A stretch of DNA of 64,000 nt from Closterium sp. NIES-65 (Eukaryota > Streptophyta > Zygnematophyceae > Desmidiales > Closteriaceae). How positions within the stretch are numbered: the stretch's first letter is position 1; each line of letters opens with the position of its first letter. This document shows, one piece after another, positions 1 through 64,000 of the stretch. The stretch is from assembly GCA_948144175.1 (NCBI GenBank), contig CANXME010002517.1, forward strand, positions 1,364,001 through 1,428,000. Direction: 5' to 3'. Position numbers and translations under genes: made by a program. A model generated the notes under the pieces. That model had not been told where the DNA came from. It saw only the letters and a program-made list of their open reading frames with translations, and did no database searches.

Positions 1-189
1 TTCCCTGGCCCGGCGGGTATTGATGCCCTCTATATTCCCTGCCCCGGCTGCACCTTCCTCAGATGCCGCAGGTGCTTCCCTTCTTACACTCTCGTTCTGA
101 GGACAGACTTACTACCACCCTCTTTCTTCTCCCTGCCCCTCCTCGCTCCCCATTCCCCTCGTCCCTACCCCTCTCTTCTCCCCCTTCGA

Positions 190-436
190 CACCTGCAGGA
201 TGAATTCGTTCGACACCACAGCACCCGAATCCTCTCTCTGATGAAACGGTTTTGCACGCCCTCGGGTCAAAGCACACTCACTAACCGCATGATTATCGCT
301 TTCCCTCCCACTCCTTTCCTCCCTTCCCCCAGAACCCTCTCCCCCCTGCCGCACCTGCAGGATGAGCTCGTTGCCAACCACAGCCCCCGAGCTGCTCTCC
401 TTGAGGAAGCGCTGCCGCACGTCCTCTCGGAAGGTG
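190..436 (-). repeat. Two partial copies of ALDH exon 9 (3' half) in the intron
   Basis: On the minus strand, 358-436 reads [26 protein letters not shown] and 190-236 reads DSGAVVSNEFILQ, matching the end of exon 9 (507-656). Each copy ends in CAG followed by GT, so each keeps a potential splice donor. The intervening intron text (AGAACCCTCTCCCC on the plus strand) is also repeated, showing tandem duplication of a unit spanning the exon-intron junction. Confidence 0.85.
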
Positions 437-506
437 ATCATACTCACTAACCCAATGCCTCTCTTTCTCCCCCTTCCCCCCCAGAACCCTCTCCCCTCTC
501 CCACAC

Positions 507-3500
507 CTGCAGGATGAGCTCATTGGCCACGACAGCCCCCGAGCTGCTCTCCTTGAGGAAGCGCTGCCGCACGTCCTCCCGGGACGTGAAGACCATCACC
601 ACGAGCAGCTTGGGGCGCGCGTTGACGATTCCAATGGCCTCGTCCACTCCTGACACCTGACGATGAAAGCACAGAGAACGCACATGGGCGGGCGGAAGAT
701 CATTGGCGCTGGGATGGGGGTTGAGATGCTTGGAGCCCGCGCATTGATGAGGCTTGAGTCATCCTCGTGGATTCCTCACACCTGATGGGGGTGAGGGAGG
801 GGGGAGAAGAAGGGCAGAGAAGGCACATGGGGAGACAGAAAACGACTATCATTGGGGCACGTTGATGATGCTGATGGGCTCGTCGATTCCTGACAGCTGA
901 TGGGGGCGATAAAGAGGGGGATAGCAGTGCTGTATAGGGAGAGAAAAAGCCGTGCAGGTGACACGACATGGGTACTGATGATGTGTCTGCATGAGTGCAT
1001 ATGACACGCGTAGATGGAAATAGGTGAGATGTCGTGAATGTATGGGAACGGGTGAGGGGAGCGGCAGCGGGGAGTGGAGCCAGAGATATTGGGGCTTTCA
1101 GGTTGAGACTGTGGGGAACGAGGAGGTAGGGAGAATAGACGGCTAGGATGAGGGATCTTACTGTTTGGATGGCCAGGATGGGCCCAAAGATCTCGGACTG
1201 CATGATGGGGGCATCCCAGGGCACGTTGAGCAGCAGCGTTGGGGCAAAGTACCTAGTGGGGAGGAGAGAGGGGGGGGAGAGGAGGGGGGAGGCATGGTTG
1301 CGGGGGGGAGGTGGAAAACTTGTCTCTCGGTCAGATCAAGAAGGGGCATCCCAGGGCATGTTGAGCAGCAGCGTTGGGGCAAAGAATCTGGTGCTGGGGG
1401 GGAGGGGGGGATGTGGGAGATTAAGCAGGGTGGGTGAAAGGGGGGGGGGGGGGAGGGTGGGTGTGCCGAGGAGAATTGAAGAGGAGAGGAGTTATCAGGG
1501 TAAACGAACAATTGGGTTGGCTATCAAAATAGGGTGGTGTTTTTAAGATGGTTTTTTTTTTTTGTTCTACTTTGCTTTTTTTTTGCTATCACCTTGAATC
1601 ACCTTGAATTACCTTGAATTATCTTGAATCACCTTGAATCACCTTGAATCACCTTGAATCACCTTGAATCACCTTGAATCACCTTGAATCACCTTGAATC
1701 ACCTTGAATCACCTTGAATCACCTTGAATCACCTTGAATCACCTTGAATCACCTTGAATCACCTTGAATCACCTTGAATCACCTTGAATCACCTTGAAAC
1801 ACCTTGAAACACCTCGATTCCACATCTCTCTGGCCCCTGCGGATGGCACAGGAGGAAGTGGCAGGCAGGGTACTTCAGAAGCTGTGGCAGGGTACTCCAG
1901 AAGCTGTGGCAGGGTACTCCAGAAGCTGTGGCAGGGTACTCCAGAAGCTGTGGCAGGGTACTCCAGAAGCTGTGGCAGGGTACTCCAGAAGCTGTGGCAG
2001 GGTACTCCAGAAGCTGTGGCAGGGTACTCCAGAAGCTGTGGCAGGGTACTCCAGAAGCTGTGGCAGGGTACTCCAGAAGCTGTGGCAGGGTACTCCAGAA
2101 GCTGTGGCAGGGTACTCCAGAAGCTGTGGCAGGGTACTCCAGAAGCTGTGGCAGGGTACTCCAGAAGCTGTGGCAGGGTACTCCAGAAGCTGTGGCAGGG
2201 TACTCCAGAAGCTGTGGCAGGGTACTCCAGAAGCTGTGGCAGGGTACTCCAGAAGCTGTGGCAGGGTACTCCAGAAGCTGTGGCAGGGTACTCCAGAAGC
2301 TGTGGCAGGGTACTCCAGAAGCTGTGGCAGGGTACTCCAGAAGCTGTGGCAGGGTACTCCAGAAGCTGTGGCAGGGTACTCCAGAAGCTGTGGCAGGGTA
2401 CTCCAGAAGCTGTGGCAGGGTACTCCAGAAGCTGTGGCAGGGTACTCCAGAAGCTGTGGCAGGGTACTCCAGAAGCTGTGGCAGGGTACTCCAGAAGCTG
2501 TGGCAGGGGGGAGGCTAATGGTCACCTGTGTGGACTCTCCCTGACTCAGTGGGCCTGCGTTGACTCACACTGACTCACCTCGATTCCACATCGCTCTGCC
2601 CCCCGTGCACGACACAGGAGGCGGTAGCAGGATGGTCGAGAAGCCTCTGCAGGCGGAGCAGGTGGGAGGTGTTGATGATGCGGGCGAGGTCAGGGCACCC
2701 AGCGGGGTTGCTGCCGTAAAACTGCTCCACGGCTGCCTTCAGATGGGGCAGCTGTGGGGGGGCGCGAGAGAGGAGAGAGGGCAGAGAGAAGACACGAGAG
2801 AGGAGATTCAAAGAACAGGAGCGAGGCGGGCAGAGAGCGGAGTTGCAATAGAAAGGCTCCAGGAACACCTGCCCTCCCCTTTTTCCCGCATTCCCGTGCC
2901 CCAATACCTTTTTCTCCCTATCTCTGCACCTTCCGCCCCTATTCTGCCCCTTCTCCCCCGCGCACCAGTCTATAGTCGGGCACAAGGCACACCTGCTCAT
3001 ACCTTCCATTCCTCTTACCGCTCTGCCCCTCTTACAACCCCCTTATACCGGCCCCCAGACGCACCAGTCTTGCAGCCACGTCCTTGGTGGCGCGGATATA
3101 GTCTGGCTCCAGGCACACCTGCCTCATTTTATCCTACTTCCCTTTCCCACACACCTGCGCCCTTTGCCTCGCCCCAATCCCTGCCCTTTCGCCCCGTCTC
3201 CCCCTCTCACCAGCCGCGCAGCAACGTCCTTGGACGCCAGAATGTAGTCGGGCAGGAGGCACACCTGCGGTCCCTTCCGTCCCTCTTACCGCTCTGCACC
3301 TCTTTCAACCTCCTCTAGACGAACCAGCCGCGCAGCAACGTCCTTGGAGGCGAGAATGTAGTCGGGCAGGAGGCACACCTGCCCCGTGTTCGTGCACTTG
3401 CCCGATACGATCCGCCTTGCTGACACCTGAGCATATGGCACGGCGCATGGGGTATGGGGCACGGTGCATGGGGCATGGGTCATGGGGCAATGGGCATGGC

Positions 3501-6500
3501 CCAAAGCATCAAGCACGGGGGGTGCATGGGGCATGGAGCATGGGATGGGGCACGGGTGGAGCATTTTAGAAAGCACACCTGCAAAGGATTCAGTACATTG
3601 GGTGAACTCACGAGTGCGGTGAGGGGCGTGACGCATTGGTGAATGTGAGGGGCGTGACGCATTGGTGCATGTGTCGCATGCATGCACATTGCGAGAAGGG
3701 GTGGGAGGCTTGGGAAAAAGGGGTGTCGCATGTGCCGTGTGGCATGTGCCATGGGGTATGCACCACCATGTGGCATGTGCCATGAGACATGGGGCATGCA
3801 TTCACATTGCATTTGAGACAGTAGCACACACCTCCAGGTCAGCAGCACACACCTCCAGGTCAGCAGCACACACCTCCAGGTCAGCAGCACACACCTCCAG
3901 GTCAGCAGCACACACCTCCAGGTCGGCAGCACACACCTCCAGGTCAGCGGACTCGTCGATGAACAGTGGATTTTTGCCGCCCAGCTCCAGAGTGACAGGT
4001 GTCAAATGCTTACTGGCCGCCTACATCACAATGCGCCCCAGTGCCGTGCCACCTGTAAAGAAGATTTTATCCCACCGCCGCCCCAGCAGCGCCTTGCCTG
4101 TCTCTGGGCCGCCTTCCACCACCTGCTGATTTCACAGCAGGGGCACGGGCAGAGGGGGGGAAAGAACAAGGAAAGAAGGGAGGGCGGGGGGTAGAAGCAC
4201 ATGGGGAGAGAGAGAGAGAGCGAGGGTGAGCTTTTGGGGCGGTCTAGATTTCCTCTGCCTGGACCGCCTTTGACTGCGTGAAGACTGTTGGGTGGAGTGC
4301 AGTGCAGAGGCGGTTCCAATCAATCCCTGCCTGTGCCTGGCCCCCCTTCCCCTTGTGCCCCCTCCCACACCGGCAAGGGGGGGGGGGTTGGGGAAGAAGG
4401 GGGGTGGGGAAGAAGGGGGTTGGGGAAGAAGGGGGGTGGGGAAGAAGGGGGTTGGGGAAGAAGGGGGGTGGGGAAGAAGGGGGTTGGGGAAGAAGGGGGT
4501 TGGGGAAGAAGGGGGTTGGGGAAGAAGGGGGTTGGGGAAGAAGGGGGTTGGGGAAGAAGGGGGTTGGGGATGAGAGCGAACCGCAGGGATGTGCTGCTGC
4601 CTGCACGTGCACGCGTCGCCCCTTGTGTCACTCTGAGCGCACTGCAGGCGTTCGTAAGGGTGTGGGATGGGATTCCACGAAATCCTATCTACATATAAAC
4701 CGCGCGTGAGAAGTCTAGATTTGAGGCGCCTCAATACTAGGTCTGTGTGGGAGAAGGTTCAAGGCGGACGTTCTTAAGGGTTTGGGATTCCAGGAAACGG
4801 AATGGGAGAGTTCGCCACAACAGCACCTGTAACACTTGGCATTTGTAACCATGAATTATACTGCCTGCTGTTGTACCACAAAGAACCTTCCTCGAATACA
4901 CTTGGCTCAAATGACACCTGCCGCAGATAGCACCTGCCTGAGATAGCACCTGGCGTGGATAACACCTGCCTGAGATAGCACCTGGCGTGGATAGCACCTG
5001 CCTGAGATAGCACCTGGCGTGGATAGCACCTGCCTGAGATAGCACCTGGCGTGGATAGCACCTGCCTGAGATAGCACCTGGCGTGGATAGCACCTGCCTG
5101 AGATAGCACCTGGCGTGGATAGCACCTGCCTGAACGGCGTGCGAGTCGAGGTAGAGGGGGAGGAGGCGCGAGAGCAGGTGCGAGCAGGCGGGGGAGAGCT
5201 CTGAGGGCTTCAGCACCGCCACGTTGCCCGCTGCTAGCGCCCCCACTAGCGGCTCCAGAGACAGCACTGAGAGATGGAAACACACACGAGATAGAGCGGA
5301 GAGGAGAGATGGCACCATGAGAGCTCCTCTGAGGGCCTCAGCACCGCTGCGTTGCCCGCTTCTAGCGCTCCCACTAGTGGCTCCAGAGACAGCACTGAGA
5401 GATGGAAACACACACGAGATAGAGCGGAGAGGAGAGATGGCACCATGAGAGCTCCTCTGAGGGCCTCAGCACCGCTGCGTTGCCCGCTTCTAGCGCTCCC
5501 ACTAGCGGCTCCAGAGACAGCACTGAGAGATGGAAACACACACGAGATAGAGCGGAGAGGAGCGATGGCACCATGAGAACTCCTCTGAGGGCCTCAGCAC
5601 CGCTGCGTTGCCCGCTTCTAGCGCTCCCACTAGCGGCTCCAGAGACAGCACTGAGAGATGGAAACACACACGAGATAGAGCGGAGAGAGATGGCACCATG
5701 AGAGCTCCTCTGAGGGCCTCAGCACCGCTGCGTTGCCCGCTTCTAGCGCTCCCACTAGCGGCTCCAGAGACAGCACTGAGAGGGGTAGACATGGAGAGGA
5801 GAAGAGAGGAGAGGGAGGGAGAAGGAGAATGCTGGGAGTGCTGTGAAGTGAATGCACAGAACGAACAGGAACCGGATACAGAAAGTTGAGCGGTGCCAAG
5901 TCAAACGACTTGGAGGTCCAAAGCAGAGCAATCCAGAAAAGAACAGAAGGCAGAAGAAAGGGGGGTGGGAAAGGGACGTACGGAAGGGGAAGTTCCAGAG
6001 GGCGAGATGATGAGCACCACGCCCAGTGAACAGCAGCGAGGTGCCATGACATGACATTTACACGACGTGCTCCATAGGGGGGAGTTGTAAGGAGAAGCGG
6101 TGGAGAAGTTGTAAGGAGAAGCGGTGGGGAGGGGACGTACGAAAGGGGAAGTTCCAGGGCGAGATGATGAGCACCACGCCCAGCGGCTCATACAGCACCT
6201 CTGACCGCCCTGGCCTCAACAACAGCGGCGTGCCCACCTGGTGGCGGGGAAAGGGGAGGGGGGGGGGGGAGTTAACGACCAGACGCGCGTGGAGGCGTCA
6301 CAAGAGAGGAAAGAGCCACTCCTCTGCTGCGTCATTTGACCGGTCAGCCCACCAGTCACGTCAGCTCGCATTGAGGCACGTCAGCTCGCATTGAGGCACG
6401 TCAGCTCGAATTGAGGCACGTCAGCTCGCATTGAGGCACGTCAGCTCGCATTGAGGCGCGTCAGCTCGCATTGAGGCGCGTCAGCTCGCATTGAGGCACG

Positions 6501-7661
6501 TCAGCTCGCATTGAGGCGCGTCAGTGCAACACTCGCTCCCACCCACTCCAAGGATGCCCCACCCCTATGCCCTCCCCTCTCCCCACCCACCTCCCCCCCC
6601 TATCCAAGGCCCCAATCCCCGCCGACCCAAGCCCCCTCTTCCCCAGCCACCGGGCGCACCTTGTGCGGTTGCAGCCATTTCTTGAAGTGCTTCAGCATGT
6701 GACTCGCCGCCTTCCACACGCCCAGCACCTGCGCGCGGTTGGGTTGGGTCGAGGGGGTGAGTGGGTGGGAAGAAGAGCAGCAATATTCAATACAGGTCAC
6801 TTCAACCATGAGATCACCACGGTCCACATGCCCCGCACCTGCAGGCGGATTGGGCTGGGTGGGTTGAGTGGGAGCAGGAAGACGGCTGTCAGAGAACTGT
6901 GCAATGCAAATGCAGGTTGCAGATGACTAGGCGCATGGCACCCGCACAGCGAGCGGATTTGGTTGGGGATGATGCATGCTAGTTCCCAATCGGAGGCGGG
7001 TGGCAGGATGAGAGGGAAGGCCGGCCAACATGTCACTCATTCGGCCACGTGTCAAGTTCTCATTCGTGGCGCTTTGCTCCCAGACGTGTCAAGAGCCCGC
7101 GGTGGTACTAGCACTACCTCAATGAGGGCCTCCATGCGACCGCGCCGGTCGGTTGGCGTTGAGCATTGAGAGCCGCCATCATGCCGCCCTTCCGCCATGC
7201 CGCCCATCAGACGCCCATCGCGCACCAGATGCCCACCGCCCATCAGACGCCGTACCTCTATGAGGGCCTCCATGCGGCCGCGTCCCAGGTCGGCGTTGAG
7301 CGCCGCCATCATGTCGTCCTCGTGCTCCTCCGCCATGCGCACCACACAAGCATCACATGCGCACTCTCTCTTTATCAACGCCCCACACCCATTGCCACAC
7401 CTCTATGAGAGCCTCCATGCGGCCGCGGCCTAGATCCGCCTTGAGCGCCGCCATCATGTCGTCCTCGTGCTCCTCCGCCATGCGCACCACATTGCGCAGC
7501 TGCTGCTCGCGCCACGCCAAGCTCCGCGTCTCGCCCGACCGGAACTTCAGACGAAGCTTTGCCAGGAGGTTCTCCGCGGCGGCGTCGTCAAAGGTCTCGC
7601 CTTTCCTGCCGCCTTCCTCCGCGCACGCCGCCGCGCTGCCGCCCTGGTACGGCCGCTCCAT
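507..7661 (-). CDS. ALDH3: Aldehyde dehydrogenase family 3, nine exons, 3' end outside window, in-frame TAG
   Basis: NAD(P)-dependent oxidation of fatty or aromatic aldehydes is the usual role of ALDH3. I assign exons (5' to 3') at 7401-7661, 6660-6728, 6141-6237, 5130-5266, 3937-4122, 3325-3426, 2579-2751, 1162-1252 and 507-656; phases join and give about 422 codons of a usual ~480. The start is the ATG at 7661-7659. Visible motifs: PWNFPF with the oxyanion Asn (exon 3), [11 protein letters not shown] (exon 4), FFTGG and TLELGGK with the general-base Glu (exon 5), GQVC with the catalytic Cys (exon 6), [10 protein letters not shown] (exon 8). The C-terminal GGVG region is not in the window. 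Intron 4 appears to use a GC donor (CAG|GCAGGT). Exon 5 contains an in-frame TAG at 4023-4021, just before AASKHLTPV, so this allele may be a pseudogene unless it is a sequence error or read through. Introns are full of exon-fragment copies and minisatellites. Family call is firm; function of this copy is not. Confidence 0.88.
730..898 (-). repeat. Two decayed copies of ALDH exon 9 (5' part)
   Basis: Minus-strand text from 898 to 851 reads [14 protein letters not shown] and from 784 to 730 is a more diverged version; both resemble the start of exon 9 ([16 protein letters not shown]). Both lie upstream of the real exon in the intron and are preceded by a CAG or CAGG acceptor-like context. Confidence 0.75.
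1340..1392 (-). repeat. Partial copy of ALDH exon 8 (5' half)
   Basis: The minus strand reads [15 protein letters not shown], a near match to the beginning of exon 8 ([15 protein letters not shown] at 1252 downwards). It lies about 90 bases upstream of the real acceptor and then runs into unrelated intron. Confidence 0.85.
1592..1808. repeat. 10-bp minisatellite (CACCTTGAAT)
   Basis: About 21 head-to-tail copies of a 10-bp unit, nearly all identical, with variants only at the two ends. Lies in ALDH intron 7. Confidence 0.97.
1811..1862 (-). repeat. Copy of ALDH exon 7 3' end with splice donor
   Basis: The text GATGTGGAATCGAG followed by GTG on the minus strand repeats the end of exon 7 at 2579-2592. 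The rest of the copy (a cacaggaggaag stretch on the plus strand) also matches exon 7 loosely. It sits between two minisatellites. Confidence 0.75.
1866..2508. repeat. 22-bp minisatellite, about 29 copies
   Basis: The unit GGTACTCCAGAAGCTGTGGC plus AG repeats almost perfectly for about 640 bp. Since 22 is not a multiple of 3, three frames of both strands stay open and give spurious long ORFs. It is inside ALDH intron 7. Confidence 0.97.
2965..3266 (-). repeat. Three extra copies of the catalytic-Cys part of ALDH exon 6
   Basis: The minus strand repeats the second half of exon 6 ([19 protein letters not shown]): a near-perfect copy at about 3207-3266 with donor GTGAGA, a diverged copy at about 3062-3115 ([18 protein letters not shown]), and a shortened one at about 2966-2992 (VCLVPDYRL). 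Each starts after CAG and is followed by GT. They could act as alternative exons, since the exon 6 to 7 junction has the same phase. Confidence 0.85.
3430..3560. repeat. CATGGGGCATGGG-type low-complexity tract
   Basis: Irregular short repeats built on CATGGGGC/CATGGG on the plus strand, directly upstream of ALDH exon 6 in the intron. A related CATGTGCCATG-rich stretch follows at about 3660-3810. Confidence 0.8.
3831..3955 (-). repeat. 21-bp tandem repeat of the ALDH exon 5 splice donor
   Basis: Six copies of a 21-bp unit read in frame as AADLEVC on the minus strand. Each contains GACCTGGAG|GTGTGT, the sequence that ends exon 5 at 3937. Because the unit is a multiple of three, use of any of these donors would keep frame and add seven residues per unit. 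Confidence 0.92.
4376..4572. repeat. 17-bp G-rich minisatellite
   Basis: About eleven copies of GGGGAAGAAGGGGGTTG and a GGGTGGGG variant, in ALDH intron 4. The G-run density makes G-quadruplex formation plausible; this is inference. Confidence 0.95.
4918..5130 (-). repeat. 32-bp tandem repeat of the ALDH exon 4 donor region
   Basis: About six to seven copies of a 32-bp unit on the minus strand, each with TCAGGCAGGTGCTATC, the same context as the exon 4 end (TTCAG then GCAGGT at 5130). The array therefore multiplies the splice-donor context as well as intron sequence. Confidence 0.9.
5285..5790 (-). repeat. Four tandem 125-128-bp copies of the ALDH exon 4 acceptor and 5' half
   Basis: Each unit contains polypyrimidine-like intron text, CAG, then coding text [24 protein letters not shown], matching the start of the real exon 4 at 5266 ([24 protein letters not shown]). 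The upstream copies are more similar to each other than to the exon, as expected for recent unequal exchange. Each ends before the exon's second half. Confidence 0.92.
5983..6036 (-). repeat. Copy of ALDH exon 3 3' half with donor
   Basis: The minus strand reads LGVVLIISP and then a frame-shifted NFPF-like stretch ending at CCGTACGTCC, matching the exon 3 end and its GTACGT donor at 6141. A C or G run indel separates it from the original. Confidence 0.85.
6348..6522. repeat. 20-bp minisatellite (CACGTCAGCTCGCATTGAGG)
   Basis: About nine copies with A/G variation (GCACGTCAG/GCGCGTCAG), in ALDH intron 2. No coding reading is supported. Confidence 0.93.
6797..6840 (-). repeat. Diverged copy of ALDH exon 2 5' part with acceptor
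   Basis: After CTGCAG on the minus strand the text GTGCGGGGCATGTGGACC resembles the exon 2 start (GTGCTGGGCGTGTGGAAG at 6728). A fainter trace may lie at 6925-6955. Confidence 0.65.
7111..7350 (-). repeat. Two copies of ALDH exon 1 3' end in intron 1
   Basis: At 7253-7345 the minus strand reads [29 protein letters not shown] followed by GT, nearly identical to the end of exon 1 (7401-7661). At 7115-7200 a more decayed copy ends RGRMEALIE followed by GT. Intron text between copies is also shared. Confidence 0.9.
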
Positions 7662-8590
7662 GCTGAGAACGAGACTTCCACTACTGTCGAAGAAAAAGCG
7701 GGTCGTCAAGTGGAATGCGATGCGAAGCGAAAACGACTCGTTTTCGGAGTGCGAACACGTAGCAAGGAGGTTGATCGTGAAGGCCAGTATCACTTGGCGG
7801 CACGCGCGAAGGCTAGTATCACTTGGCGGCACGCGCGTAGTATCACTTGGCGGCACGCGCGAAGCTCAAGGACAGCAGGTAACGACTGACGAGCAATTTA
7901 GTCCAGCAATGGCAGCAAAAAATGCGAGAACGCAGCTTGGCTGTGTGTCTCAGGCGGATGAACTCGTCGTCGCTCCGTTTTGCCCGTGGGAATGACGCCG
8001 TCCTTGCTCCCCCAGCGACGGGCCCGCGGACTGCCAAGCTGGACGACGAGCTGGACGACGAGCTGGGCGACGACCTGCGCGACGAGCTGGGCGACGAGCT
8101 GGGCGATGAGCAGGGCGACGGGCGCGACGAGCTGGGCGACGGGCGCGACGAGCTGGGCGACGGGCTGGGCGACGGACTGGGCGACCAGCTGGGCGCAGGT
8201 TTACGACTAGGACGGCCCGGCTGAGATCAATGTTGACGCTAATGGGAACGATCAACGTGAACTAAGCTCCAGATGAGATTTTACGGGATTCTTAGCGATA
8301 AGGCTTGTCGGGATAGAGCTACTGGTGATTCTGCTTCTGCTTCTGGTGGAACTGAGAGATGAAACGATGAACATGAAGGCCATCATGTGCGCAGATGCGG
8401 CAGAATAAAACAAGGTAACCGAGAGGAGTCCGTTATGCACCGAGGGCCCCACCGGGCTTGCTTGGCTCCACCCCGTCATGGCTGTGGAGAGATGGACGCT
8501 GCTTAGTTGCCATTCCGCTTATGTTGCCCGCGCAGCGACGCTTCCCCCGCCGGCGCGGCCGTGACGCGAGGCTAGTTAGATCCGAGTTTG
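7662..8590. other. ALDH 5' flank with short tandem repeats, no gene seen
   Basis: At 7786-7862 a GTATCACTTGGCGGCACGCGCG unit occurs about four times. At 8039-8200 a GACGAGCTGGGC-type unit repeats and keeps several frames open on both strands, which explains the long ORFs there. I see no conserved protein and no clear core promoter motif. Confidence 0.7.
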
Positions 8591-8900
8591 CCTGGCGGGG
8601 CTGCAAAGAAGCGCCACCGTCGTGGAAGCCTCGCGGACTGTCTTCCCCTTGCATTCTCGGAAGCACCCTGTGATTGCCTGGCGGGCCCGCAAAGTGTTTC
8701 ACCATCAGTGGCGGGCCGGCAGTTGAGTCTGCACCCGCACTGTGATGTGCAGTGGCCCCACACATACAGTATCTTCTTTCGTTGTTGAGTCAACAAAGCG
8801 TGGCAGCATTGGCAGTTGGGCACATGGGAAAGCATCATACGCACACGTGTGATGCGAAACTCTCTACCACTAGGTGCCAGCGCGACAGGCTGCCATGTCT
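8590..8900. repeat. Dispersed repeat, copy 1 (related to 39005-39345)
   Basis: Shares collinear text with 39005-39345: GAAGC-CACCGTCG-GGAAGCCTC, AAGCACCCTGTGATTGCCTGG, CGCAAAGTG-TCACCATCA, GTTGAGTCTGCAC, TCTTCTTTCGTT-TGAGTCAACA, GCATTGGCAGTTGGG-ACATGGGAAAGCA. About 300 bp with many substitutions and small indels. Both copies lie just upstream of a minus-strand host gene. No terminal repeats or coding region are evident. Confidence 0.85.
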
Positions 8901-9750
8901 AGCACGAGGTTACCGAAACCTACTAGACTCCTAGAAAATTTCCATCACGCACAACCCCAACATTCGAAATGACTGACTCAGGACACGGTAAAATTGCGAA
9001 TATCGCAGGATCGTGCCCGAAAATCGAGTCGCTCGATCGATTTAGCGGATCGATTGGCGAAACGATGCGCAAACGTCGTTGTAACGATCGCCACTAGGAA
9101 CGCAGTAAAAGTGCTCAGTCGGGAGGAGAACGACCCGGTCACCGCACTGAAACCCCGCGTTTATAACCGCGCTAAAAACGAACCTGGGGCGATCGATTCT
9201 CCACTTCCTAAGTTGTGGTTTGATCTCCGGTGGCATTCCCTTACTGTGCACTATTCAATGACAAAAACCTTAATAACTGTAGCATGATTACACGCTAGTT
9301 AATTTTGTAATTCTCTGCATAACACCGCGATAGACAATTGATCGCCTAGTTTTGCCACGTCCTCAAAGCGAAACTCCTGGCGGGGCTCGCTTACATGTTA
9401 CAATTTTCACAATCGAGAGGAAATCGCAACTGGTCTTATGCTTCTCTTTTTCTAGCTCAACCCATCTTTGACCCTGTAAAAAAGTCTTTGTACAATCCGA
9501 GCCAGCAAAAAAAAATCGTTCACAGATCAAGTTAAAAAAAGAATACCCATATGAGATTGGTATCTATATTGAGGGGAAATGAGGGTGTTGGTTCAGTGGG
9601 GTGGGAGGGAATGGGAGGAGAGTCTCTTCGAACGGACTTCCAGGTACTTATCTGTGTGGGAAGAAATTATAAGGCCAACCCACATAAGAAGGGGGGAATA
9701 AGGACTTGTTGGAGAACGCCTTGGCTGGGCATGGGTTTGCTTGTGTGTTA
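8901..9750. other. Intergenic, nothing recognised
   Basis: Moderate-GC sequence with a run of ATCG/GATCG-rich text at about 9000-9110 and AT-rich text at 9480-9550. No conserved ORF, RNA gene or terminal repeats were seen. Confidence 0.6.
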
Positions 9751-9960
9751 TGGTGCGTTCCTGGCTCGTGTCAAACTTCCGATCTTCCGGGGATGACACG
9801 AAGCTGGCCCCACTTTGGGTTATCCGAGACCAACTTCAGGTCTTCTCACTAACTTTTGCCCCCTGTTTTCGGAAGACTCGAAGTTTGACAGGTAGTTTGA
9901 CCTAAACCTTCGGGTCTTCTCGGAAAGACCGGAAGTTTGACACGAGCCAGGAACGCACCC
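9751..9960. mobile_element. Tourist-like (PIF/Harbinger) MITE, 210 bp
   Basis: Perfect 29-bp terminal inverted repeats at 9752-9780 and 9931-9959, beginning GGTGCGTTCCTGGC, with weaker inverted similarity continuing inward. The element is flanked by TTA at 9748-9750 and TTA at 9961-9963, the 3-bp target duplication typical of PIF/Harbinger elements. It has no coding capacity, so it would need a transposase from elsewhere. The TIR start resembles known Tourist ends (GGGTGCGTT). Confidence 0.9.
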
Positions 9961-10099
9961 TTAGACGCTCGCCACTGCTCACCACCAACTTGTGTTATGA
10001 ATAGCAAAATTCAAAAAATACAGCGCACGCCTGTCAGCAGCAAGCGAGGAACACAATACAGAATACGAAGACGAAAGGGTCGAAGTGAGACGAAGAGTG

Positions 10100-11615
10100 T
10101 GTCAGAATGTTATCTTATGTTCTAGCCTGTAGTGGGGTGCTCTAGAGCGAGTACAACCCTTCTAGGGTTTGCTATTTGTATCCCCATTTCTGCTAGTTCA
10201 ATCCTCTTCTTTCTTCTAATTTTGTGATGCTATCAGAGCAGGTCGATCCCCTTGGATCGATCCTGTGGGTGGACTTACCACCTCGTTGCTTCCGCTGCAA
10301 CTCCTACTCCTACTACTATCAACTACTCTCTGAGCCGCACGCCCCGTGGCGTGCGGCATTTTTTCTTCCCGCCGTGCGCCCCGAGGCGCGCGGCGGTTTT
10401 CTGCCCGCCGTGCGCCCCGAGGCGCGCGGCGGTTCTCTGCCCGCTGTGCGCCCCGAGGCGGGCGGCGGGCTTCGGCCCCGTCGACCGGCGCGTCGCCCTC
10501 GGGAGGCGCCGCGACGGGCGACGGGGACCCAGTCGTCACCTCCCGTCGCCCGTCGTAGCCTACGCGCGGCCCGTACAGGCAGCGCGCGGCCCGTACGGGC
10601 TGCGCCAGGCCCGCGCGCGGCCTGTATGTGCGGCGCCAGGCCCGCGCGCGGCTCGGGCCGCCTCCCTACCTGCGACCCGTCGCCCCGCCGTCCCGCCTCC
10701 CTACCTGGCCGCGGCCCCGTCGTCCCGCCGCCCTACCTGCGGCCCCGGCCCCGTCTCCCTACCTGCGACCCTACCAGGCCCGTGGTGGGCCCCTTCCTCC
10801 ACACCGCCTCCCCCCCCCCCTTTTCCCGTCGTCTGTCGTGGCGACCTGAGGGGGCCACTTGAGGAGCGAGCTGTGGGGTGGCGGGTATGGGGGTGACCGG
10901 TGTGCATTCCTCCCTTTGCTCCTCCTCCTCCTTCGTCTCCCACTGCTGCAGCTGTCGCTGAGGGGGGTGGATGTGTGGGAGACTGGGTTTAGGGTTTAAG
11001 GGGGGTGCGTGGGAGTGGAGCTAGCGGTGTAGCAGCGGGTGTGTGTCAGAGGGGTGGGACTGTATGGGGAAGTTGCACGGAGGTTGCCGTCGTGTCGCCA
11101 GCTGCACCTGTAGTCCGGGGACTTCGTCCGGTAGCCCAGTCGTAGCCAGCCGCCCGTGGGTCCGTTGCCCGTCTGCCGCTACTTGAGCCGCGGGGCCTGT
11201 TACTCCTGCATTCCGGGGGCTTCGCCCGGTAGCCGCTGTGCCAGTCTGCCTCCTGTTGCCCGTGTGTCTGCAGCTTCAGCCGTCGCCTCCTATCTCCTCT
11301 CCCCTCACTCTCTCTCCTCCTCCTAGCTTGCCCGTTGTGACTACCACTAGCTTTGCTCATAATTGTGAACTCTAAACTATTGCTTCTTGAACTTGTGCTC
11401 AGAATGTGTGGTGACATTGTGATCCACCCTGAGCTTGTACTGCTTTGCCTGCTCTGCTGATTACACCCCACTTTGGCTATGGGGGTGTGTCAGAATGTTA
11501 TCTTATGCTCTAGCCTGTAGTGGGGTGCTCTATAGCGAGTACAACCCTTCTAGGGTTTGCTATTTGTATCCCCATTTCTGCTAGTTCAATCCTCTTCTTT
11601 CTTCTAATTTTGTCA
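10100..11615 (+). mobile_element. Non-autonomous Copia-related LTR element 1 (1516 bp)
   Basis: LTRs of 128 bp at 10100-10227 and 11488-11615 begin TGTCAGAATG and end near TTTTGTCA (TGTGA in the 5' copy). The target duplication GAGTG is perfect (10095-10099 and 11616-11620). The primer-binding site TGCTATCAGAGCAGG follows the 5' LTR, one base off the initiator-Met complement. The interior is a GC-rich leader with GCGCCCCGAGGCGCGC hairpins, then a 3' part with the family motif at 11406-11435 and a CTATGGGGGTG polypurine tract. No gag or pol is present, so it must be mobilised in trans. Confidence 0.95.
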
Positions 11616-12517
11616 GAGTGGCGTACGGTTAGGCAGCATCTAGATTGTTGGAGCAGAAGCATCGGGCAGCTGCAGGAGCGAGTAATTTGGCGGGAACAAT
11701 TATTGTAACTATAGGGAGTCGCACGCTTGAACTTCATTGCAATAAGGGAATGTACCTTTTAGAGTCCATGCATAGCCTATGTCCTTTCGCATTTGAATGT
11801 TTTTACCATCTCAGTCATTTTAAATCCACTCTGATCTGAAGTCAACTCTTCCGCTGCAACACACTTCAAATCTTCCCGAGGTGATTCTAGGCACGATCAA
11901 ACTTCTTATCGCAACGTGGTATGAGAGCAACTCGAGAATCATTGGCACCGCGGATTAAGGTGGCGCCTGGCTCATGCTCATGCGTAACAATGGCCGGACG
12001 ATCTGGAGGTCAGGGAAATCTGACGTTGAAGCGCAGACCAACTGGGCTGCGACAAACGAGGAGACGACGACGATTAGTACCATCGCACTCGAACTATTGC
12101 TTCTGCGACTCTCGACTCTGGAACAAAGGCTCCATACATTACGGGAATCCTAGAGCTGTTGCGACTCTCAGCCGGTCGCAATGGTCGTGATACCGCCCCG
12201 CACACCTTCTCCCCCAAAACAAATGGTTCAACTCCCAAGACTCCCTGTCTGAGAGATGAAGCAATTCTCTCAGCGCAATCAAGGTTTTTGAGCATATAAA
12301 AAATAAAGACAAATGCATGTTTTGACGGCAAAGATTTCTACGCCTAGAGCTTCGAGCTAGGTCTGTTGCTACAAAATGAGATTTTTCACTATTTAGACGT
12401 GAGTTACGCGAGACTTACGGCTGACACCGACGACGACAGAGCGCAGTACTACAGCGAATCGCTCATGGCGTACGGCATGCTTATCTGCAACATGTCGTAG
12501 GCAGAGCAGCTAGGAAC
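11616..12517 (+). pseudogene. Left part of an old Copia remnant split by Copia A
   Basis: This stretch joins 30798-32043 once Copia A is removed. At about 11916 the text TGGTATGAGAGCAACTC resembles a Met-tRNA primer site, and an ATG at 11991 follows, so an old LTR may end near 11915. Coding text is heavily decayed. A possible frame before the split reads YYSESLMAYGMLICNM. The LTR-retroelement identity rests mainly on the right-hand part, which ends in a pre-integrase motif. Confidence 0.5.
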
Positions 12518-12646
12518 TGTCAAACTTTAATGTTGTATAGTGTAGGTTGTAGAGGGATAGCCTATATGGGGTACAACCCAATTAGGGTTAGTATTTGTAC
12601 CACATTTCTGACCAATGCATTCATTCATGCTCGTTAGTTTCTGACA
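12518..12646 (+). repeat. 5' LTR of Copia A
   Basis: 129 bp, TGTC...GACA. Differs from its 3' partner by roughly ten substitutions plus small indels, the largest LTR divergence in the window, which fits its position as the host of the other insertions. Confidence 0.92.
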
Positions 12647-12714
12647 TGGTTTCAGAGCAGTAGGTCCGTAGGACCGTTTTTTTTTTTTTTTTTTTTCGGG
12701 CCCACTATTACCTA

Positions 12715-13560
12715 CTGACCGACTGCAGTTACCGCGCTACCCCACGCCCTGCCATGTGCTGCGCCGTCAGCGCGCGCCCTGCCCTGCCATGCCCCGCGTC
12801 GCGCTGCCCTGCGCACGCCCTGCCCTGCCCCGCGTCGCGCTGCCCCGCGCACGCCCTGCCCTGCCCTGCGACGCGCTGCCCCGCGTCGCGCTGCCCCGCG
12901 CACGCCCTACCCTGCCCCGCATCGCACTGCCTCGCGCACGCCCTGCCCTGCCCTGCGTCGCGCTGCCCCGCGCACGCCCTGCCCTGCTCCGCGTCGCGTT
13001 GCCTCGCGCACGCCCTGCCCTGCCCCGCGTCGTGCTGTCCTGCGGACGCCCTGCCTTGCCCCGCGTCGCGCTGCCCCGCGCACGCCCTGCCCTGCCCCGC
13101 GTTGCGCTGCCTCGCGCACGCCCTCCCCTGCCCCGTGTCCTGCTGCAGCCCGCGCCCTGCTGCCCTGCGCGTCGCGCCCTGCTGCAGCCCGCGCGTTGCG
13201 CTCTACTGCTCCGCGCGCTGCGCCCTGCTGCAGCCCGCACATCGCACCCTGCTAACCTGCGCGTCACGCCCTATGGCAGCTTGTGCGTCGCGCTTTGCTG
13301 CCCCACGCGTCGCGCTCTGTTGCAGCCCGCGCGTCGCGCCCTGCTGCTCCGTGCGTCGCACCCTGCTGCCCCGCGCGTCGCGCCCTTCTGCAGCCCGTGC
13401 GTCGCGCCCTGCTGTAGCCCGCGCGTTGCGCCCTGCTGCAGCCCGCGCGTCACGCCCTGCTGCCCTGCACATCGCGCGCCCTGCTGCCCGCGCCGCCCAG
13501 GCCGAGCCGCGCCGCCCAGCCCGAGCCGCCCTGCCCAACCCGATCTGCCCTGCTGCTCGT
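12715..13560 (+). repeat. GC-rich tandem leader of Copia A
   Basis: Imperfect repeats of about 33-36 bp rich in CCCTGCCC and CGCGTCGCGCTGCC, shifting to CCTGCTGCAGCCCGCGCGTCG units from 13140. It lies between primer site and gag, where D, E, C and B also have GC-rich repeats of different sequence. The long ORFs on both strands here are composition artefacts. Confidence 0.85.
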
Positions 13561-13600
13561 GCTACTGTAGCTAATGGTGGAGGTGCTGCTAGGAGTGCTG

Positions 13601-16600
13601 TGTCAGAACTTTATAGCTTACTCATTTGTGTAGGCTATAGTGGGGTATCCCATAGGGGGTACAATCCCATTAGGGTTTCCTATTTGTACTCACTTCATTC
13701 ATAGTCATTTCATTCTCGTTCACTTCTTCTCATGGTATCGAGCAGGTTCCCCTGTGGGAACTGTGCTTAGGGCCCACCACCACTACCTCGTAACTTTTTT
13801 TTCTGCCCGGAGCGCCCTCCGGGCCCTTTCTCTTCCTTTTTTTTTCAATCTGCCCTAACGGCCCCTTGCGCCTGAGCGCCGCCCGCCCTAGCGCCATAGC
13901 GCCGCCCGCCCTAGCGCCCGCGCGCTGCCCGCCCTAGAGCCCGAGCGCGGCCCGCCCTAGAGCCTGACGGCCACCCGCCCTAGAGCCTGAGCGCCGCCCG
14001 TCGCCGCCCTAGCGCCCGTGCGCCCAACGCCCGCTAGCCGCCCGACGCGCCGCCCGTGCACAGCCCGTGCGCCGCCCGTGCGTCGCCCTCAGCAGCTCGA
14101 CGCGCCGCCCGTGCAGCTGCCCGTGAGCTGCCTTTGCGCCGCCCGACGACCCGCCCGGGCAACTGCCTGTGCTGCCGCCCGTGCAGCCGCCCGCGCACCC
14201 GCCCGTGCAGCCGCCCGCGCACCTGCCTGTGCAGCTGCCCGCGCACCCGTCAGCGTCAGCCGCCGTTCGTGAGCCTGGAGGTGCTGCTGGAGGTGCTGCT
14301 GGAGCGGGTACTCCTGCTGGGGGTACTGGTGCTGTCCCTGCTGCTTCTGGCGTCGCCACGCGGCCCCGACCGTACTTCGTACCGCTCCTGCAACAGGTTC
14401 TTGGTCTTCCACCTTCTCCTGGTCCTCCTCCTCCTCCCTTAGAGGGTCCACCGCCTATCCAGTCACAGCTACAGCTTGCCTCCCCTTTGCCTGCTCCTTC
14501 TCCCTACGCTGGTCCGACTGGAGGTCTTACTGAGCGTCGTGAGCCTGCGTCTCGTCCTGCGTCGCCTGTTCGTACTGCACGCACTAGTAGTCGGGGTTCG
14601 CGTCAGCGTCCTCCTCCTGTCCCTGGGACGCACCGGATGTCTCTGCGTCCGTCTACTGCTCCTCTGCGTGCCCCTTTGCCTTCTCCTCCTGCTTCCTCTC
14701 TTCCTGCTCTTGCCGACCCGGAGTCGGACTCTCTTCGTGCTGCCAGTCCTACTGTCACACGTCTCCTTGCTACTGCCGTCACTGACCCTTCTTTCGAGTC
14801 TTTTGCTGCGTCTGCCCTTGTCACTGAGCTCGTCGACTTTGCTGCGCGCTGTCGTCTAGACTACGCTGCTGGTCTTGTCGCTGAGTCTAAGTCTACCTGT
14901 CCTCCGTCCGTCGGGGGTGAGTGTGCCCTTGGCACGGACGTCCTTGAGGACAGGCAGGGTGAGTTCCAGTGTCTGGCCGCCGCTTCACCTCATCTCGCGT
15001 CTGTACTGCTAGCCCCTGAGGGAGACCCGGATGCACTAGACATCCCGACTCCGCGCTCTTACGCGGAGGCGATAGAGGGTCCCTACTCCTCTTAGTGGCA
15101 GGCAGCTATGGATGCAGAGATGGCTTCCTGGAAGTCCACAGGCACCTACGTTGACGCTGTTCCCCCTCCTGGGGCGAACATCGTCAGTGGCATGTGGATT
15201 TTCAGGGTGAAGCGGCCGCCGGGTTCTCCGCCTGTCTTCAAGGCGCGGTATGTGGCTCGTGGTTTCAGTCAGCGGCAGGGAGTTGACTACTTTCAGACCT
15301 TCTCCCCCACCCCGAAGATGACCACTCTTCGGGTACTGCTGCACGTTGCTGCTCACCGTGACTACGAGCTGCACTCTCTTGACTTCAGCACTGCTTTCTT
15401 GCAGGGCAGCCTGCACGAGGAGATCTGGCTGCGTCGCCCACCTGGCTTCACTGGGTCTTTCCCTCCTAGTACCGAGTGGAGTCTCCGGCGTCCAGTCTAC
15501 GGTCTCCGCCAGGCGCCGCGTGAGTGGCACGACACACTGAGGACTACGCTGGCGGCACTTGGGTTTGCTCCCTCCACTGCAGACCCGTCGTTGTTTCTGC
15601 GCACCGACACCTCTCTGCCGCCGTTCTACGTCCTCGTGTACGTCGACGACTTGGTCTTTGCCACAGCTGACACTGCTGGACTTGCCTACGTGAAGTCCGA
15701 GCTGCAGAAGAGACACACGTGCACTGACCTGGGTGAACTGCGCAGCTACCTTGGCTTGCAGATCACCCGGGACAGAGCACGCCGCACCATTACCCTGACT
15801 CAGTCACACATGGTGCAGCAGGTCCTTCAGCGCTTCGGCTTCACGTACTCCTCGCCTCAGGCCACTCCTCTGCGTACTCGCCACTTGCTCTCAGCTCTGC
15901 CTTCGGATGAGTCCGTAGAGTCGAGTGGCCCGTATGCAGAGCTTGTTGGCTGCCTCATGTACCTGATGACCTGCACACGACCTGACCTTGCATACCCTCT
16001 TAGCATTCTCGCACGCTATGTTGCTCCTGGGAGACACCGATAGAGCACATGGCTGCAGCGAAGAGGGTGTTGCGCTACTTGTGCAGTACGTCGGGCATGG
16101 GGCTAGTGCTTGGAGGGCGCAGTCCAGTGGTCCTCACTGGGCACGCGGACGCTTCTTGGGCTGACGACCAGGCTACGCAGCGGTCGTCACAGGGTTACAC
16201 CTTCAGCCTTGGTTCCGGCTCTGTTTCGTGGCGGGCTACCCGCTCGTCTTCTATTCTCGGCTCCAGTTGTGAGGCTTAGATCTACGCCGGGGCTATGGCT
16301 GCCCAGGAGCTTCGCTGGCTTACCTACCTGCTGACCGACCTTGGAGAGCCGCCGCGTTCTCCTCCAGTCCTGTATGTAGACAACAAGGCCATGCTGGCCT
16401 TGTGTCGAGAGCAGCGACTGGAGCACAGGACAAAGCACATTGCTCTCCGCTACTTTCTTGCTCGTGAGCTGTAGTAGCGTGGACAGTTGCGACTTGCGTA
16501 CGTGGCCTTTGAGGCCAACACTGCTGATGTCTTCACCAAGGCACTTGCGCCTTGTGATCATCAGCGTTGCTGCACGCAGCTGGGTCTTGTGCTTGTCTTG

Positions 16601-16965
16601 CCTCACTTGCTCACTTCTTGACCTTGCTTGTACCTTCACCTATATATACTCATGCTCTTGCTTGCTTGACTCTTGTATATCTCTATATGTGATCTTGCAT
16701 GTGAACTGGCCTTTTGGCCTTTGAACTTGTGCTCGGAATGTTTGGTGACTTTGTGATCCACCCTGAGCTTTGCTTTGCTTTGCTTGACTGGTCTTGTGAC
16801 CCCTTGTTCTCCCCCACTTTGCCTATGGGGGAGTGTCAGAACTTTATAGCTTACTCATTTGTGTAGGCTATAGTGGGGTATCCCATAGGGGGTACAATCC
16901 CATAAGGGTTTCCTATTTGTACTCACTTCATTCATAGTCATTTCATTCTCGTTCACTTCTTCTCA
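13601..16965 (+). mobile_element. Copia B: young, internally deleted element nested in Copia A
   Basis: LTRs 13601-13732 and 16834-16965 (132 bp each) differ at one position. The target duplication TGCTG is perfect (13596-13600 and 16966-16970). The primer site TGGTATCGAGCAGG follows the 5' LTR. The GC-rich leader (13850-14270) runs directly into the Ala/Pro linker that normally lies between integrase and reverse transcriptase, so gag, protease and integrase are deleted. The 3' family motif is at 16741-16770 and the polypurine tract at about 16824-16833. Confidence 0.95.
14272..16621 (+). pseudogene. Copia B reverse transcriptase-RNase H remnant with several stops
   Basis: Starts in the linker (RPRPYFVPLLQQVLGLP at about 14360) and continues through the reverse transcriptase (WKSTGTYVDAVPPPGANIVSGMW, FLQGSLHEEIWLRRPPGF, YVDDLVFA) to RNase H (GHADASWADD, YVDNKAMLAL). 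TAG codons interrupt it at 15093, 16277, 16472 and 16475, and the text around 16041 (TAG) has lost bases relative to intact copies. It cannot make a full enzyme. Compared with Copia D the remaining residues are almost the same. Confidence 0.93.
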
Positions 16966-16970
16966 TGCTG

Positions 16971-19900
16971 GAGGTGCTGCTAGGAGTGCTAGAGGTGCTG
17001 CAGCCTAGCCTCCCCGAGCCGCTCTGCTTCTCTTACTGTTGCGCCTGCTGCTAGTGCTACTACCTTCCCTCCGTACTGCCCTACTGGCCGCATGCCTCCT
17101 TGCTTGCCCGCTACGGCTTCGCTTCGTAGTAGCGGTGGGAGTGGTGACGGCGGTGGTGGTGGCCGTAGTAGCAGTTGCTGCGGAGCTGTTCGGTGGGGAG
17201 TTTCTGGCGGTGGCCAGATGCAGTTGCAGCGGCGTCCGCGCGAGACCCTTACGATCCAGCAGCTTTGTGAGTGGTACGCCAGTAGGTGTGGTGGCGGCGG
17301 TCGTAGTAGAAGTTGCGGTGGAGCTGTTCAGTGCGGAGTTTTTGGTGGTGGCCAGATGCAGCTGCAGCGGGGTCCGCGCGAGACCCTTATGCCCGAGTAG
17401 CTTTCTGAGTGGTACGCTCAGAGTGGGGGGACTTGGAGTACTATCCATTGTCCGAACATCATTCGCATAGGTGATCGGGCTGGTCAGACTTGAGAGACAG
17501 TTGGTCACCCACAGGCTCGCTACTTCACTTGTCTGAGCGACGCCTGGCGTGCATTGTTTGGCGATGAGGCTGAGCTCCCCCGCTGGCTAGAGCTGCTTTG
17601 GAACAAGGTGGATATCTTTGCTCTAGACTATGACATTATCCTCACTGGCAGCTTTGACTATTAGTACTCAGGGTGACTGTTACCCGTGTGTGCCGCCCGA
17701 CCCTAGTATAGCGCCTACTGCTTTAGGTGCTGGTGAGTCTTCTCTAGGTGCTGGTGAGTCTTCTCTAGGTGCTGGTGAGTCTACTCTAGGTGTTGGTGAG
17801 TCTGCTCTCTCTAGTACTGCGCCTGCTGAGGCCTTGCACACCTTCACGCTTGACTCAAGTGCTTCCCGCTGCTTCTTTTGCGCGACACTACAGTCACACC
17901 ACTCGCAGCACCGGTTGCAGTCTCTCTGGCTGACCCCTCGAGGGGACCAGTTCGTGCACGTTCCTTCACTGTTCTCCCGTGTCCGGCGGTTTCGTCTGGC
18001 TCACTGCCAGGTCTTCACCTCCCCTCGTTCTCTACGAACTTGGTGAGTAACGCCGTCCTTCAGGATGCTTGGGTTGATACCTTTATCCCTTGAGGACAGC
18101 GTGTGGCGATCTGCACGTGTGCACGGACGTGCCGTCACCTGGCCACATTCACCCGTCGGCCTGGGTTGAGCCTGTACAGACTAACTACTGAGCCTCCTCA
18201 GGTAGCTGCGTCTGCGTCCACGTCAAGTCAGCTAGCAGCCCCTTGTTTGTGTCACCTCCATTTGCTCCTGACTCTCCTTTGGCACCACCGCCTAGGTCAC
18301 CCCTCCCTGCCACGCCTCCATGGCATGCACTCCTGCCTCCTTGTCTCTGGTCTTCCCAGGTCTCTGCCTCCCCTCCCACCCTCGCCTGCCCCTCCCTGCC
18401 TTCCCTGTGTCGAGGGGCGGCAGCGCGCCGCTTCTCACTCCTCCTCGTTTCCCCCAACGACTGCTCCCCTGCAGACTCTCCACATGGACGTGTGGGGCCC
18501 AGCCCGCGTCCAGGGACAAGGCCGCGAGCGATACTTTCTGCTGGTTATTGACGACTACTCGCGTTACACCACGGTCTTCCCCTTGCGCAGTAAGGGGGAG
18601 GTCCCTGATGTTTTGATCCCTTGGATCCGCGCTGTCCGTCTCCAGCTCCGCGAGCGGTTCGACACGGACCTTCCTGCCCTGCGTCTGCACTCTAACAAAG
18701 GTGGTGAGTTCTCCTCCGACCTAATGCAGGACTCTTGTCATGGGGAGGGCATCCTCCTGTCGTTCACGTTTCCGGCCTCTCCGCAGCAGAATGGGGTTGC
18801 TGAGCGTCGCATTGGCTTAGTCATGGAGGTCGCTCGTACCTCCAGGATCCATGCGGATGCTCCCCATTTTCTGTGGCCGTTTGCGGTCCGATACGCTGCG
18901 CATCAGCTCAACCTCTGGCCCCGTGTCTTGTTGCCGGAGACCTCGCCTACATTGTGTTGGACGGGAGAGGTTGGCGATGCGTCGGTGTTCCGGGTCTGGG
19001 GCTATCGTGCCTTTGTACGCGATACCTCCGCGGACAAGCTCTCGTCGCGCGCCGTTTGTCTTCCTTGGCTTTCCCCCTGACGCGCCTGGCTGGCAGTTTT
19101 ACCACCCCACCTCGCGCCGTGTCCTACCCTCTCAGGATGTCACGTTCGACGATTCGGTTCCCTTTTACCGTCTCTTCCCCTACCGCACTGCCCCTCTTCC
19201 CCCCCCGCCGCCGCTCTTCCTCGCTCCAGGTCCCCCTCCGGTAGACTCTCTCCCCCCTCAGGGTCCTGCTCCTTCAGGTGTGCCTCAGGTAGACCCACTC
19301 CCCTTGGTTGAGCCTGTCGAGGTCACTGGTGACTCTGGTGCTACTCAGGGTGCTGCGTCTGGGGGTGCTGAGCCTGAGGTTGCAGAGCCTGTGCGTGCAG
19401 AGCCTGGAGGTGCTGAGTCTGAGTGTGCAGAGCGTGGGGGTGCTGAGCCTGCGGGTGTGGAGCCTGGGGGTGCTGAGCCTGTGGGTGCGGAGCCTAGGGC
19501 TGCTAAGTCTGGGGGTGCTGGAGCTACTAAACCTGGAGGTCCTACTGGTGCCTTACCTATGCGGTCTAGCCGGCGGGAGCCTTTCTCACCACAGCAGCTG
19601 CGCGAGGGGTACGCTTCGCGCACCCGCCTTCGGATTCTCGCTGCTAGAGCTGGAGGCCCTACTGCTGGAGGCGCTGGCGCTGGAGGCACTGTTGCTGCTG
19701 GTGCTGGAGGTGCTGGTGATACTAGCACTGCTGGTCCCGGGGGTGCTCATGCTGGAGGTACTGGCTGCTGGAGCTGGTGGTGCTGCTGCAATTGGAGGTG
19801 CTGGAGGTGCCGGAGGTGCTGGAGCTGCTGGTCCCGGAGGTACTCGTACTGGAGGTCCTGGAGCTGATGGAGCTGGTGGTGCTGCTGGTGCTAGAGGTAC

Positions 19901-20874
19901 TGGAGCTACTGGAGCTGGTGGTGGTGCTGCTGCTGGAGGTGCTGGAGGTGCTGGAGCTGGTGGTGCTGCTCGTGCTGGAGGCCCTGCCGCTGGAGGCGTT
20001 GGCGCTGGAGGCACTGGTGCTGCTGGTGCAGGAGGTGCTGGTGGTACTGGCACTGCTGGTCCCGATGGTGCTCGTGCTCGAGGTACTGGAGCTGCTGGAG
20101 CTGGTGGTGCTGCTGCTATCGGAGGTGCTAGAGGTGCCGGAGGTGCTAGAGCTGCTGGTCCCGGAGGTGCTCGTACTGGAGGTACTGGAGCTGCTGGAGC
20201 TAGTGGTGCTACTGGTGCTGGAGGTACAGGAGCTGCTGGAGTAGGTGGTGCTGCTGGTGCTAGAGGTGCTGGAGGTGCTGGAGCTACTGGTCCTGGAGGT
20301 GCTCGTACTCGAGGTATTGGAGCTGCTAAAGTTGATGGTGCTGCTGGCGCTAGGGGTGCTGGAGCCGTCGGTACAGGTGCAGGAGGCACAATGCAGCGAG
20401 GACTTTTTTCATTCCGCCGTCGCCGTCGTCTCTACCGCCACATGGCTTGGCACTTTGCCAGGTTCTTAGTCTCTCGTCTTCTACTTGCCTTACTCTTCCC
20501 TTGCTGTGTCCACCGCCTGACCAGTCGCATTCACAGCTAGAGCCGGAATCCCCACTGCCTGCTCCTTTTCCTCACATTTAGCAGACAGACTCTCTTACAG
20601 AGTGTCGTGAGCCTGCGTCTCGCCCTGGTCGTCGTACTCCGCGTCCACGTCCTCCTCCTGTCCCCGGCACTCACAGTACGACACTTCGTCCTTTATCTGT
20701 TCCACTATGAGTTCCCCTGCTCTCTCCTCTTGCGTCCTCTCTTCCTGACGGTCCGAACCCTGAGTTTAACTTAGTTCGTGCAGCAAGTCTTACTGTCACG
20801 CAACTTCGTTTGAGTCCACTGCTGCGTCTGCCTTAGTCGCTGAGCTTGTTGACTTTGCTACTACTTGTCCTCTC
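16971..20874 (+). pseudogene. Copia A gag 3' part, protease, integrase and linker (broken)
   Basis: Follows Copia B. The Gly-rich part of gag and two copies of an RPRETLTIQQLCEWYASR-like stretch lie at 17090-17400. A decayed protease reads TFTLDSSASRCFF (DSGA changed to DSSA) near 17840-17875. Integrase is readable from 18103: WHHRLGHPSLPRL, DVWGPARVQGQ, VIDDYSRYTTVFPL, LHSNKGGEFSS (Asp to Asn at the second catalytic position) and NGVAERRIG. Stops and frameshifts are frequent, for example TGA at 19078. From 19340 to 20390 an expanded Gly/Ala linker (GGAGGAGAAGPGG-like) follows. Text stops at the Copia C insertion point. Confidence 0.88.
19340..20390 (+). repeat. Expanded GGTGCTGGAG-type array encoding a Gly/Ala linker
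   Basis: About 1 kb of imperfect 9-15-bp repeats (GGTGCTGGAGCT, GGAGGTGCTGG). In coding frame it gives GAGGAG/GPGG-like sequence, reminiscent of collagen-like composition; in other frames Leu/Val-rich ORFs. The same linker in Copia D (51385-51690) is about one third as long. Confidence 0.88.
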
Positions 20875-21211
20875 TCACGAGAAGTGAGAATGGAATGAAT
20901 GAACTATGAAACATTTGGGTACAAGTACTAACCCTAATTGGGTTGTACCCCTTATGGGCTACCCCACTACAGCCTACACAAATGTATAAGCTATAATGTT
21001 CTGACACACCCCCATAGGCAAAGTGGGGGAGAACAAGTGGTCACAAGACCAGTCAAGCAAAGCAAAGCAAAGCAAGCTCAGGGTGGATCACAAAGTCACC
21101 ACACAGTCCAAGCACAAGAGTAAGGCCACAAGGCCAGTTCACATGCAAGGTCATATATATAAAGGTAAAACAAGCAAGGGCAGGTATAGAAAGAAGACAG
21201 TACAAACAAGA

Positions 21212-24200
21212 TCAAGAAGTGAGCAAGTGAGGCCAGGTAGGCACAAGACATAGCACAGTACAGAAGCGCTGATGATCACAAGGCGGAAGGGCCTTGGTGA
21301 AGATATCAGCAGTGTTGGCCTCAGAGGCCACGTAGGTGAGGCGGAGCTGACCACGCTGCTGCAGCTCACGAGACAGGAAGTAGCGGAGAGCAATGTGCTT
21401 CGTTCTGTGCTCTAGTCTGTGCTCCCGACACAAGGCCAGCATGGCCTTGTTGTCTACGTACAGCACTGGAGGAGAACGAGGCGGCTCTCCTAGGTCAGTC
21501 AGCAAGTAGGTGAGCCAGCGTAGCTCCTGTGCAGCCATGGCCCCTGCGTAGATCTCAGCCTCACAGCTGGAGCCGAGAACAGAGGACGAGCGGGTAGACT
21601 GCCACGAGACAAAGCCGGAGCCAAGGCTGAAGGTGTAACCCTGTGACGACCGCTGCGTAGCCTGGTCGTCAGCCCAAGAAGCGTCACCGTGACCTGTGAG
21701 GACTACTCGACGTCGCCCTCCAAGCACTAGCCCCATCCCCGACGTACTGCACACGTAGCGCAACACCCTCTTTGCTGCACCCATGTGCTCTGGTCGGTGT
21801 CTCCCAGGAGCAACATAGCGTGCCAAGATGCTAAGAGGGTATGCAAGGTCAGGTCGTGTGCAGGTTATCAGGTATATGAGGCAGCCAACAAGCTCTGGGT
21901 ACGGGCCACTCGACTCTACGGACTCATCCGAAGGCAGAGCTGAGAGCGAGTGGCGAGTAGGCAGAGGAGTGGCCTGAGGCGAGGAGTACGTGAAGTCGAA
22001 GCGCTGAAGGACCTGCTGCACCATGTGTGACTGAGTCAGGGTAATGGTGTGCTGTGCTCTGTCCCGGGTGATCTGCAAGCCAAGGTAGCTGCGCAGTTCA
22101 CCCAGGTCAGTGCACGTGTGTCTCTTCTGCAGCTCGGACTTCACGTGGGCGAGTCCAGCAGTGTCAGCAGTGGCAAAGACCAGGTCGTCGACGTACACGA
22201 GGATGTAGAATAGCGGCAAAGAGGTATCGGTGCGTAGAAACAGCGACGGGTCGGCTGTAGAAGGAGCAAACCCAAGAGCCGCAAGCGTAGTCCTCAGTGT
22301 GTCGTGCCACTCACGGGGCGCCTGGCGGAGACCGTAGACTGGCCGCCGGAGGCTCCACTGGGTGCCAGGAGGAAACGACCCAGTGAAGCCAGGAGGGCCG
22401 CGCAGCAAGATCTCCTCGTGCAGGCTGCCCTGCAGGAAAGCAGTGCTGAAGTCAAGAGAGTGAAGCTCGTAGTCGCGCTGAGCGGCTATGTGCAGCAGCA
22501 CCCGAAGAGTGGTCATCTTCGCGGTGGGAGAGAAGGTCTGAAAGTAGTCAACTCCCTGCCGCTGTCTGAAGCCTCGAGCCACGTAACGCGCCTTGAAGAC
22601 CGGCGGAGAGCCCGGCGGCCGCTTCACCCTGAAGATCCACATCCCACTGACGATGTTCGCCCCAGGTGGGGGAACCTTGTCGACGTAGGTGCCTGTGGAC
22701 TTCCAGGAAGCCATCTCTGCATCCATGGCCGACTGCCACTGAGAGGAGTAGGGACCCTCGATCGCCTCAGCGTACGATCGAGAAGTCGGGATGTCTGGTG
22801 CATCCGGGTCTCCCTCAGGGGCAATCAGCGTGGACACGAGATGGGGCAAAGCAGCCGCAAAGCACTGGAACTCCTCCTGCCTGTCCTCAAGGACGTTCGT
22901 GCTAAGAGCACACTCACCCCCGACGGACGGAGGACAGACAGAATCAGACTCAGCAACAAGACTCGCAGCGTAGTCTAGACGACAGTGAGCAGCAAAGTCG
23001 ACAAGCTTAGCAACTAAGGCAGACGCAGAAGCGGACTCAAAGGAAGGGTCAGTGACAACAGTAGCCAGGAGACGCGTGACAGTAGGACTGGCAGCACGAA
23101 GAGAGTCAGACTCAGGGTCAGCAAGAGCAGGAAGAGAGGACTCTGGAAGAGACAGCAAAGGGACACGCCGTGGAGCAGTGGAAGGACGCAGTGCCATCTG
23201 GTGCGTGCCCGGGACCGTAGGAGGACGCTGACGTGGAACACGACGACTAGCGCGACGAATAGGCGACGCAGGACGAGACGCTGGCGCACGACGCTCAGCA
23301 AGACCTCCAGTAGGACCAGTGTAGGGAGAAGGAGCAGGTAGAGGGGAGGCGGGCGGTAAGTGTGACTGCGACTGTACAGGCGCTGGACACTCTAGGGGAG
23401 GAGCAGGACCAGTAGAGGGCGGGAGACCAAGAACCTGCTCTAGGAGCGGAACGAAGTACGGCCTCGGCCGCGCAGCGCCTCTAGAACCAGCAAGTACGGC
23501 ACTAGTACCCCCAACGGTAGCACCAGCGCCAGTAGAACCTCCAGCTCCAACAGCGCCATCTCCTGTACCCTCAGAAGCACCAGCGCCAGCAGCACCGCCA
23601 CTGCCAACACCCCCAGCAGCTCCAGCTCCAGCAGCACCAACTGCGGTAGGACCGTCAGCACCAACAGAAACACCAGCGCCAACACCCCCAGCAGCTCCAG
23701 CTCCTGCAGCACCAACTCCAGTAGGACCGTCAGCACCTGCTGCATGAGCAGCACCCCCAGACGCACCAGCACCAGTAGAAACACCAGCGCCAACACCCCC
23801 AGACTCAGCAGCACGTCTCCAGCGGCGGGCGAACCACACGCGCAACTCCTGTGGAGAGAGCGGGTCCCGCCTCGACGAAGTACCGCCGGCGGCCACACGA
23901 GCAGACCCAGCACCCCCAGGCTCCGCACCCCCAGACTCAGCACCCCTAAGCTCAGCACCTCTAGTCTCAGCACCCCCAGACTCAGCACCCCCAGACCCGG
24001 CACCCGCAGACCCAGCACCTCTAGCAGCACCAGAGTCTACAGCTACCTCGACAGGCTCGACTGCGTCTTCCTGGGACACACCTGACGGGGCAGGACCCTG
24101 AGGGGGGAGGGGGTCTACCAGGGGGGGACCTGGCGCAAGGAAGAGCGACGGCGGGGGGAGGGGCGCAGTGCGGTAGGGGAAGAGACGGTAGTAAGGCACC

Positions 24201-27087
24201 GACTCGTCAAAGGTGACGTCCTGGGAGGACAGAACACGGCGCGTGGTGGGGTGGTAAAACTGCCAGCCAGGCGCGTCAGGGGGGAAGCCAAGCAAGACGC
24301 AAGGAACAGCACGAGGGGACAGCTTGTCCGCAGACAAGTCGCGGACAAACGCCCGAGATCCCCAGACCCGAAACGCAGACGCATCGCCAACCTTCACTGT
24401 CCACCGCAAGGCGGGGGAGGTCTCTAGCAAGGAGACCCGGGGTTGAAGGTTGAGCTGATGCGCGGCATACTGAACCGCAAACGGCCACAGAAAATGGGGG
24501 GCAGCCGCATGCATCATGGACGTACGCGCGACGTCCATGACCATGCCAGTGCGGCGCTCAGCAATCCCATTTTGCTGTGGAGAGGCCGGAAGCGTAAAGG
24601 TCTGGCGGATGCCCTGTGCTCGACAGAAGGCTCCAAGACGGGCAGAGGAAAACTCCCCTCCTCTGTCCGAGTGCAGACGCAAAACAGGAAAGTCCGAGCC
24701 GAAACTCTCTCTGAGCTGGAGACGAGTTGCGCGGATCCAGTCGATCAACACCTCAGTGACGTCACCCTTGTTGCGCAAGGGGAAGACTGTGGTGTAACGC
24801 GAGTAGTCGTCAACGACCAGCAGAAAGTACCGCTCTCCCCTCTGCCCATTGACGCGGGGTGGGCCCCACACGTCCATGTGTAGAGTCTGCAGCGGAGCCT
24901 CTGTCGGAGGAAACTCGGAGGAGTGAGGGGCAGCGCGCTGTCGCCCCTCGACGCAGGGGACGCAGGTAGGGCCAGGCCCCGGGGGAAGGGGAGGGAGAGA
25001 CCGAGGAAGACCAGAGACAAGGACACGGGAGGCCATGCCTCGGAGACGAGGCAAGGAGGGGTGACCAAGGCGGTGGTGCCAAAGGAGAGTCTGGTGGGAC
25101 AGCAGACGACACGAGCAGGGGGCAGACTTAGGACCAGACCTGGACGCCGCAGCAAACACCTGACTCGACGCAGCTACCTGGGTAGACTCAGCAGTAGGAG
25201 GAGACTCAGCAGTAAGGGTGTACAGGCTCGACCCTGGCCGACGGGTGAACGTGGCCAAGTGTCGGCCTGTCCGAGCACACCTGCAGTGGGTCACTCGCTG
25301 ACTCGCAGGAGTGAACTGGTCAACCCCTCGATCCTGTAGGTCCGCTCCACTCACCAAGTTTGTAGAGAACGAGGGGAGGTAGAGACCAGACAGGGTGCCA
25401 GAGGGGGCTGCAGGGCACGTAAGGACAGTGTAGAAGCTAGCAAGGACAGGACCCCCAGAGGGGTCTGCTAGGGAGACTGCAACCGGCCGGCTAAGCAGCG
25501 TAAGAGTGGTGCGGTCTCGAAAGAAGGAGCGGGACGCACCCGAGTCCAGGGTGAAGGTGAGGAAGGCCTCAGCCGACGTAGTACTTGAGAGAGCAGACTC
25601 ACCAGCACCTGGGGCGGCAGACGCACTGGCACCTGGGGCAGCAGACGCACTAGCACCTAGAGCAGCTGTCTCACCAGCACCTAGCGCAGCAGCCTCAATG
25701 CCCGGGTCAGGCGGTACACACAGGTAACAGGCACCCTCAACACTATCAGCAACAGCATACATGGCAGCAAGAATAGCATCAAAGTCAAGATCAAAGATAG
25801 CAACCCCGGCCTTAGCCAGATCTCCCCAGCGAGGGATCTCTGACGCCTCAGACGCCACACGTCCGTTAGGCAACCAAAGCAGCACTGGGTGGAGTGCAGA
25901 CCCCCGCACTGCTCACCAGTGCGGTCGCCGGTACGGAGAACGTAACTGCAGGGACCAAAATTCCCACCGCGCTGGTGTGCAGTGTACCACTCACGAAGCT
26001 GCTGAGGGGACAGGGTCACACCATTCCGCTGCTGCTGCTGGCGCTGACCACCACCGGCGCCACTCCTCGACGCAGAGTCGCGACTCGCTCCACCACCGCC
26101 GCCTCCGCCGCCTCCTCCACCTCCGCCTCCTCCACTACCTCCGCCGCCTCCGCTCCCTCCGCCACCTCCACCGCCTCCGCCGCATCCACTGCTGCCGCCG
26201 CCGCCGCCACCCCCAGCACCACTCCCACCACCACCCCCACTCCCTCCACCACCTCCACCACCACCTCCACCGCCCCCTCCACCTCCTCCAGTGCCCTTGC
26301 CCCCCTTGCCCTTGCCGGTTCAGCGTCTCCCGCTCGGGGCAGACGCAGCGCCGACCGACTCGAAACCAACGAGGTCGGCCGCAGCAGCAGAGGCAAGAGA
26401 GGGCAAGAGGGGGGAGGGAGAACACCCCTCAAAGACGGGGGTGCGAGGGTCACCACGAGAGGCTCCTACAGCGACTATGCTCTTCTCTATCGCTAGGAGG
26501 GCCTTCTCGAGGAGGTCAACGGTGAGAGTGGTGGGGCAAACAGAGAGGAAGTGGTCCCTGACTACACGGAGAGAGTCAGGGAGACGGGTGACTATGTAGT
26601 AGAGGGTGATGTACATGGGGGGGGGGTTCTTGGCGCAGAACTCAGCAGGAAGCGCAGCGCGGTAGCGAGTGTCACTAGTGCGGAGGTGCGTTATGAGGTC
26701 AGCAACAGTGGGAAAGGCAGCAAGGTCAGGGAAGAGGTACGGTAGCATGAGGCGGCTCAGTGCAGTAGTGACAGGGGAAAACTAGCGTGCAACTACAGCG
26801 TCGTACAAGGTCTGAGCACTCTTGTACTGGCTAAAGTGTGCACGCTCAGTGGTCGGTAGGTGGCGGCGCACAGCAAGGCGAGCAGCAACGTCACGTGTGG
26901 CCCACTGTGAGCGAACAGTTGCGTCAGCATCAGCAGCAGGGGCAGGGGAGGCACCAGAAGTGAGGTCAAACAGGGAGAGGCCGTCTGCCCTATCGCACTG
27001 CAGGAAAAGCTGCAGATCATCTACCCAGACCTCAAAGTCCACTGCCCGACCCTCAGCGTCAAAGGTGAGAACGCTAGGGGAAGCCAT
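21212..27087 (-). pseudogene. Copia C gag-pol polyprotein, two disabling lesions upstream of a long open pol
   Basis: Gag begins at the ATG 27087-27085 (MASPSVLTFDAEGRAVDFEVWVDDL). A TAG replaces Tyr after LYDAVVAR near 26778. The Gly-rich segment (about 26020-26320) and the unusual zinc motif CSYVLRTGDRTGEQCGGLH...C (25880-25990) follow, then a frameshift near 25870. From there to 21212 the frame is open for about 1560 residues: protease DSGASRSFF, integrase HHRLGHPS / VVDDYSRYTT / LHSDRGGEFSS / NGIAERR, the GGAES linker, reverse transcriptase YVDDLVFA and RNase H GHGDASWADD. Most of pol is therefore intact, while gag is broken. Confidence 0.93.
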
Positions 27088-27089
27088 AA

Positions 27090-28190
27090 TAGCAGGAGGC
27101 AGGGCAGTGCAGTGGCAGAGACTGTGCTCTTACCAGGTAGGTGGAGCGATCGGGCTGCTCGGCGGCTCGGCTGTCGGGCAACTCGGCTGCAGGGCGGCTC
27201 GGCTGCTGGGCGGCTCGGCTGCTGGGCGGCTCGGCTGCTGGTGCGGGGCGGCTCGGCTGTCGGGCGGCTCGGCTGCTGGGCGGCTCGGCTACTGGGCGGC
27301 TCGGCTGCACGGTGCTGGGCGGCTCGGCTGTCGGGCGGCTCGGCTGCTGGGCGGCTCGGGAGGTCGAGCGGCTCAAGTGGCCGGCGGTTCGGCTGCTCGG
27401 CGTTGCGGGCGCTGGGAGGCGGGGTCGCAGGTGGTGGCGAGGTCGCAGGTGGCGGCAGGCTGCAAGGGTGGGCGGGGCCGCGGTGGTGACGGGGCTGAAG
27501 TGGGGCCTAAGTGGGGCCGTAGAGGGGCCGACGGGGCCGAAGTGGGGCCGTAGCGGGGCCGCAGCGGGGCCTAAGCAGGGCCGAAGCGGGGCCGAAGCGG
27601 GGCCGTAGCGGGGCCGTAGCGGGGCCGTAGCGGGGCCGACGGGGCCGTAGCGGGGCCGTAGCGGGGCCTAAGCGGGGTCGACGGGGCCGACGGGGCCGTA
27701 GCGGGGCCGTAGTGGGGCCGTAGCGGGGCCTAAGCGGGGCCGACGGGGCCGTAGCGGGGCCGTAGCGGGGCCTAAGCGGGGCCTGAGCGGGGCCGACGGG
27801 GCCTAAGCGAGGCCGTAGCGGGGCCGACGGGGCCGACGGGGCCGTAGCGGGGCCGTAGCGGGGCCTAAGCGGGGTCGACAAGGTCGACGGGGCCGTAGCG
27901 GGGCCGTAGCGGGACCGTAGCGGGGCCGTAGCGGGGCCGACGGGGCCGTAGCGGGGCCGTAGCGGGGCCTAAGCGGGGCCGTAGCGGGGCCGACGGGGCC
28001 TAAGCGGGGCCGTAGCGGGGCCGTAGCGGCCTAAGCAAGGCCGTAGAGGGCGGCTCGAGGGGCAGTAAGGGCGGCCAATAGGGGCCACTAAGGCGGCTCG
28101 AGGCGCTACTCGGGTTAGGAGCTAAGCGCGCTCCGGGCAGGGAAGGAAAAAAAAGTTCGTGGTGGGCCCTAGGCAGTATTCCCACTCGGG
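27090..28190 (-). repeat. GC-rich tandem leader of Copia C
   Basis: On the plus strand, 27140-27410 is built from CGGCTCGGCTGCTGGG units and 27490-28050 from GCCGTAGCGGGGCC and GCCTAAGCGGGGCC units. Long ORFs on both strands are by-products. The position, between primer site and gag, matches the leaders of the other Copia elements. Confidence 0.9.
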
Positions 28191-28338
28191 AACCTGCTCG
28201 ATACCATGACGAGAAGTGAGAATGGAATGAATGAACTATGAAACAGTTGGGTACAAGTACTAACCCTTATTGGGTTGTACCCCTTATGGGCTACCCCACT
28301 ACAGCCTACACAAATGTATAAGTTATAATGTTCTGACA

Positions 28339-30437
28339 ATCTCGACTACGCCGCTAGTCTTGTTGTTGAGTCTGAGTCTGCCTGTCCTCCGTTCGTCGGG
28401 GGTAAGTGTGCTCTTGGCACGGACGTCGTTGAGGACAGGCAGGAGGACTTTGAGTGTCTTGCAGCTTCTGTACCTCATCTCGTGTCCATGATGCTTGCAC
28501 CTGAGGGAGTCCCGGATGCTCCAGACATCCTGACCCCACGCTCTTACGGAGAGGCGATTATGGGTCCCTACTCTTTTCAATGGCAGACAGCCATGGACAC
28601 AGAGATGGCATCCTGGAAGTCCACAGGCACTTACGTCGACGCAGTTCCTCCTCTAGGGGCGAACATAGTCGATGGCATGTGGTTCAGGGTGAAGCGGCCG
28701 CCGGGTTCTCCGCCTGTCTTCAAGGCTCGTTACGTTGCACGAGGCTTTAGTCAGCGACAGGGAGTTGAATTCTTCCAGACCTTTTCCCCTACCCCGAAGA
28801 TGACCACTCTTCAGGTGCTGCTGTACGTCGCCGCTCAGCGTGACTATGAGCTTCACTCTCTTGACTTCAGCACACCTTTTGTACAAAGCAGCCTGCACGA
28901 GGAGATCTTGCTACGCCGCCCACTTGGCTCCACTGTGTTGTTTCCTGCAGGTACCCAGTGGAGCCTCCGGCAGCCAGTCTATGGTCTCCGCCATGCGCCT
29001 CGTGACTGGCACGACACACTGAGGATGACACTTGCGGCTCTTGGGTTTGGTTTTTTTACTGCCAACCCGTCGTTGTTTCTGCACACCGACACTTCGCTGC
29101 CGCCGTTCTACATCCTCGTGTATGTCGACGACTTGGTTTTTGCCACTGCTGACATTGAGGCACTAACTCTAGTGAAGTCGGAGCTGCAGAAGAGACACAC
29201 GTGCACTGATCTGGGTGAGAAGCGCAACTATCTTGGCTTGCAGATCACCCGGGACAGAGCATGCCGCACCATCACCCTGACTTAGTCACACATGGTGCAG
29301 CAGATCCTTCACCGCTTCGACTTCCAGTACTCCTCGCCACAGTCCACTCCTCTGCCTACCGGTCACTCGCTCTCAGCTCTGCATTCGGACGAGTCCGTAG
29401 AGCCGCGTGGCCCGTATCCATAGCTTGTGGGCTGCCTCATGTACATGATGACCTACACTCGACCTGACCTTGCTTACCGTCTCAGCATCCTAGCACGCTA
29501 CGTTGCGCCCGAGAGACAACGACCAGAGCACATGAAGGCCGCTAAGAGGGTGTTACGCTACTTGTGCAGTACGTCGGGCATGGGGCTCGTGCTTGTAGGA
29601 CGGGGTCGAGTTGTCCTCATTTGCCACGCAGACGCTAATTGGGTTGACGACTTGGCTACGCATCGGTCGTCGCAGGGTTACACTTTCAACCTTGGCTCGA
29701 GGTCTGTTTCTTGGCAGTCTATGCACTCCTCTTCTGTTCTCAATTCCAGTTGTGAGGCCATTGTCAGGATCCCAACCACTAGACCATTGGGATAAAATGG
29801 CTTTGTTTGTGTAGCGGATAAGTGCGCCTATAACCCTCCAGGCCAACGTGCCTCTAACCCTTCCCTAGGATCAATCGAGGATCACCAGTGGACCTTTGAC
29901 ACCCCCCCGCACTGGGATGCCCGAAGTGCACACACCAGGATTCGAGTCTGAGACCTTTGCTCTGATACCATGTCAGAATCCCAACCACTAGACCATTGGG
30001 ATAAAAGGGCTTGTTAAATAGCGGGTAAGTGCGCCTATAATCTCCAGGCCAACGTGCCTGTAACCCTTCCCTAGGATCAATCGGGGATCACCAGTGGACC
30101 TCTGACAGCCATGGCTGCACAGGAGTTATTTGGGCTCACCTATGTGTTGATCGACTTGGGAGAGCGGCCTAGTTCTCCTCCAGTTCAGTACGTAGACAAT
30201 AAGGCCATGATTGCCTTGTGTCAGGAGCACAGACTGGAGCACAAGATGAAGCACGTCGCTCTCCGCTACTTCCTTGCTCGAGAGTTGCAGCAGCGTGGTT
30301 AGCTTCGTCCTGCTTACGTGGCCACTTGGGCCAACATTGCTGTTATATTCACCAAGGCACTTCAGCCTCGTGATCATCAGCGTTTCTGTACTATTTTAGG
30401 CCTCGTGCCTACTTTCCCTCACTTGCTCACTCCGTGA
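28339..30437 (+). pseudogene. Copia A reverse transcriptase and RNase H (broken, interrupted by a TRIM)
   Basis: Resumes the Copia A polyprotein after Copia C. Reads WKSTGTYVDAVPPLGANIVDGMWFRVK, RQGVEFFQTFSPTPKMTTL, LDFSTPFVQSSLHEEILLRR, YVDDLVFATADIEALT, then TAG at 29282 and further stops, for example at 29421. RNase H text (CHADANWVDD) is split at 29761 by the TRIM and resumes at 30113 (AAQELFGLTYVLIDLGERPSSPPVQYVDNKAMIAL). The final stop is TGA at 30435-30437. Confidence 0.9.
29762..30107 (-). mobile_element. TRIM (miniature LTR retrotransposon), 346 bp, with tRNA-like boxes
   Basis: Two terminal repeats, 29762-29901 and 29971-30107, begin TGTCAG and end TTTGACA or TCTGACA. The target duplication GCCAT is perfect (29757-29761 and 30108-30112). 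In minus orientation the primer site TGGTATCAGAGC is at 29970-29959, an exact 12-base complement of initiator Met tRNA, and a polypurine run GGGGGGGTG precedes the other LTR. The interior is only 69 bp. The LTR end holds a tRNA-Glu-like A box (29976-29995) and the interior a B-box-like ACTCGAATCC (29939-29948). It interrupts Copia A RNase H. Confidence 0.95.
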
Positions 30438-30664
30438 CTTTGCTTGTACCGTGATCTATATACTTGTACTTGCATGCTTACACTTGCTAGGTTGTGATAA
30501 CTGTACTGCTTGTTCCAATATATAACTCTGCATGTGAACTGGCCTTGTGGCCATTTGCTTTTGCTTAGAGTGTGTGGTAACTTCGTGATCCACCCTGAAC
30601 TTGCTTTGCTTTTCTTGACTGGTCTTGTGACCTCTTGTTCTCCCCCACTTTGCCTATGGGGGTG

Positions 30665-30797
30665 TGCCAAACTTTAATGCTGCTTATGTTACGTAGGCTG
30701 TAGTGGGGTAGCCTATATGGGGTACAACCCAAATAGGGTTAGTACTTGTACCACATTTCTGATCAATGCATTCATTTCTGCTCGTTAGTTTCTTACA
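30665..30797 (+). repeat. 3' LTR of Copia A
   Basis: 133 bp, TGCC...TACA, both terminal motifs slightly mutated. Preceded by the polypurine tract CTATGGGGGTG and the family 3' motif at about 30571-30603. Confidence 0.92.
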
Positions 30798-32043
30798 GGA
30801 ATTTGTTCCTACACCCAACAAGCCCCACAAGCAGATCAAACGAGCAAGCTCGAAGAACGGCGTGTACGTGCAGGACTTCGACATTCCCGACTGCAGCATT
30901 GACACGGATGAGTTTAACGATCTCATCATGCTCTGCTTTTAGCATATCCACCGCTTCGAATAGAAGCTTCGGGATGAGAGTCCTTGGGTACCGCATCACC
31001 CACACAAGCGCGAAGCAGCGCTACATGATTTTGTCTCCAACGACATCTGCAAAAACTGCGACACGCCGACTGCTTCGACAAACGCGATCGGAGGAAGAGG
31101 ACTCGCCGCCAAAGCCGAAGTAGAACGATTCACACCGCCAAACGAAGAAATGTCGGTGCTGGAGCAGAGGTTGCGACGCGCAACGTTTTCAGCATTCCAG
31201 TAGATCCCCTCCCTGGCACAGCTATAGAGCGGCTTGAAGGGATCCTATGCGGACGTTGTCGCGGCGCGCCTAAACACAAAGGAGGAATTCATGAAGGTAT
31301 ACCCCTCACTTGTGCAACTCTAAGAAGAAGCTAACGATTGTGCAAGAGGAGGCATTGGCGCAATGCGAAGCGGAAGAGCTTTACCCGAAGAGAATTGCCG
31401 AGGCTGCCAGGACTTTTGCGTGCAGCGCATGGGGCGCCAAAGAAGAAAGCGCAACAACGGTTGGGGAAGCGGCGGCAGTACATGGGGCAACACTAGAGGT
31501 ACTGGGGCCAACACAGGCGGAGGCTGGGGCAACGCTAGTGGCACCAACAGCGGATGGGGCAGCTCTGGAAAAGGTTGGGGCGGTGGACGAGAAGAACAAA
31601 GGGGGAGAACGGAAGAGATTGAAGAAACCAAACCTCTTGTTGTTCCTCTCGGCCGCCCTCCACGCCTTCTTGCACCTACGCCTCCCCATGCCAACATTCC
31701 ACCGCATGGCGACCCCTAGGACACCATCGTCTGGGGCAATGAGCCCTCAACCCCACGTCGCACAGTCTACGGACCTGACCCCGAGCCGCGCGAGCCCACT
31801 TTCGTCCCCGAAACAACCCTTGGGACCAACATTTCCCTTTTCATGATTCTCGACAGGGGATTTCTTGCACTAATACTGATATTGGCGAACGAGGTAGAAG
31901 AAGAAGCGCTAGTAGAACCCACTCCAGTAGTTGAAGAAGACCCCGAAGTGGTGCGTGAGTGCTACATGCGCACTTCCGGACTACGCGCATCTGACGACCT
32001 GTGGCATCAGCGCCTCAATCACCCCTCAATCACCCCTTCGTAA
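30798..32043 (+). pseudogene. Right part of the old Copia remnant (gag to pre-integrase)
   Basis: Broken plus-strand reading: EFVPTPNKPHKQIKRASSKNGVYVQDFDIPDCSIDTDEFNDLI, later a Gly/Trp/Asn-rich stretch (WGSGGSTWGNTRGTGAN at about 31450-31590), and finally an acidic region ending SDDLWHQRLNHPS at about 31992-32030. The last motif matches the Copia pre-integrase LWHxRLGHPS signature. Several stops interrupt the frame. Text similar to integrase does not follow, so the element is truncated here. It is unrelated in detail to Copia A-E. Confidence 0.65.
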
Positions 32044-33316
32044 AGCACGTTGATTTGGCTGATTTTGCAATTGTTCTTCTCCATTCGCTGAAATTTCAGT
32101 ATCCTGCCTATCTTAGCACTGAAATTTCAGTTTAATGTTACATGTTCACACTGACAAATCAGTGAAGCGGTGTACTAGTGACACTGATCAATCACTATAG
32201 TAACAGGAACCACACTGATTCGAGTACAGGTGTACTCGGGGAGTTCGGCCCGAGAGTTGGGCAAAATTACCCCCACTTCTAATGTTGCTCCATAAGCACT
32301 CGCAATCTTCTGCATTACATGCGAACCTCAACTAACTAGGCTAGTAGCGCTGCTCAGCTAGTGAACCATCAATTTTTAGACTGATGCATCAGTGAGTCTT
32401 GCGAATTCAGCCTGAGAAAATCAGCAATCTCAACCCTCAAGACTGGTTTGGACACGATTATGGGCAGGGCACACTCATCCATTAGCATGCCCTGAATCCA
32501 ATATGAAGGCCTGCCTCACATGCATTGCGCAGCATTGAAGTCTGAATATCTAGTATCAAAACCATCTACACTCATTCTCTCCCCTCTTTCTCTCCCCACT
32601 TATTGTTTCCTTCAAGTCGAATGGAGCACGCATATTCTGGCAAGGGTGATGCCTCATATACCACATGGCCGCTGCCACTGCCATTACTACTGTAACTGTC
32701 AAAAGAGATTGCTGACGTGGATGCCAATTACTGGCTCCCTCCATTTCCTCCTTATGAGCAACATCATCATCATCATTACCATCATATCCACCCTCCCAAA
32801 ACTATAATTGTTTTTTTTTTTTTTTTTTTTCCGCATCATCCATCATAATCACCATCATCCATAAAATCATCCTCATTTGTGTCATAATCTTCATCATCTC
32901 TACAATTACCATCTCTATCATTGTCATCTTTATCATTATGCCCTTCCTTCCTCTGCTTATAATCTCTCTCGCTCCCCTCTTTGCCACAATCATCCCCATC
33001 ATCCCCCCTCTCAACTCTATCCTTATCCTTATCCTCATCATCACATGCATCATCATCACCGCCATCGCCACCACCCCTGCCGTTACCACCACCTCCTCTT
33101 TTTGACCTGGAAGGTGCAGACGCACACGAGAAGTCCACATTCATTGAACCTCTGAGTAGCAGGATGGAAGGGATGGGAAGAAACGTCTAATTAGGTTTCT
33201 CATTCATCACCTTCTGAGCTAGAGGGTGCAACCGCGCAGGAAAATTCCAGATTCATCGAGCCTCACTTAACCACTGACTCACAAACTGAACCACTGACCA
33301 CAAGGTTCACCACTCA
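32044..33316. other. Intergenic, low-complexity, no gene supported
   Basis: Two perfect palindromes around CTGAAATTTCAG lie at 32088-32099 and 32118-32131, followed by further CTGA/TCAG-rich half-sites to about 32420. A T-run occupies 32811-32830, and 32760-33110 is CAT/ATC-rich with open frames on both strands that are compositional (His/Asp-rich). No conserved protein was recognised. Confidence 0.65.
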
Positions 33317-33451
<135 letters not shown>

Positions 33452-33611
33452 AACCACTGACTCGCCCGCTCACCTATTGTTGCCACAAAAGGCCAGCTCA
33501 GACAATACAACCTTAGGGAAAACTCAGATGATGCTGCTGGTGCCACTGAGACTCTCTTGCACCACCCTTCGATCTTGAGAATCCGCAGGGACGAAATGGT
33601 GGAAGGGAGAA

Positions 33612-33745
33612 GCCTCACACACCCGTTCCCCGCCTCACACACCCGTTCCCCGCCTCACACACCCATTCCTCACCTCACACACCCGTTCCCGCCTAACACA
33701 CCTGTTCCTCGCCTCACACACCCATTCCGCGCCTCACGCCCTTAA
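33612..33745. repeat. Degenerate 19-20-bp repeat (CCTCACACACCCGTTCCCCG)
   Basis: About seven decaying copies; related text continues weakly to 33800. No function seen. Confidence 0.85.
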
Positions 33746-33913
33746 TAATTGCTTCACACTTCACTCCGCGCCCCACACTCTCATTCCTCGCCTCCTCACT
33801 TTAAAGCAAACCCTATGGTCTCATTCCTTGCACCCAACCCTCCATGCGACAGCATCGTTCGTATGTATCGACCCCTTTCTCTCTAATCACCTTTCTCCAT
33901 GTCGTTTCTCAGG

Positions 33914-35956
33914 TCGCAGTGGTAATGGAGCATGCACTGCGCCTGCTCCACACATGCAGATATGCCCCATGCTGACATGGACTACATCAACTATTACGGG
34001 CCTGTCATGCACCAGCTGCTGCTGCAGGTATGTTCTTGCAGATCCGAGCTAACAGGTTCGGTCCAACAGGTTCAGCCATGTCGCATGCCGCAAGCTGGCG
34101 TGGGCTATATCAACTGTGACGGGCCCATCATGCACCAGCTGCTGCTCAAGGTACGCAAATGTGCAAGTGGGGTATGGAGGTTCGGTCCAACAGCTTCGGC
34201 CATGCGGGCTTGGGTCACACGGGTTCGGAGGTTTGGTCGTGCGGGTTTGAACATGCGGGTTCGGATATGCGGGTTCTGTCAGAATGCCATAATTGTCTAG
34301 TCTGCAGTGGGGTACGCTATAGTGAGTACAGCCCAAATAAGGGTTTGCTATATGTATCCTATCTGCTGCTAGTGCAACCCTCTCTTCTGCTGTTCATTCC
34401 TGCTTGCTATCTTGACATGCTATCAGAGCAGGTCGACCCTCGCGGGTCGATCCTGTGGACGGGCCCACCCTGCTGCTTCCGCTGCTGTCCTGCCTGTCGG
34501 GTGCCTCGCGCGCGCGACGTTCTCTGCCTGCAGCACGCCCGGCACGCGTGGCGTTTTTTCTTCCCGCCGCGCGCTCGGGGCGCGCGCCGGTTTTCTGCCC
34601 GCCACGCACCCAGGGCGCGTGGCAGTTTCCTGCCCGCCGCGCGCCCCGGTTTCGTCACCCGTCGCGGCCCCCCTGGGGCCCGCGCGTTATCCCCTCCCGT
34701 CACCCGCCGCGGTGTCCTGGGGGCCCGCGCGACGCCCCCTCCCGTCGCCCGTCGCGACGCCCCGGGGGCCCGCGCGTCGCCCTACCCGTCGCCCGTCGCG
34801 GCGCCCTGGGGGCCCGCGCGCCGCCCTGCTCGTCGCCCGTCGCGACGCCCTAGGGACCCGCGCGCCGCCCCGCTTCTGCTCGCACGCTGCCCCAGCTACT
34901 GCCTGCGTTTCTGCCCCGCGCCGCGCGCGCGCTGCTTGCGTTGGGGGTGTGGGGGTGGTGGGTATGGGGGTGGCGGATGTGTGAGCCGCCCCCTTCTCCT
35001 CCTCCTCATCCGTCTCCCACTGTTGCAGCTGCCGTTGAGGGGGGTGGGTGTGTGGGAGCCGAGGGAGTGGCGCTAGGGGGGTGTCGTGGGAGTGGAGCTA
35101 GGGGTGCAGCAAGGGGTGTGTGAAAGGGGTGTGGGACAGTTGGGGGAGGTTGAACGGAGGTAGCCGTCGTGACGTCAGCAGCGCGAGTAGTCCGGGGGTC
35201 ACCCTTGCTCCGGTAGCCCAGCGAGCTTGCTGCGCAAGTCGCCCATGGATCCGTTGCTCCAGCCGCTCGTCTTAGCCGCGGAGCCAGTGACTTCAGTAGT
35301 CCGGATACCCTTGCTTGTGTCCGGTAGCTCGTGCGCGCCGCTCCTGTTGCCCGTGTGTCTGCGGCTTCACCCGTCGCCTCCTTTCTCCACTCCTCTCATA
35401 GTCCCTCCTCCTCCTCACTTGCCCTCTGTGACTGCCTCTAGTTTTGCTTGTGCTTATGAACTTCTTATGCAACTGTTTGCTGTGCTGACCATACCCCACT
35501 TTGACTATGGGGGTGTGTCAGAATGCTATAATTGTCTAGTCTGCAGTGGGGTAATCTATAGTAAGTACAGCCCAAATTAGGGTTTGCAATATGTATCCTA
35601 TCTGCTGCTAGTGCAACCCTCTCTTCTGCTGTTCATTCCTGCTTGCTATCTTGACAGGTTCAACCATGCAGGTTCAGCCATGCGGGTTCGGACATGCGGG
35701 TTCAGCCATGCGGGTGTGGTCACATCATACGGTAGGTGAGCTCCAACAGCTGCTACAGGTGAGCTTGTGTGCACGAATAGCAGAGATTCACCTCAAGGAC
35801 CTGAGGTGGAAGGTGAAGCTGGAAGGGCTTCTCTGGTGCTCTCTACCTCACTGCCTCTCTGCTGCCTCTCTAGCACAGGTTTTTGCCTATGCGAATAATT
35901 TTGAGCGTTCAGAAACTGAGCCTTCTGAGGAAATCAGCAGTGTCCCACTTCAATAA
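33914..35956 (+). CDS. Possible host gene fragment with duplicated exon, split by an LTR element
   Basis: At 33955-34028 the plus strand reads ADMDYINYYGPVMHQLLLQ then GTATGT; at 34088-34151 a diverged copy reads AGVGYINCDGPIMHQLLLK then GTACGC. A third short match (LQQLLQ then GTGAGC) is at 35740-35758. Text from 35762 reads ARIAEIHLKDLRWKVKLEGLLW and, after CACAG at about 35878, VFAYANNFERSETEPSEEISSVPLQ and a stop at 35954-35956. Upstream, TTTCTCAG at 33906-33913 could be an acceptor. I do not recognise the protein. The pattern of repeated exon ends with donors resembles the ALDH gene. The 34277-35656 element sits in the middle. Frame continuity across these pieces is not proven. Confidence 0.35.
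34277..35656 (+). mobile_element. Non-autonomous Copia-related LTR element 3 (1380 bp)
   Basis: LTRs of 141 bp at 34277-34417 and 35516-35656 (TGTCAGAATG...CTTGACA) with a perfect target duplication GGTTC (34272-34276 and 35657-35661). The primer site TGCTATCAGAGCAGG follows the 5' LTR. The interior is GC-rich with CGCGCCCGGCGCGCG-type hairpins and repeated CCCGTCGCGGCGCCCTGGGGG units; the polypurine tract CTATGGGGGTG precedes the 3' LTR. No coding domains. Unlike elements 1 and 2 it lacks the TTGTGATCCACCC motif. Confidence 0.95.
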
Positions 35957-35988
35957 CCTGGTATGTATGTCAAACCCTAAACATTCCA

Positions 35989-38883
35989 CTAGATGGCAAC
36001 AGAAAGCACGTGATGCAACCTTCCATTCCCAGGCAAGGCCACTGGAGCCCCCATTGCCCAGCCAATCTGGCTCTCCACGTTACCACTACTTACCAGCCGC
36101 ATCAACCCTCCCGCTGCTGCTATCGACACACTTTCTGAAGCCTGTGCCTGCAGTGGTGCGGGGCCGACAGTGTGGGGGAGCTGTGAGAGGGCGAAGGGAG
36201 AAGGCTGAAGAGAGGGGAGCGAGGGGAGGTGAGGGAAGGACGAGGAGGTGTGAGGGAGCAGGGCGGAGAGAGAGGAGAGAGCATGGAGGTCCGGGAGGAG
36301 GATTTCTCGCATCACCCCTGGGTCGTGCGGGTTGCGCGGGTCGTGTGGCTGGAAGTGAGCCAAGAGCCTGCTGCCACACCCCACAAGCTGCCTCAGCCTT
36401 CCCAAATTGGCAGTACCGGCAGAACTGGCAGCACTGCCTGAATTGGCAGCAGCAGCAAAGGCAGAGGTAGCATCAGCAGCAGCATTGGAAGCAGCAACGA
36501 GACTGGAAACTGCATTGCTGGCACAGCTTGGTAGGTGTGGGTTGCGTGTGGCAGCATGCGAGCTGAACGGCGCAGAGGGTGCGCAGGGGGGCACAGGCGA
36601 GCAGGGTGGCACGAGTGGGGAGGGTGGCATGGGTGGGCAGGATGGCATGGGAGGGCAGGGTGGCGTGGAATAATATCCCCCATGCGAGCCCCTGCCACAG
36701 GGGTAGAGGATGTGAGGGGACTTGTGAGGAAGAGGAGGACGAGGGGAGGGAGAGGAAAGGCGAGGGCCAGCAGGGACCCATTTGCGGTGCAGGTGGTTGA
36801 AGACGAGGAGAGAGAGGGAGGGGTCGAGGGAGCAGAGCACAGAGTAGGTGGAGGGTGTGGCATGTGTGGCATGTGTGGGATGTGTGGCATGTGTGGCATG
36901 TGTGGGATGTGTGGCATGTGTGGCATGTGTGGGATGTGTGGCATGTGTGGCATGTGTGGGATGTGTGGCATGTGTGGCATGTGTGGCATGTGTGGCATGT
37001 GTGGCATGTGTGGCATGCACAGTTGCCCTGCTGCTGTGGGCGACTGGTGGTGGTGGAAGCATCTCAAGCCGTGATGCCTGGCACGCTGTGCTGCTGTGTG
37101 GTTCCGTTGAGTCTTCTTCTGCAGCTGGCCTTGCAGTCACATCCGACCCAGTCACACCTGGTACAGTCACATCACCTGCTCCAGTCACATCCTCTACAAT
37201 CACTTGTGCTACATGTGTTCTGGTCCAAATGGCATGGATGGCATCAGACTCCTCCACTACCCTCCACATCTCAGCGCTCCCCCAGTCAACCTCCAGCACA
37301 CCTGCCTCTGACACCATGCTGCTACTGCTGTAGCTGCCGCTGCTGTTGATCCCACTGCCATTACCACTGCCAGAATTACTGCCGCCAGTGCCTGTAACCT
37401 GATTACCAGGGCCATGGGCAGTGTACGCAGCTGGAGTTGGTCTGGGTGCGTGGGGAATGAAGCCCCCCGGGTTGAGACCAAAGCAGGGCCGCGAGATGTG
37501 TCGTCGCACAAACACCCGCCCTCCAAGCACGAGCGAGTCGAGCCTTGGGAACTGGTAGTACTGCTGTGTGCCGTTGCTGCTGCTGCTGCCGCCGCCTTGG
37601 GTCAAGGCACACCCACTCAGCAAGTCGCTCGTGCTGCCACTGCTGCCACGACTGTTGTTGCTGGTGCTCTTGTTACTAGAACCGCATCTGCCCTTGTCGC
37701 TGTCGCATTCGTCGGCACCAAAACCGTCCATTGGTATGTCAATGCACATCGTACACATTCCCAGGAATGGGTGGCGTGAGTGGTTGCTGGGAAAAACCTT
37801 GCCAGTAACACTTGGCGACTTAGGAGAACCCCCAGAACGTGAACAAACAGGATGTTTCTCAGCGACCCCTGTTTCTGAAGCGGAAACAGCAACTCTACCA
37901 CATGAACCAGCAGCGCTCGCGCGCGGGAATGACGGAACAGCACACCCTCCAACAACCACGAGGCAATCCCTTCCCCCCCCACTCATTGCACCCATTGCAG
38001 CCACCACGGGGTCCAACCTGGGCAGCAAGCACGGCTGCTGCACATCAAACCACGCGCCCATGTGCCAATCAAACACTGACACGTGGCGCACGTGCTGCGG
38101 CCTGCCTGACTGGGAAGGCAGCGCGCCGCCCACGATCGCAATCCCGGTTCCGGGAACCGCAGCGGCGACGGCGCCGTAACAGGCTGGGTCGGAGTGGGGG
38201 TTGGTGGGGGGAAGCGGAGGCAGGCGGCGCCACCTGGGGAATGCGTTGGGCGTGCAGAATCCACAGAGGTCCAGCGATGACCCGTACCTGTCGCAGGGTT
38301 GGCAGGGATCAAATGGGTCGCAAGGGGCGCACGGGTGGCCTGTTCTGCTGGGGTAGCAGGCTTCGCAGGTGCAGCAGGCGAACCACTGCAGTCGCTGCCT
38401 GCCTGAACCCTCGCCACCGCTGCCACCCACACACGCCACCAACAGTGCAGCCGCACCCGGGCTCTCACAGTGGCCCTCCTTCACACCCGCTGGGCCTGGG
38501 AGATGAGATCCCAAGGGCATCGGTGGTAGGCGTTTCTCCGAGTCACTCAAGAGACTGTTGGGCATTGAATGAAACTCCCCCTCGTCTTCCCCCAACGCCT
38601 TCCCCATTCCCTTCCCCTCCCCCACCCCCTTCCCCCTCCCTTCCGCCCAACGGTGGCGCAACCACTCCCCTCGCCCCGCACCCCTCCCTCCCCCTTCTTC
38701 CGCGCGAACGCGTCGTCGCAGGCGACCGAACGACGCGCTGCGGATCGTAGCCGCCCAGCCGCGCGACACGCAGCGAGCGGCGGGCAAGTCCCAGAGCGCG
38801 AGTCGCGACATACAGGCGAGCGCGAGGTCATGGGGAAGGCCCGGGAGCAGATGGCCTTCGGCGGAGGCAGAGACAGACACCAT
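35989..38883 (-). CDS. F-box/kelch-repeat-like protein, single exon, 964 aa
   Basis: Probable substrate-receptor subunit of an SCF ubiquitin ligase, inferred from family. The first ATG of the open frame is 38883-38881 and the stop is at 35991-35989. Residues about 11-55 read LLPGLPHDLALACMSRLALWDLPAARCVSRGWAATIRS, a good F-box. Residues about 150-300 hold a Cys-rich patch (CCTCEACYPS, CAPCDPFDPCQPCDRYG) and kelch-like strands with double Gly (GIAIVGGALP, CLVVVGGCAVP). Later kelch-like text includes VFNHLHRKWVPAGPRL. A THATHATHP tract (36850-37015) comes from a 9-bp DNA repeat, and Ser/Gly/Asn-rich linkers are long, so the protein is about twice the usual length. No intron is needed. The dispersed repeat lies just upstream. 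Confidence 0.8.
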   Translation of the reverse strand: MVSVSASAEGHLLPGLPHDLALACMSRLALWDLPAARCVSRGWAATIRSASFGRLRRRVRAEEGGGRGAGRGEWLRHRWAEGRGKGVGEGKGMGKALGEDEGEFHSMPNSLLSDSEKRLPPMPLGSHLPGPAGVKEGHCESPGAAALLVACVGGSGGEGSGRQRLQWFACCTCEACYPSRTGHPCAPCDPFDPCQPCDRYGSSLDLCGFCTPNAFPRWRRLPPLPPTNPHSDPACYGAVAAAVPGTGIAIVGGALPSQSGRPQHVRHVSVFDWHMGAWFDVQQPCLLPRLDPVVAAMGAMSGGGRDCLVVVGGCAVPSFPRASAAGSCGRVAVSASETGVAEKHPVCSRSGGSPKSPSVTGKVFPSNHSRHPFLGMCTMCIDIPMDGFGADECDSDKGRCGSSNKSTSNNSRGSSGSTSDLLSGCALTQGGGSSSSNGTQQYYQFPRLDSLVLGGRVFVRRHISRPCFGLNPGGFIPHAPRPTPAAYTAHGPGNQVTGTGGSNSGSGNGSGINSSGSYSSSSMVSEAGVLEVDWGSAEMWRVVEESDAIHAIWTRTHVAQVIVEDVTGAGDVTVPGVTGSDVTARPAAEEDSTEPHSSTACQASRLEMLPPPPVAHSSRATVHATHATHATHATHATHATHPTHATHATHPTHATHATHPTHATHATHPTHATHATPSTYSVLCSLDPSLSLLVFNHLHRKWVPAGPRLSSPSPRPPLPHKSPHILYPCGRGSHGGYYSTPPCPPMPSCPPMPPSPLVPPCSPVPPCAPSAPFSSHAATRNPHLPSCASNAVSSLVAASNAAADATSAFAAAANSGSAASSAGTANLGRLRQLVGCGSRLLAHFQPHDPRNPHDPGVMREILLPDLHALSSLSALLPHTSSSFPHLPSLPSLQPSPFALSQLPHTVGPAPLQAQASESVSIAAAGGLMRLVSSGNVESQIGWAMGAPVALPGNGRLHHVLSVAI
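36850..37017. repeat. 9-bp tandem repeat in the F-box gene (GTGTGGCAT)
   Basis: About 18 units of GTGTGGCAT with GTGTGGGAT variants every third unit, giving a 27-bp higher-order period. On the coding strand it encodes HATHATHPT, so length changes keep frame. Confidence 0.95.
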
Positions 38884-39886
38884 AGAAGGCTTTAGAAGAC
38901 TCAAACGACTCGGAAGCTAATTTCCACTGAGGAGTCCCGTTCTGCACGGGTGTTTCCGGAAGACGTTGCAGGACGTGAAACTGGCGGAGACTGGATACGT
39001 GGTTGCTGTCGGGGTTGCAAGAAGCGTCACTATCGGTGAAGCCTCTCAGACTGTTTTTAAGTTTTCTCGAAAGCACCCTGTGATTGCCTGGCAGGACCGC
39101 AAAGTGCGTCACCATCATGGATGGCGGGCCGCGTTGAGTCTGCACTGCGATGTGGTCCTACATACACTGTAGCCCACAGTCTTCTTTCGTTTGTGAGTCA
39201 ACACTTATGGCGGCATTGGCAGTTGGGTACATGGGAAAGCATGCACACGTACGGCAGCATTGGCAGTAGGGCACATGGGAAAGCACATGCCCACGTGTTA
39301 AACGCTCTACTAGGCGTGTAGGTTCCGGCGCAACAGGCAGCCAAGTGTCTGAGGATTACTGTACACCCTGCTTCTCGCTAACTAAGTGTACGGAACTGGC
39401 AGGCTAACCTTGTCTTTTTCAAATCATCCCAAAAAATCACAACGCAAAATTCGCTCCGAAGTCGAGGGATACCCCAAGGTCACCCTCGTGAGGTAACCCT
39501 CATGTTTCCCACAAGTGCCCCCGAGGTTAACTTTGAGTGCTGGCGAGTTCATTACCACTCGCAGAAATGTTCGAGCACCTTCGTAATGAAACCATAGACC
39601 AATCAGGGGGGCATATCAGTTCGTTGTTACCCCGAGGATACCCCCTAGCTTCGGCTGGAGGCTCGGCGTCAATCAAAAGTTCGCTTCACTTTGGCTGCCG
39701 AGGCAGCCACGTACGGTAAGCCTTGACTGTGCATTTCGTCTTTCCGTATTCGAATTGAAAAGTAAACGGTTGTGAGCCAGAAAGATTCCATTATCTTATC
39801 ACATCACTCAATATGCTGTAATTACAGTGATGGGTTGGGTTACGTGGCACAGTTTAGATCACGAACCAATCGTAGCTCTTTGGCAA
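38884..39886. other. 5' flank of the F-box gene, containing the dispersed repeat
   Basis: 39005-39345 is copy 2 of the dispersed repeat. From 39345 to 39886 I see no gene; GATACCCC- and GGTAACC-type motifs recur at 39465-39540 and 39630-39645 and resemble motifs at the right end of the window (63880-63990). Confidence 0.6.
39005..39345. repeat. Dispersed repeat, copy 2 (related to 8590-8900)
   Basis: Collinear with 8590-8900 over about 300 bp; a short internal duplication of GGCAGCATTGGCAGT-GGG-ACATGGGAAAGCA makes this copy longer. Starts about 120 bp upstream of the F-box ATG. Confidence 0.85.
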
Positions 39887-40248
39887 TGTTACGGGTGCAA
39901 TGGAGTGAGCGAACGAAGATTGCACTATCGAAGCAAAGGTACAATGAGCGAAGGCATGAGCGAAGGATTATATAGCGAAACTACAGTGGTAACGGTAATG
40001 GACTGTGGTTGTCGCGCGACGGGCCTGGGACTGAGGTTGGGAAAAGTGTCGAGGCGGAGGTCCGGAGCGCGGGTTACCGCCGAGCCGTGAGGTCAGGGTA
40101 CGACATGCGAAAAAATGGCGGGCGGATTATTGATGCGAGTGGTAACGGTGCTGACTGAGGTGCTACAGTGATGTACGCAATGAGCGGGGATGCGAAGTAA
40201 GGAAAAGGAATTTTCCTTACACTACCCCCCTCCCCAAGGAGGCCCCTC

Positions 40249-43200
40249 TTACGAGAGCGCATGGACGTCGCGGAAATGTCGGCTTCGCAGGTACTCGGTG
40301 AAGACAGGGTGGTTCTCGATTTTATCCAGGGGGACCCAGTTGTCTTCTGTGGGCGTTCGGTCCTTCCAGCGAATTAGGAACTCGATCCTTCGGGCTCCCC
40401 GAGGGTCGCGAACTCGGTGGCTGAGGATTTTTTCAGGGGTGATGATTGGTTCGGTTGGGGGGCGTGTCATGCTGGCTGGGCGATTTCGTGGCAGTTGGCT
40501 CGTGGATGGGATGTAAGGGCGAAGTAGGCTGACGTGGAATGACGGGCTGACGTACCAGTCAGCAGGGAGGAGGAGGTGGGCGGTGACGGGTGTGATCATG
40601 TGGCTGATGCGAAATGGCCCACAATATCTTGGGCGAAGTTTTGGAGTGATGGGCAAGCGGAGGTTCTGGGTATCGAGTAGTACTAGGTCGTCTGGCTGGT
40701 AAGTGACAAAATTAGAAGAAAGAAAGAGGATTGAACTAGCAAGAATGAGGATACAAATAGCAAACCCTAGAAGGGTTGTACTCGCTATAGAGCACCCCAT
40801 TACAGGCTAGAGCATAAGATAACATTCTGACACACCCCCATAGCCAAAGTGGGGTGTAATCAGCAGAGCAGGCAAAGCAGTACAAGCTCAGGGTGGATCA
40901 CAATGTCACCACACATTCTGAGCACAAGTTTAAGAAGCAATAGTTTAGAGTTCATAATTATGAGCAAAGCTAGTGGTAGTCACAACGGGCAAGTGAGGAG
41001 GAGGAGAGAGAGTGAGGGGAGAGGAGATAGGAGGCGACGGCTGAAGCTGCAGACACACGGGCAACAGGAGGCAGACTGGCACAGCGGCTACCGGACAGCG
41101 CCCGGACTACAGGAGTAACAGGCCCCGCGGCTCAAGTAGCGGCAGACGGGCAACGGACCCACGGGCGGCTGGCGTAGAATTCTAGCTCACTGGGCTACCG
41201 GGACAGCGCCCCGGACTACAGGTGCTGCGAACGACAAACTGGCAACCTCCGCTCATCCTCCCGCACACAGTCCCACCCCCCTGATACACACCCGCTGCTA
41301 CACCGCTAGTTCCACTCCCACGCACCCCCCTTAAACCCTAAACCCCAGTCTCCCACACAACCACCCCCCTCAGCGACAGCTGCAGCAGTGGGAGACGAAG
41401 GAGGAGGAGGAGCAAAGGGAGGAAAGCACACCGGCCACCCCCATACCCGCCACCCCACAGCTCGCGCGGCCCCCTCAGGTCGCCACGATAGACGACGGGA
41501 AATGGGGGGGGGGAGGAGAGGGGGGGGGGGGGGGGGGGGGGGCGCGAAGTGGGGCGGCGGGGCCGCGACGGGTCGGTGGCGGGGCCACGACCGAAGGCGG
41601 CTGGGCCACGACGCGAGGCGGCAGGGCCGCGACCGGAGGTGGCGGGGCTGCGACGGGTCTGTGGCGGGGCCGCGACCGAAGGTGGCGGGGCCGCGACCGG
41701 AGTAGGGCGGCGGGGCCGCGACGGGTCCCCGTCGCCCGTCGCGACGCCTCCAGAGCGGGACGCGGCGAACGCCGCGAGGCAGACGCCCGCCGCGCGCCTC
41801 GGGGCGCACAGCGGGCAGAGAACCGCCGCGCGCCTCGGGGCGCACGGCGGGCAGAAAACCGCCGCGCGCCTCGGGGCGCACGGTGGGAGGAAAAAGTAGC
41901 AGCGGAAGCGAGGTGGTAACCCACCCACAGGATCGATCCAAGGGGATCGACCTGCTCTGATAGCATGACAAAATTAGAAGAAAGAAAGAGGATTGAACTA
42001 GCAAGAATGAGGATACAAATAGCAAACCCTAGAAGGGTTGTACTCGCTATAGAGCACCCCACTACAGGCTAGAGCATAAGATAACATTCTGACAGTAAGT
42101 GACAGGACGGCGGTGGCGATCGGCGTTGCGCTTAGCGATGATGTTGGCTTTTTTAATTGCGTCTGTTGCCCTGGTCCGTGCTGCTTGCAAAATCTCGGCG
42201 AACTGTTGTGCGCGTGGGACTGGATTGTCGGGATTTGGGGTCATGGGTACTGTTGGGTCCTGTCCGTAGTTCAGGTAAAACGGTGACTGTTGGGTCGTGG
42301 CGGAGGGCGAATTGTTGTACGCGAATTCAATGAGTGGCAGTTGCTGTTCCCACGTGTTCGGGTCGTCGCACGTGGCCCGGATGAGCTGCTCCATGGTCTG
42401 GTTTGTCCGTTCTGTCTGTCCGTCCGTTTCGGGGTGGTACGAAGAACTGAACTGTAGTCGCGTGCCAAACTGCTGCCACAGGTTCCGCCAGAAGTTGCTG
42501 GTGAATTTCGTGTCGCGGTCGCTGATAATTGCCGATGGTATCCCGTGGAGGCGAACAACGGTGGCGATGAAGAGGCGGGCTGTTTCTTCGGCTGTGATTG
42601 ATTTCTTGCAAGCTGCGAAATGTGCCATTTTCGTCAGTCGATCGACGACGACCAGGATCGCGTCGTTTCCACTCGCCCCGGCCGGTAATCCCGTGACGAA
42701 ATCCATCGTCACCTGCTGCCAAGCACGCTCTGGGGGTGGAATCGGCTGTAACTGTCCTGCCGGCCGCTTCCGTGATGATTTCATGACCTGGCAGGTGGGA
42801 CACGACGCCACGTGTCGTTGGATGTCGGTCAACATTTGGCCAGTAATAATACCGCTGCAGCTGCTGCCGTGTTTTTTCTACCCCAAAATGTCCCGAGGTA
42901 ACTCCGTCGTGTGCCTCCTGTAACAGTAATTCCCGTAGTAGTGTATACCCGGGTACCCAAATGCGGTCGGTCCCGGCTTTTACGTAATAGACCCCTCGTG
43001 CTGCTGCGAACTGCTGCGAATTGCCTCCGGTGAAGAATGGGTCTGTTTGATATCCGTGGGTAAATAGTCCTGTCAGTAGTGGGCTAGTCTGGGCGAGTAG
43101 TATTGCGTGGATTTGGGCAGTGGGGCGGGTCAGTGCGTCGGCAATGTTGGAAGCTCCCTTTTTGTAGGTGACCGTGTAATGGAAATTCGACTCTAGAAAG

Positions 43201-45209
43201 TCGAGCCAGCGGATCTGTCGTGGGTTGAGGTGGGGTTGTGCGCGGAGATACTGTAGTGATCGGTGGTCTGTCCGTACTGTCACGTCTGCGCCGGTCAAGT
43301 AACAGCGCCACACTTTGAACGCATGCACGATCGCAAGCATTTCGCGATCGTGTATTGGGTAATTTTTCTCAGGTGGGTGCAGCTTTCGTGATTCGTATGC
43401 GATGGGTTGTAGGCCGTTCCCGAAATCCTGTAGCAGTACGGCTCCGATGGCGATGTCGCTTGCGTCAGTAATGACTTCGAATGGGCGGTGTGGGTCGGCA
43501 ATGCGCAGGACAGGCGGAGAACAGAGAACATTTTTCAGGGTAGAGAAGGCAGCATGCTCGTTCTCCCCCCACGTAAAAACGACCCCCTTCCGCAGCAGAT
43601 CCGTCAGTGGGGCAGTTAAGCGTGCCATGTTGGGGACGAACCGACGGACGTAATTAACAAAACCCAAAAAACTCTGCAGCTCCGTGAGGTTTGTCGGGGG
43701 GTGCCAAGCTTTGACCGTATCCAGCTTCTTCGGGTCAATCTCAACCCCAGCCTCCGAAATAACGTGCCCCAAAAATTCTAACCTATCCTGAAAGAACTCG
43801 CACTTAGACCCCTTGGTCAATAACCGATGCTCCTCTAAAATTTTAAACACTGCTTCCAGGTCCGCTAAATGCTGCTGCTTATCACGGCTGTAGACGAGAA
43901 TGTCGTCGAGGTAGACTGTCACACACTTATCTAAAAGTGGTCTAAACGCCTCGTTCATGGTCATCTGGAATGTTGCAGGTGCGTTGGTCAGCCCGAAAGG
44001 CATCACGGTATACTCGAACGACCCGTACCTAGTCCTAAAAGCTGTCTTGGCGCAGTCCGATGGTTCGACTCTAATCTGGTGGTAACCTCCCTGTAAATCT
44101 ATCTTCGAGAACACCCGTGCTGTTCGCAGCTGGTCGATCAGTTCGTCGGCGCGGGGAATGGGGTATCGTGACTTCACTGTAACCCTGTTGAGCGCTCGGT
44201 AATCGATGCACATGCGAAACCCTCCATCTTTTTTTGGTGTGAATAGTATCGGTGCGGCGAACGGGGACGAACTCGGTCGGATAAACTGCTTCGCTAACAG
44301 GTAATCTAACTGCTTCCTCAGTTCGTCGAGCTCCGGCTGTGTCAGTCTGAACTGGCGCTGTACAGTTGGCTGTGGCCCCGGCTCTAACTCTATCCTATGG
44401 TCGTGCGCCCGCTGAGGTGGCAGTCCTTCCGGTAAGTCGTCGGGGAAAATCCCCGGGTACCGTTTCAATAGCTCCTGTAGTTCAGGCGGTACCGCTGTCA
44501 GCAGTTTCTGAAAATCACTCGGCTGCTCAGCTTCTCCTACCACTGCGATGTCCACTGCATACACGTCAGCTCCAGCGGCGACTGCCCGTTTCATTGTTAT
44601 GGCGTTGACGTGGACCGTCGACGATTCAGGCGACTGCCAGCGTGGTAGTTCGGCCCAATTACCACTACTTCGCACAGTGCAGCTGCCTGTCGTCCAGTCG
44701 ATTCTCGGGTTGTAACGTCGCAACCAATCACGTCCTAGTAAAATGTCGTGCCCATCCAGTGTCGTCGCGAGCATTTCTTGTGTAAACCCGAAGTTCCCTC
44801 CGCAGCGAACTTTTACTCTCTCCACCTTCTCCCGTATGGCCAGCGGCGTGCCGTCGACTAAGCGTGCATCAATCTCAGGTAAGCACCGGCTAAGTGTCAG
44901 TTGAAGTTTCCGTGCGGTCGCGGTATTAACTAAACTGTGACTAGCTCCTCCGTCGATAAAAATCTTGACTGCTGCTCCCTGTATTTTCCCGTGGATCAGT
45001 ACTGGGCAATCCGTCGCTGTACCCTCCTTATTCATCCGAGCCCGATCGATAGCGTGGATCGGTACTGTGACTCGGTGAGGGTCGGTGTGGTTGGGCGAGC
45101 AGGCAGTCTCGTCAGTAGTCGGCCCAATTTCTACTGACTGCTGGCGTTTCCCTGCCTCTGAGACTCCCTCCCTTGCTCTGCTCCGCGGCGCCTTAGCTCC
45201 TCTGGACAC
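40249..45209 (-). pseudogene. Chromovirus pol (protease, RT, RNase H, integrase, chromodomain), interrupted
   Basis: Protease reads KIFIDGGASHSLVN (about 44950); reverse transcriptase has FSKIDLQGGYHQI, FGLTNAPATFQ and YLDDILVYS (about 43910); RNase H has ITDASDIAIGAVL and VRTDHRSLQYL; the integrase zinc region HDGVTSGHFGVEKTRQQL continues after a one-base frameshift near 42838 into HVASCPTCQVMK. The core reads MDFVTGLP, IISDRDTKFTSNFW and HPETDGQTERTNQ. At 42095 the VTY codons are split by the nested element and resume at 40703 (QPDDLVLLDTQNLRL). The C-terminus (about 40430-40260) is a chromodomain: ILSHRVRDPRGARRIEFLIRWKDR...NWVPLD. Confidence 0.93.
40704..42094 (-). mobile_element. Non-autonomous Copia-related LTR element 2 (1391 bp), nested in the chromovirus
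   Basis: Terminal repeats of about 128 bp at 40704-40831 and 41967-42094 (TGACAAAATTAG...CATTCTGACA on the plus strand) with a perfect target duplication GTAAG (40699-40703 and 42095-42099). It is a close relative of element 1: same LTR, same TGCTATCAGAGCAGG primer site, same GCGCCCCGAGGCGCGC leader hairpins and 3' motif (about 40884-40915, minus strand). A G-run lies at 41506-41542. Confidence 0.96.
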
Positions 45210-46296
45210 TCACTTTTACGATGGCCCGGCCTGTTGCAAGCAAAGCAGCGCCCCTTGAATGGTGCGGCAGCTGCATTCGTCGCAACGGCGTGTACGGTGG
45301 CGTGCTCGATCGGTCCTCGAGGACGATGTCCGTAGTAGGACCCCGGTCTCGGACGGCGCAAAATGTCGATTTTCTCGGCGATCGCGAGAATCTCGTTGAA
45401 ATTCGAGAGTCCGCGTAGCATTATTTCCTGCGAGATTTCCGGCTTTAGCCCTCCGACGTAACGGTCCACCCGCTCCGCTTCGTGCATGTAGCCGACCTGC
45501 TCGCATAATGCGAGAAAACCGCTCGTGTAGTCTTGAACCGACCCGAGCTGCCGCCAAGTGCGCAGTTTCTGACGCGCCGAAATAGAAGCCGCGATCGGCT
45601 CGAAGCGCGCCCGAAGCCCTACGCACCACGCATCCCACGTGCTGTATTGGGCGGTTTCGTAGAATGAAATCCAGTTGACTGCTGGGCCCGCGGGCCCTTC
45701 CTCTTGCGACGGTGGCTCGTAGGCGCGTGGCGACGTCACGATGACTCGCCACCAGTCCATAGCGGGGCCCCTCAACAGCGAGACGGCGTATCGTATCTTC
45801 GCTGCGTCCGACTCGACGTAGTTCGCGTCAAAAACACGTTCATCGTGAAGATCCACAACTGAACCGTCGGACCACCACGCTGGCTCGGGTCGAAACAGGG
45901 CGGGCGCTGCGGCTTGAGTGGCATCGGCGCCATGATTGCCTGGTCGCCACTTGTTTCCGCAAACTCCACGTGCCGACGGGCTTCACGAGGCTCCCGTGGG
46001 CTTGGTGCGGCCCTGTTTCCTCCCATACCAGGCATTGGCTGGGCGGCGCTGTCACTGGCTGCGCCTGAGCGCTGTCCCACGCTGTCGTGCTGTGTTGGTG
46101 TGCCGGACGAGATGACAATCGGCTCCTCTGACTGTGCAGGTGCATTTTGTGACGTTGGAGCAGTCGCCGCAGATTGCTGACGCGCGGAGTCACGTTCTGC
46201 CGTGAGCGTCGCAATCTCGAGTGCTGAATCTTCAACTTGACGGATCAGACGGTCAAGCTGCTCTTGCGTCAACGTCGCGAGCGTAAATTCAGCCAT
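45131..46296 (-). pseudogene. Chromovirus gag with a frameshift
   Basis: Starts MAEFTLATLTQEQLDRLIRQVED at 46296 and runs to about 45840, where the frame changes and continues as RVFDANYVESDAAKIRYAVSLLRGPAMDWW, the conserved capsid region. The end carries a normal CCHC knuckle CFACNRPGHRKSEC (about 45250-45210). It overlaps the start of pol in another frame. One indel near 45840 explains the break; a sequencing error cannot be excluded. Confidence 0.85.
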
Positions 46297-46819
46297 GGCG
46301 GGGGTGTCGGTCAAGCGCAGCGAGAGCCTCTGTCGTGGCCGTGCGTGCTTACGAGAGAGCACTACGAGCGGCGGTGCTTGATCGCTGAGAGACGTCTACC
46401 CCCCCCAAAAAATTGAGATAGTGGGGAAACGAAGGTGTGAATGCGGTCCGAGAAGAGATCGTAGGCTCTGAATACCAAGTGTTACGGGTGAAATGGAGTG
46501 AGCGAACGAAGATTGCACTATCGAAGCAAAGGTACAATGAGCGAAGGCATGAGCGAAGGATTATATAGCGAAACTACAGTGGTAACGGTAATGGACTGTG
46601 GTTGTCGCGCGACGGGCCTGGGACTGAGGTTGGGAAAAGTGTCGAGGCGGAGGTCCGGAGCGCGGGTTACCGCCGAGCCGTGAGGTCGGGGTACGACATG
46701 CGAAAAAATGGCGGGCGGATTATTGATGCGAGTGGTAACGGTGCTGACTGAGGTGCTACAGTGATGTACGCATTGAGCGGGGATGCGAAGTAAGGAAAAG
46801 GAATTTTCCTTACAGGCAA

Positions 46820-47119
46820 CCACCTTCTACTGCCTCTCCTCACCCATCACTGCCTTCTAGCCTTGTCCATCCTGGTTCAAACACAACCCGTCAATTGAGA
46901 AAGCTTGCTTTCTTATTCTTATCAATTGGCATCGTTCTCATTACAAATGGCTTATTACAACATTTGCATCAACGTTGAGCACAAGCTGGTGCAATCGAAT
47001 AACACTAGCTAAGATGTACCCTATCCAAGTGGCATTAGCAAGGCGGTTTACTCTGGGGTGGGTGGTGGGAGTGTTGAGTGAGCCGTTTGAAAATCGAGAA
47101 ACGTGGGTGGAGGGAAATG
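46820..47119. other. Short unique DNA between chromovirus and Copia D
   Basis: About 300 bp, the continuation of the pre-insertion locus at 39881. No gene, repeat or motif recognised. Confidence 0.6.
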
Positions 47120-47256
47120 TGTCAGAACATATCTACAGCTTATACTGCTGTGTAGGCTGTAGTGGGGTATCCCATAGGGGGTACAACCCAGTTAGGGTTT
47201 CATATTTGTACTGCTTTCATTCATAGTTCATTCATTCCTGTTTTCCTATTTTCACA
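47120..47256 (+). repeat. 5' LTR of Copia D
   Basis: 137 bp. It contains the family core GTAGTGGGGTATCCCATAGG, an AACCC-N-GGGTT inverted repeat, and TTAGGGTTT at 47192-47200, which is a plant telo-box on the other strand. U3/R/U5 limits cannot be set from sequence alone. Confidence 0.95.
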
Positions 47257-47270
47257 TGGTATAGAGCGGG
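47257..47270 (+). other. Primer-binding site of Copia D
   Basis: TGGTATAGAGCGGG directly follows the 5' LTR. It is the initiator-Met complement TGGTATCAGAGC with the C missing. B and C have TGGTATCGAGCAGG (A missing) and E is as D. Confidence 0.85.
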
Positions 47271-48317
47271 TCCTACCTTAGGACCGTTGTCTGGGCCCAC
47301 CGACGCGCGCCCCGAGGCGCGCCCTTTTTTTTTAGCGACCCCTCGGGTCGCCTTTTCACTCGCGGCCCCGCCGCCTCCTCTGACGCGGCTTTGCCGCCTC
47401 CCCTGACGCCGCCCAGCCGCCTCCCTTGACGCGGCCCTGCCGCCTCTTTTAACGCGGCCCCGCCGCCTCCCTTGACGCGGCCCTGCCGCCTCCCTTGACG
47501 CGGCCCCGCCGCCTCCCTTGACGCGGCCCCGCCGCCTCCCCTGACGCGGCTCCGCCGCCTCCCCTGACGAGGCCCCGCCGCCTCCATTGAAGCGGTCCCG
47601 CCGCCTCCCCTGACGCGGCCACGCCGCCTCCTCTGACGCGGCCCCGCCTCTGCTGCCGACGGCCCCACCGCTGCACCCTGCCGGCCCGTCGCTGCACCCT
47701 GCCGGCCCGCCGCTGCACCCTGCCGGCCCGCCGCTGCACCCTGCCGGCCCGCCGCTGCACCCTGCCGGCCCGCCGCTGCACCCTGCCGGCCCGCCGCTGC
47801 ACCCTGCCGGCCCGCCGCTGCTCCTGCCGGCCCGCCGCTGCACCTACCGGCCCGCCGCTGCACCCATCGGCCCGCCGCCTCTTACGGCCCGCCACTTGCA
47901 CCTGCCGGCCCGCCGCTGCACCTGCCGGCCCGACGCTGCACCTGCCGGCCCGACGCTGCATCTCCCGGCCGAGCCGCCCCAGCCGCCGAGCCGCCCGGGA
48001 CCCGAGCCGCCCTGCCGCCGAGCCGCCCGGGAACCGAGCCGCCCTGCACCCGAGCCGCCCAGCCGCCGAGCCGCCCGGGAGCCGAGCCGCCCTGCACCCG
48101 AGCTGCCCAGCCGCCGAGCCGCCCGGGAGCCGAGCCGCCCTGCGCCCGAGCCGCCCAGCCGCCGAGCCGCCCGGGAGCCGAGCAGCTGTGCACCCGAGCC
48201 GCCCGGTCGCTGAGCCGCCTTTCTGCTGACTGCACGACCTGCCCTGCCTGGTGAGCACTGTCCCACTGACACTGCGAGCTCTTTCCCTACTGCTTGCACT
48301 GCGTCGCTGTCGTCACC
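47271..48317 (+). repeat. GC-rich tandem leader of Copia D
   Basis: A GCGCGCCCCGAGGCGCGCC hairpin at about 47305-47324, then CGCCGCCTCCCTTGACGCGG units (47360-47650), CACCCTGCCGGCCCGCCGCTG units (47660-47950) and CCGAGCCGCCCGGGAGCCGA units (47960-48215). No AUG-led conserved protein. Copia E has the same three blocks in different copy number. A role in RNA structure, packaging or translation is inference. Confidence 0.9.
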
Positions 48318-51300
48318 ATGGCTACCCCTAGTGTCCTAGCTTTTGACGCTGAGGGTCGCGCCATTGATTTTGAGGTCTGGTTAGACGACCTGCAGCTGTT
48401 CTTACAGTGCGACAGGGCTGACGACCTTTCTCTCTTTGACCTCACCTCTGGCGCCTCTCCTGCCCCTGCTGCTGATGCTGATCCCGCTGTCCGCTCTAAG
48501 TGGGCCACCCGCGATGCTGCTGCACGTCTTGCTGTGCGTCGCCACCTCCCTACCTCTGAGCGTGCGCATTTTAGTCAGTACAAGAGTGCTCAGACCTTGT
48601 ACGACGCTGTAGTTGCGCGCTACTCCTCCCCTGCCACTGCTGCACTGAGCCGTCTCATGCTTCCCTACCTCTTTCCTGACCTCTCTGCCTTTCCCACTGT
48701 CGCTGACCTCATTACGCACCTCCGCACTAGTGACACTCGCTACCGCGCCGCCCTTCCTGCTGAGTTCTGCGCTAAGAACCCCCCCCCCATGTACATCGCT
48801 CTCTACTACGTAGTCGCACGCCTCCCTGACTCCCTTCGCGTCGTCAGGGACCACTTTCTCGCAATCTGTCCCACCACTCTCACCGTCGACCTCCTCGAGA
48901 AGGCCCTCCTTGCAGCGGAGAAGAGCATAGTCGCTGTAGGTGCTTCTCGTGGTGACCCTCGCACCCCCATCTTTGAGGGGTGCTCTCCTTCCCCCTTGCT
49001 GCCCTCTGTTGCCTCTGCTGCTGCTGCCGACCTGCTTGGTCTTGAGTCGGTCGGCGCGGCGTCTGCCCCTAGTGGGAGACGTCGCTCCAGCAAGGGCAAA
49101 GGGGGCAAGGGCGCGGGTGGAGCTGGAGGGGGCGGTGGCGGTGGCGGCGGTGGCGGCGGAGGGAGTGGGGGTGGCGGCGGGGCTAGTGGCGGGGGTGGTG
49201 GTGGTGGTGGCGGCAGCAGCGGCGGAGACGGTGGTGGTGGTGCCAGCGGTGGTGGTGGAGGCAGCGGCGGAGGTGGAGGCGGCGGAGGTGGAGGCAGTGG
49301 AGGCGGCAGCGGAGGAGGCAGTAGTGGTGGAGGAGGTGGAGCTGGTCGGGGTGGTACCCAGCAGCGTAGCGGCGGTGGTGGTGGCCAGCGCTCGCACCGG
49401 CAGCAGCAGCAGCGCTCGCGGGACATCCCTTCGCCTCAGCAGCTTCGTGAGTGGTACGCTGGGCGTCAGAGGGGTGGGGGTACTGGTCCCTGCACCTACG
49501 TTCTTCGTTCCGGCGACCGCGCGGGTGAGCAGTGTGGGGGTGCCCACGCCACCCAGCGCTGCTTTGGCCGCCTGACGGACGCTTGGCGTCGGCAGTTCCC
49601 TGGGGCTAGTGAGATCCCTCGCTGGGATGAGCTTCTCAGGGCTGGTGTAGCAATCTTTGATCTTGATTTTGATGCTATCCTTACTGCTATGTATGTTGTG
49701 GATTATAGTGAGGAGAATGAGGGTTACCGGTGTTTTCAGCCCGACCCGGGCATTGGTACTGCTGCGCTAGGTGCTTGTGAGGCTGCTGCTCTAGGTGCCA
49801 GTGCGTCTGCGCTCTCAGGTACTGGTGAGACTGCGCTCTCAGGTACTGAGTCGTCCTCGTCCTCCCTCACTTTCACACTTGACTCCGGAGCTTCTCGCTC
49901 CTTCTTTCGAGACCGCACTACCCTTTCGCCGCTCGCCAGGCCGGTTGCGGTCTCCCTTGCTGACCCCTCTGGGGGTCCTGTCCTGTCTCACTTCTCCACT
50001 GTCCTCCCGTGTCCGGCTGCCCCTTCGGGCACCCTGTCGGGTCTGTACCTTCCCTCGTTCTCTACGAACTTGGTGAGTGGAGCGGACCTGCAGGATGGGG
50101 GTGTTCACCAGTTCACTCCTGCGCGTCAGAGGGTGACCCACTGCACGGAGGCTCGCACAGGCCGACACCTGGCCACGTTCTCACGTCGGCCGGGGTCGAG
50201 TCTCTACACCCTGACCGTTGAGTCTCCTCCTGTCCCTGCGTCTGGTCAGGTGGCTGCGTCGGGTCAGGTACTTGCTGCTGCGTCCTGGTCAGGTCCTGAG
50301 TCTGCCCCCTGTTCTTGTCGCCTCCTGTCTCACGAGACTCTCCTGTGGCACCACCGTCTTGGCCACCCCTCCTTGCCCCGTCTTCGGAGCATGGCTTCCC
50401 GTGTCCTTGTCTCTGGTCTTCCCCAGTCTCTCCCTCCTCTCCCCTCCGGGCCAGGACCTTCCTGTGTCCCCTGTGTCGAGGGTCGCCTCCGGGCTACTCC
50501 TCACTCCTCCCACTTCCCCCCGACAGAGGCTCCCCTGCAGACGCTTCACATGGATGTGTGGGGCCAAGCCCCCGTCCGTGGGCAGGGTTACGAGCGCTAC
50601 TTCCTGTTGGTGGTTGACGACTACTCGCGTTACACCACAGTCCTCCCCTTGCGCAGCAAGGGTGCGGTCACTGAGGTGCTGATCGACTGGATCCGCGAGG
50701 CTCGTCTCCAGCTCAGGAAGAACTTCGGCTCGGACTTTCCTGTTCCGCGTCTGCACTCTGACAGAGGCGGAGAGTTCTCTTCTCGCCTTCTGCGAGACTA
50801 CTGTCGTGCACGGGGGATCCGCCAGACCTTCACACTTCCGGACTCACCACAGCAAAATGGGATTGCTGAGCGCCGCATTGGCATGGTCATGGATGTCGCT
50901 CGTACGTCCATGATGCATGCGGCTGCCCCCCACTTTCTGTGGCCGTTTGCGGTGAGGTACGCGGCGCATCAGCTCAACCTTCACCCCCGGGTCTCTCGGC
51001 CAGCGATGTCCCCAGCCTTGCTGTGGACGGGGAAGGTTGGCGATGCGTCTGTGTTCCGTGTCTGGGGATCTCGGGCGTTTGTCCGCGACTTGTTTGCGGA
51101 CAAGCTGTCCCCTCGTGCTGCTCCCTGTGTCTTCCTTGGCTTCCCCACTGACGCCCCAGGGTGGCAGTTTTACCACCCCTCCTCTCGTCGTGTTCTGTCC
51201 TCCCAGGACGTCACGTTCGACGAGTCAGTCCCCTTCTACCGTCTCTTCCCCTACCGCACTCCTTCCCTCCCCCCTCCCCCGGACTTCCTTGTGCCGGTTC

Positions 51301-54224
51301 CCCCCCCGGTAGACCCCCTCCCCCCTCAGGTTCCTGCCCCCTCAGGTGTGTCCCAGGTAGACGCCGTTGACCCGGTCGAGGTTACTGGTGACTCTGGTGC
51401 TGCTGCGGGTGCTGAGCCTGGGGGTGCTGACTCTGGGGGTGCTGTGCGCGGGGGTGCTGAGCCTGGGGGTGCTACTGCTGGGGGTGCTGGGCCTGAGGGT
51501 GCTACTGCGGAGGGTGCGGAGCCTGGGGGTGCTGAGCCGGGGGGTGCTGTGTCTGGAGGTGCTGGGTCTGGGGGTGCAGGGTCGGGAGCTGCTGAGCCTG
51601 GGGGTGCTGAGCTGGGAGCTGCTGAGCCTGGGGGTGCTGCGTCTGGAGCTGCTGAGCCTGGGGTTTCTCCTGCTGCTGCGTCTCGCCGGGAGCCCCTCTC
51701 TCCACAGGAGCTGCGCGAGTGGTTCGCTCGCCGCTGGAGGCGTGCTGCTGAGTCTGGTGGTGCTGCTGGAGCTGGAGCTGGAGCTTCTTCGACCGTCGAG
51801 GGTGCGGGTGCAGCCGGTCCCGGAGCTGCTGGCCCTGCAGGTCCTCCTGGAGCTGGAGCTGCTGAGGGCGTTCGTGCTGAGCCTGCTGCTGTTGGTCCTG
51901 CCGCTGGAGGTGTGGGTGGCGCTGGTGCTGTCGCTGAGGGTGCTGGTGCTGTCCCTGCTGAGTCTGGAGCTGCCGCGCGGCCTCGGCCGTACTTCGTTCC
52001 GCTCCTTCAGCAGGTTCTTGGTCTTTCTCCTCCAGTAGAGGGTCCACCGCCGGTCCAGTCGCAGCCCCTACTGGAGCCTTCCTCTCCACTGCCTGCTCCC
52101 TCTCCTTACACTGGTCCTACTGGAGGTCTTGCTGAGCGTCGTGAGCCTGCGTCTCGTCCCGCGTCGCCTGTTCGTGCTGCTCGCGCTAGTGGTCGCAGTT
52201 CGCGTCAGCGTCCTCCTCCTGTCCCTGGCACGCACCGGATGTCTTTACGTCCGTCCACTGCTCCTCTGCGTGCCCCTTTGCCTTCTCCTCCTGAGTCCTC
52301 TCTTCCTGCGCTTGCGGACCCTGAGTCGGACTCTCTTCGTGCTGCCAGTCCCACTGTCACGCGTCTGCTTGCTACTGTCGTCACTGACCCCTCTTTTGAG
52401 TCCACTGCTGCGTCTACTCTAGTCGCTGAGCTCGTCGACTTTGCTGCTCGCTGTCGTCTCGACTACGCTGCTAGTCTTGTTGCTGAGTCTGCGTCTGTCT
52501 GTCCTCCGTCCGTCGGGGGTGAGTGTGCTCTTGGCACGGACGTCCTAGAGGACAGGCAGGAGGAGTTACAGTGTCTAGCGGCTGCTTCACCTCATCTCGC
52601 GTCTGTACTGCTTGCCCCTGAGGGAGACCCGGATGCACTAGACATCCCGACTCCGCGTTCTTACGCGGAGGCCGTAGAGGGTCCCTACTCCTCTCAGTGG
52701 CAGGCAGCTATGGATGCAGAGATGGCTTCCTGGAAGTCCACAGGCACCTACGTTGACGCGGTTCCCCCTCCTGGGGCGAACATCGTCAGTGGCATGTGGA
52801 TCTTCAGGGTGAAGCGGCCGCCGGGCTCTCCACCTGTCTTCAAGGCACGGTACGTTGCTCGTGGCTTCAGTCAGCGGCAGGGAGTTGACTACTTTCAGAC
52901 CTTCTCTCCCACCCCGAAGATGACTACTCTTCGGGTGCTGCTGCACATAGCCGCTCAGCGCGACTACGAGCTTCACTCTCTCGACTTCAGCACTGCGTTC
53001 TTGCAGGGTAGCCTGCACGAGGAGATCTGGCTTCGCCGTCCACCTGGCTTCACTGGGACTTTCCCTCCTGGCACCCAGTGGAGCCTCCGACGGCCAGTCT
53101 ACGGTCTCCGCCAGGCACCGCGTGAGTGGCACGACACACTGAGGACTACGCTTGCGGCTCTTGGGTTTGCTCCTTCTACTGCTGACCCGTCGCTGTTTCT
53201 TCGCACCGACACTTCCCTGCCGCCGTTCTACATCCTCGTGTACGTCGACGACCTGGTCTTTGCCACAGCGGACACTGCTGGACTCACCTACGTGAAGTCC
53301 GAGCTGCCGAAGAGACACACGTGCACAGACCTGGGTGAACTGCGCAGCTACCTTGGCTTGCAGTTCACTCGGGACAGAGCACGCCGCACCATTACCTTGA
53401 CTCAGTCACACATGGTGCAGCAGGTCCTTCAGCGCTTCGGCTTCACGTACTCCTCGCCTCAGGCCACTCCTCTGCCTACTCGCCACTCACTCTCAGCTCT
53501 GCCTTCGGATGAGTCCGTAGAGTCGAGTGGTCCGTATGCGGAGCTTGTTGGCTGCCTCATGTACCTGATGACCTGCACACGACCTGACCTTGCATACCCT
53601 CTGAGCATTCTTGCACGCTATGTTGCTCCTGGGAGACACAGACCGGAGCACATGGCTGCAGCGAAGAGGGTATTGCGCTACCTGTGCAGTACGTCAGGCA
53701 TGGGGCTAGTGCTTGGAGGGCGGAGTCCAGTGGTCCTTACCGGCCACGCGGACGCTTCTTGGGCTGACGACCAGGCTACGCAGCGGTCGTCAAAGGGTTA
53801 CACCTTCAGCCTTGGTTCCGGCTCTGTCTCGTGGCGGTCTACTCGCTCGTCTTCGGTTCTCGGCTCCAGTTGTGAGGCTGAGATCTACGCCGGGGCCATG
53901 GCTGCACAGGAGCTTCGCTGGCTCACCTACCTGCTGACTGACCTTGGAGAGCCGCCTCGTTCTCCTCCAGTGCTGTACGTAGACAACAAGGCTATGCTGG
54001 CCTTGTGTCGAGAGCAGCGCTTGGAGCACAGAACGAAGCACATTGCTCTCCGCTACTTCCTTGCTCGTGAGCTGCAGCAGCGTGGTCAGTTGCGACTTGC
54101 GTACGTGGCCTCTGAGGCCAACACTGCTGATGTGTTCACCAAGGCACTTGCGCCTTGTGACCATCAGCGCTTCTGCACCCAGCTGGGTCTTGTGCCTGTC
54201 TTGCCTCACTTGCTCTCCTCTTGA
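48318..54224 (+). CDS. Copia D gag-pol polyprotein, 1968 aa, intact
   Basis: Makes the particle protein, protease, integrase and reverse transcriptase/RNase H. The ATG at 48318 fits the shared start MATPSVLAFDAEGRAIDFEVW. Gag (48318-49080) is followed by an ~80-residue Gly-rich stretch (49110-49350) and an odd zinc motif C-x13-C-x3-H-x4-C (about 49490-49565). Protease: LDSGASRSFF (49878-49907). Integrase: HHRLGHPSLPRL, catalytic Asp at VVDDYSR (about 50613), Asp of HSDRGGEF (about 50760), Glu 50868-50870; the last two are exactly 35 residues apart. A GGAEPGGAE linker (51385-51690) follows. Reverse transcriptase runs from about 52700 with YVDD at 53241-53252; RNase H has GHADASWADD, SSCEAEIYAGA, YVDNKAMLAL and TADVFTKAL. 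All catalytic residues are present. Confidence 0.96.
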   Translation: MATPSVLAFDAEGRAIDFEVWLDDLQLFLQCDRADDLSLFDLTSGASPAPAADADPAVRSKWATRDAAARLAVRRHLPTSERAHFSQYKSAQTLYDAVVARYSSPATAALSRLMLPYLFPDLSAFPTVADLITHLRTSDTRYRAALPAEFCAKNPPPMYIALYYVVARLPDSLRVVRDHFLAICPTTLTVDLLEKALLAAEKSIVAVGASRGDPRTPIFEGCSPSPLLPSVASAAAADLLGLESVGAASAPSGRRRSSKGKGGKGAGGAGGGGGGGGGGGGGSGGGGGASGGGGGGGGGSSGGDGGGGASGGGGGSGGGGGGGGGGSGGGSGGGSSGGGGGAGRGGTQQRSGGGGGQRSHRQQQQRSRDIPSPQQLREWYAGRQRGGGTGPCTYVLRSGDRAGEQCGGAHATQRCFGRLTDAWRRQFPGASEIPRWDELLRAGVAIFDLDFDAILTAMYVVDYSEENEGYRCFQPDPGIGTAALGACEAAALGASASALSGTGETALSGTESSSSSLTFTLDSGASRSFFRDRTTLSPLARPVAVSLADPSGGPVLSHFSTVLPCPAAPSGTLSGLYLPSFSTNLVSGADLQDGGVHQFTPARQRVTHCTEARTGRHLATFSRRPGSSLYTLTVESPPVPASGQVAASGQVLAAASWSGPESAPCSCRLLSHETLLWHHRLGHPSLPRLRSMASRVLVSGLPQSLPPLPSGPGPSCVPCVEGRLRATPHSSHFPPTEAPLQTLHMDVWGQAPVRGQGYERYFLLVVDDYSRYTTVLPLRSKGAVTEVLIDWIREARLQLRKNFGSDFPVPRLHSDRGGEFSSRLLRDYCRARGIRQTFTLPDSPQQNGIAERRIGMVMDVARTSMMHAAAPHFLWPFAVRYAAHQLNLHPRVSRPAMSPALLWTGKVGDASVFRVWGSRAFVRDLFADKLSPRAAPCVFLGFPTDAPGWQFYHPSSRRVLSSQDVTFDESVPFYRLFPYRTPSLPPPPDFLVPVPPPVDPLPPQVPAPSGVSQVDAVDPVEVTGDSGAAAGAEPGGADSGGAVRGGAEPGGATAGGAGPEGATAEGAEPGGAEPGGAVSGGAGSGGAGSGAAEPGGAELGAAEPGGAASGAAEPGVSPAAASRREPLSPQELREWFARRWRRAAESGGAAGAGAGASSTVEGAGAAGPGAAGPAGPPGAGAAEGVRAEPAAVGPAAGGVGGAGAVAEGAGAVPAESGAAARPRPYFVPLLQQVLGLSPPVEGPPPVQSQPLLEPSSPLPAPSPYTGPTGGLAERREPASRPASPVRAARASGRSSRQRPPPVPGTHRMSLRPSTAPLRAPLPSPPESSLPALADPESDSLRAASPTVTRLLATVVTDPSFESTAASTLVAELVDFAARCRLDYAASLVAESASVCPPSVGGECALGTDVLEDRQEELQCLAAASPHLASVLLAPEGDPDALDIPTPRSYAEAVEGPYSSQWQAAMDAEMASWKSTGTYVDAVPPPGANIVSGMWIFRVKRPPGSPPVFKARYVARGFSQRQGVDYFQTFSPTPKMTTLRVLLHIAAQRDYELHSLDFSTAFLQGSLHEEIWLRRPPGFTGTFPPGTQWSLRRPVYGLRQAPREWHDTLRTTLAALGFAPSTADPSLFLRTDTSLPPFYILVYVDDLVFATADTAGLTYVKSELPKRHTCTDLGELRSYLGLQFTRDRARRTITLTQSHMVQQVLQRFGFTYSSPQATPLPTRHSLSALPSDESVESSGPYAELVGCLMYLMTCTRPDLAYPLSILARYVAPGRHRPEHMAAAKRVLRYLCSTSGMGLVLGGRSPVVLTGHADASWADDQATQRSSKGYTFSLGSGSVSWRSTRSSSVLGSSCEAEIYAGAMAAQELRWLTYLLTDLGEPPRSPPVLYVDNKAMLALCREQRLEHRTKHIALRYFLARELQQRGQLRLAYVASEANTADVFTKALAPCDHQRFCTQLGLVPVLPHLLSS

Positions 54225-54337
54225 CTTCACTTGTACTGTGACATATATATATACCTGCTCTTGCTTGTCTAGTTTTATATATATGTCTGTACTCTTGCTT
54301 GTGAACTGGCCTTTGGCCTTGCTCTTGTGCTCGGACT

Positions 54338-54431
54338 GTGTGGTGACTTTGTGATCCACCCTGAGCTTTGCTTTGTCTTGCTTGACTGGTCTTGTGACCC
54401 CTTGTTCTCCCCCACTTTGCCTATGGGGGTG
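54338..54431 (+). promoter_or_regulatory. Conserved 3' cis motif and polypurine tract of Copia D
   Basis: The text ending TTGTGATCCACCCTGAGCTT is found in the same place in Copia A, B, C, D, E and non-autonomous elements 1 and 2, outside any reading frame. It is followed by TTTGCTTTG-type repeats, then CCCCACTTTGCCTATGGGGGTG, which supplies the polypurine tract next to the LTR. Function is unknown; conservation in elements without genes points to a cis role. Confidence 0.85.
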
Positions 54432-54568
54432 TGTCAGAACATATCTATAGCTTATACTGCTGTGTAGGCTGTAGTGGGGTATCCCATAGGGGGTACAACC
54501 CAGTTAGGGTTTCATATTTGTACTGCTTTCATTCATAGTTCATTCATTCCTGTTTTCCTATTTTCACA
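54432..54568 (+). repeat. 3' LTR of Copia D
   Basis: 137 bp, one difference from the 5' LTR (CTACAG against CTATAG near the start). Confidence 0.96.
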
Positions 54569-54573
54569 AAATG

Positions 54574-55574
54574 AACTCCAACCCACGGTTTTTGTAGTTG
54601 GAGAAGGGCGTTTAGCGCGCTTCGACGATGCCAATTGTGCAGTACAAGCAGCTTCGCTTTCACAATACACAATTTTAAAATACACAATGTGTGTTTATAA
54701 ATTATAATTCCTCTACCGAAGTCGTTTTCAGCTCACGATACTCACGTGGAGCAGCTACTACGAGAGCTACACGCAGCTTACTTGAACAAGAAGCAGGTTG
54801 TCGCGATTAGCCCTGGTGATGTTCTGACCGTGGTCAGATTTCCCGTGCACGTTTTAGGAATTAAGTTCCTTCACTTTTCCACCAGCGAAGTTATAGTATT
54901 TTAGGGGTGCCGTTGTTTGAATGACATGCATCGTATATGTCTTATTTCGTTATCGTTTTTTCATGGCAGAATATCGAACACGGGGGCGATGCGTGATGCT
55001 CCATTCTCGACTCGTATCGACCTAAGAATTGTTGTTCAGTCAAGCTGTAAATAGTGCTTGTCGTGAGGTAAGCTGAAATGCTGTACGATGGGGTTGCAGG
55101 ATGAGCGCCCTTTCATTCCGTTTGCTTCATGGCGTCACTCTGATTATATTTTTTCATTGCCTCCTTTTATTTTGATTTGTCAGCAGCCTGGTTTCCACAT
55201 GCCTTCTCTCCGTCACATGGTTTGTTTCATCGAATCTCGTTGCCTTTGCCGCGAATGTTTTGCTGATGCTGTATCACCAACTAGCTTCGTATCTGGCCAG
55301 ATTTCTCCACTGGTGAGCATGCGGTGCATAATAGACACCTGTGGCGTGACAAAATCGTTTCCTCGTGTACCAATGTTTCTCTACTTGTTCTCACTACTTA
55401 TTCCTCACTCTTACCCACCCTCCCCGTGTCTGAATGTCGCCACTCGGTGCAGAATACGGAAGGCGATCCGGTCACGTATTCGTGTGGTAAGAATCCTGCA
55501 ATCTTGTGTGTTCCTGTTTTCTTTGTGTTGTGTGTTGCAGGAGCAAACCATCGTCTACATTGGGTAGTGAGATT
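54574..55574. other. About 1 kb between Copia D and Copia E, no gene supported
   Basis: AT-richer than the flanks. A 159-codon open frame exists on the plus strand at 55088-55567, Cys/Phe/Ser-rich with no recognised motif. Alternating T-rich stretches followed by CAG or TTGCAG (e.g. 55536-55541) could be intron ends of a decayed gene, but I cannot define exons. Confidence 0.5.
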
Positions 55575-55711
55575 TGTCAGAACATATCTATAGCTTATAC
55601 TATTGTGTAGGCTGTAGTGGGGTATCCCATAGGGGGTACAACCCAGTTAGGGTTTCATATTTGTACTGCCTTCATTCATAGTTCATTCATTCCTGTTTTC
55701 CATGCTTCACA

Positions 55712-56792
55712 TGGTATAGAGCGGGTCCTGCCTTAGGACCGTTTTTTTAGGGCCCACCGAAGCGCGCCTCGAGGCGCGCCTTTTTTTTTAGCGACCCCTC
55801 GGGTCGCCTTTTCCCTCGCGGCCCCGCTGTCCCTCAGACGCGGCCCCGCCACCTCTCCTGATCGCGACCCCGCCGCCTGCTTGACGCGGCCCCGCCGCCT
55901 CCCCTGACGCGGCCCCGCCGCCTCCCCTGACGCGGCCCCGCCGCCTCCCCTGACGCGGCCCCGCCTCTACTGCCGCGGCCCCCCCGCCGCCTCTGACGCG
56001 GCCCTGCCGGCCCGCCGCTACACCCTACGGCCCGCCGCTACACCCTACGGCCCGCCGTCTCACCTGACGGCCCCGCCGCTGCTCCTGCCGGCCCGCTGCT
56101 GCTCCTGCCGGCCCGCCCCTGCACCTGCCGGCCCGCCGCTGCACCCAGCGGCCCGCCGCTTCACCTGACGGCCCCGCCGCTGCACCTGCCGGCCCGCCGC
56201 TGCACCCTACGGCCCGCCGCTGCACCCTACGGCCCGCCGCCTCACCTGGTCGGCCCGCCACTGCACCCTACGGCCCCGCCGCTGCACCTGCCGGCCCGCC
56301 GCTGCACCTGCCGGCCCGCCGCTGCACCTGCCGGCCCGCCGCTGCACCTTCCGGCCCGCCGCTGCACCTGCCGGCCCGCCGCTGCACCTGCCGGTCCGCC
56401 GCTGCTCCTGCCGGCCCGCCACTGCACCGGTCGACCCGCCGCTGCACCTGACGGCCCCGCCCCTGCATCTCCCGGCCGAGCCGCCCTAGCAACCGAACCG
56501 CCCGGGAGCCGAGCCGCCCAACGCCGAGCCGCCCGGGACCCGAGCCGCCCTGCCGCCGAGCCGCCCGGGAGCCGAGCCGCCCTGCCGCCGAGCCGCCCGG
56601 GAGCCGGGCCGCCCTGCGCCCGAGCCGCCCAGCCACCGAGCCGCCCGGGAGCCGAGCCGCTGTGCACCCGAGCCGCCCGGTCGCTGAGCCGCCTTTCTGC
56701 AGAGCTGCACGACCTGCCCTGCCTGGTGAGCACAGTCCCACTAACACTGCGAGCTCTTTCCCTACTACTTGCACTGCGTCGCTGTCGTCACC
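55712..56792 (+). repeat. GC-rich tandem leader of Copia E
   Basis: The hairpin GCGCGCCTCGAGGCGCGCC (about 55761), then CGCCGCCTCCCCTGACGCGG, TGCACCTGCCGGCCCGCCGC and CCGAGCCGCCCGGGAGCCGA blocks. Same order as in D with different copy numbers. Confidence 0.9.
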
Positions 56793-59700
56793 ATGGCTAC
56801 CCCTAGTGTCCTAGCTTTCGACGCTGAGGGTCGCGCCATTGATTTTGAGGTCTGGTTAGACGACCTGCAGCTGTTCTTACAGTGCGACAGGGCAGACGAC
56901 CTTTCTCTCTTTGACCTCACCTCTGGCGCCTCTCCTTCTCCTGCTGCTGATGCTGATCCCTCTGTCCGCTCTCAGTGGGCCACCCGCGATGCTGCTGCAC
57001 GTCTTGCTGTGCGTCGCCACCTCCCTACCTCTGAGCGTGCGCACTTCAGCCAGTACAAGAGTGCTCAGACCTTGTACGACGCTGTAGTTGCGAGCTACTC
57101 CTCCCCTGCCACTACTGCACTGAGCCGTCTCATGCTTCCCTACCTCTTTCCTGACCTCTCTGCCTTTCCCACTATTGCTGACCTCATTACGCACCTCCGC
57201 ACTAGTGACACTCGCTACCGCGCCGCCCTTCCTGCTGAGTTCTGCGCTAAGAACCCCCCCCCCATGTACATCGCTCTCTACTACGTAGTCGCGCGCCTCC
57301 CTGACTCCCTTCGCGTCGTCAGGGACCACTTTCTCGCTGTCTGTCCCACCACCCTCACCGTCGACCTCCTCGAGAAGGCCCTCCTCGCAGCGGAGAAGCA
57401 CATCGTCGCTGTAGGTGCTTCTCGTGGTGACCCTCGCACCCCCGTCTTTGAGGGGTGCTCTCCTTCCCCCTTGCTGCCCTCTGTTGCCTCTGCTGCTGCT
57501 GCCGACCTGCTTGGTCTTGAGTCGGTCGGCGCGGCGTCTACCCCTAGTGGGAGACGTCGCTCTAGCAAGGGCAAGGGGGGCAAGGGCGCGGGTGGAGCTG
57601 GAGGGGGCGGTGGCGGTGGCGGCGGTGGCGGCGGAGGGAGTGGGGGTGGTGGCGGGACTAGTGGCGGGGGTGGTGGTGGTGGTGGTGGCAGCAGCGGCGG
57701 AGACGGTGGTGGTGGTGCCAGCGGTGGTGGTGGAGGCAGCGGCGGAGGTGGAGGCGGCGGAGGTGGAGGCGGTGGAGGCGGCAGCAGAGGAGGTGGTGGT
57801 GGTGGAGGAGGTGGAGCTGGTCGGGGTGGTACCCAGCAGCGTAGCGGCGGTGGTGGTGGCCAGCGCTCGCAGCGGCAGCAGCAGCAGCGCTCGCGGGACA
57901 TCCCTCCGCCTCAGCAGCTTCGTGAGTGGTACGCTGGGCGTCAGAGGGGTGGGGGTACTGGTCCCTGCACCTACGTTCTTCGTTCCGGCGACCGCGCGGG
58001 TGAGCAGTGTGGGGGTGCCCACGCCACCCAGCGCTGCTTTGGCCGCCTGACGGACGCTTGGCGTCGGCAGTTCCCTGGGGCTAGTGAGATCCCTCGCTGG
58101 GAGGAGCTTCTTAGGGCTGGTGTAGCGATCTTTGATCTTGATTTTGATGCTATCCTTGCTGCTATGTATGCTGTGGATTATAGTGAGGAGAATGAGGGTT
58201 ACCGGTGTTTCCAGCCCGACCCGGGCATTGGTACTGCTGCGCTAGGTGCTTGTGAGGCTGCTGCTCTAGGTGCCAGTGCGTCAGCGCTCTCAGGTACTGG
58301 TGAGACTGCGCTCTCAGGTACTGCGTCGTCCTCGTCCTCCCTCACTTTCACACTTGACTCCGGGGCTTCTCGCTCCTTCTTTCGAGACCGCACTACCCTT
58401 ACGCCGCTCGGCCGGCCGGTTGCGGTCTCCCTTGCTGACCCCTCTGGGGGTCCTGTCCTGTCTCACTTCTCCACTGTCCTCCCGTGTCCGGCTGCTCCTT
58501 CGGGCACCCTGTCGGGTCTGTACCTTCCCTCGTTCTCTACGAACTTGGTGAGTGGAGCGGACCTGCAGGATGTGGGGGTTCACCAGTTCACTCCTGCGAG
58601 TCAGCGGGTGACCCACTGCACGGAGGCACGCACAGGCCGACACCTGGCCACGTTCTCGCGTCGGCCGGGGTCGAGTCTCTACACCCTGACCGTTGAGTCT
58701 CCTCCTGTCCCTGCGTCTGGTCATGTGGCTGCGTCGGGTCAGGTGCTTGCTGCTGCGTCCCGGTCAGGTCCTGAGTCTGCTCCCTGTTCTTGTCGCCTCC
58801 TGTCTCACGAGACTCTCCTTTGGCACCACCGTCTTGGCCACCCCTCCTTGCCCCGTCTTCGGAGCATGGCTTCCCGTGTCCTTGTCTCTGGTCTTCCCCA
58901 GTCTCTCCCTCCTCTCCCCTCCGGGCCAGGACCTTCCTGTGTCCCCTGTGTCGAGGGTCGCCTCTGGGCCACTCCTCACTCCTCCCACTTCCCCCCGACA
59001 GAGGCTCCCCTGCAGACGCTTCACATGGATGTGTGGGGCCCAGCCCCCGTCCGTGGGCAGGATTACGAGCGCTACTTCCTGTTGGTGGTTGACGACTACT
59101 CGCGTTACACCACAGTCCTTCCCTTGCGCAGCAAGGGCGCGGTCACTGAGGTGCTGATCGACTGGATCCGCGCAGCTCGTCTCCAGCTCAGGAAGAGCTT
59201 CGGCTCGGACTTTCCTGTTCTGCGTCTGCACTCGGACAGAGGCGGAGAGTTCTCCTCTGGCCTTCTGCGTGCCTACTGTCGTGCGCGAGGCATCCGCCAG
59301 TCCTTCACGCTTCCGGACTCACCACAGCAAAATGGGATTGCTGAGCGCCGCATTGGCATGGTCATGGATGTCGCTCGTACGTCCATGATGCATGCGGCTG
59401 CCCCCCATTTACTGTGGCCGTTTGCTGTCAGGTACGCGACGCATCAGCTCAACCTTCACCCCCGGGTCTCTCGGCCTGCGATGTCCCCAGCCCTGCTGTG
59501 GACGGGGAAGGTTGGCGATGCGTCTGTGTTCCGTGTCTGGGGATCTCGAGCGTTTGTCCGCGACCTTTCTGCGGACAAGCTGTCCCCTCGTGCCGCTCCC
59601 TGTGTCTTCCTTGGCTTCCCCACTGACGCCCCAAGGTGGCAGTTTTACCACCCCTCCTCTCGTCGTGTTCTGTCCTCCCAGGACGTCACGTTCGACGAGT

Positions 59701-62700
59701 CAGTCCCCTTCTACCGTCTCTTCCCCTACCGCACTCCTTCTCTCCCCCCTCCCCCGGACTTCCTTGTGCCGGTTCCCCCCCCCGCTAGACCCCCTCCCCC
59801 CTCAGGTTCCTGCCCCCTCAGGTGTGTCCCAGGTAGACGCCGTTGACCCGGTCGAGGTTACTGGTGACTCTGGTGCTGCTGCTGGTGCTGAGCCTGGGGG
59901 TGCTGACTCTGGGGGTGCTGTGCGCGGGGGTGCTGAGCTTGGGGGTGCTACTGCTGGGGGTACTGGGCCTGAGGGTGCTACTGCGGAGGGTGCGGAGCCT
60001 GGGGATGCTGAGCCGGGGGGTGCTGTGCCTGGAGGTGCTGGGTCTGGAGGTGCTGGGTCGGGAGCTGCTGAGCTTGGGGGTGCTGCGTCTGGAGCTGCTG
60101 CGCCTGGGGTTTCTCCTGCTGCTGCGTCTCGCCGGGAGCCCCTCTCTCCACAGGAGCTGCGCGAGTGGTTCGCTCGCCGCTGGAGGCGTGCTGCTGAGTC
60201 TGGAGGTGCGGCTGGAGCTGGAGCTGGAGCTTCTTCGACCGTCGAGGGTGCGGGTGCTGCCGGTCCCGGAGCTGCTGGACCTGCGGGTCCTCCTGGAGCT
60301 GGAGCTGCTGAGGGCGTTTGTGCTGAGCCTACTGCTGTTGGTCCTGTCGCTGGAGGTGTGGGTGGCGCTGGTACTGTCGCTGAGGGTGCTGGTGCTGTCC
60401 CTGCTGTGTCTGGAGCTGCTGAGCCTGGGGTTTCTCCTGCTGCTGCGTCTCGCTGGGAGCCCCTCTCTCCACAGGAGCTACGCGAGTGGTTCGCTCGCTG
60501 CTGGAGGCGTGCTGCTTAGTCTGGAGGTGCTGCTGGAGCTGGAGCTGGAGCTTCTTCGACAGTCGAGGGTGCGGGTGCTGCCGGTCCAGGAGCTGCTGGA
60601 CCTGCGGGTCCTCCCGGAGCTGGAGCTGCTGAGGGCCTTGGTGCTGCGCCTACTGCTGTTGGTCCTGCCGCTGGAGGTGTGGGTGGCGCTGGTGCTGTCG
60701 CTGAGGGTGCTGGTGTTGTCCCTGCTGCGTCTTGAGCTGCCGCGCGGCCTCGGCCGTACTTCGTTCCGCTCCTGCAGCAGGTTCTTGGTCTTTCTCCTCT
60801 AGTAGAGGGTCCACCGCCTGTCCAGTCGCAGTCTCAACTGGAGCCTTCCTCTCCACTGCCTGCTCCCTCTCCTTACACTGGTCCTACTGGAGGTCTTGCT
60901 GAGCGTCGTGAGCCTGCGTCTCGTCCCGCGTCGCCTGTTCGTGCTGCTCGCGCTAGTGGTCGCAGTTCGCGTCAGCGTCCTCCTCCTGTCCCTGGCACGC
61001 ACCGGATGTCTTTGCGTCCGTCCACTGCTCCCCTGCGTGCCCCTTTGCCTTCTCCTCCTGAGTCCTCTCTTCCTGCGCTTGCCGACCCTGAGTCGGACTC
61101 TCTTCGTGCTGCCAGTCCTACTGTCACGCGTCTGCTTGCTACTGACGTCATTGACCCCTCTTTTGAGTCCACTGCTGCGTCTGCTCTAGTCGCTGAGCTC
61201 GTCGACTTTGCTGCTCGCTGTCGTCTCGACTACGCTGCTCGTCTTGTTGCTGAGTCTGCGTCTGTCTGTCCTCCGTCCGTCGGGGGTGAGTGTGCTCTTG
61301 GCACGGACGTCCTAGAGGACAGGCAGGAGGAGTTATAGTGCCTAGCGGCAGCTTCACCTCATCTCGCGTCTGTACTGCTTGCCCCTGAGGGAGACCCGGA
61401 TGCACTAGACATCCCGACTCCGCGTTCTTACGCGGAGGCCGTAGAGGGTCCCTACTCCTCTCAGTGGCAGGCAGCTATGGATGCAGAGATGGCTTCCTGG
61501 AAGTCCACAGGCACCTACGTTGACGCGTTTCCCCCTCCTGGGGCGAACATCGTCAGTGGCATGTGGATCTTCAGGGTGAAGCGGCCGCCGGGCTCTCCAC
61601 CTGTCTTCAAGGCGCGGTACGTCGCTCGTGGCTTTAGTCAGCGGCAGGGAGTTGACTACTTTCAGACCTTCTCTCCCACCCCGAAGATGACCACTCTTCG
61701 GGTGCTGCTGCACATAGCTGCTCAGCGCGACTACGAGCTTCACTCTCTCGACTTCAGCACTGCGTTCCTACAGGGTAGCCTGCACGAGGAGATCTGGCTG
61801 CGCCGTCCGCCTGGCTTCACTGGGACTTTCCCTCCTGGCACCCAGTGGAGCCTCCGACGGCCAGTCTACGGTCTCCGCCAGGCACCGCGTGAGTGGCACG
61901 ACACACTGAGGACTACGCTTGCGGCTCTTGGGTTTGCTCCTTCTACTGCTGACCCGTCGCTGTTTCTGCGCACCGACGCTTCACTGCCGCCGTTCTACAT
62001 CCTCGTGTACGTCGACGACTTGGTCTTTGCCACAGCGGACACTGCTGGACTCGCCTACGTGAAGTCCGAGCTGCTGAAGAGACACACGTGCACAGACCTG
62101 GGTGAACTGCGCAGCTACCTTGGCTTGCAGATCACTCGGGACAGAGCACGCCGCACCATTACCCTGACTCAGTCACACATGGTGCAGCAGGTCCTTAAGC
62201 GCTTCGGCTTCACGTACTCCTCGCCTCAGGCCACTCCTCTGCCTACTCGCCACTCACTCTCAGCTCTGCCTTCGGATGAGTCCGTAGAGTCGAGTGGTCC
62301 GTATGCAGAGCTGGTTGGCTGCCTCATGTACCTGATGACCTGCACACGACCTGACCTTGCATACCCTCTGAGCATTCTTGCACGCTATGTTGCTCCTGGG
62401 AGACACAGACCGGAGCACATGGCGGCAGCGAAGAGGGTATTGCGCTACCTGTGCAGTACGTCGGGCATGGGGCTAGTGCTTGGAGGGCGGAGTCTAGTGG
62501 TCCTTACCGGTCACGCGGACGCTTCTTGGGCTGACGACCAGGCTACGCAGCGGTCGTCACAGGGTTACACCTTCAGCCTTGGTTCCGGCTCTGTCTCGTG
62601 GCGGTCTACTCGCTCGTCTTCGGTTCTCGGCTCCAGTTGTGAGGCTGAGATCTACGCCGGGGCCATGGCTGCACAGGAGCTTCGCTGGCTCACCTACCTG

Positions 62701-62991
62701 CTGACTGACCTTGGAGAGCCGCCTCGTTCTCCTCCAGTGCTGTACGTAGACAACAAGGCCATGCTGGCCTTGTGTCGAGAGCAGCGCTTGGAGCACAGAA
62801 CGAAGCACATTGCTCTTCGCTACTTCCTTGCTCGTGAGCTACAGCAGCGTGGACAGTTGCGGCTTGCGTACGTGGCCTCTGAGGCCAACACTGCTGATGT
62901 GTTCACCAAGGCACTCGCGCCTTGTGACCATCAGCGCTTCTGCACCCAGCTGGGTCTTGTGCCTGTCTTGCCTCACTTGCTCTTCTCTTGA
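56793..62991 (+). pseudogene. Copia E gag-pol polyprotein with frameshift, stops and a linker duplication
   Basis: Near-identical to Copia D through gag, the C-x13-C-x3-H-x4-C motif, protease and integrase. At 59776-59784 a C-run has nine C instead of eight, shifting the frame at the start of the linker. A tandem duplication of about 321 bp (roughly 60095-60415 and 60416-60735) repeats PAAASRREPLSPQELREWFARRWRRAA; the second copy has GAG changed to TAG at 60517-60519. A CAG to TAG change at 61336-61338 is a further stop. The reverse transcriptase/RNase H part from 61477 to 62991 is open, with YVDDLVFA and YVDNKAMLAL. Gag through integrase (56793 to about 59770) is also open. Confidence 0.94.
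60095..60735 (+). repeat. 321-bp tandem duplication in the Copia E linker
   Basis: Two direct copies starting near GGGGTTTCTCCTGCTGCTGC (about 60106 and 60427). The unit is 107 codons and would be in frame. Absent from Copia D, so it arose in the E lineage. Confidence 0.85.
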
Positions 62992-63339
62992 CTTTACTTG
63001 TACTGTGACATATATATACCTGCTCTTGCTTGTCTAGTTTTATATATATATGTCTGTACTCCTGCATGTGAACTGGCCTCTGGCCCTGCTCTTGTGCTTG
63101 GACTGTGTGGTGACTTTGTGATCCACCCTGAGCTTGCTTTGCTTTGCTTTGCTTGACTGGTCTTGTGACCCCTTGTTCTCCCCCACTTTGCCTATGGGGG
63201 TGTGTCAGAACATATCTATAGCTTATACTATTGTGTAGGCTGTAGTGGGGTATCCCATAGGGGGTACAACCCAGTTAGGGTTTCATATTTGTACTGCCTT
63301 CATTCATAGTTCATTCATTCCTGTTTTGCTTGCTTCACA

Positions 63340-64000
63340 AGGTTGTGCTGGAGCTCTCCTGAGTAACATAGCTTTTATAACGTGCTGTATCTGCAGAGTA
63401 GTGCACGTTGTCTGCATGTCAAAGTGTTCTGTAATGCTTTATTTAAATTGTGCAGATTGATTAATGGAATCGACCAGCCTCTGCATACAAATTATACTGG
63501 CATAAAACAGACCGTGACAAAATTAACAGTAATTGATTGATATCAATACTAATTGTGGGAATAGCGGAATGAGATTTATAATAGTTTTTTTAATGACAAA
63601 AGAAAATACAGTCTTGTAGCTATGATAGTGTTGAAATCGAGAAAGTTAACAGCGCAGAAGCGGCTTGCGCTAAAGCCCAAGACCTGAATTGTTCAACGGA
63701 AGTCAACTGCAGGCAAAACTCTGGGGCGCGGCAGGCAAACTGTGCACAATTTGCCCTCTTTTTTTGTAATTCAGGTTTTGGGCTTTAAGCGGGAAGCGGG
63801 AACGCACGTGATTGGGCCCAAACTTCGCGGGAGGGTCACATCTCGGGGTCACCACAGTGTGACAACGAACTGAATCCTCGACCGGGGTGACATTGGGGTA
63901 TCACTGCTAGCGACAATGGGGTATCACTGCTGGCGACAATGGGGTATCACCAATCGGGGTAACCTTGATGGACCTTGGGGTAGAAAATTGCGGGGAACTT
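63340..64000. other. Right-end unique DNA with an inverted repeat and a short tandem repeat
   Basis: GCTAAAGCCCAAGACCTGAA at 63669-63688 pairs with text at 63770-63790 (one mismatch and one extra base), leaving a loop of about 80 bp; it may be a decayed foldback element. At 63890-63955 a CGACAATGGGGTATCACTGCT unit occurs about three times. No gene recognised. Confidence 0.7.

Follow-up and report, generated by a model that had tools for sequence, protein, structure and literature searches.

Copies of exon ends within the introns of ALDH3 and other genes of Closterium sp. NIES-65 point to intron growth by local tandem duplication

Results

A broken ALDH3 gene with copies of its exon ends in its introns

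The window, by which we mean the whole stretch of 64,000 nucleotides analysed, comes from Closterium sp. NIES-65, a zygnematophycean alga with an assembly of 874 Mb. It carries on its minus strand nine exons of an ALDH3 gene (W), exon 10 lying beyond the window edge. NIES-65 has at least four ALDH3 copies among the 12 best candidates scored in the family search. W is near-identical to a copy on contig C1900 (C), and a copy on contig C741 (A) is near-identical to one on contig C1946 (B); we term W/C and A/B duplicates and leave their allelic status aside. The cited part of PMC10407611 describes extensive gene copy-number variation in the Closterium strain complex.

ALDH3 exons were set from translation, phase and splice sites, and their lengths and joins agree, by eye, with the 501-502 aa orthologs from other Closterium strains. 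Paralog A is an uninterrupted ALDH3 of 502 aa in ten exons. A solved aldehyde dehydrogenase matches residues 13-366 of a 393-residue piece of A (exons 3-10) with 352 bits, and ALDH3-class (class 3, dimeric NADP-preferring) enzymes score just below the best solved-structure match of this piece. The first nine exons of W and their phases are those of A (exon identity 88-94%); the eight introns between exons 1 and 9 are common to both paralogs, as is the ninth, as far as the broken exon permits. W has an in-frame TAG in exon 5 and stops in its last exon, and its closest relative in Closterium sp. NIES-53 (P0004) is intact, so the gene that was the subject of an earlier, sequence-only reading has been broken recently. 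The features of the window gene are as follows (all on the minus strand).

7401-7661, minus: ALDH3 exon 1 (translation, phase, splice sites)
7256-7346, minus: copy of the exon 1 3' end with GT, in intron 1 (BLAST 93%)
7118-7190, minus: second copy of the exon 1 3' end with GT, more diverged (BLAST 73%)
6800-6838, minus: weak, borderline copy of the exon 2 5' end (scores 26; highest of 60 shuffles 24)
6660-6728, minus: ALDH3 exon 2 (translation, phase, splice sites)
6141-6237, minus: ALDH3 exon 3 (translation, phase, splice sites)
5984-6026, minus: copy of the exon 3 3' end with GTACGT (BLAST 95%)
5327-5775, minus: four tandem copies of the exon 4 5' end plus the end of intron 3, unit about 128 bp
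5708-5775, 5583-5650, 5455-5522 and 5327-5394, minus: the exon 4 5' copies (BLAST 91-93%)
5130-5266, minus: ALDH3 exon 4 (translation, phase, splice sites)
4915-5133, minus: 16/32-bp minisatellite from the exon 4 donor, intronic, nearly without exon content
3937-4122, minus: ALDH3 exon 5, with the in-frame TAG at 4021-4023 (translation, phase, splice sites)
3819-3948, minus: 21-bp tandem array over the exon 5 donor, units containing GACCTGGAG|GTGTGT
3325-3426, minus: ALDH3 exon 6 (translation, phase, splice sites)
3211-3268, minus: copy 1 of the exon 6 3' end, with a counterpart at the matching place in the intact paralog (97%)
3072-3123, minus: copy 2 of the exon 6 3' end (BLAST 83%)
2973-2996, minus: copy 3 of exon 6, short (BLAST 92%)
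2579-2751, minus: ALDH3 exon 7 (translation, phase, splice sites)
1813-1865, minus: copy of the exon 7 3' end with GT (BLAST 81%)
1343-1384, minus: copy of the exon 8 5' end with AG (BLAST 98%)
1162-1252, minus: ALDH3 exon 8 (translation, phase, splice sites)
854-895, minus: copy of the exon 9 5' end with AG (BLAST 79%)
507-656, minus: ALDH3 exon 9 (translation, phase, splice sites)
355-437, minus: copy 1 of the exon 9 3' end (BLAST 92%)
193-263, minus: copy 2 of the exon 9 3' end with GT (BLAST 74%)
Beyond the window edge: ALDH3 exon 10

For each exon side, the best match in the adjoining intron was compared with 60 dinucleotide shuffles. The match exceeded every shuffle at 10 of the 18 exon sides in W and at 15 of 20 in A, among them every one of the nine donor sides and the side beyond the stop codon; the copies are thus stronger in the intact paralog than in the broken gene. 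One of the passing matches in W, upstream of exon 5, covers 26 bp of exon interior and looks like chance. The sequence-only reading had reported partial duplicates beside each of exons 1 to 9, and far beyond chance this proved correct for seven of them (1, 3, 4 and 6-9). At exon 4 it is the 5' copies that stand, whereas the array claimed at 4918-5130 starts at the donor and is almost without exonic content. The exon 2 copy is only borderline, and the supposed exon 5 copies are in fact a 21-bp minisatellite with about 15 exonic bases per unit, whose donor array in W scores 24 against a best shuffle of 25 and therefore fails the shuffle test.

Exon-end copies recur in unrelated genes

The presence of exon-end copies in the ALDH3 introns is therefore confirmed, and the pattern recurs in seven chaperonin-family loci and one HSP70 gene. 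Nine loci (the seven chaperonin-family loci plus ALDH3 A and W) were scored for copies on the same strand, no further than 800 bp away: 58 of their 100 exon ends have one that is anchored no more than 30 bp from the end, and a further 4 have only an unanchored copy. The opposite-strand control gave 1 of 100 exon ends, and the unrelated-exon control 3 of 1000 flank tests.

The seven chaperonin-family loci were taken from about 11 locus pairs among the PF00118 matches listed, and the choice was not blind, as L048, L049 and L052 already had partial repeats visible in the match list. These three have copies at 18 of 26 exon ends, the four picked without visible repeats at 19 of 36, and the two ALDH3 genes at 21 of 38. 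Exon coordinates in the chaperonin family derive from profile hits, with some exons not found. In the HSP70 gene (L058), chosen for its visible partial repeats, copies adjoin all six exons found, several of them falling short of the profile-hit ends; this gene is outside the count of 100 exon ends and inside the intron-fraction and repeat-pair counts, and HSP70 loci L018-L047 enter none of the counts. Recognisably exon-derived sequence makes up about 21% of the intron examined (7,314 of 34,310 bp; 42 introns in ten loci, with 4 introns skipped).

An assembly artefact is unlikely, as the copies differ from their exons and are found again in the near-identical duplicate genes of other contigs. 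An origin from mRNA was rejected: as read from the junctions by eye, copies run into GT/AG-ended intron and not into the neighbouring exon.

Young copies contain exon and adjoining intron

Copies that include 40 bp or more of exon number 82. Of these, 38 are found 106-175 bp away from their source and none is closer; the next copies follow at 214-275 bp and further. At well-placed ends, 23 of 32 nearest copies are found at 114-175 bp. Such a unit size is near that of a nucleosome or an Okazaki fragment, which is only suggestive. Short minisatellites of 16-30 bp occur at some donors.

In young arrays, exon and adjoining intron are repeated in register as one boundary-crossing unit. Examples are the arrays at A exon 7 (122-bp unit, five in all), at the start of A exon 9 (121 bp), at W exon 4 (about 128 bp) and at an exon of L048 (124 bp, with eleven copies upstream). 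More diverged copies retain the splice dinucleotide and little further intron. Where several copies lie on one side of an exon, the closer one is usually the more similar, with A exon 7 and L052 exon 1 as exceptions. Several copies are confined to one ALDH3 paralog, despite introns common to both. The stop-codon end of exon 10 is duplicated as well, and there are extra copies of the last coding segment, one in A and six in B. Left and right copies are sometimes complementary (exon positions 1-104 and 96-210 of 213 in L050); nested insertion of a complete exon within its predecessor was set aside, as breakpoint agreement seemed, by eye, no better than chance.

In a rough test, duplications show no excess at exon-intron junctions

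To remove the advantage that conserved exon sequence would give, only repeat pairs with 25 bp or more of similarity between intron and intron were counted. There are 24 such pairs: 5 cross a junction, 2 include exon copies and the other 17 are confined to intron. The pairs are not independent; several of the 17 represent multiples of shorter arrays, and unrecognised exons may lie hidden in some. Junction-related pairs thus amount to 7 of 24, against a geometric expectation of 28%, which was computed without the long introns that contain three of the pairs; by this rough test, the duplications do not look targeted to junctions. Intron-only pairs are found at offsets of 100-185 bp, some being multiples of shorter arrays or maybe hidden exons. 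Exon-internal repeats of at least 20 bp and at least 80% identity were absent from 10,917 exon bp, as expected if duplications within coding sequence are purged.

The exonic part of many copies is preserved while the flanking intron is lost

Many copies are 90-97% identical to their exon, with adjoining intron that is unalignable. At donors, flanks compared between paralogs score 32 on average (n=9), whereas flanks of exon and copy score 3.9 (n=14, two young arrays excluded; null -12), at equal exon divergence in the two sets. No such difference exists at acceptors, where paralogs score 7.3 (n=8) and exon-copy pairs 9.8 (n=14, two young arrays excluded). Mismatches between copy and exon also follow codon position: there are 64, 58 and 226 at first, second and third positions in the chaperonin-family set (third 226 of 348) and 29, 18 and 58 in ALDH3. 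For a neutral copy compared with an exon in which all changes are synonymous, at most about half of the mismatches are expected at third positions; the excess has p 1e-8 in the chaperonin-family set, and base composition was rejected as its source. The splice dinucleotide is retained in 49 of 52 copies, and in 23 of 23 copies below 88% identity, where 15.6 are expected (p 1e-4), with retention biased upward by the requirement that copies reach to within 8 nt of the exon end.

Plain duplication followed by neutral decay leaves the exon identity, the third-position bias and the splice dinucleotides unexplained. Gene conversion between copies and their parent exon may account for part of this pattern, although simple conversion alone likewise does not predict the third-position bias. 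At orthologous ALDH3 copies, concerted and ancient sites number 6:0 at exon 6, 1:0 at exon 3 and 0:0 at exon 8, and the exon 9 3' copies give 1 concerted site, 2 ancient and 1 homoplasy, all on few sites. Concerted counts at exon 1 (5) and at the exon 9 5' end (2) were dropped, the A copies there being young arrays found in A only. Native intron makes up the spacer beside the exon, and paralogs would still align there had the duplications been independent events at one breakpoint.

An exon end could instead have been already diverged when it entered the intron, through unequal or template-switch recombination between diverged homologs. This would cover the coding-like differences and the diverged flanks together; a diverged paralog pair exists, copy-number variation in the strain complex is extensive according to the same part of PMC10407611, and acceptor flanks are no more diverged between exon and copy than between paralogs. 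However, at donors the flanks have diverged far more between exon and copy than between paralogs, and ALDH3 copies match their own exon's base at 166 sites and the paralog's at 64 (array copies recounted). We therefore consider this origin unlikely.

Selective maintenance of the copies as splice-competent shadow exon ends, serving as alternative, decoy or unproductive sites, has in its favor the GT/GC or AG kept by all 23 of the diverged copies and a match profile that drops right after the splice site. The mismatch rates by codon position (7.1/5.2/19.2%) are, moreover, close to those between two paralogous genes (6.9/4.0/19.0%), and GenBank models splice in some copies (P0009, P0010 and P0011 of NIES-65; P0007 of Naga37s-1). 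Between near-identical gene duplicates, however, copies differ at 12 of 5,745 sites, compared with 97 of 30,354 in other intron (p 0.19) and 2 of 5,733 in exons (p 0.013), so that the copies look near-neutral and not constrained at present. Third positions at 19% seem too young beside unalignable flanks for constraint in place, the 8-nt requirement favours conserved ends, and models from four other strains (P0001-P0004) are without insertions. Together, these points make present maintenance by selection distinctly unlikely.

The duplications post-date the introns

Under the Rogers model, introns are born from tandem duplication of AGGT-bearing exonic segments, and the copies would be scars of that birth. 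An intron so formed should begin with a copy of the downstream exon start and end with a copy of the upstream exon end. Among 31 introns (17 from ALDH3 and 14 from the chaperonin family, the latter with ends placed via splice-site scoring, a few weakly), none had a start resembling the downstream exon above the 99% null level, and none had an end resembling the upstream exon above that level. Copies somewhere inside the intron are frequent, with upstream-end copies in 20 of the 31 and downstream-start copies in 17. Copies of the upstream exon end lie toward the 5' side and those of the downstream exon start toward the 3' side, and in all 13 introns with both types the upstream-end copy comes first, an order that the AGGT model does not predict and that is the opposite of its own.

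The model is favored by copies that carry the splice site and by AG|GT at 5 of 8 exon joins in W and 4 of 9 in A; ordinary proto-splice preference would yield similar values, as it would for the 4 of 14 chaperonin-family exons that begin with GT. Intron gain through tandem duplication is documented elsewhere, in the cited parts of PMC3443670 and PMC4974935. Against intron birth stand, besides the missing signature and the opposite order, the intron positions common to paralogs whose copies differ, the duplicated stop-codon end of exon 10 and the young units, which contain exon plus adjoining intron, so that the intron existed before the duplication. AGGT intron birth was thus rejected as very unlikely, its sequence prediction having failed, and the duplications post-date the introns. 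The proposal of the sequence-only reading that introns arise or grow by duplication survives in its second half: growth at exon ends is seen at many ages, and the copies show intron growth, not intron birth. The fallback offered there, repeated unequal exchange after intron gain, comes close to being right. Introner-like or transposon-borne insertions have nothing to recommend them except abundant repeats in the window and are extremely improbable, since the copies are specific to the neighbouring exon (see the opposite-strand control) and no single sequence family spread over unrelated genes was found in the unrelated-exon control.

Discussion

Recurrent local duplication as the probable source of intron growth

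The exon-end copies are probably scars of recurrent local tandem duplications across the boundaries of introns that already existed. The observations beneath this reading are the copies themselves, their anchoring at exon ends, the exon-plus-intron content of young units, the copy order, the copy-number difference between near-identical duplicates, the lack of a birth signature and, by a rough test, a frequency at junctions no higher than geometry predicts. We propose that local DNA tandem duplications, commonly of about 105-180 bp, would strike genes at random along their length, some of them straddling exon/intron boundaries. Those within coding sequence would be purged, leaving those that fall inside an intron, cross a splice site or affect the stop-codon end. 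Boundary duplications could survive because the authentic splice site beside the full exon still works, and correct splicing presumably persists despite the copies. Fresh events beside the exon would push older copies deeper, so that introns would grow from their ends, and ectopic gene conversion may keep the exonic part of many copies exon-like as the intron beside it drifts.

Should the genes sampled be representative, exon ends may possibly seed their own introns genome-wide, with boundary-crossing duplications of about 140 bp lengthening introns and with the copies forming a lasting pool that exchanges with the live exon and retains working splice sites; we hold this only tentatively. Were it true, exons and introns would co-evolve by concerted evolution inside single genes, and introns would be archives of earlier exon ends. 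This genome lets intron growth be watched, through stacked copies at differing degrees of divergence, units of a typical size and near-identical gene duplicates with unequal numbers of copies, and here growth can be separated from intron birth, although both look alike to a scan for exon-intron similarity.

Relation to known systems

Ectopic gene conversion is known between genes and linked pseudogene fragments. The Closterium copies resemble it in tract-limited similarity that ends where homology ends and in the concerted sites at exon 6; they differ in that the conversion partner is a piece of the exon itself, located in the gene's own intron, and that conversion is suggested by few sites. 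Exon-to-copy conversion, if real, would be an unusual setting for concerted evolution. Intronic minisatellites (VNTRs) are similar in that some units (16, 21, 30 and 122-128 bp) lie head-to-tail at splice sites and in that copy number varies between near-identical gene copies; unlike them, many exon-end copies in Closterium stand alone or in small numbers, retaining their exon parts but not their flanks.

Tandem duplications that cross an intron-exon boundary have been described before. In the case described in the cited part of PMC4974935, a DNA tandem duplication over such a boundary carried the splice site, the polypyrimidine tract and the exon start, and thus likewise crossed the boundary with its splice site. 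There, however, a new intron was made and spliced (RNA-seq), whereas in Closterium the introns that contain the copies already existed, and over half of the tested exon ends, from several unrelated genes, have such copies. The AGGT model, as set out in the cited part of PMC3443670, shares tandem duplication near AG|GT, but there an exonic segment yields the intron, whereas young Closterium units hold exon and intron and the intron pre-exists. What is new is how densely the copies occur over several unrelated genes, the size that their units typically have and the curious retention of exonic sequence; searches of the open-licence literature brought up no paper that describes exon-end copies in Closterium, or on such a scale elsewhere.

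The copies also carry a warning for annotation, in that some gene models of this alga include false exons: GenBank proteins measure 655, 697 and 709 aa, where four other strains have 501-502 aa. By eye, the copy of the exon 9 start in W is seemingly present in strain Naga37s-1 too, where model P0007 includes it, and would therefore predate the split of these strains.

State of the window ALDH3 gene

The ALDH3 copy in the window carries an in-frame TAG in exon 5 (4021-4023), and its last exon, which lies past the window edge (exon 10 region, locus L009), is disrupted. Both lesions are common to this copy and its near-identical counterpart on contig C1900. In Closterium sp. NIES-53, the nearest relative of the window gene is intact. 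Intron 4 seems to begin at a GC donor (CAG|GCAGGT), both at the end of exon 4 in the window (5130) and at the matching site in the intact paralog on C741; this donor is consistent with the reading frame and with relatives of 501-502 aa.

Repeats and mobile elements

Repeat features of the window
1864-2508: 22-bp minisatellite, 29 copies, in intron 7 of ALDH3
47361-49333 and 55817-57830: a repeat-rich unit that occurs twice, its tandem repeats forming a similar series each time

At the matching place in intron 7, the C1900 gene holds about 46 copies of the 22-bp minisatellite. The pair of repeat-rich units is perhaps a duplicated mobile element. Intron 2 of the C741 paralog (loci L011/L016) contains hAT-type transposon reading frames (DUF659 and Dimer_Tnp_hAT), positioned between copies of exon 2.

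Exon-end copies in gene models and in an HSP70 paralog

Exon-end copies or minisatellite units are spliced into the protein by four GenBank ALDH3 models, namely P0009, P0010 and P0011 of NIES-65 and P0007 of strain Naga37s-1. The last of these models suggests that both strains have the exon 9 start copy.

The HSP70 paralog on C501 (L034) seems to have an intron where the related loci L018-L022 continue unbroken, and exon-end copies flank this apparent intron in the usual order, the upstream exon's end toward the 5' side and the downstream exon's start toward the 3' side. Comparison of L034 with L018-L022 may offer a case for dating the gain or loss of an intron.
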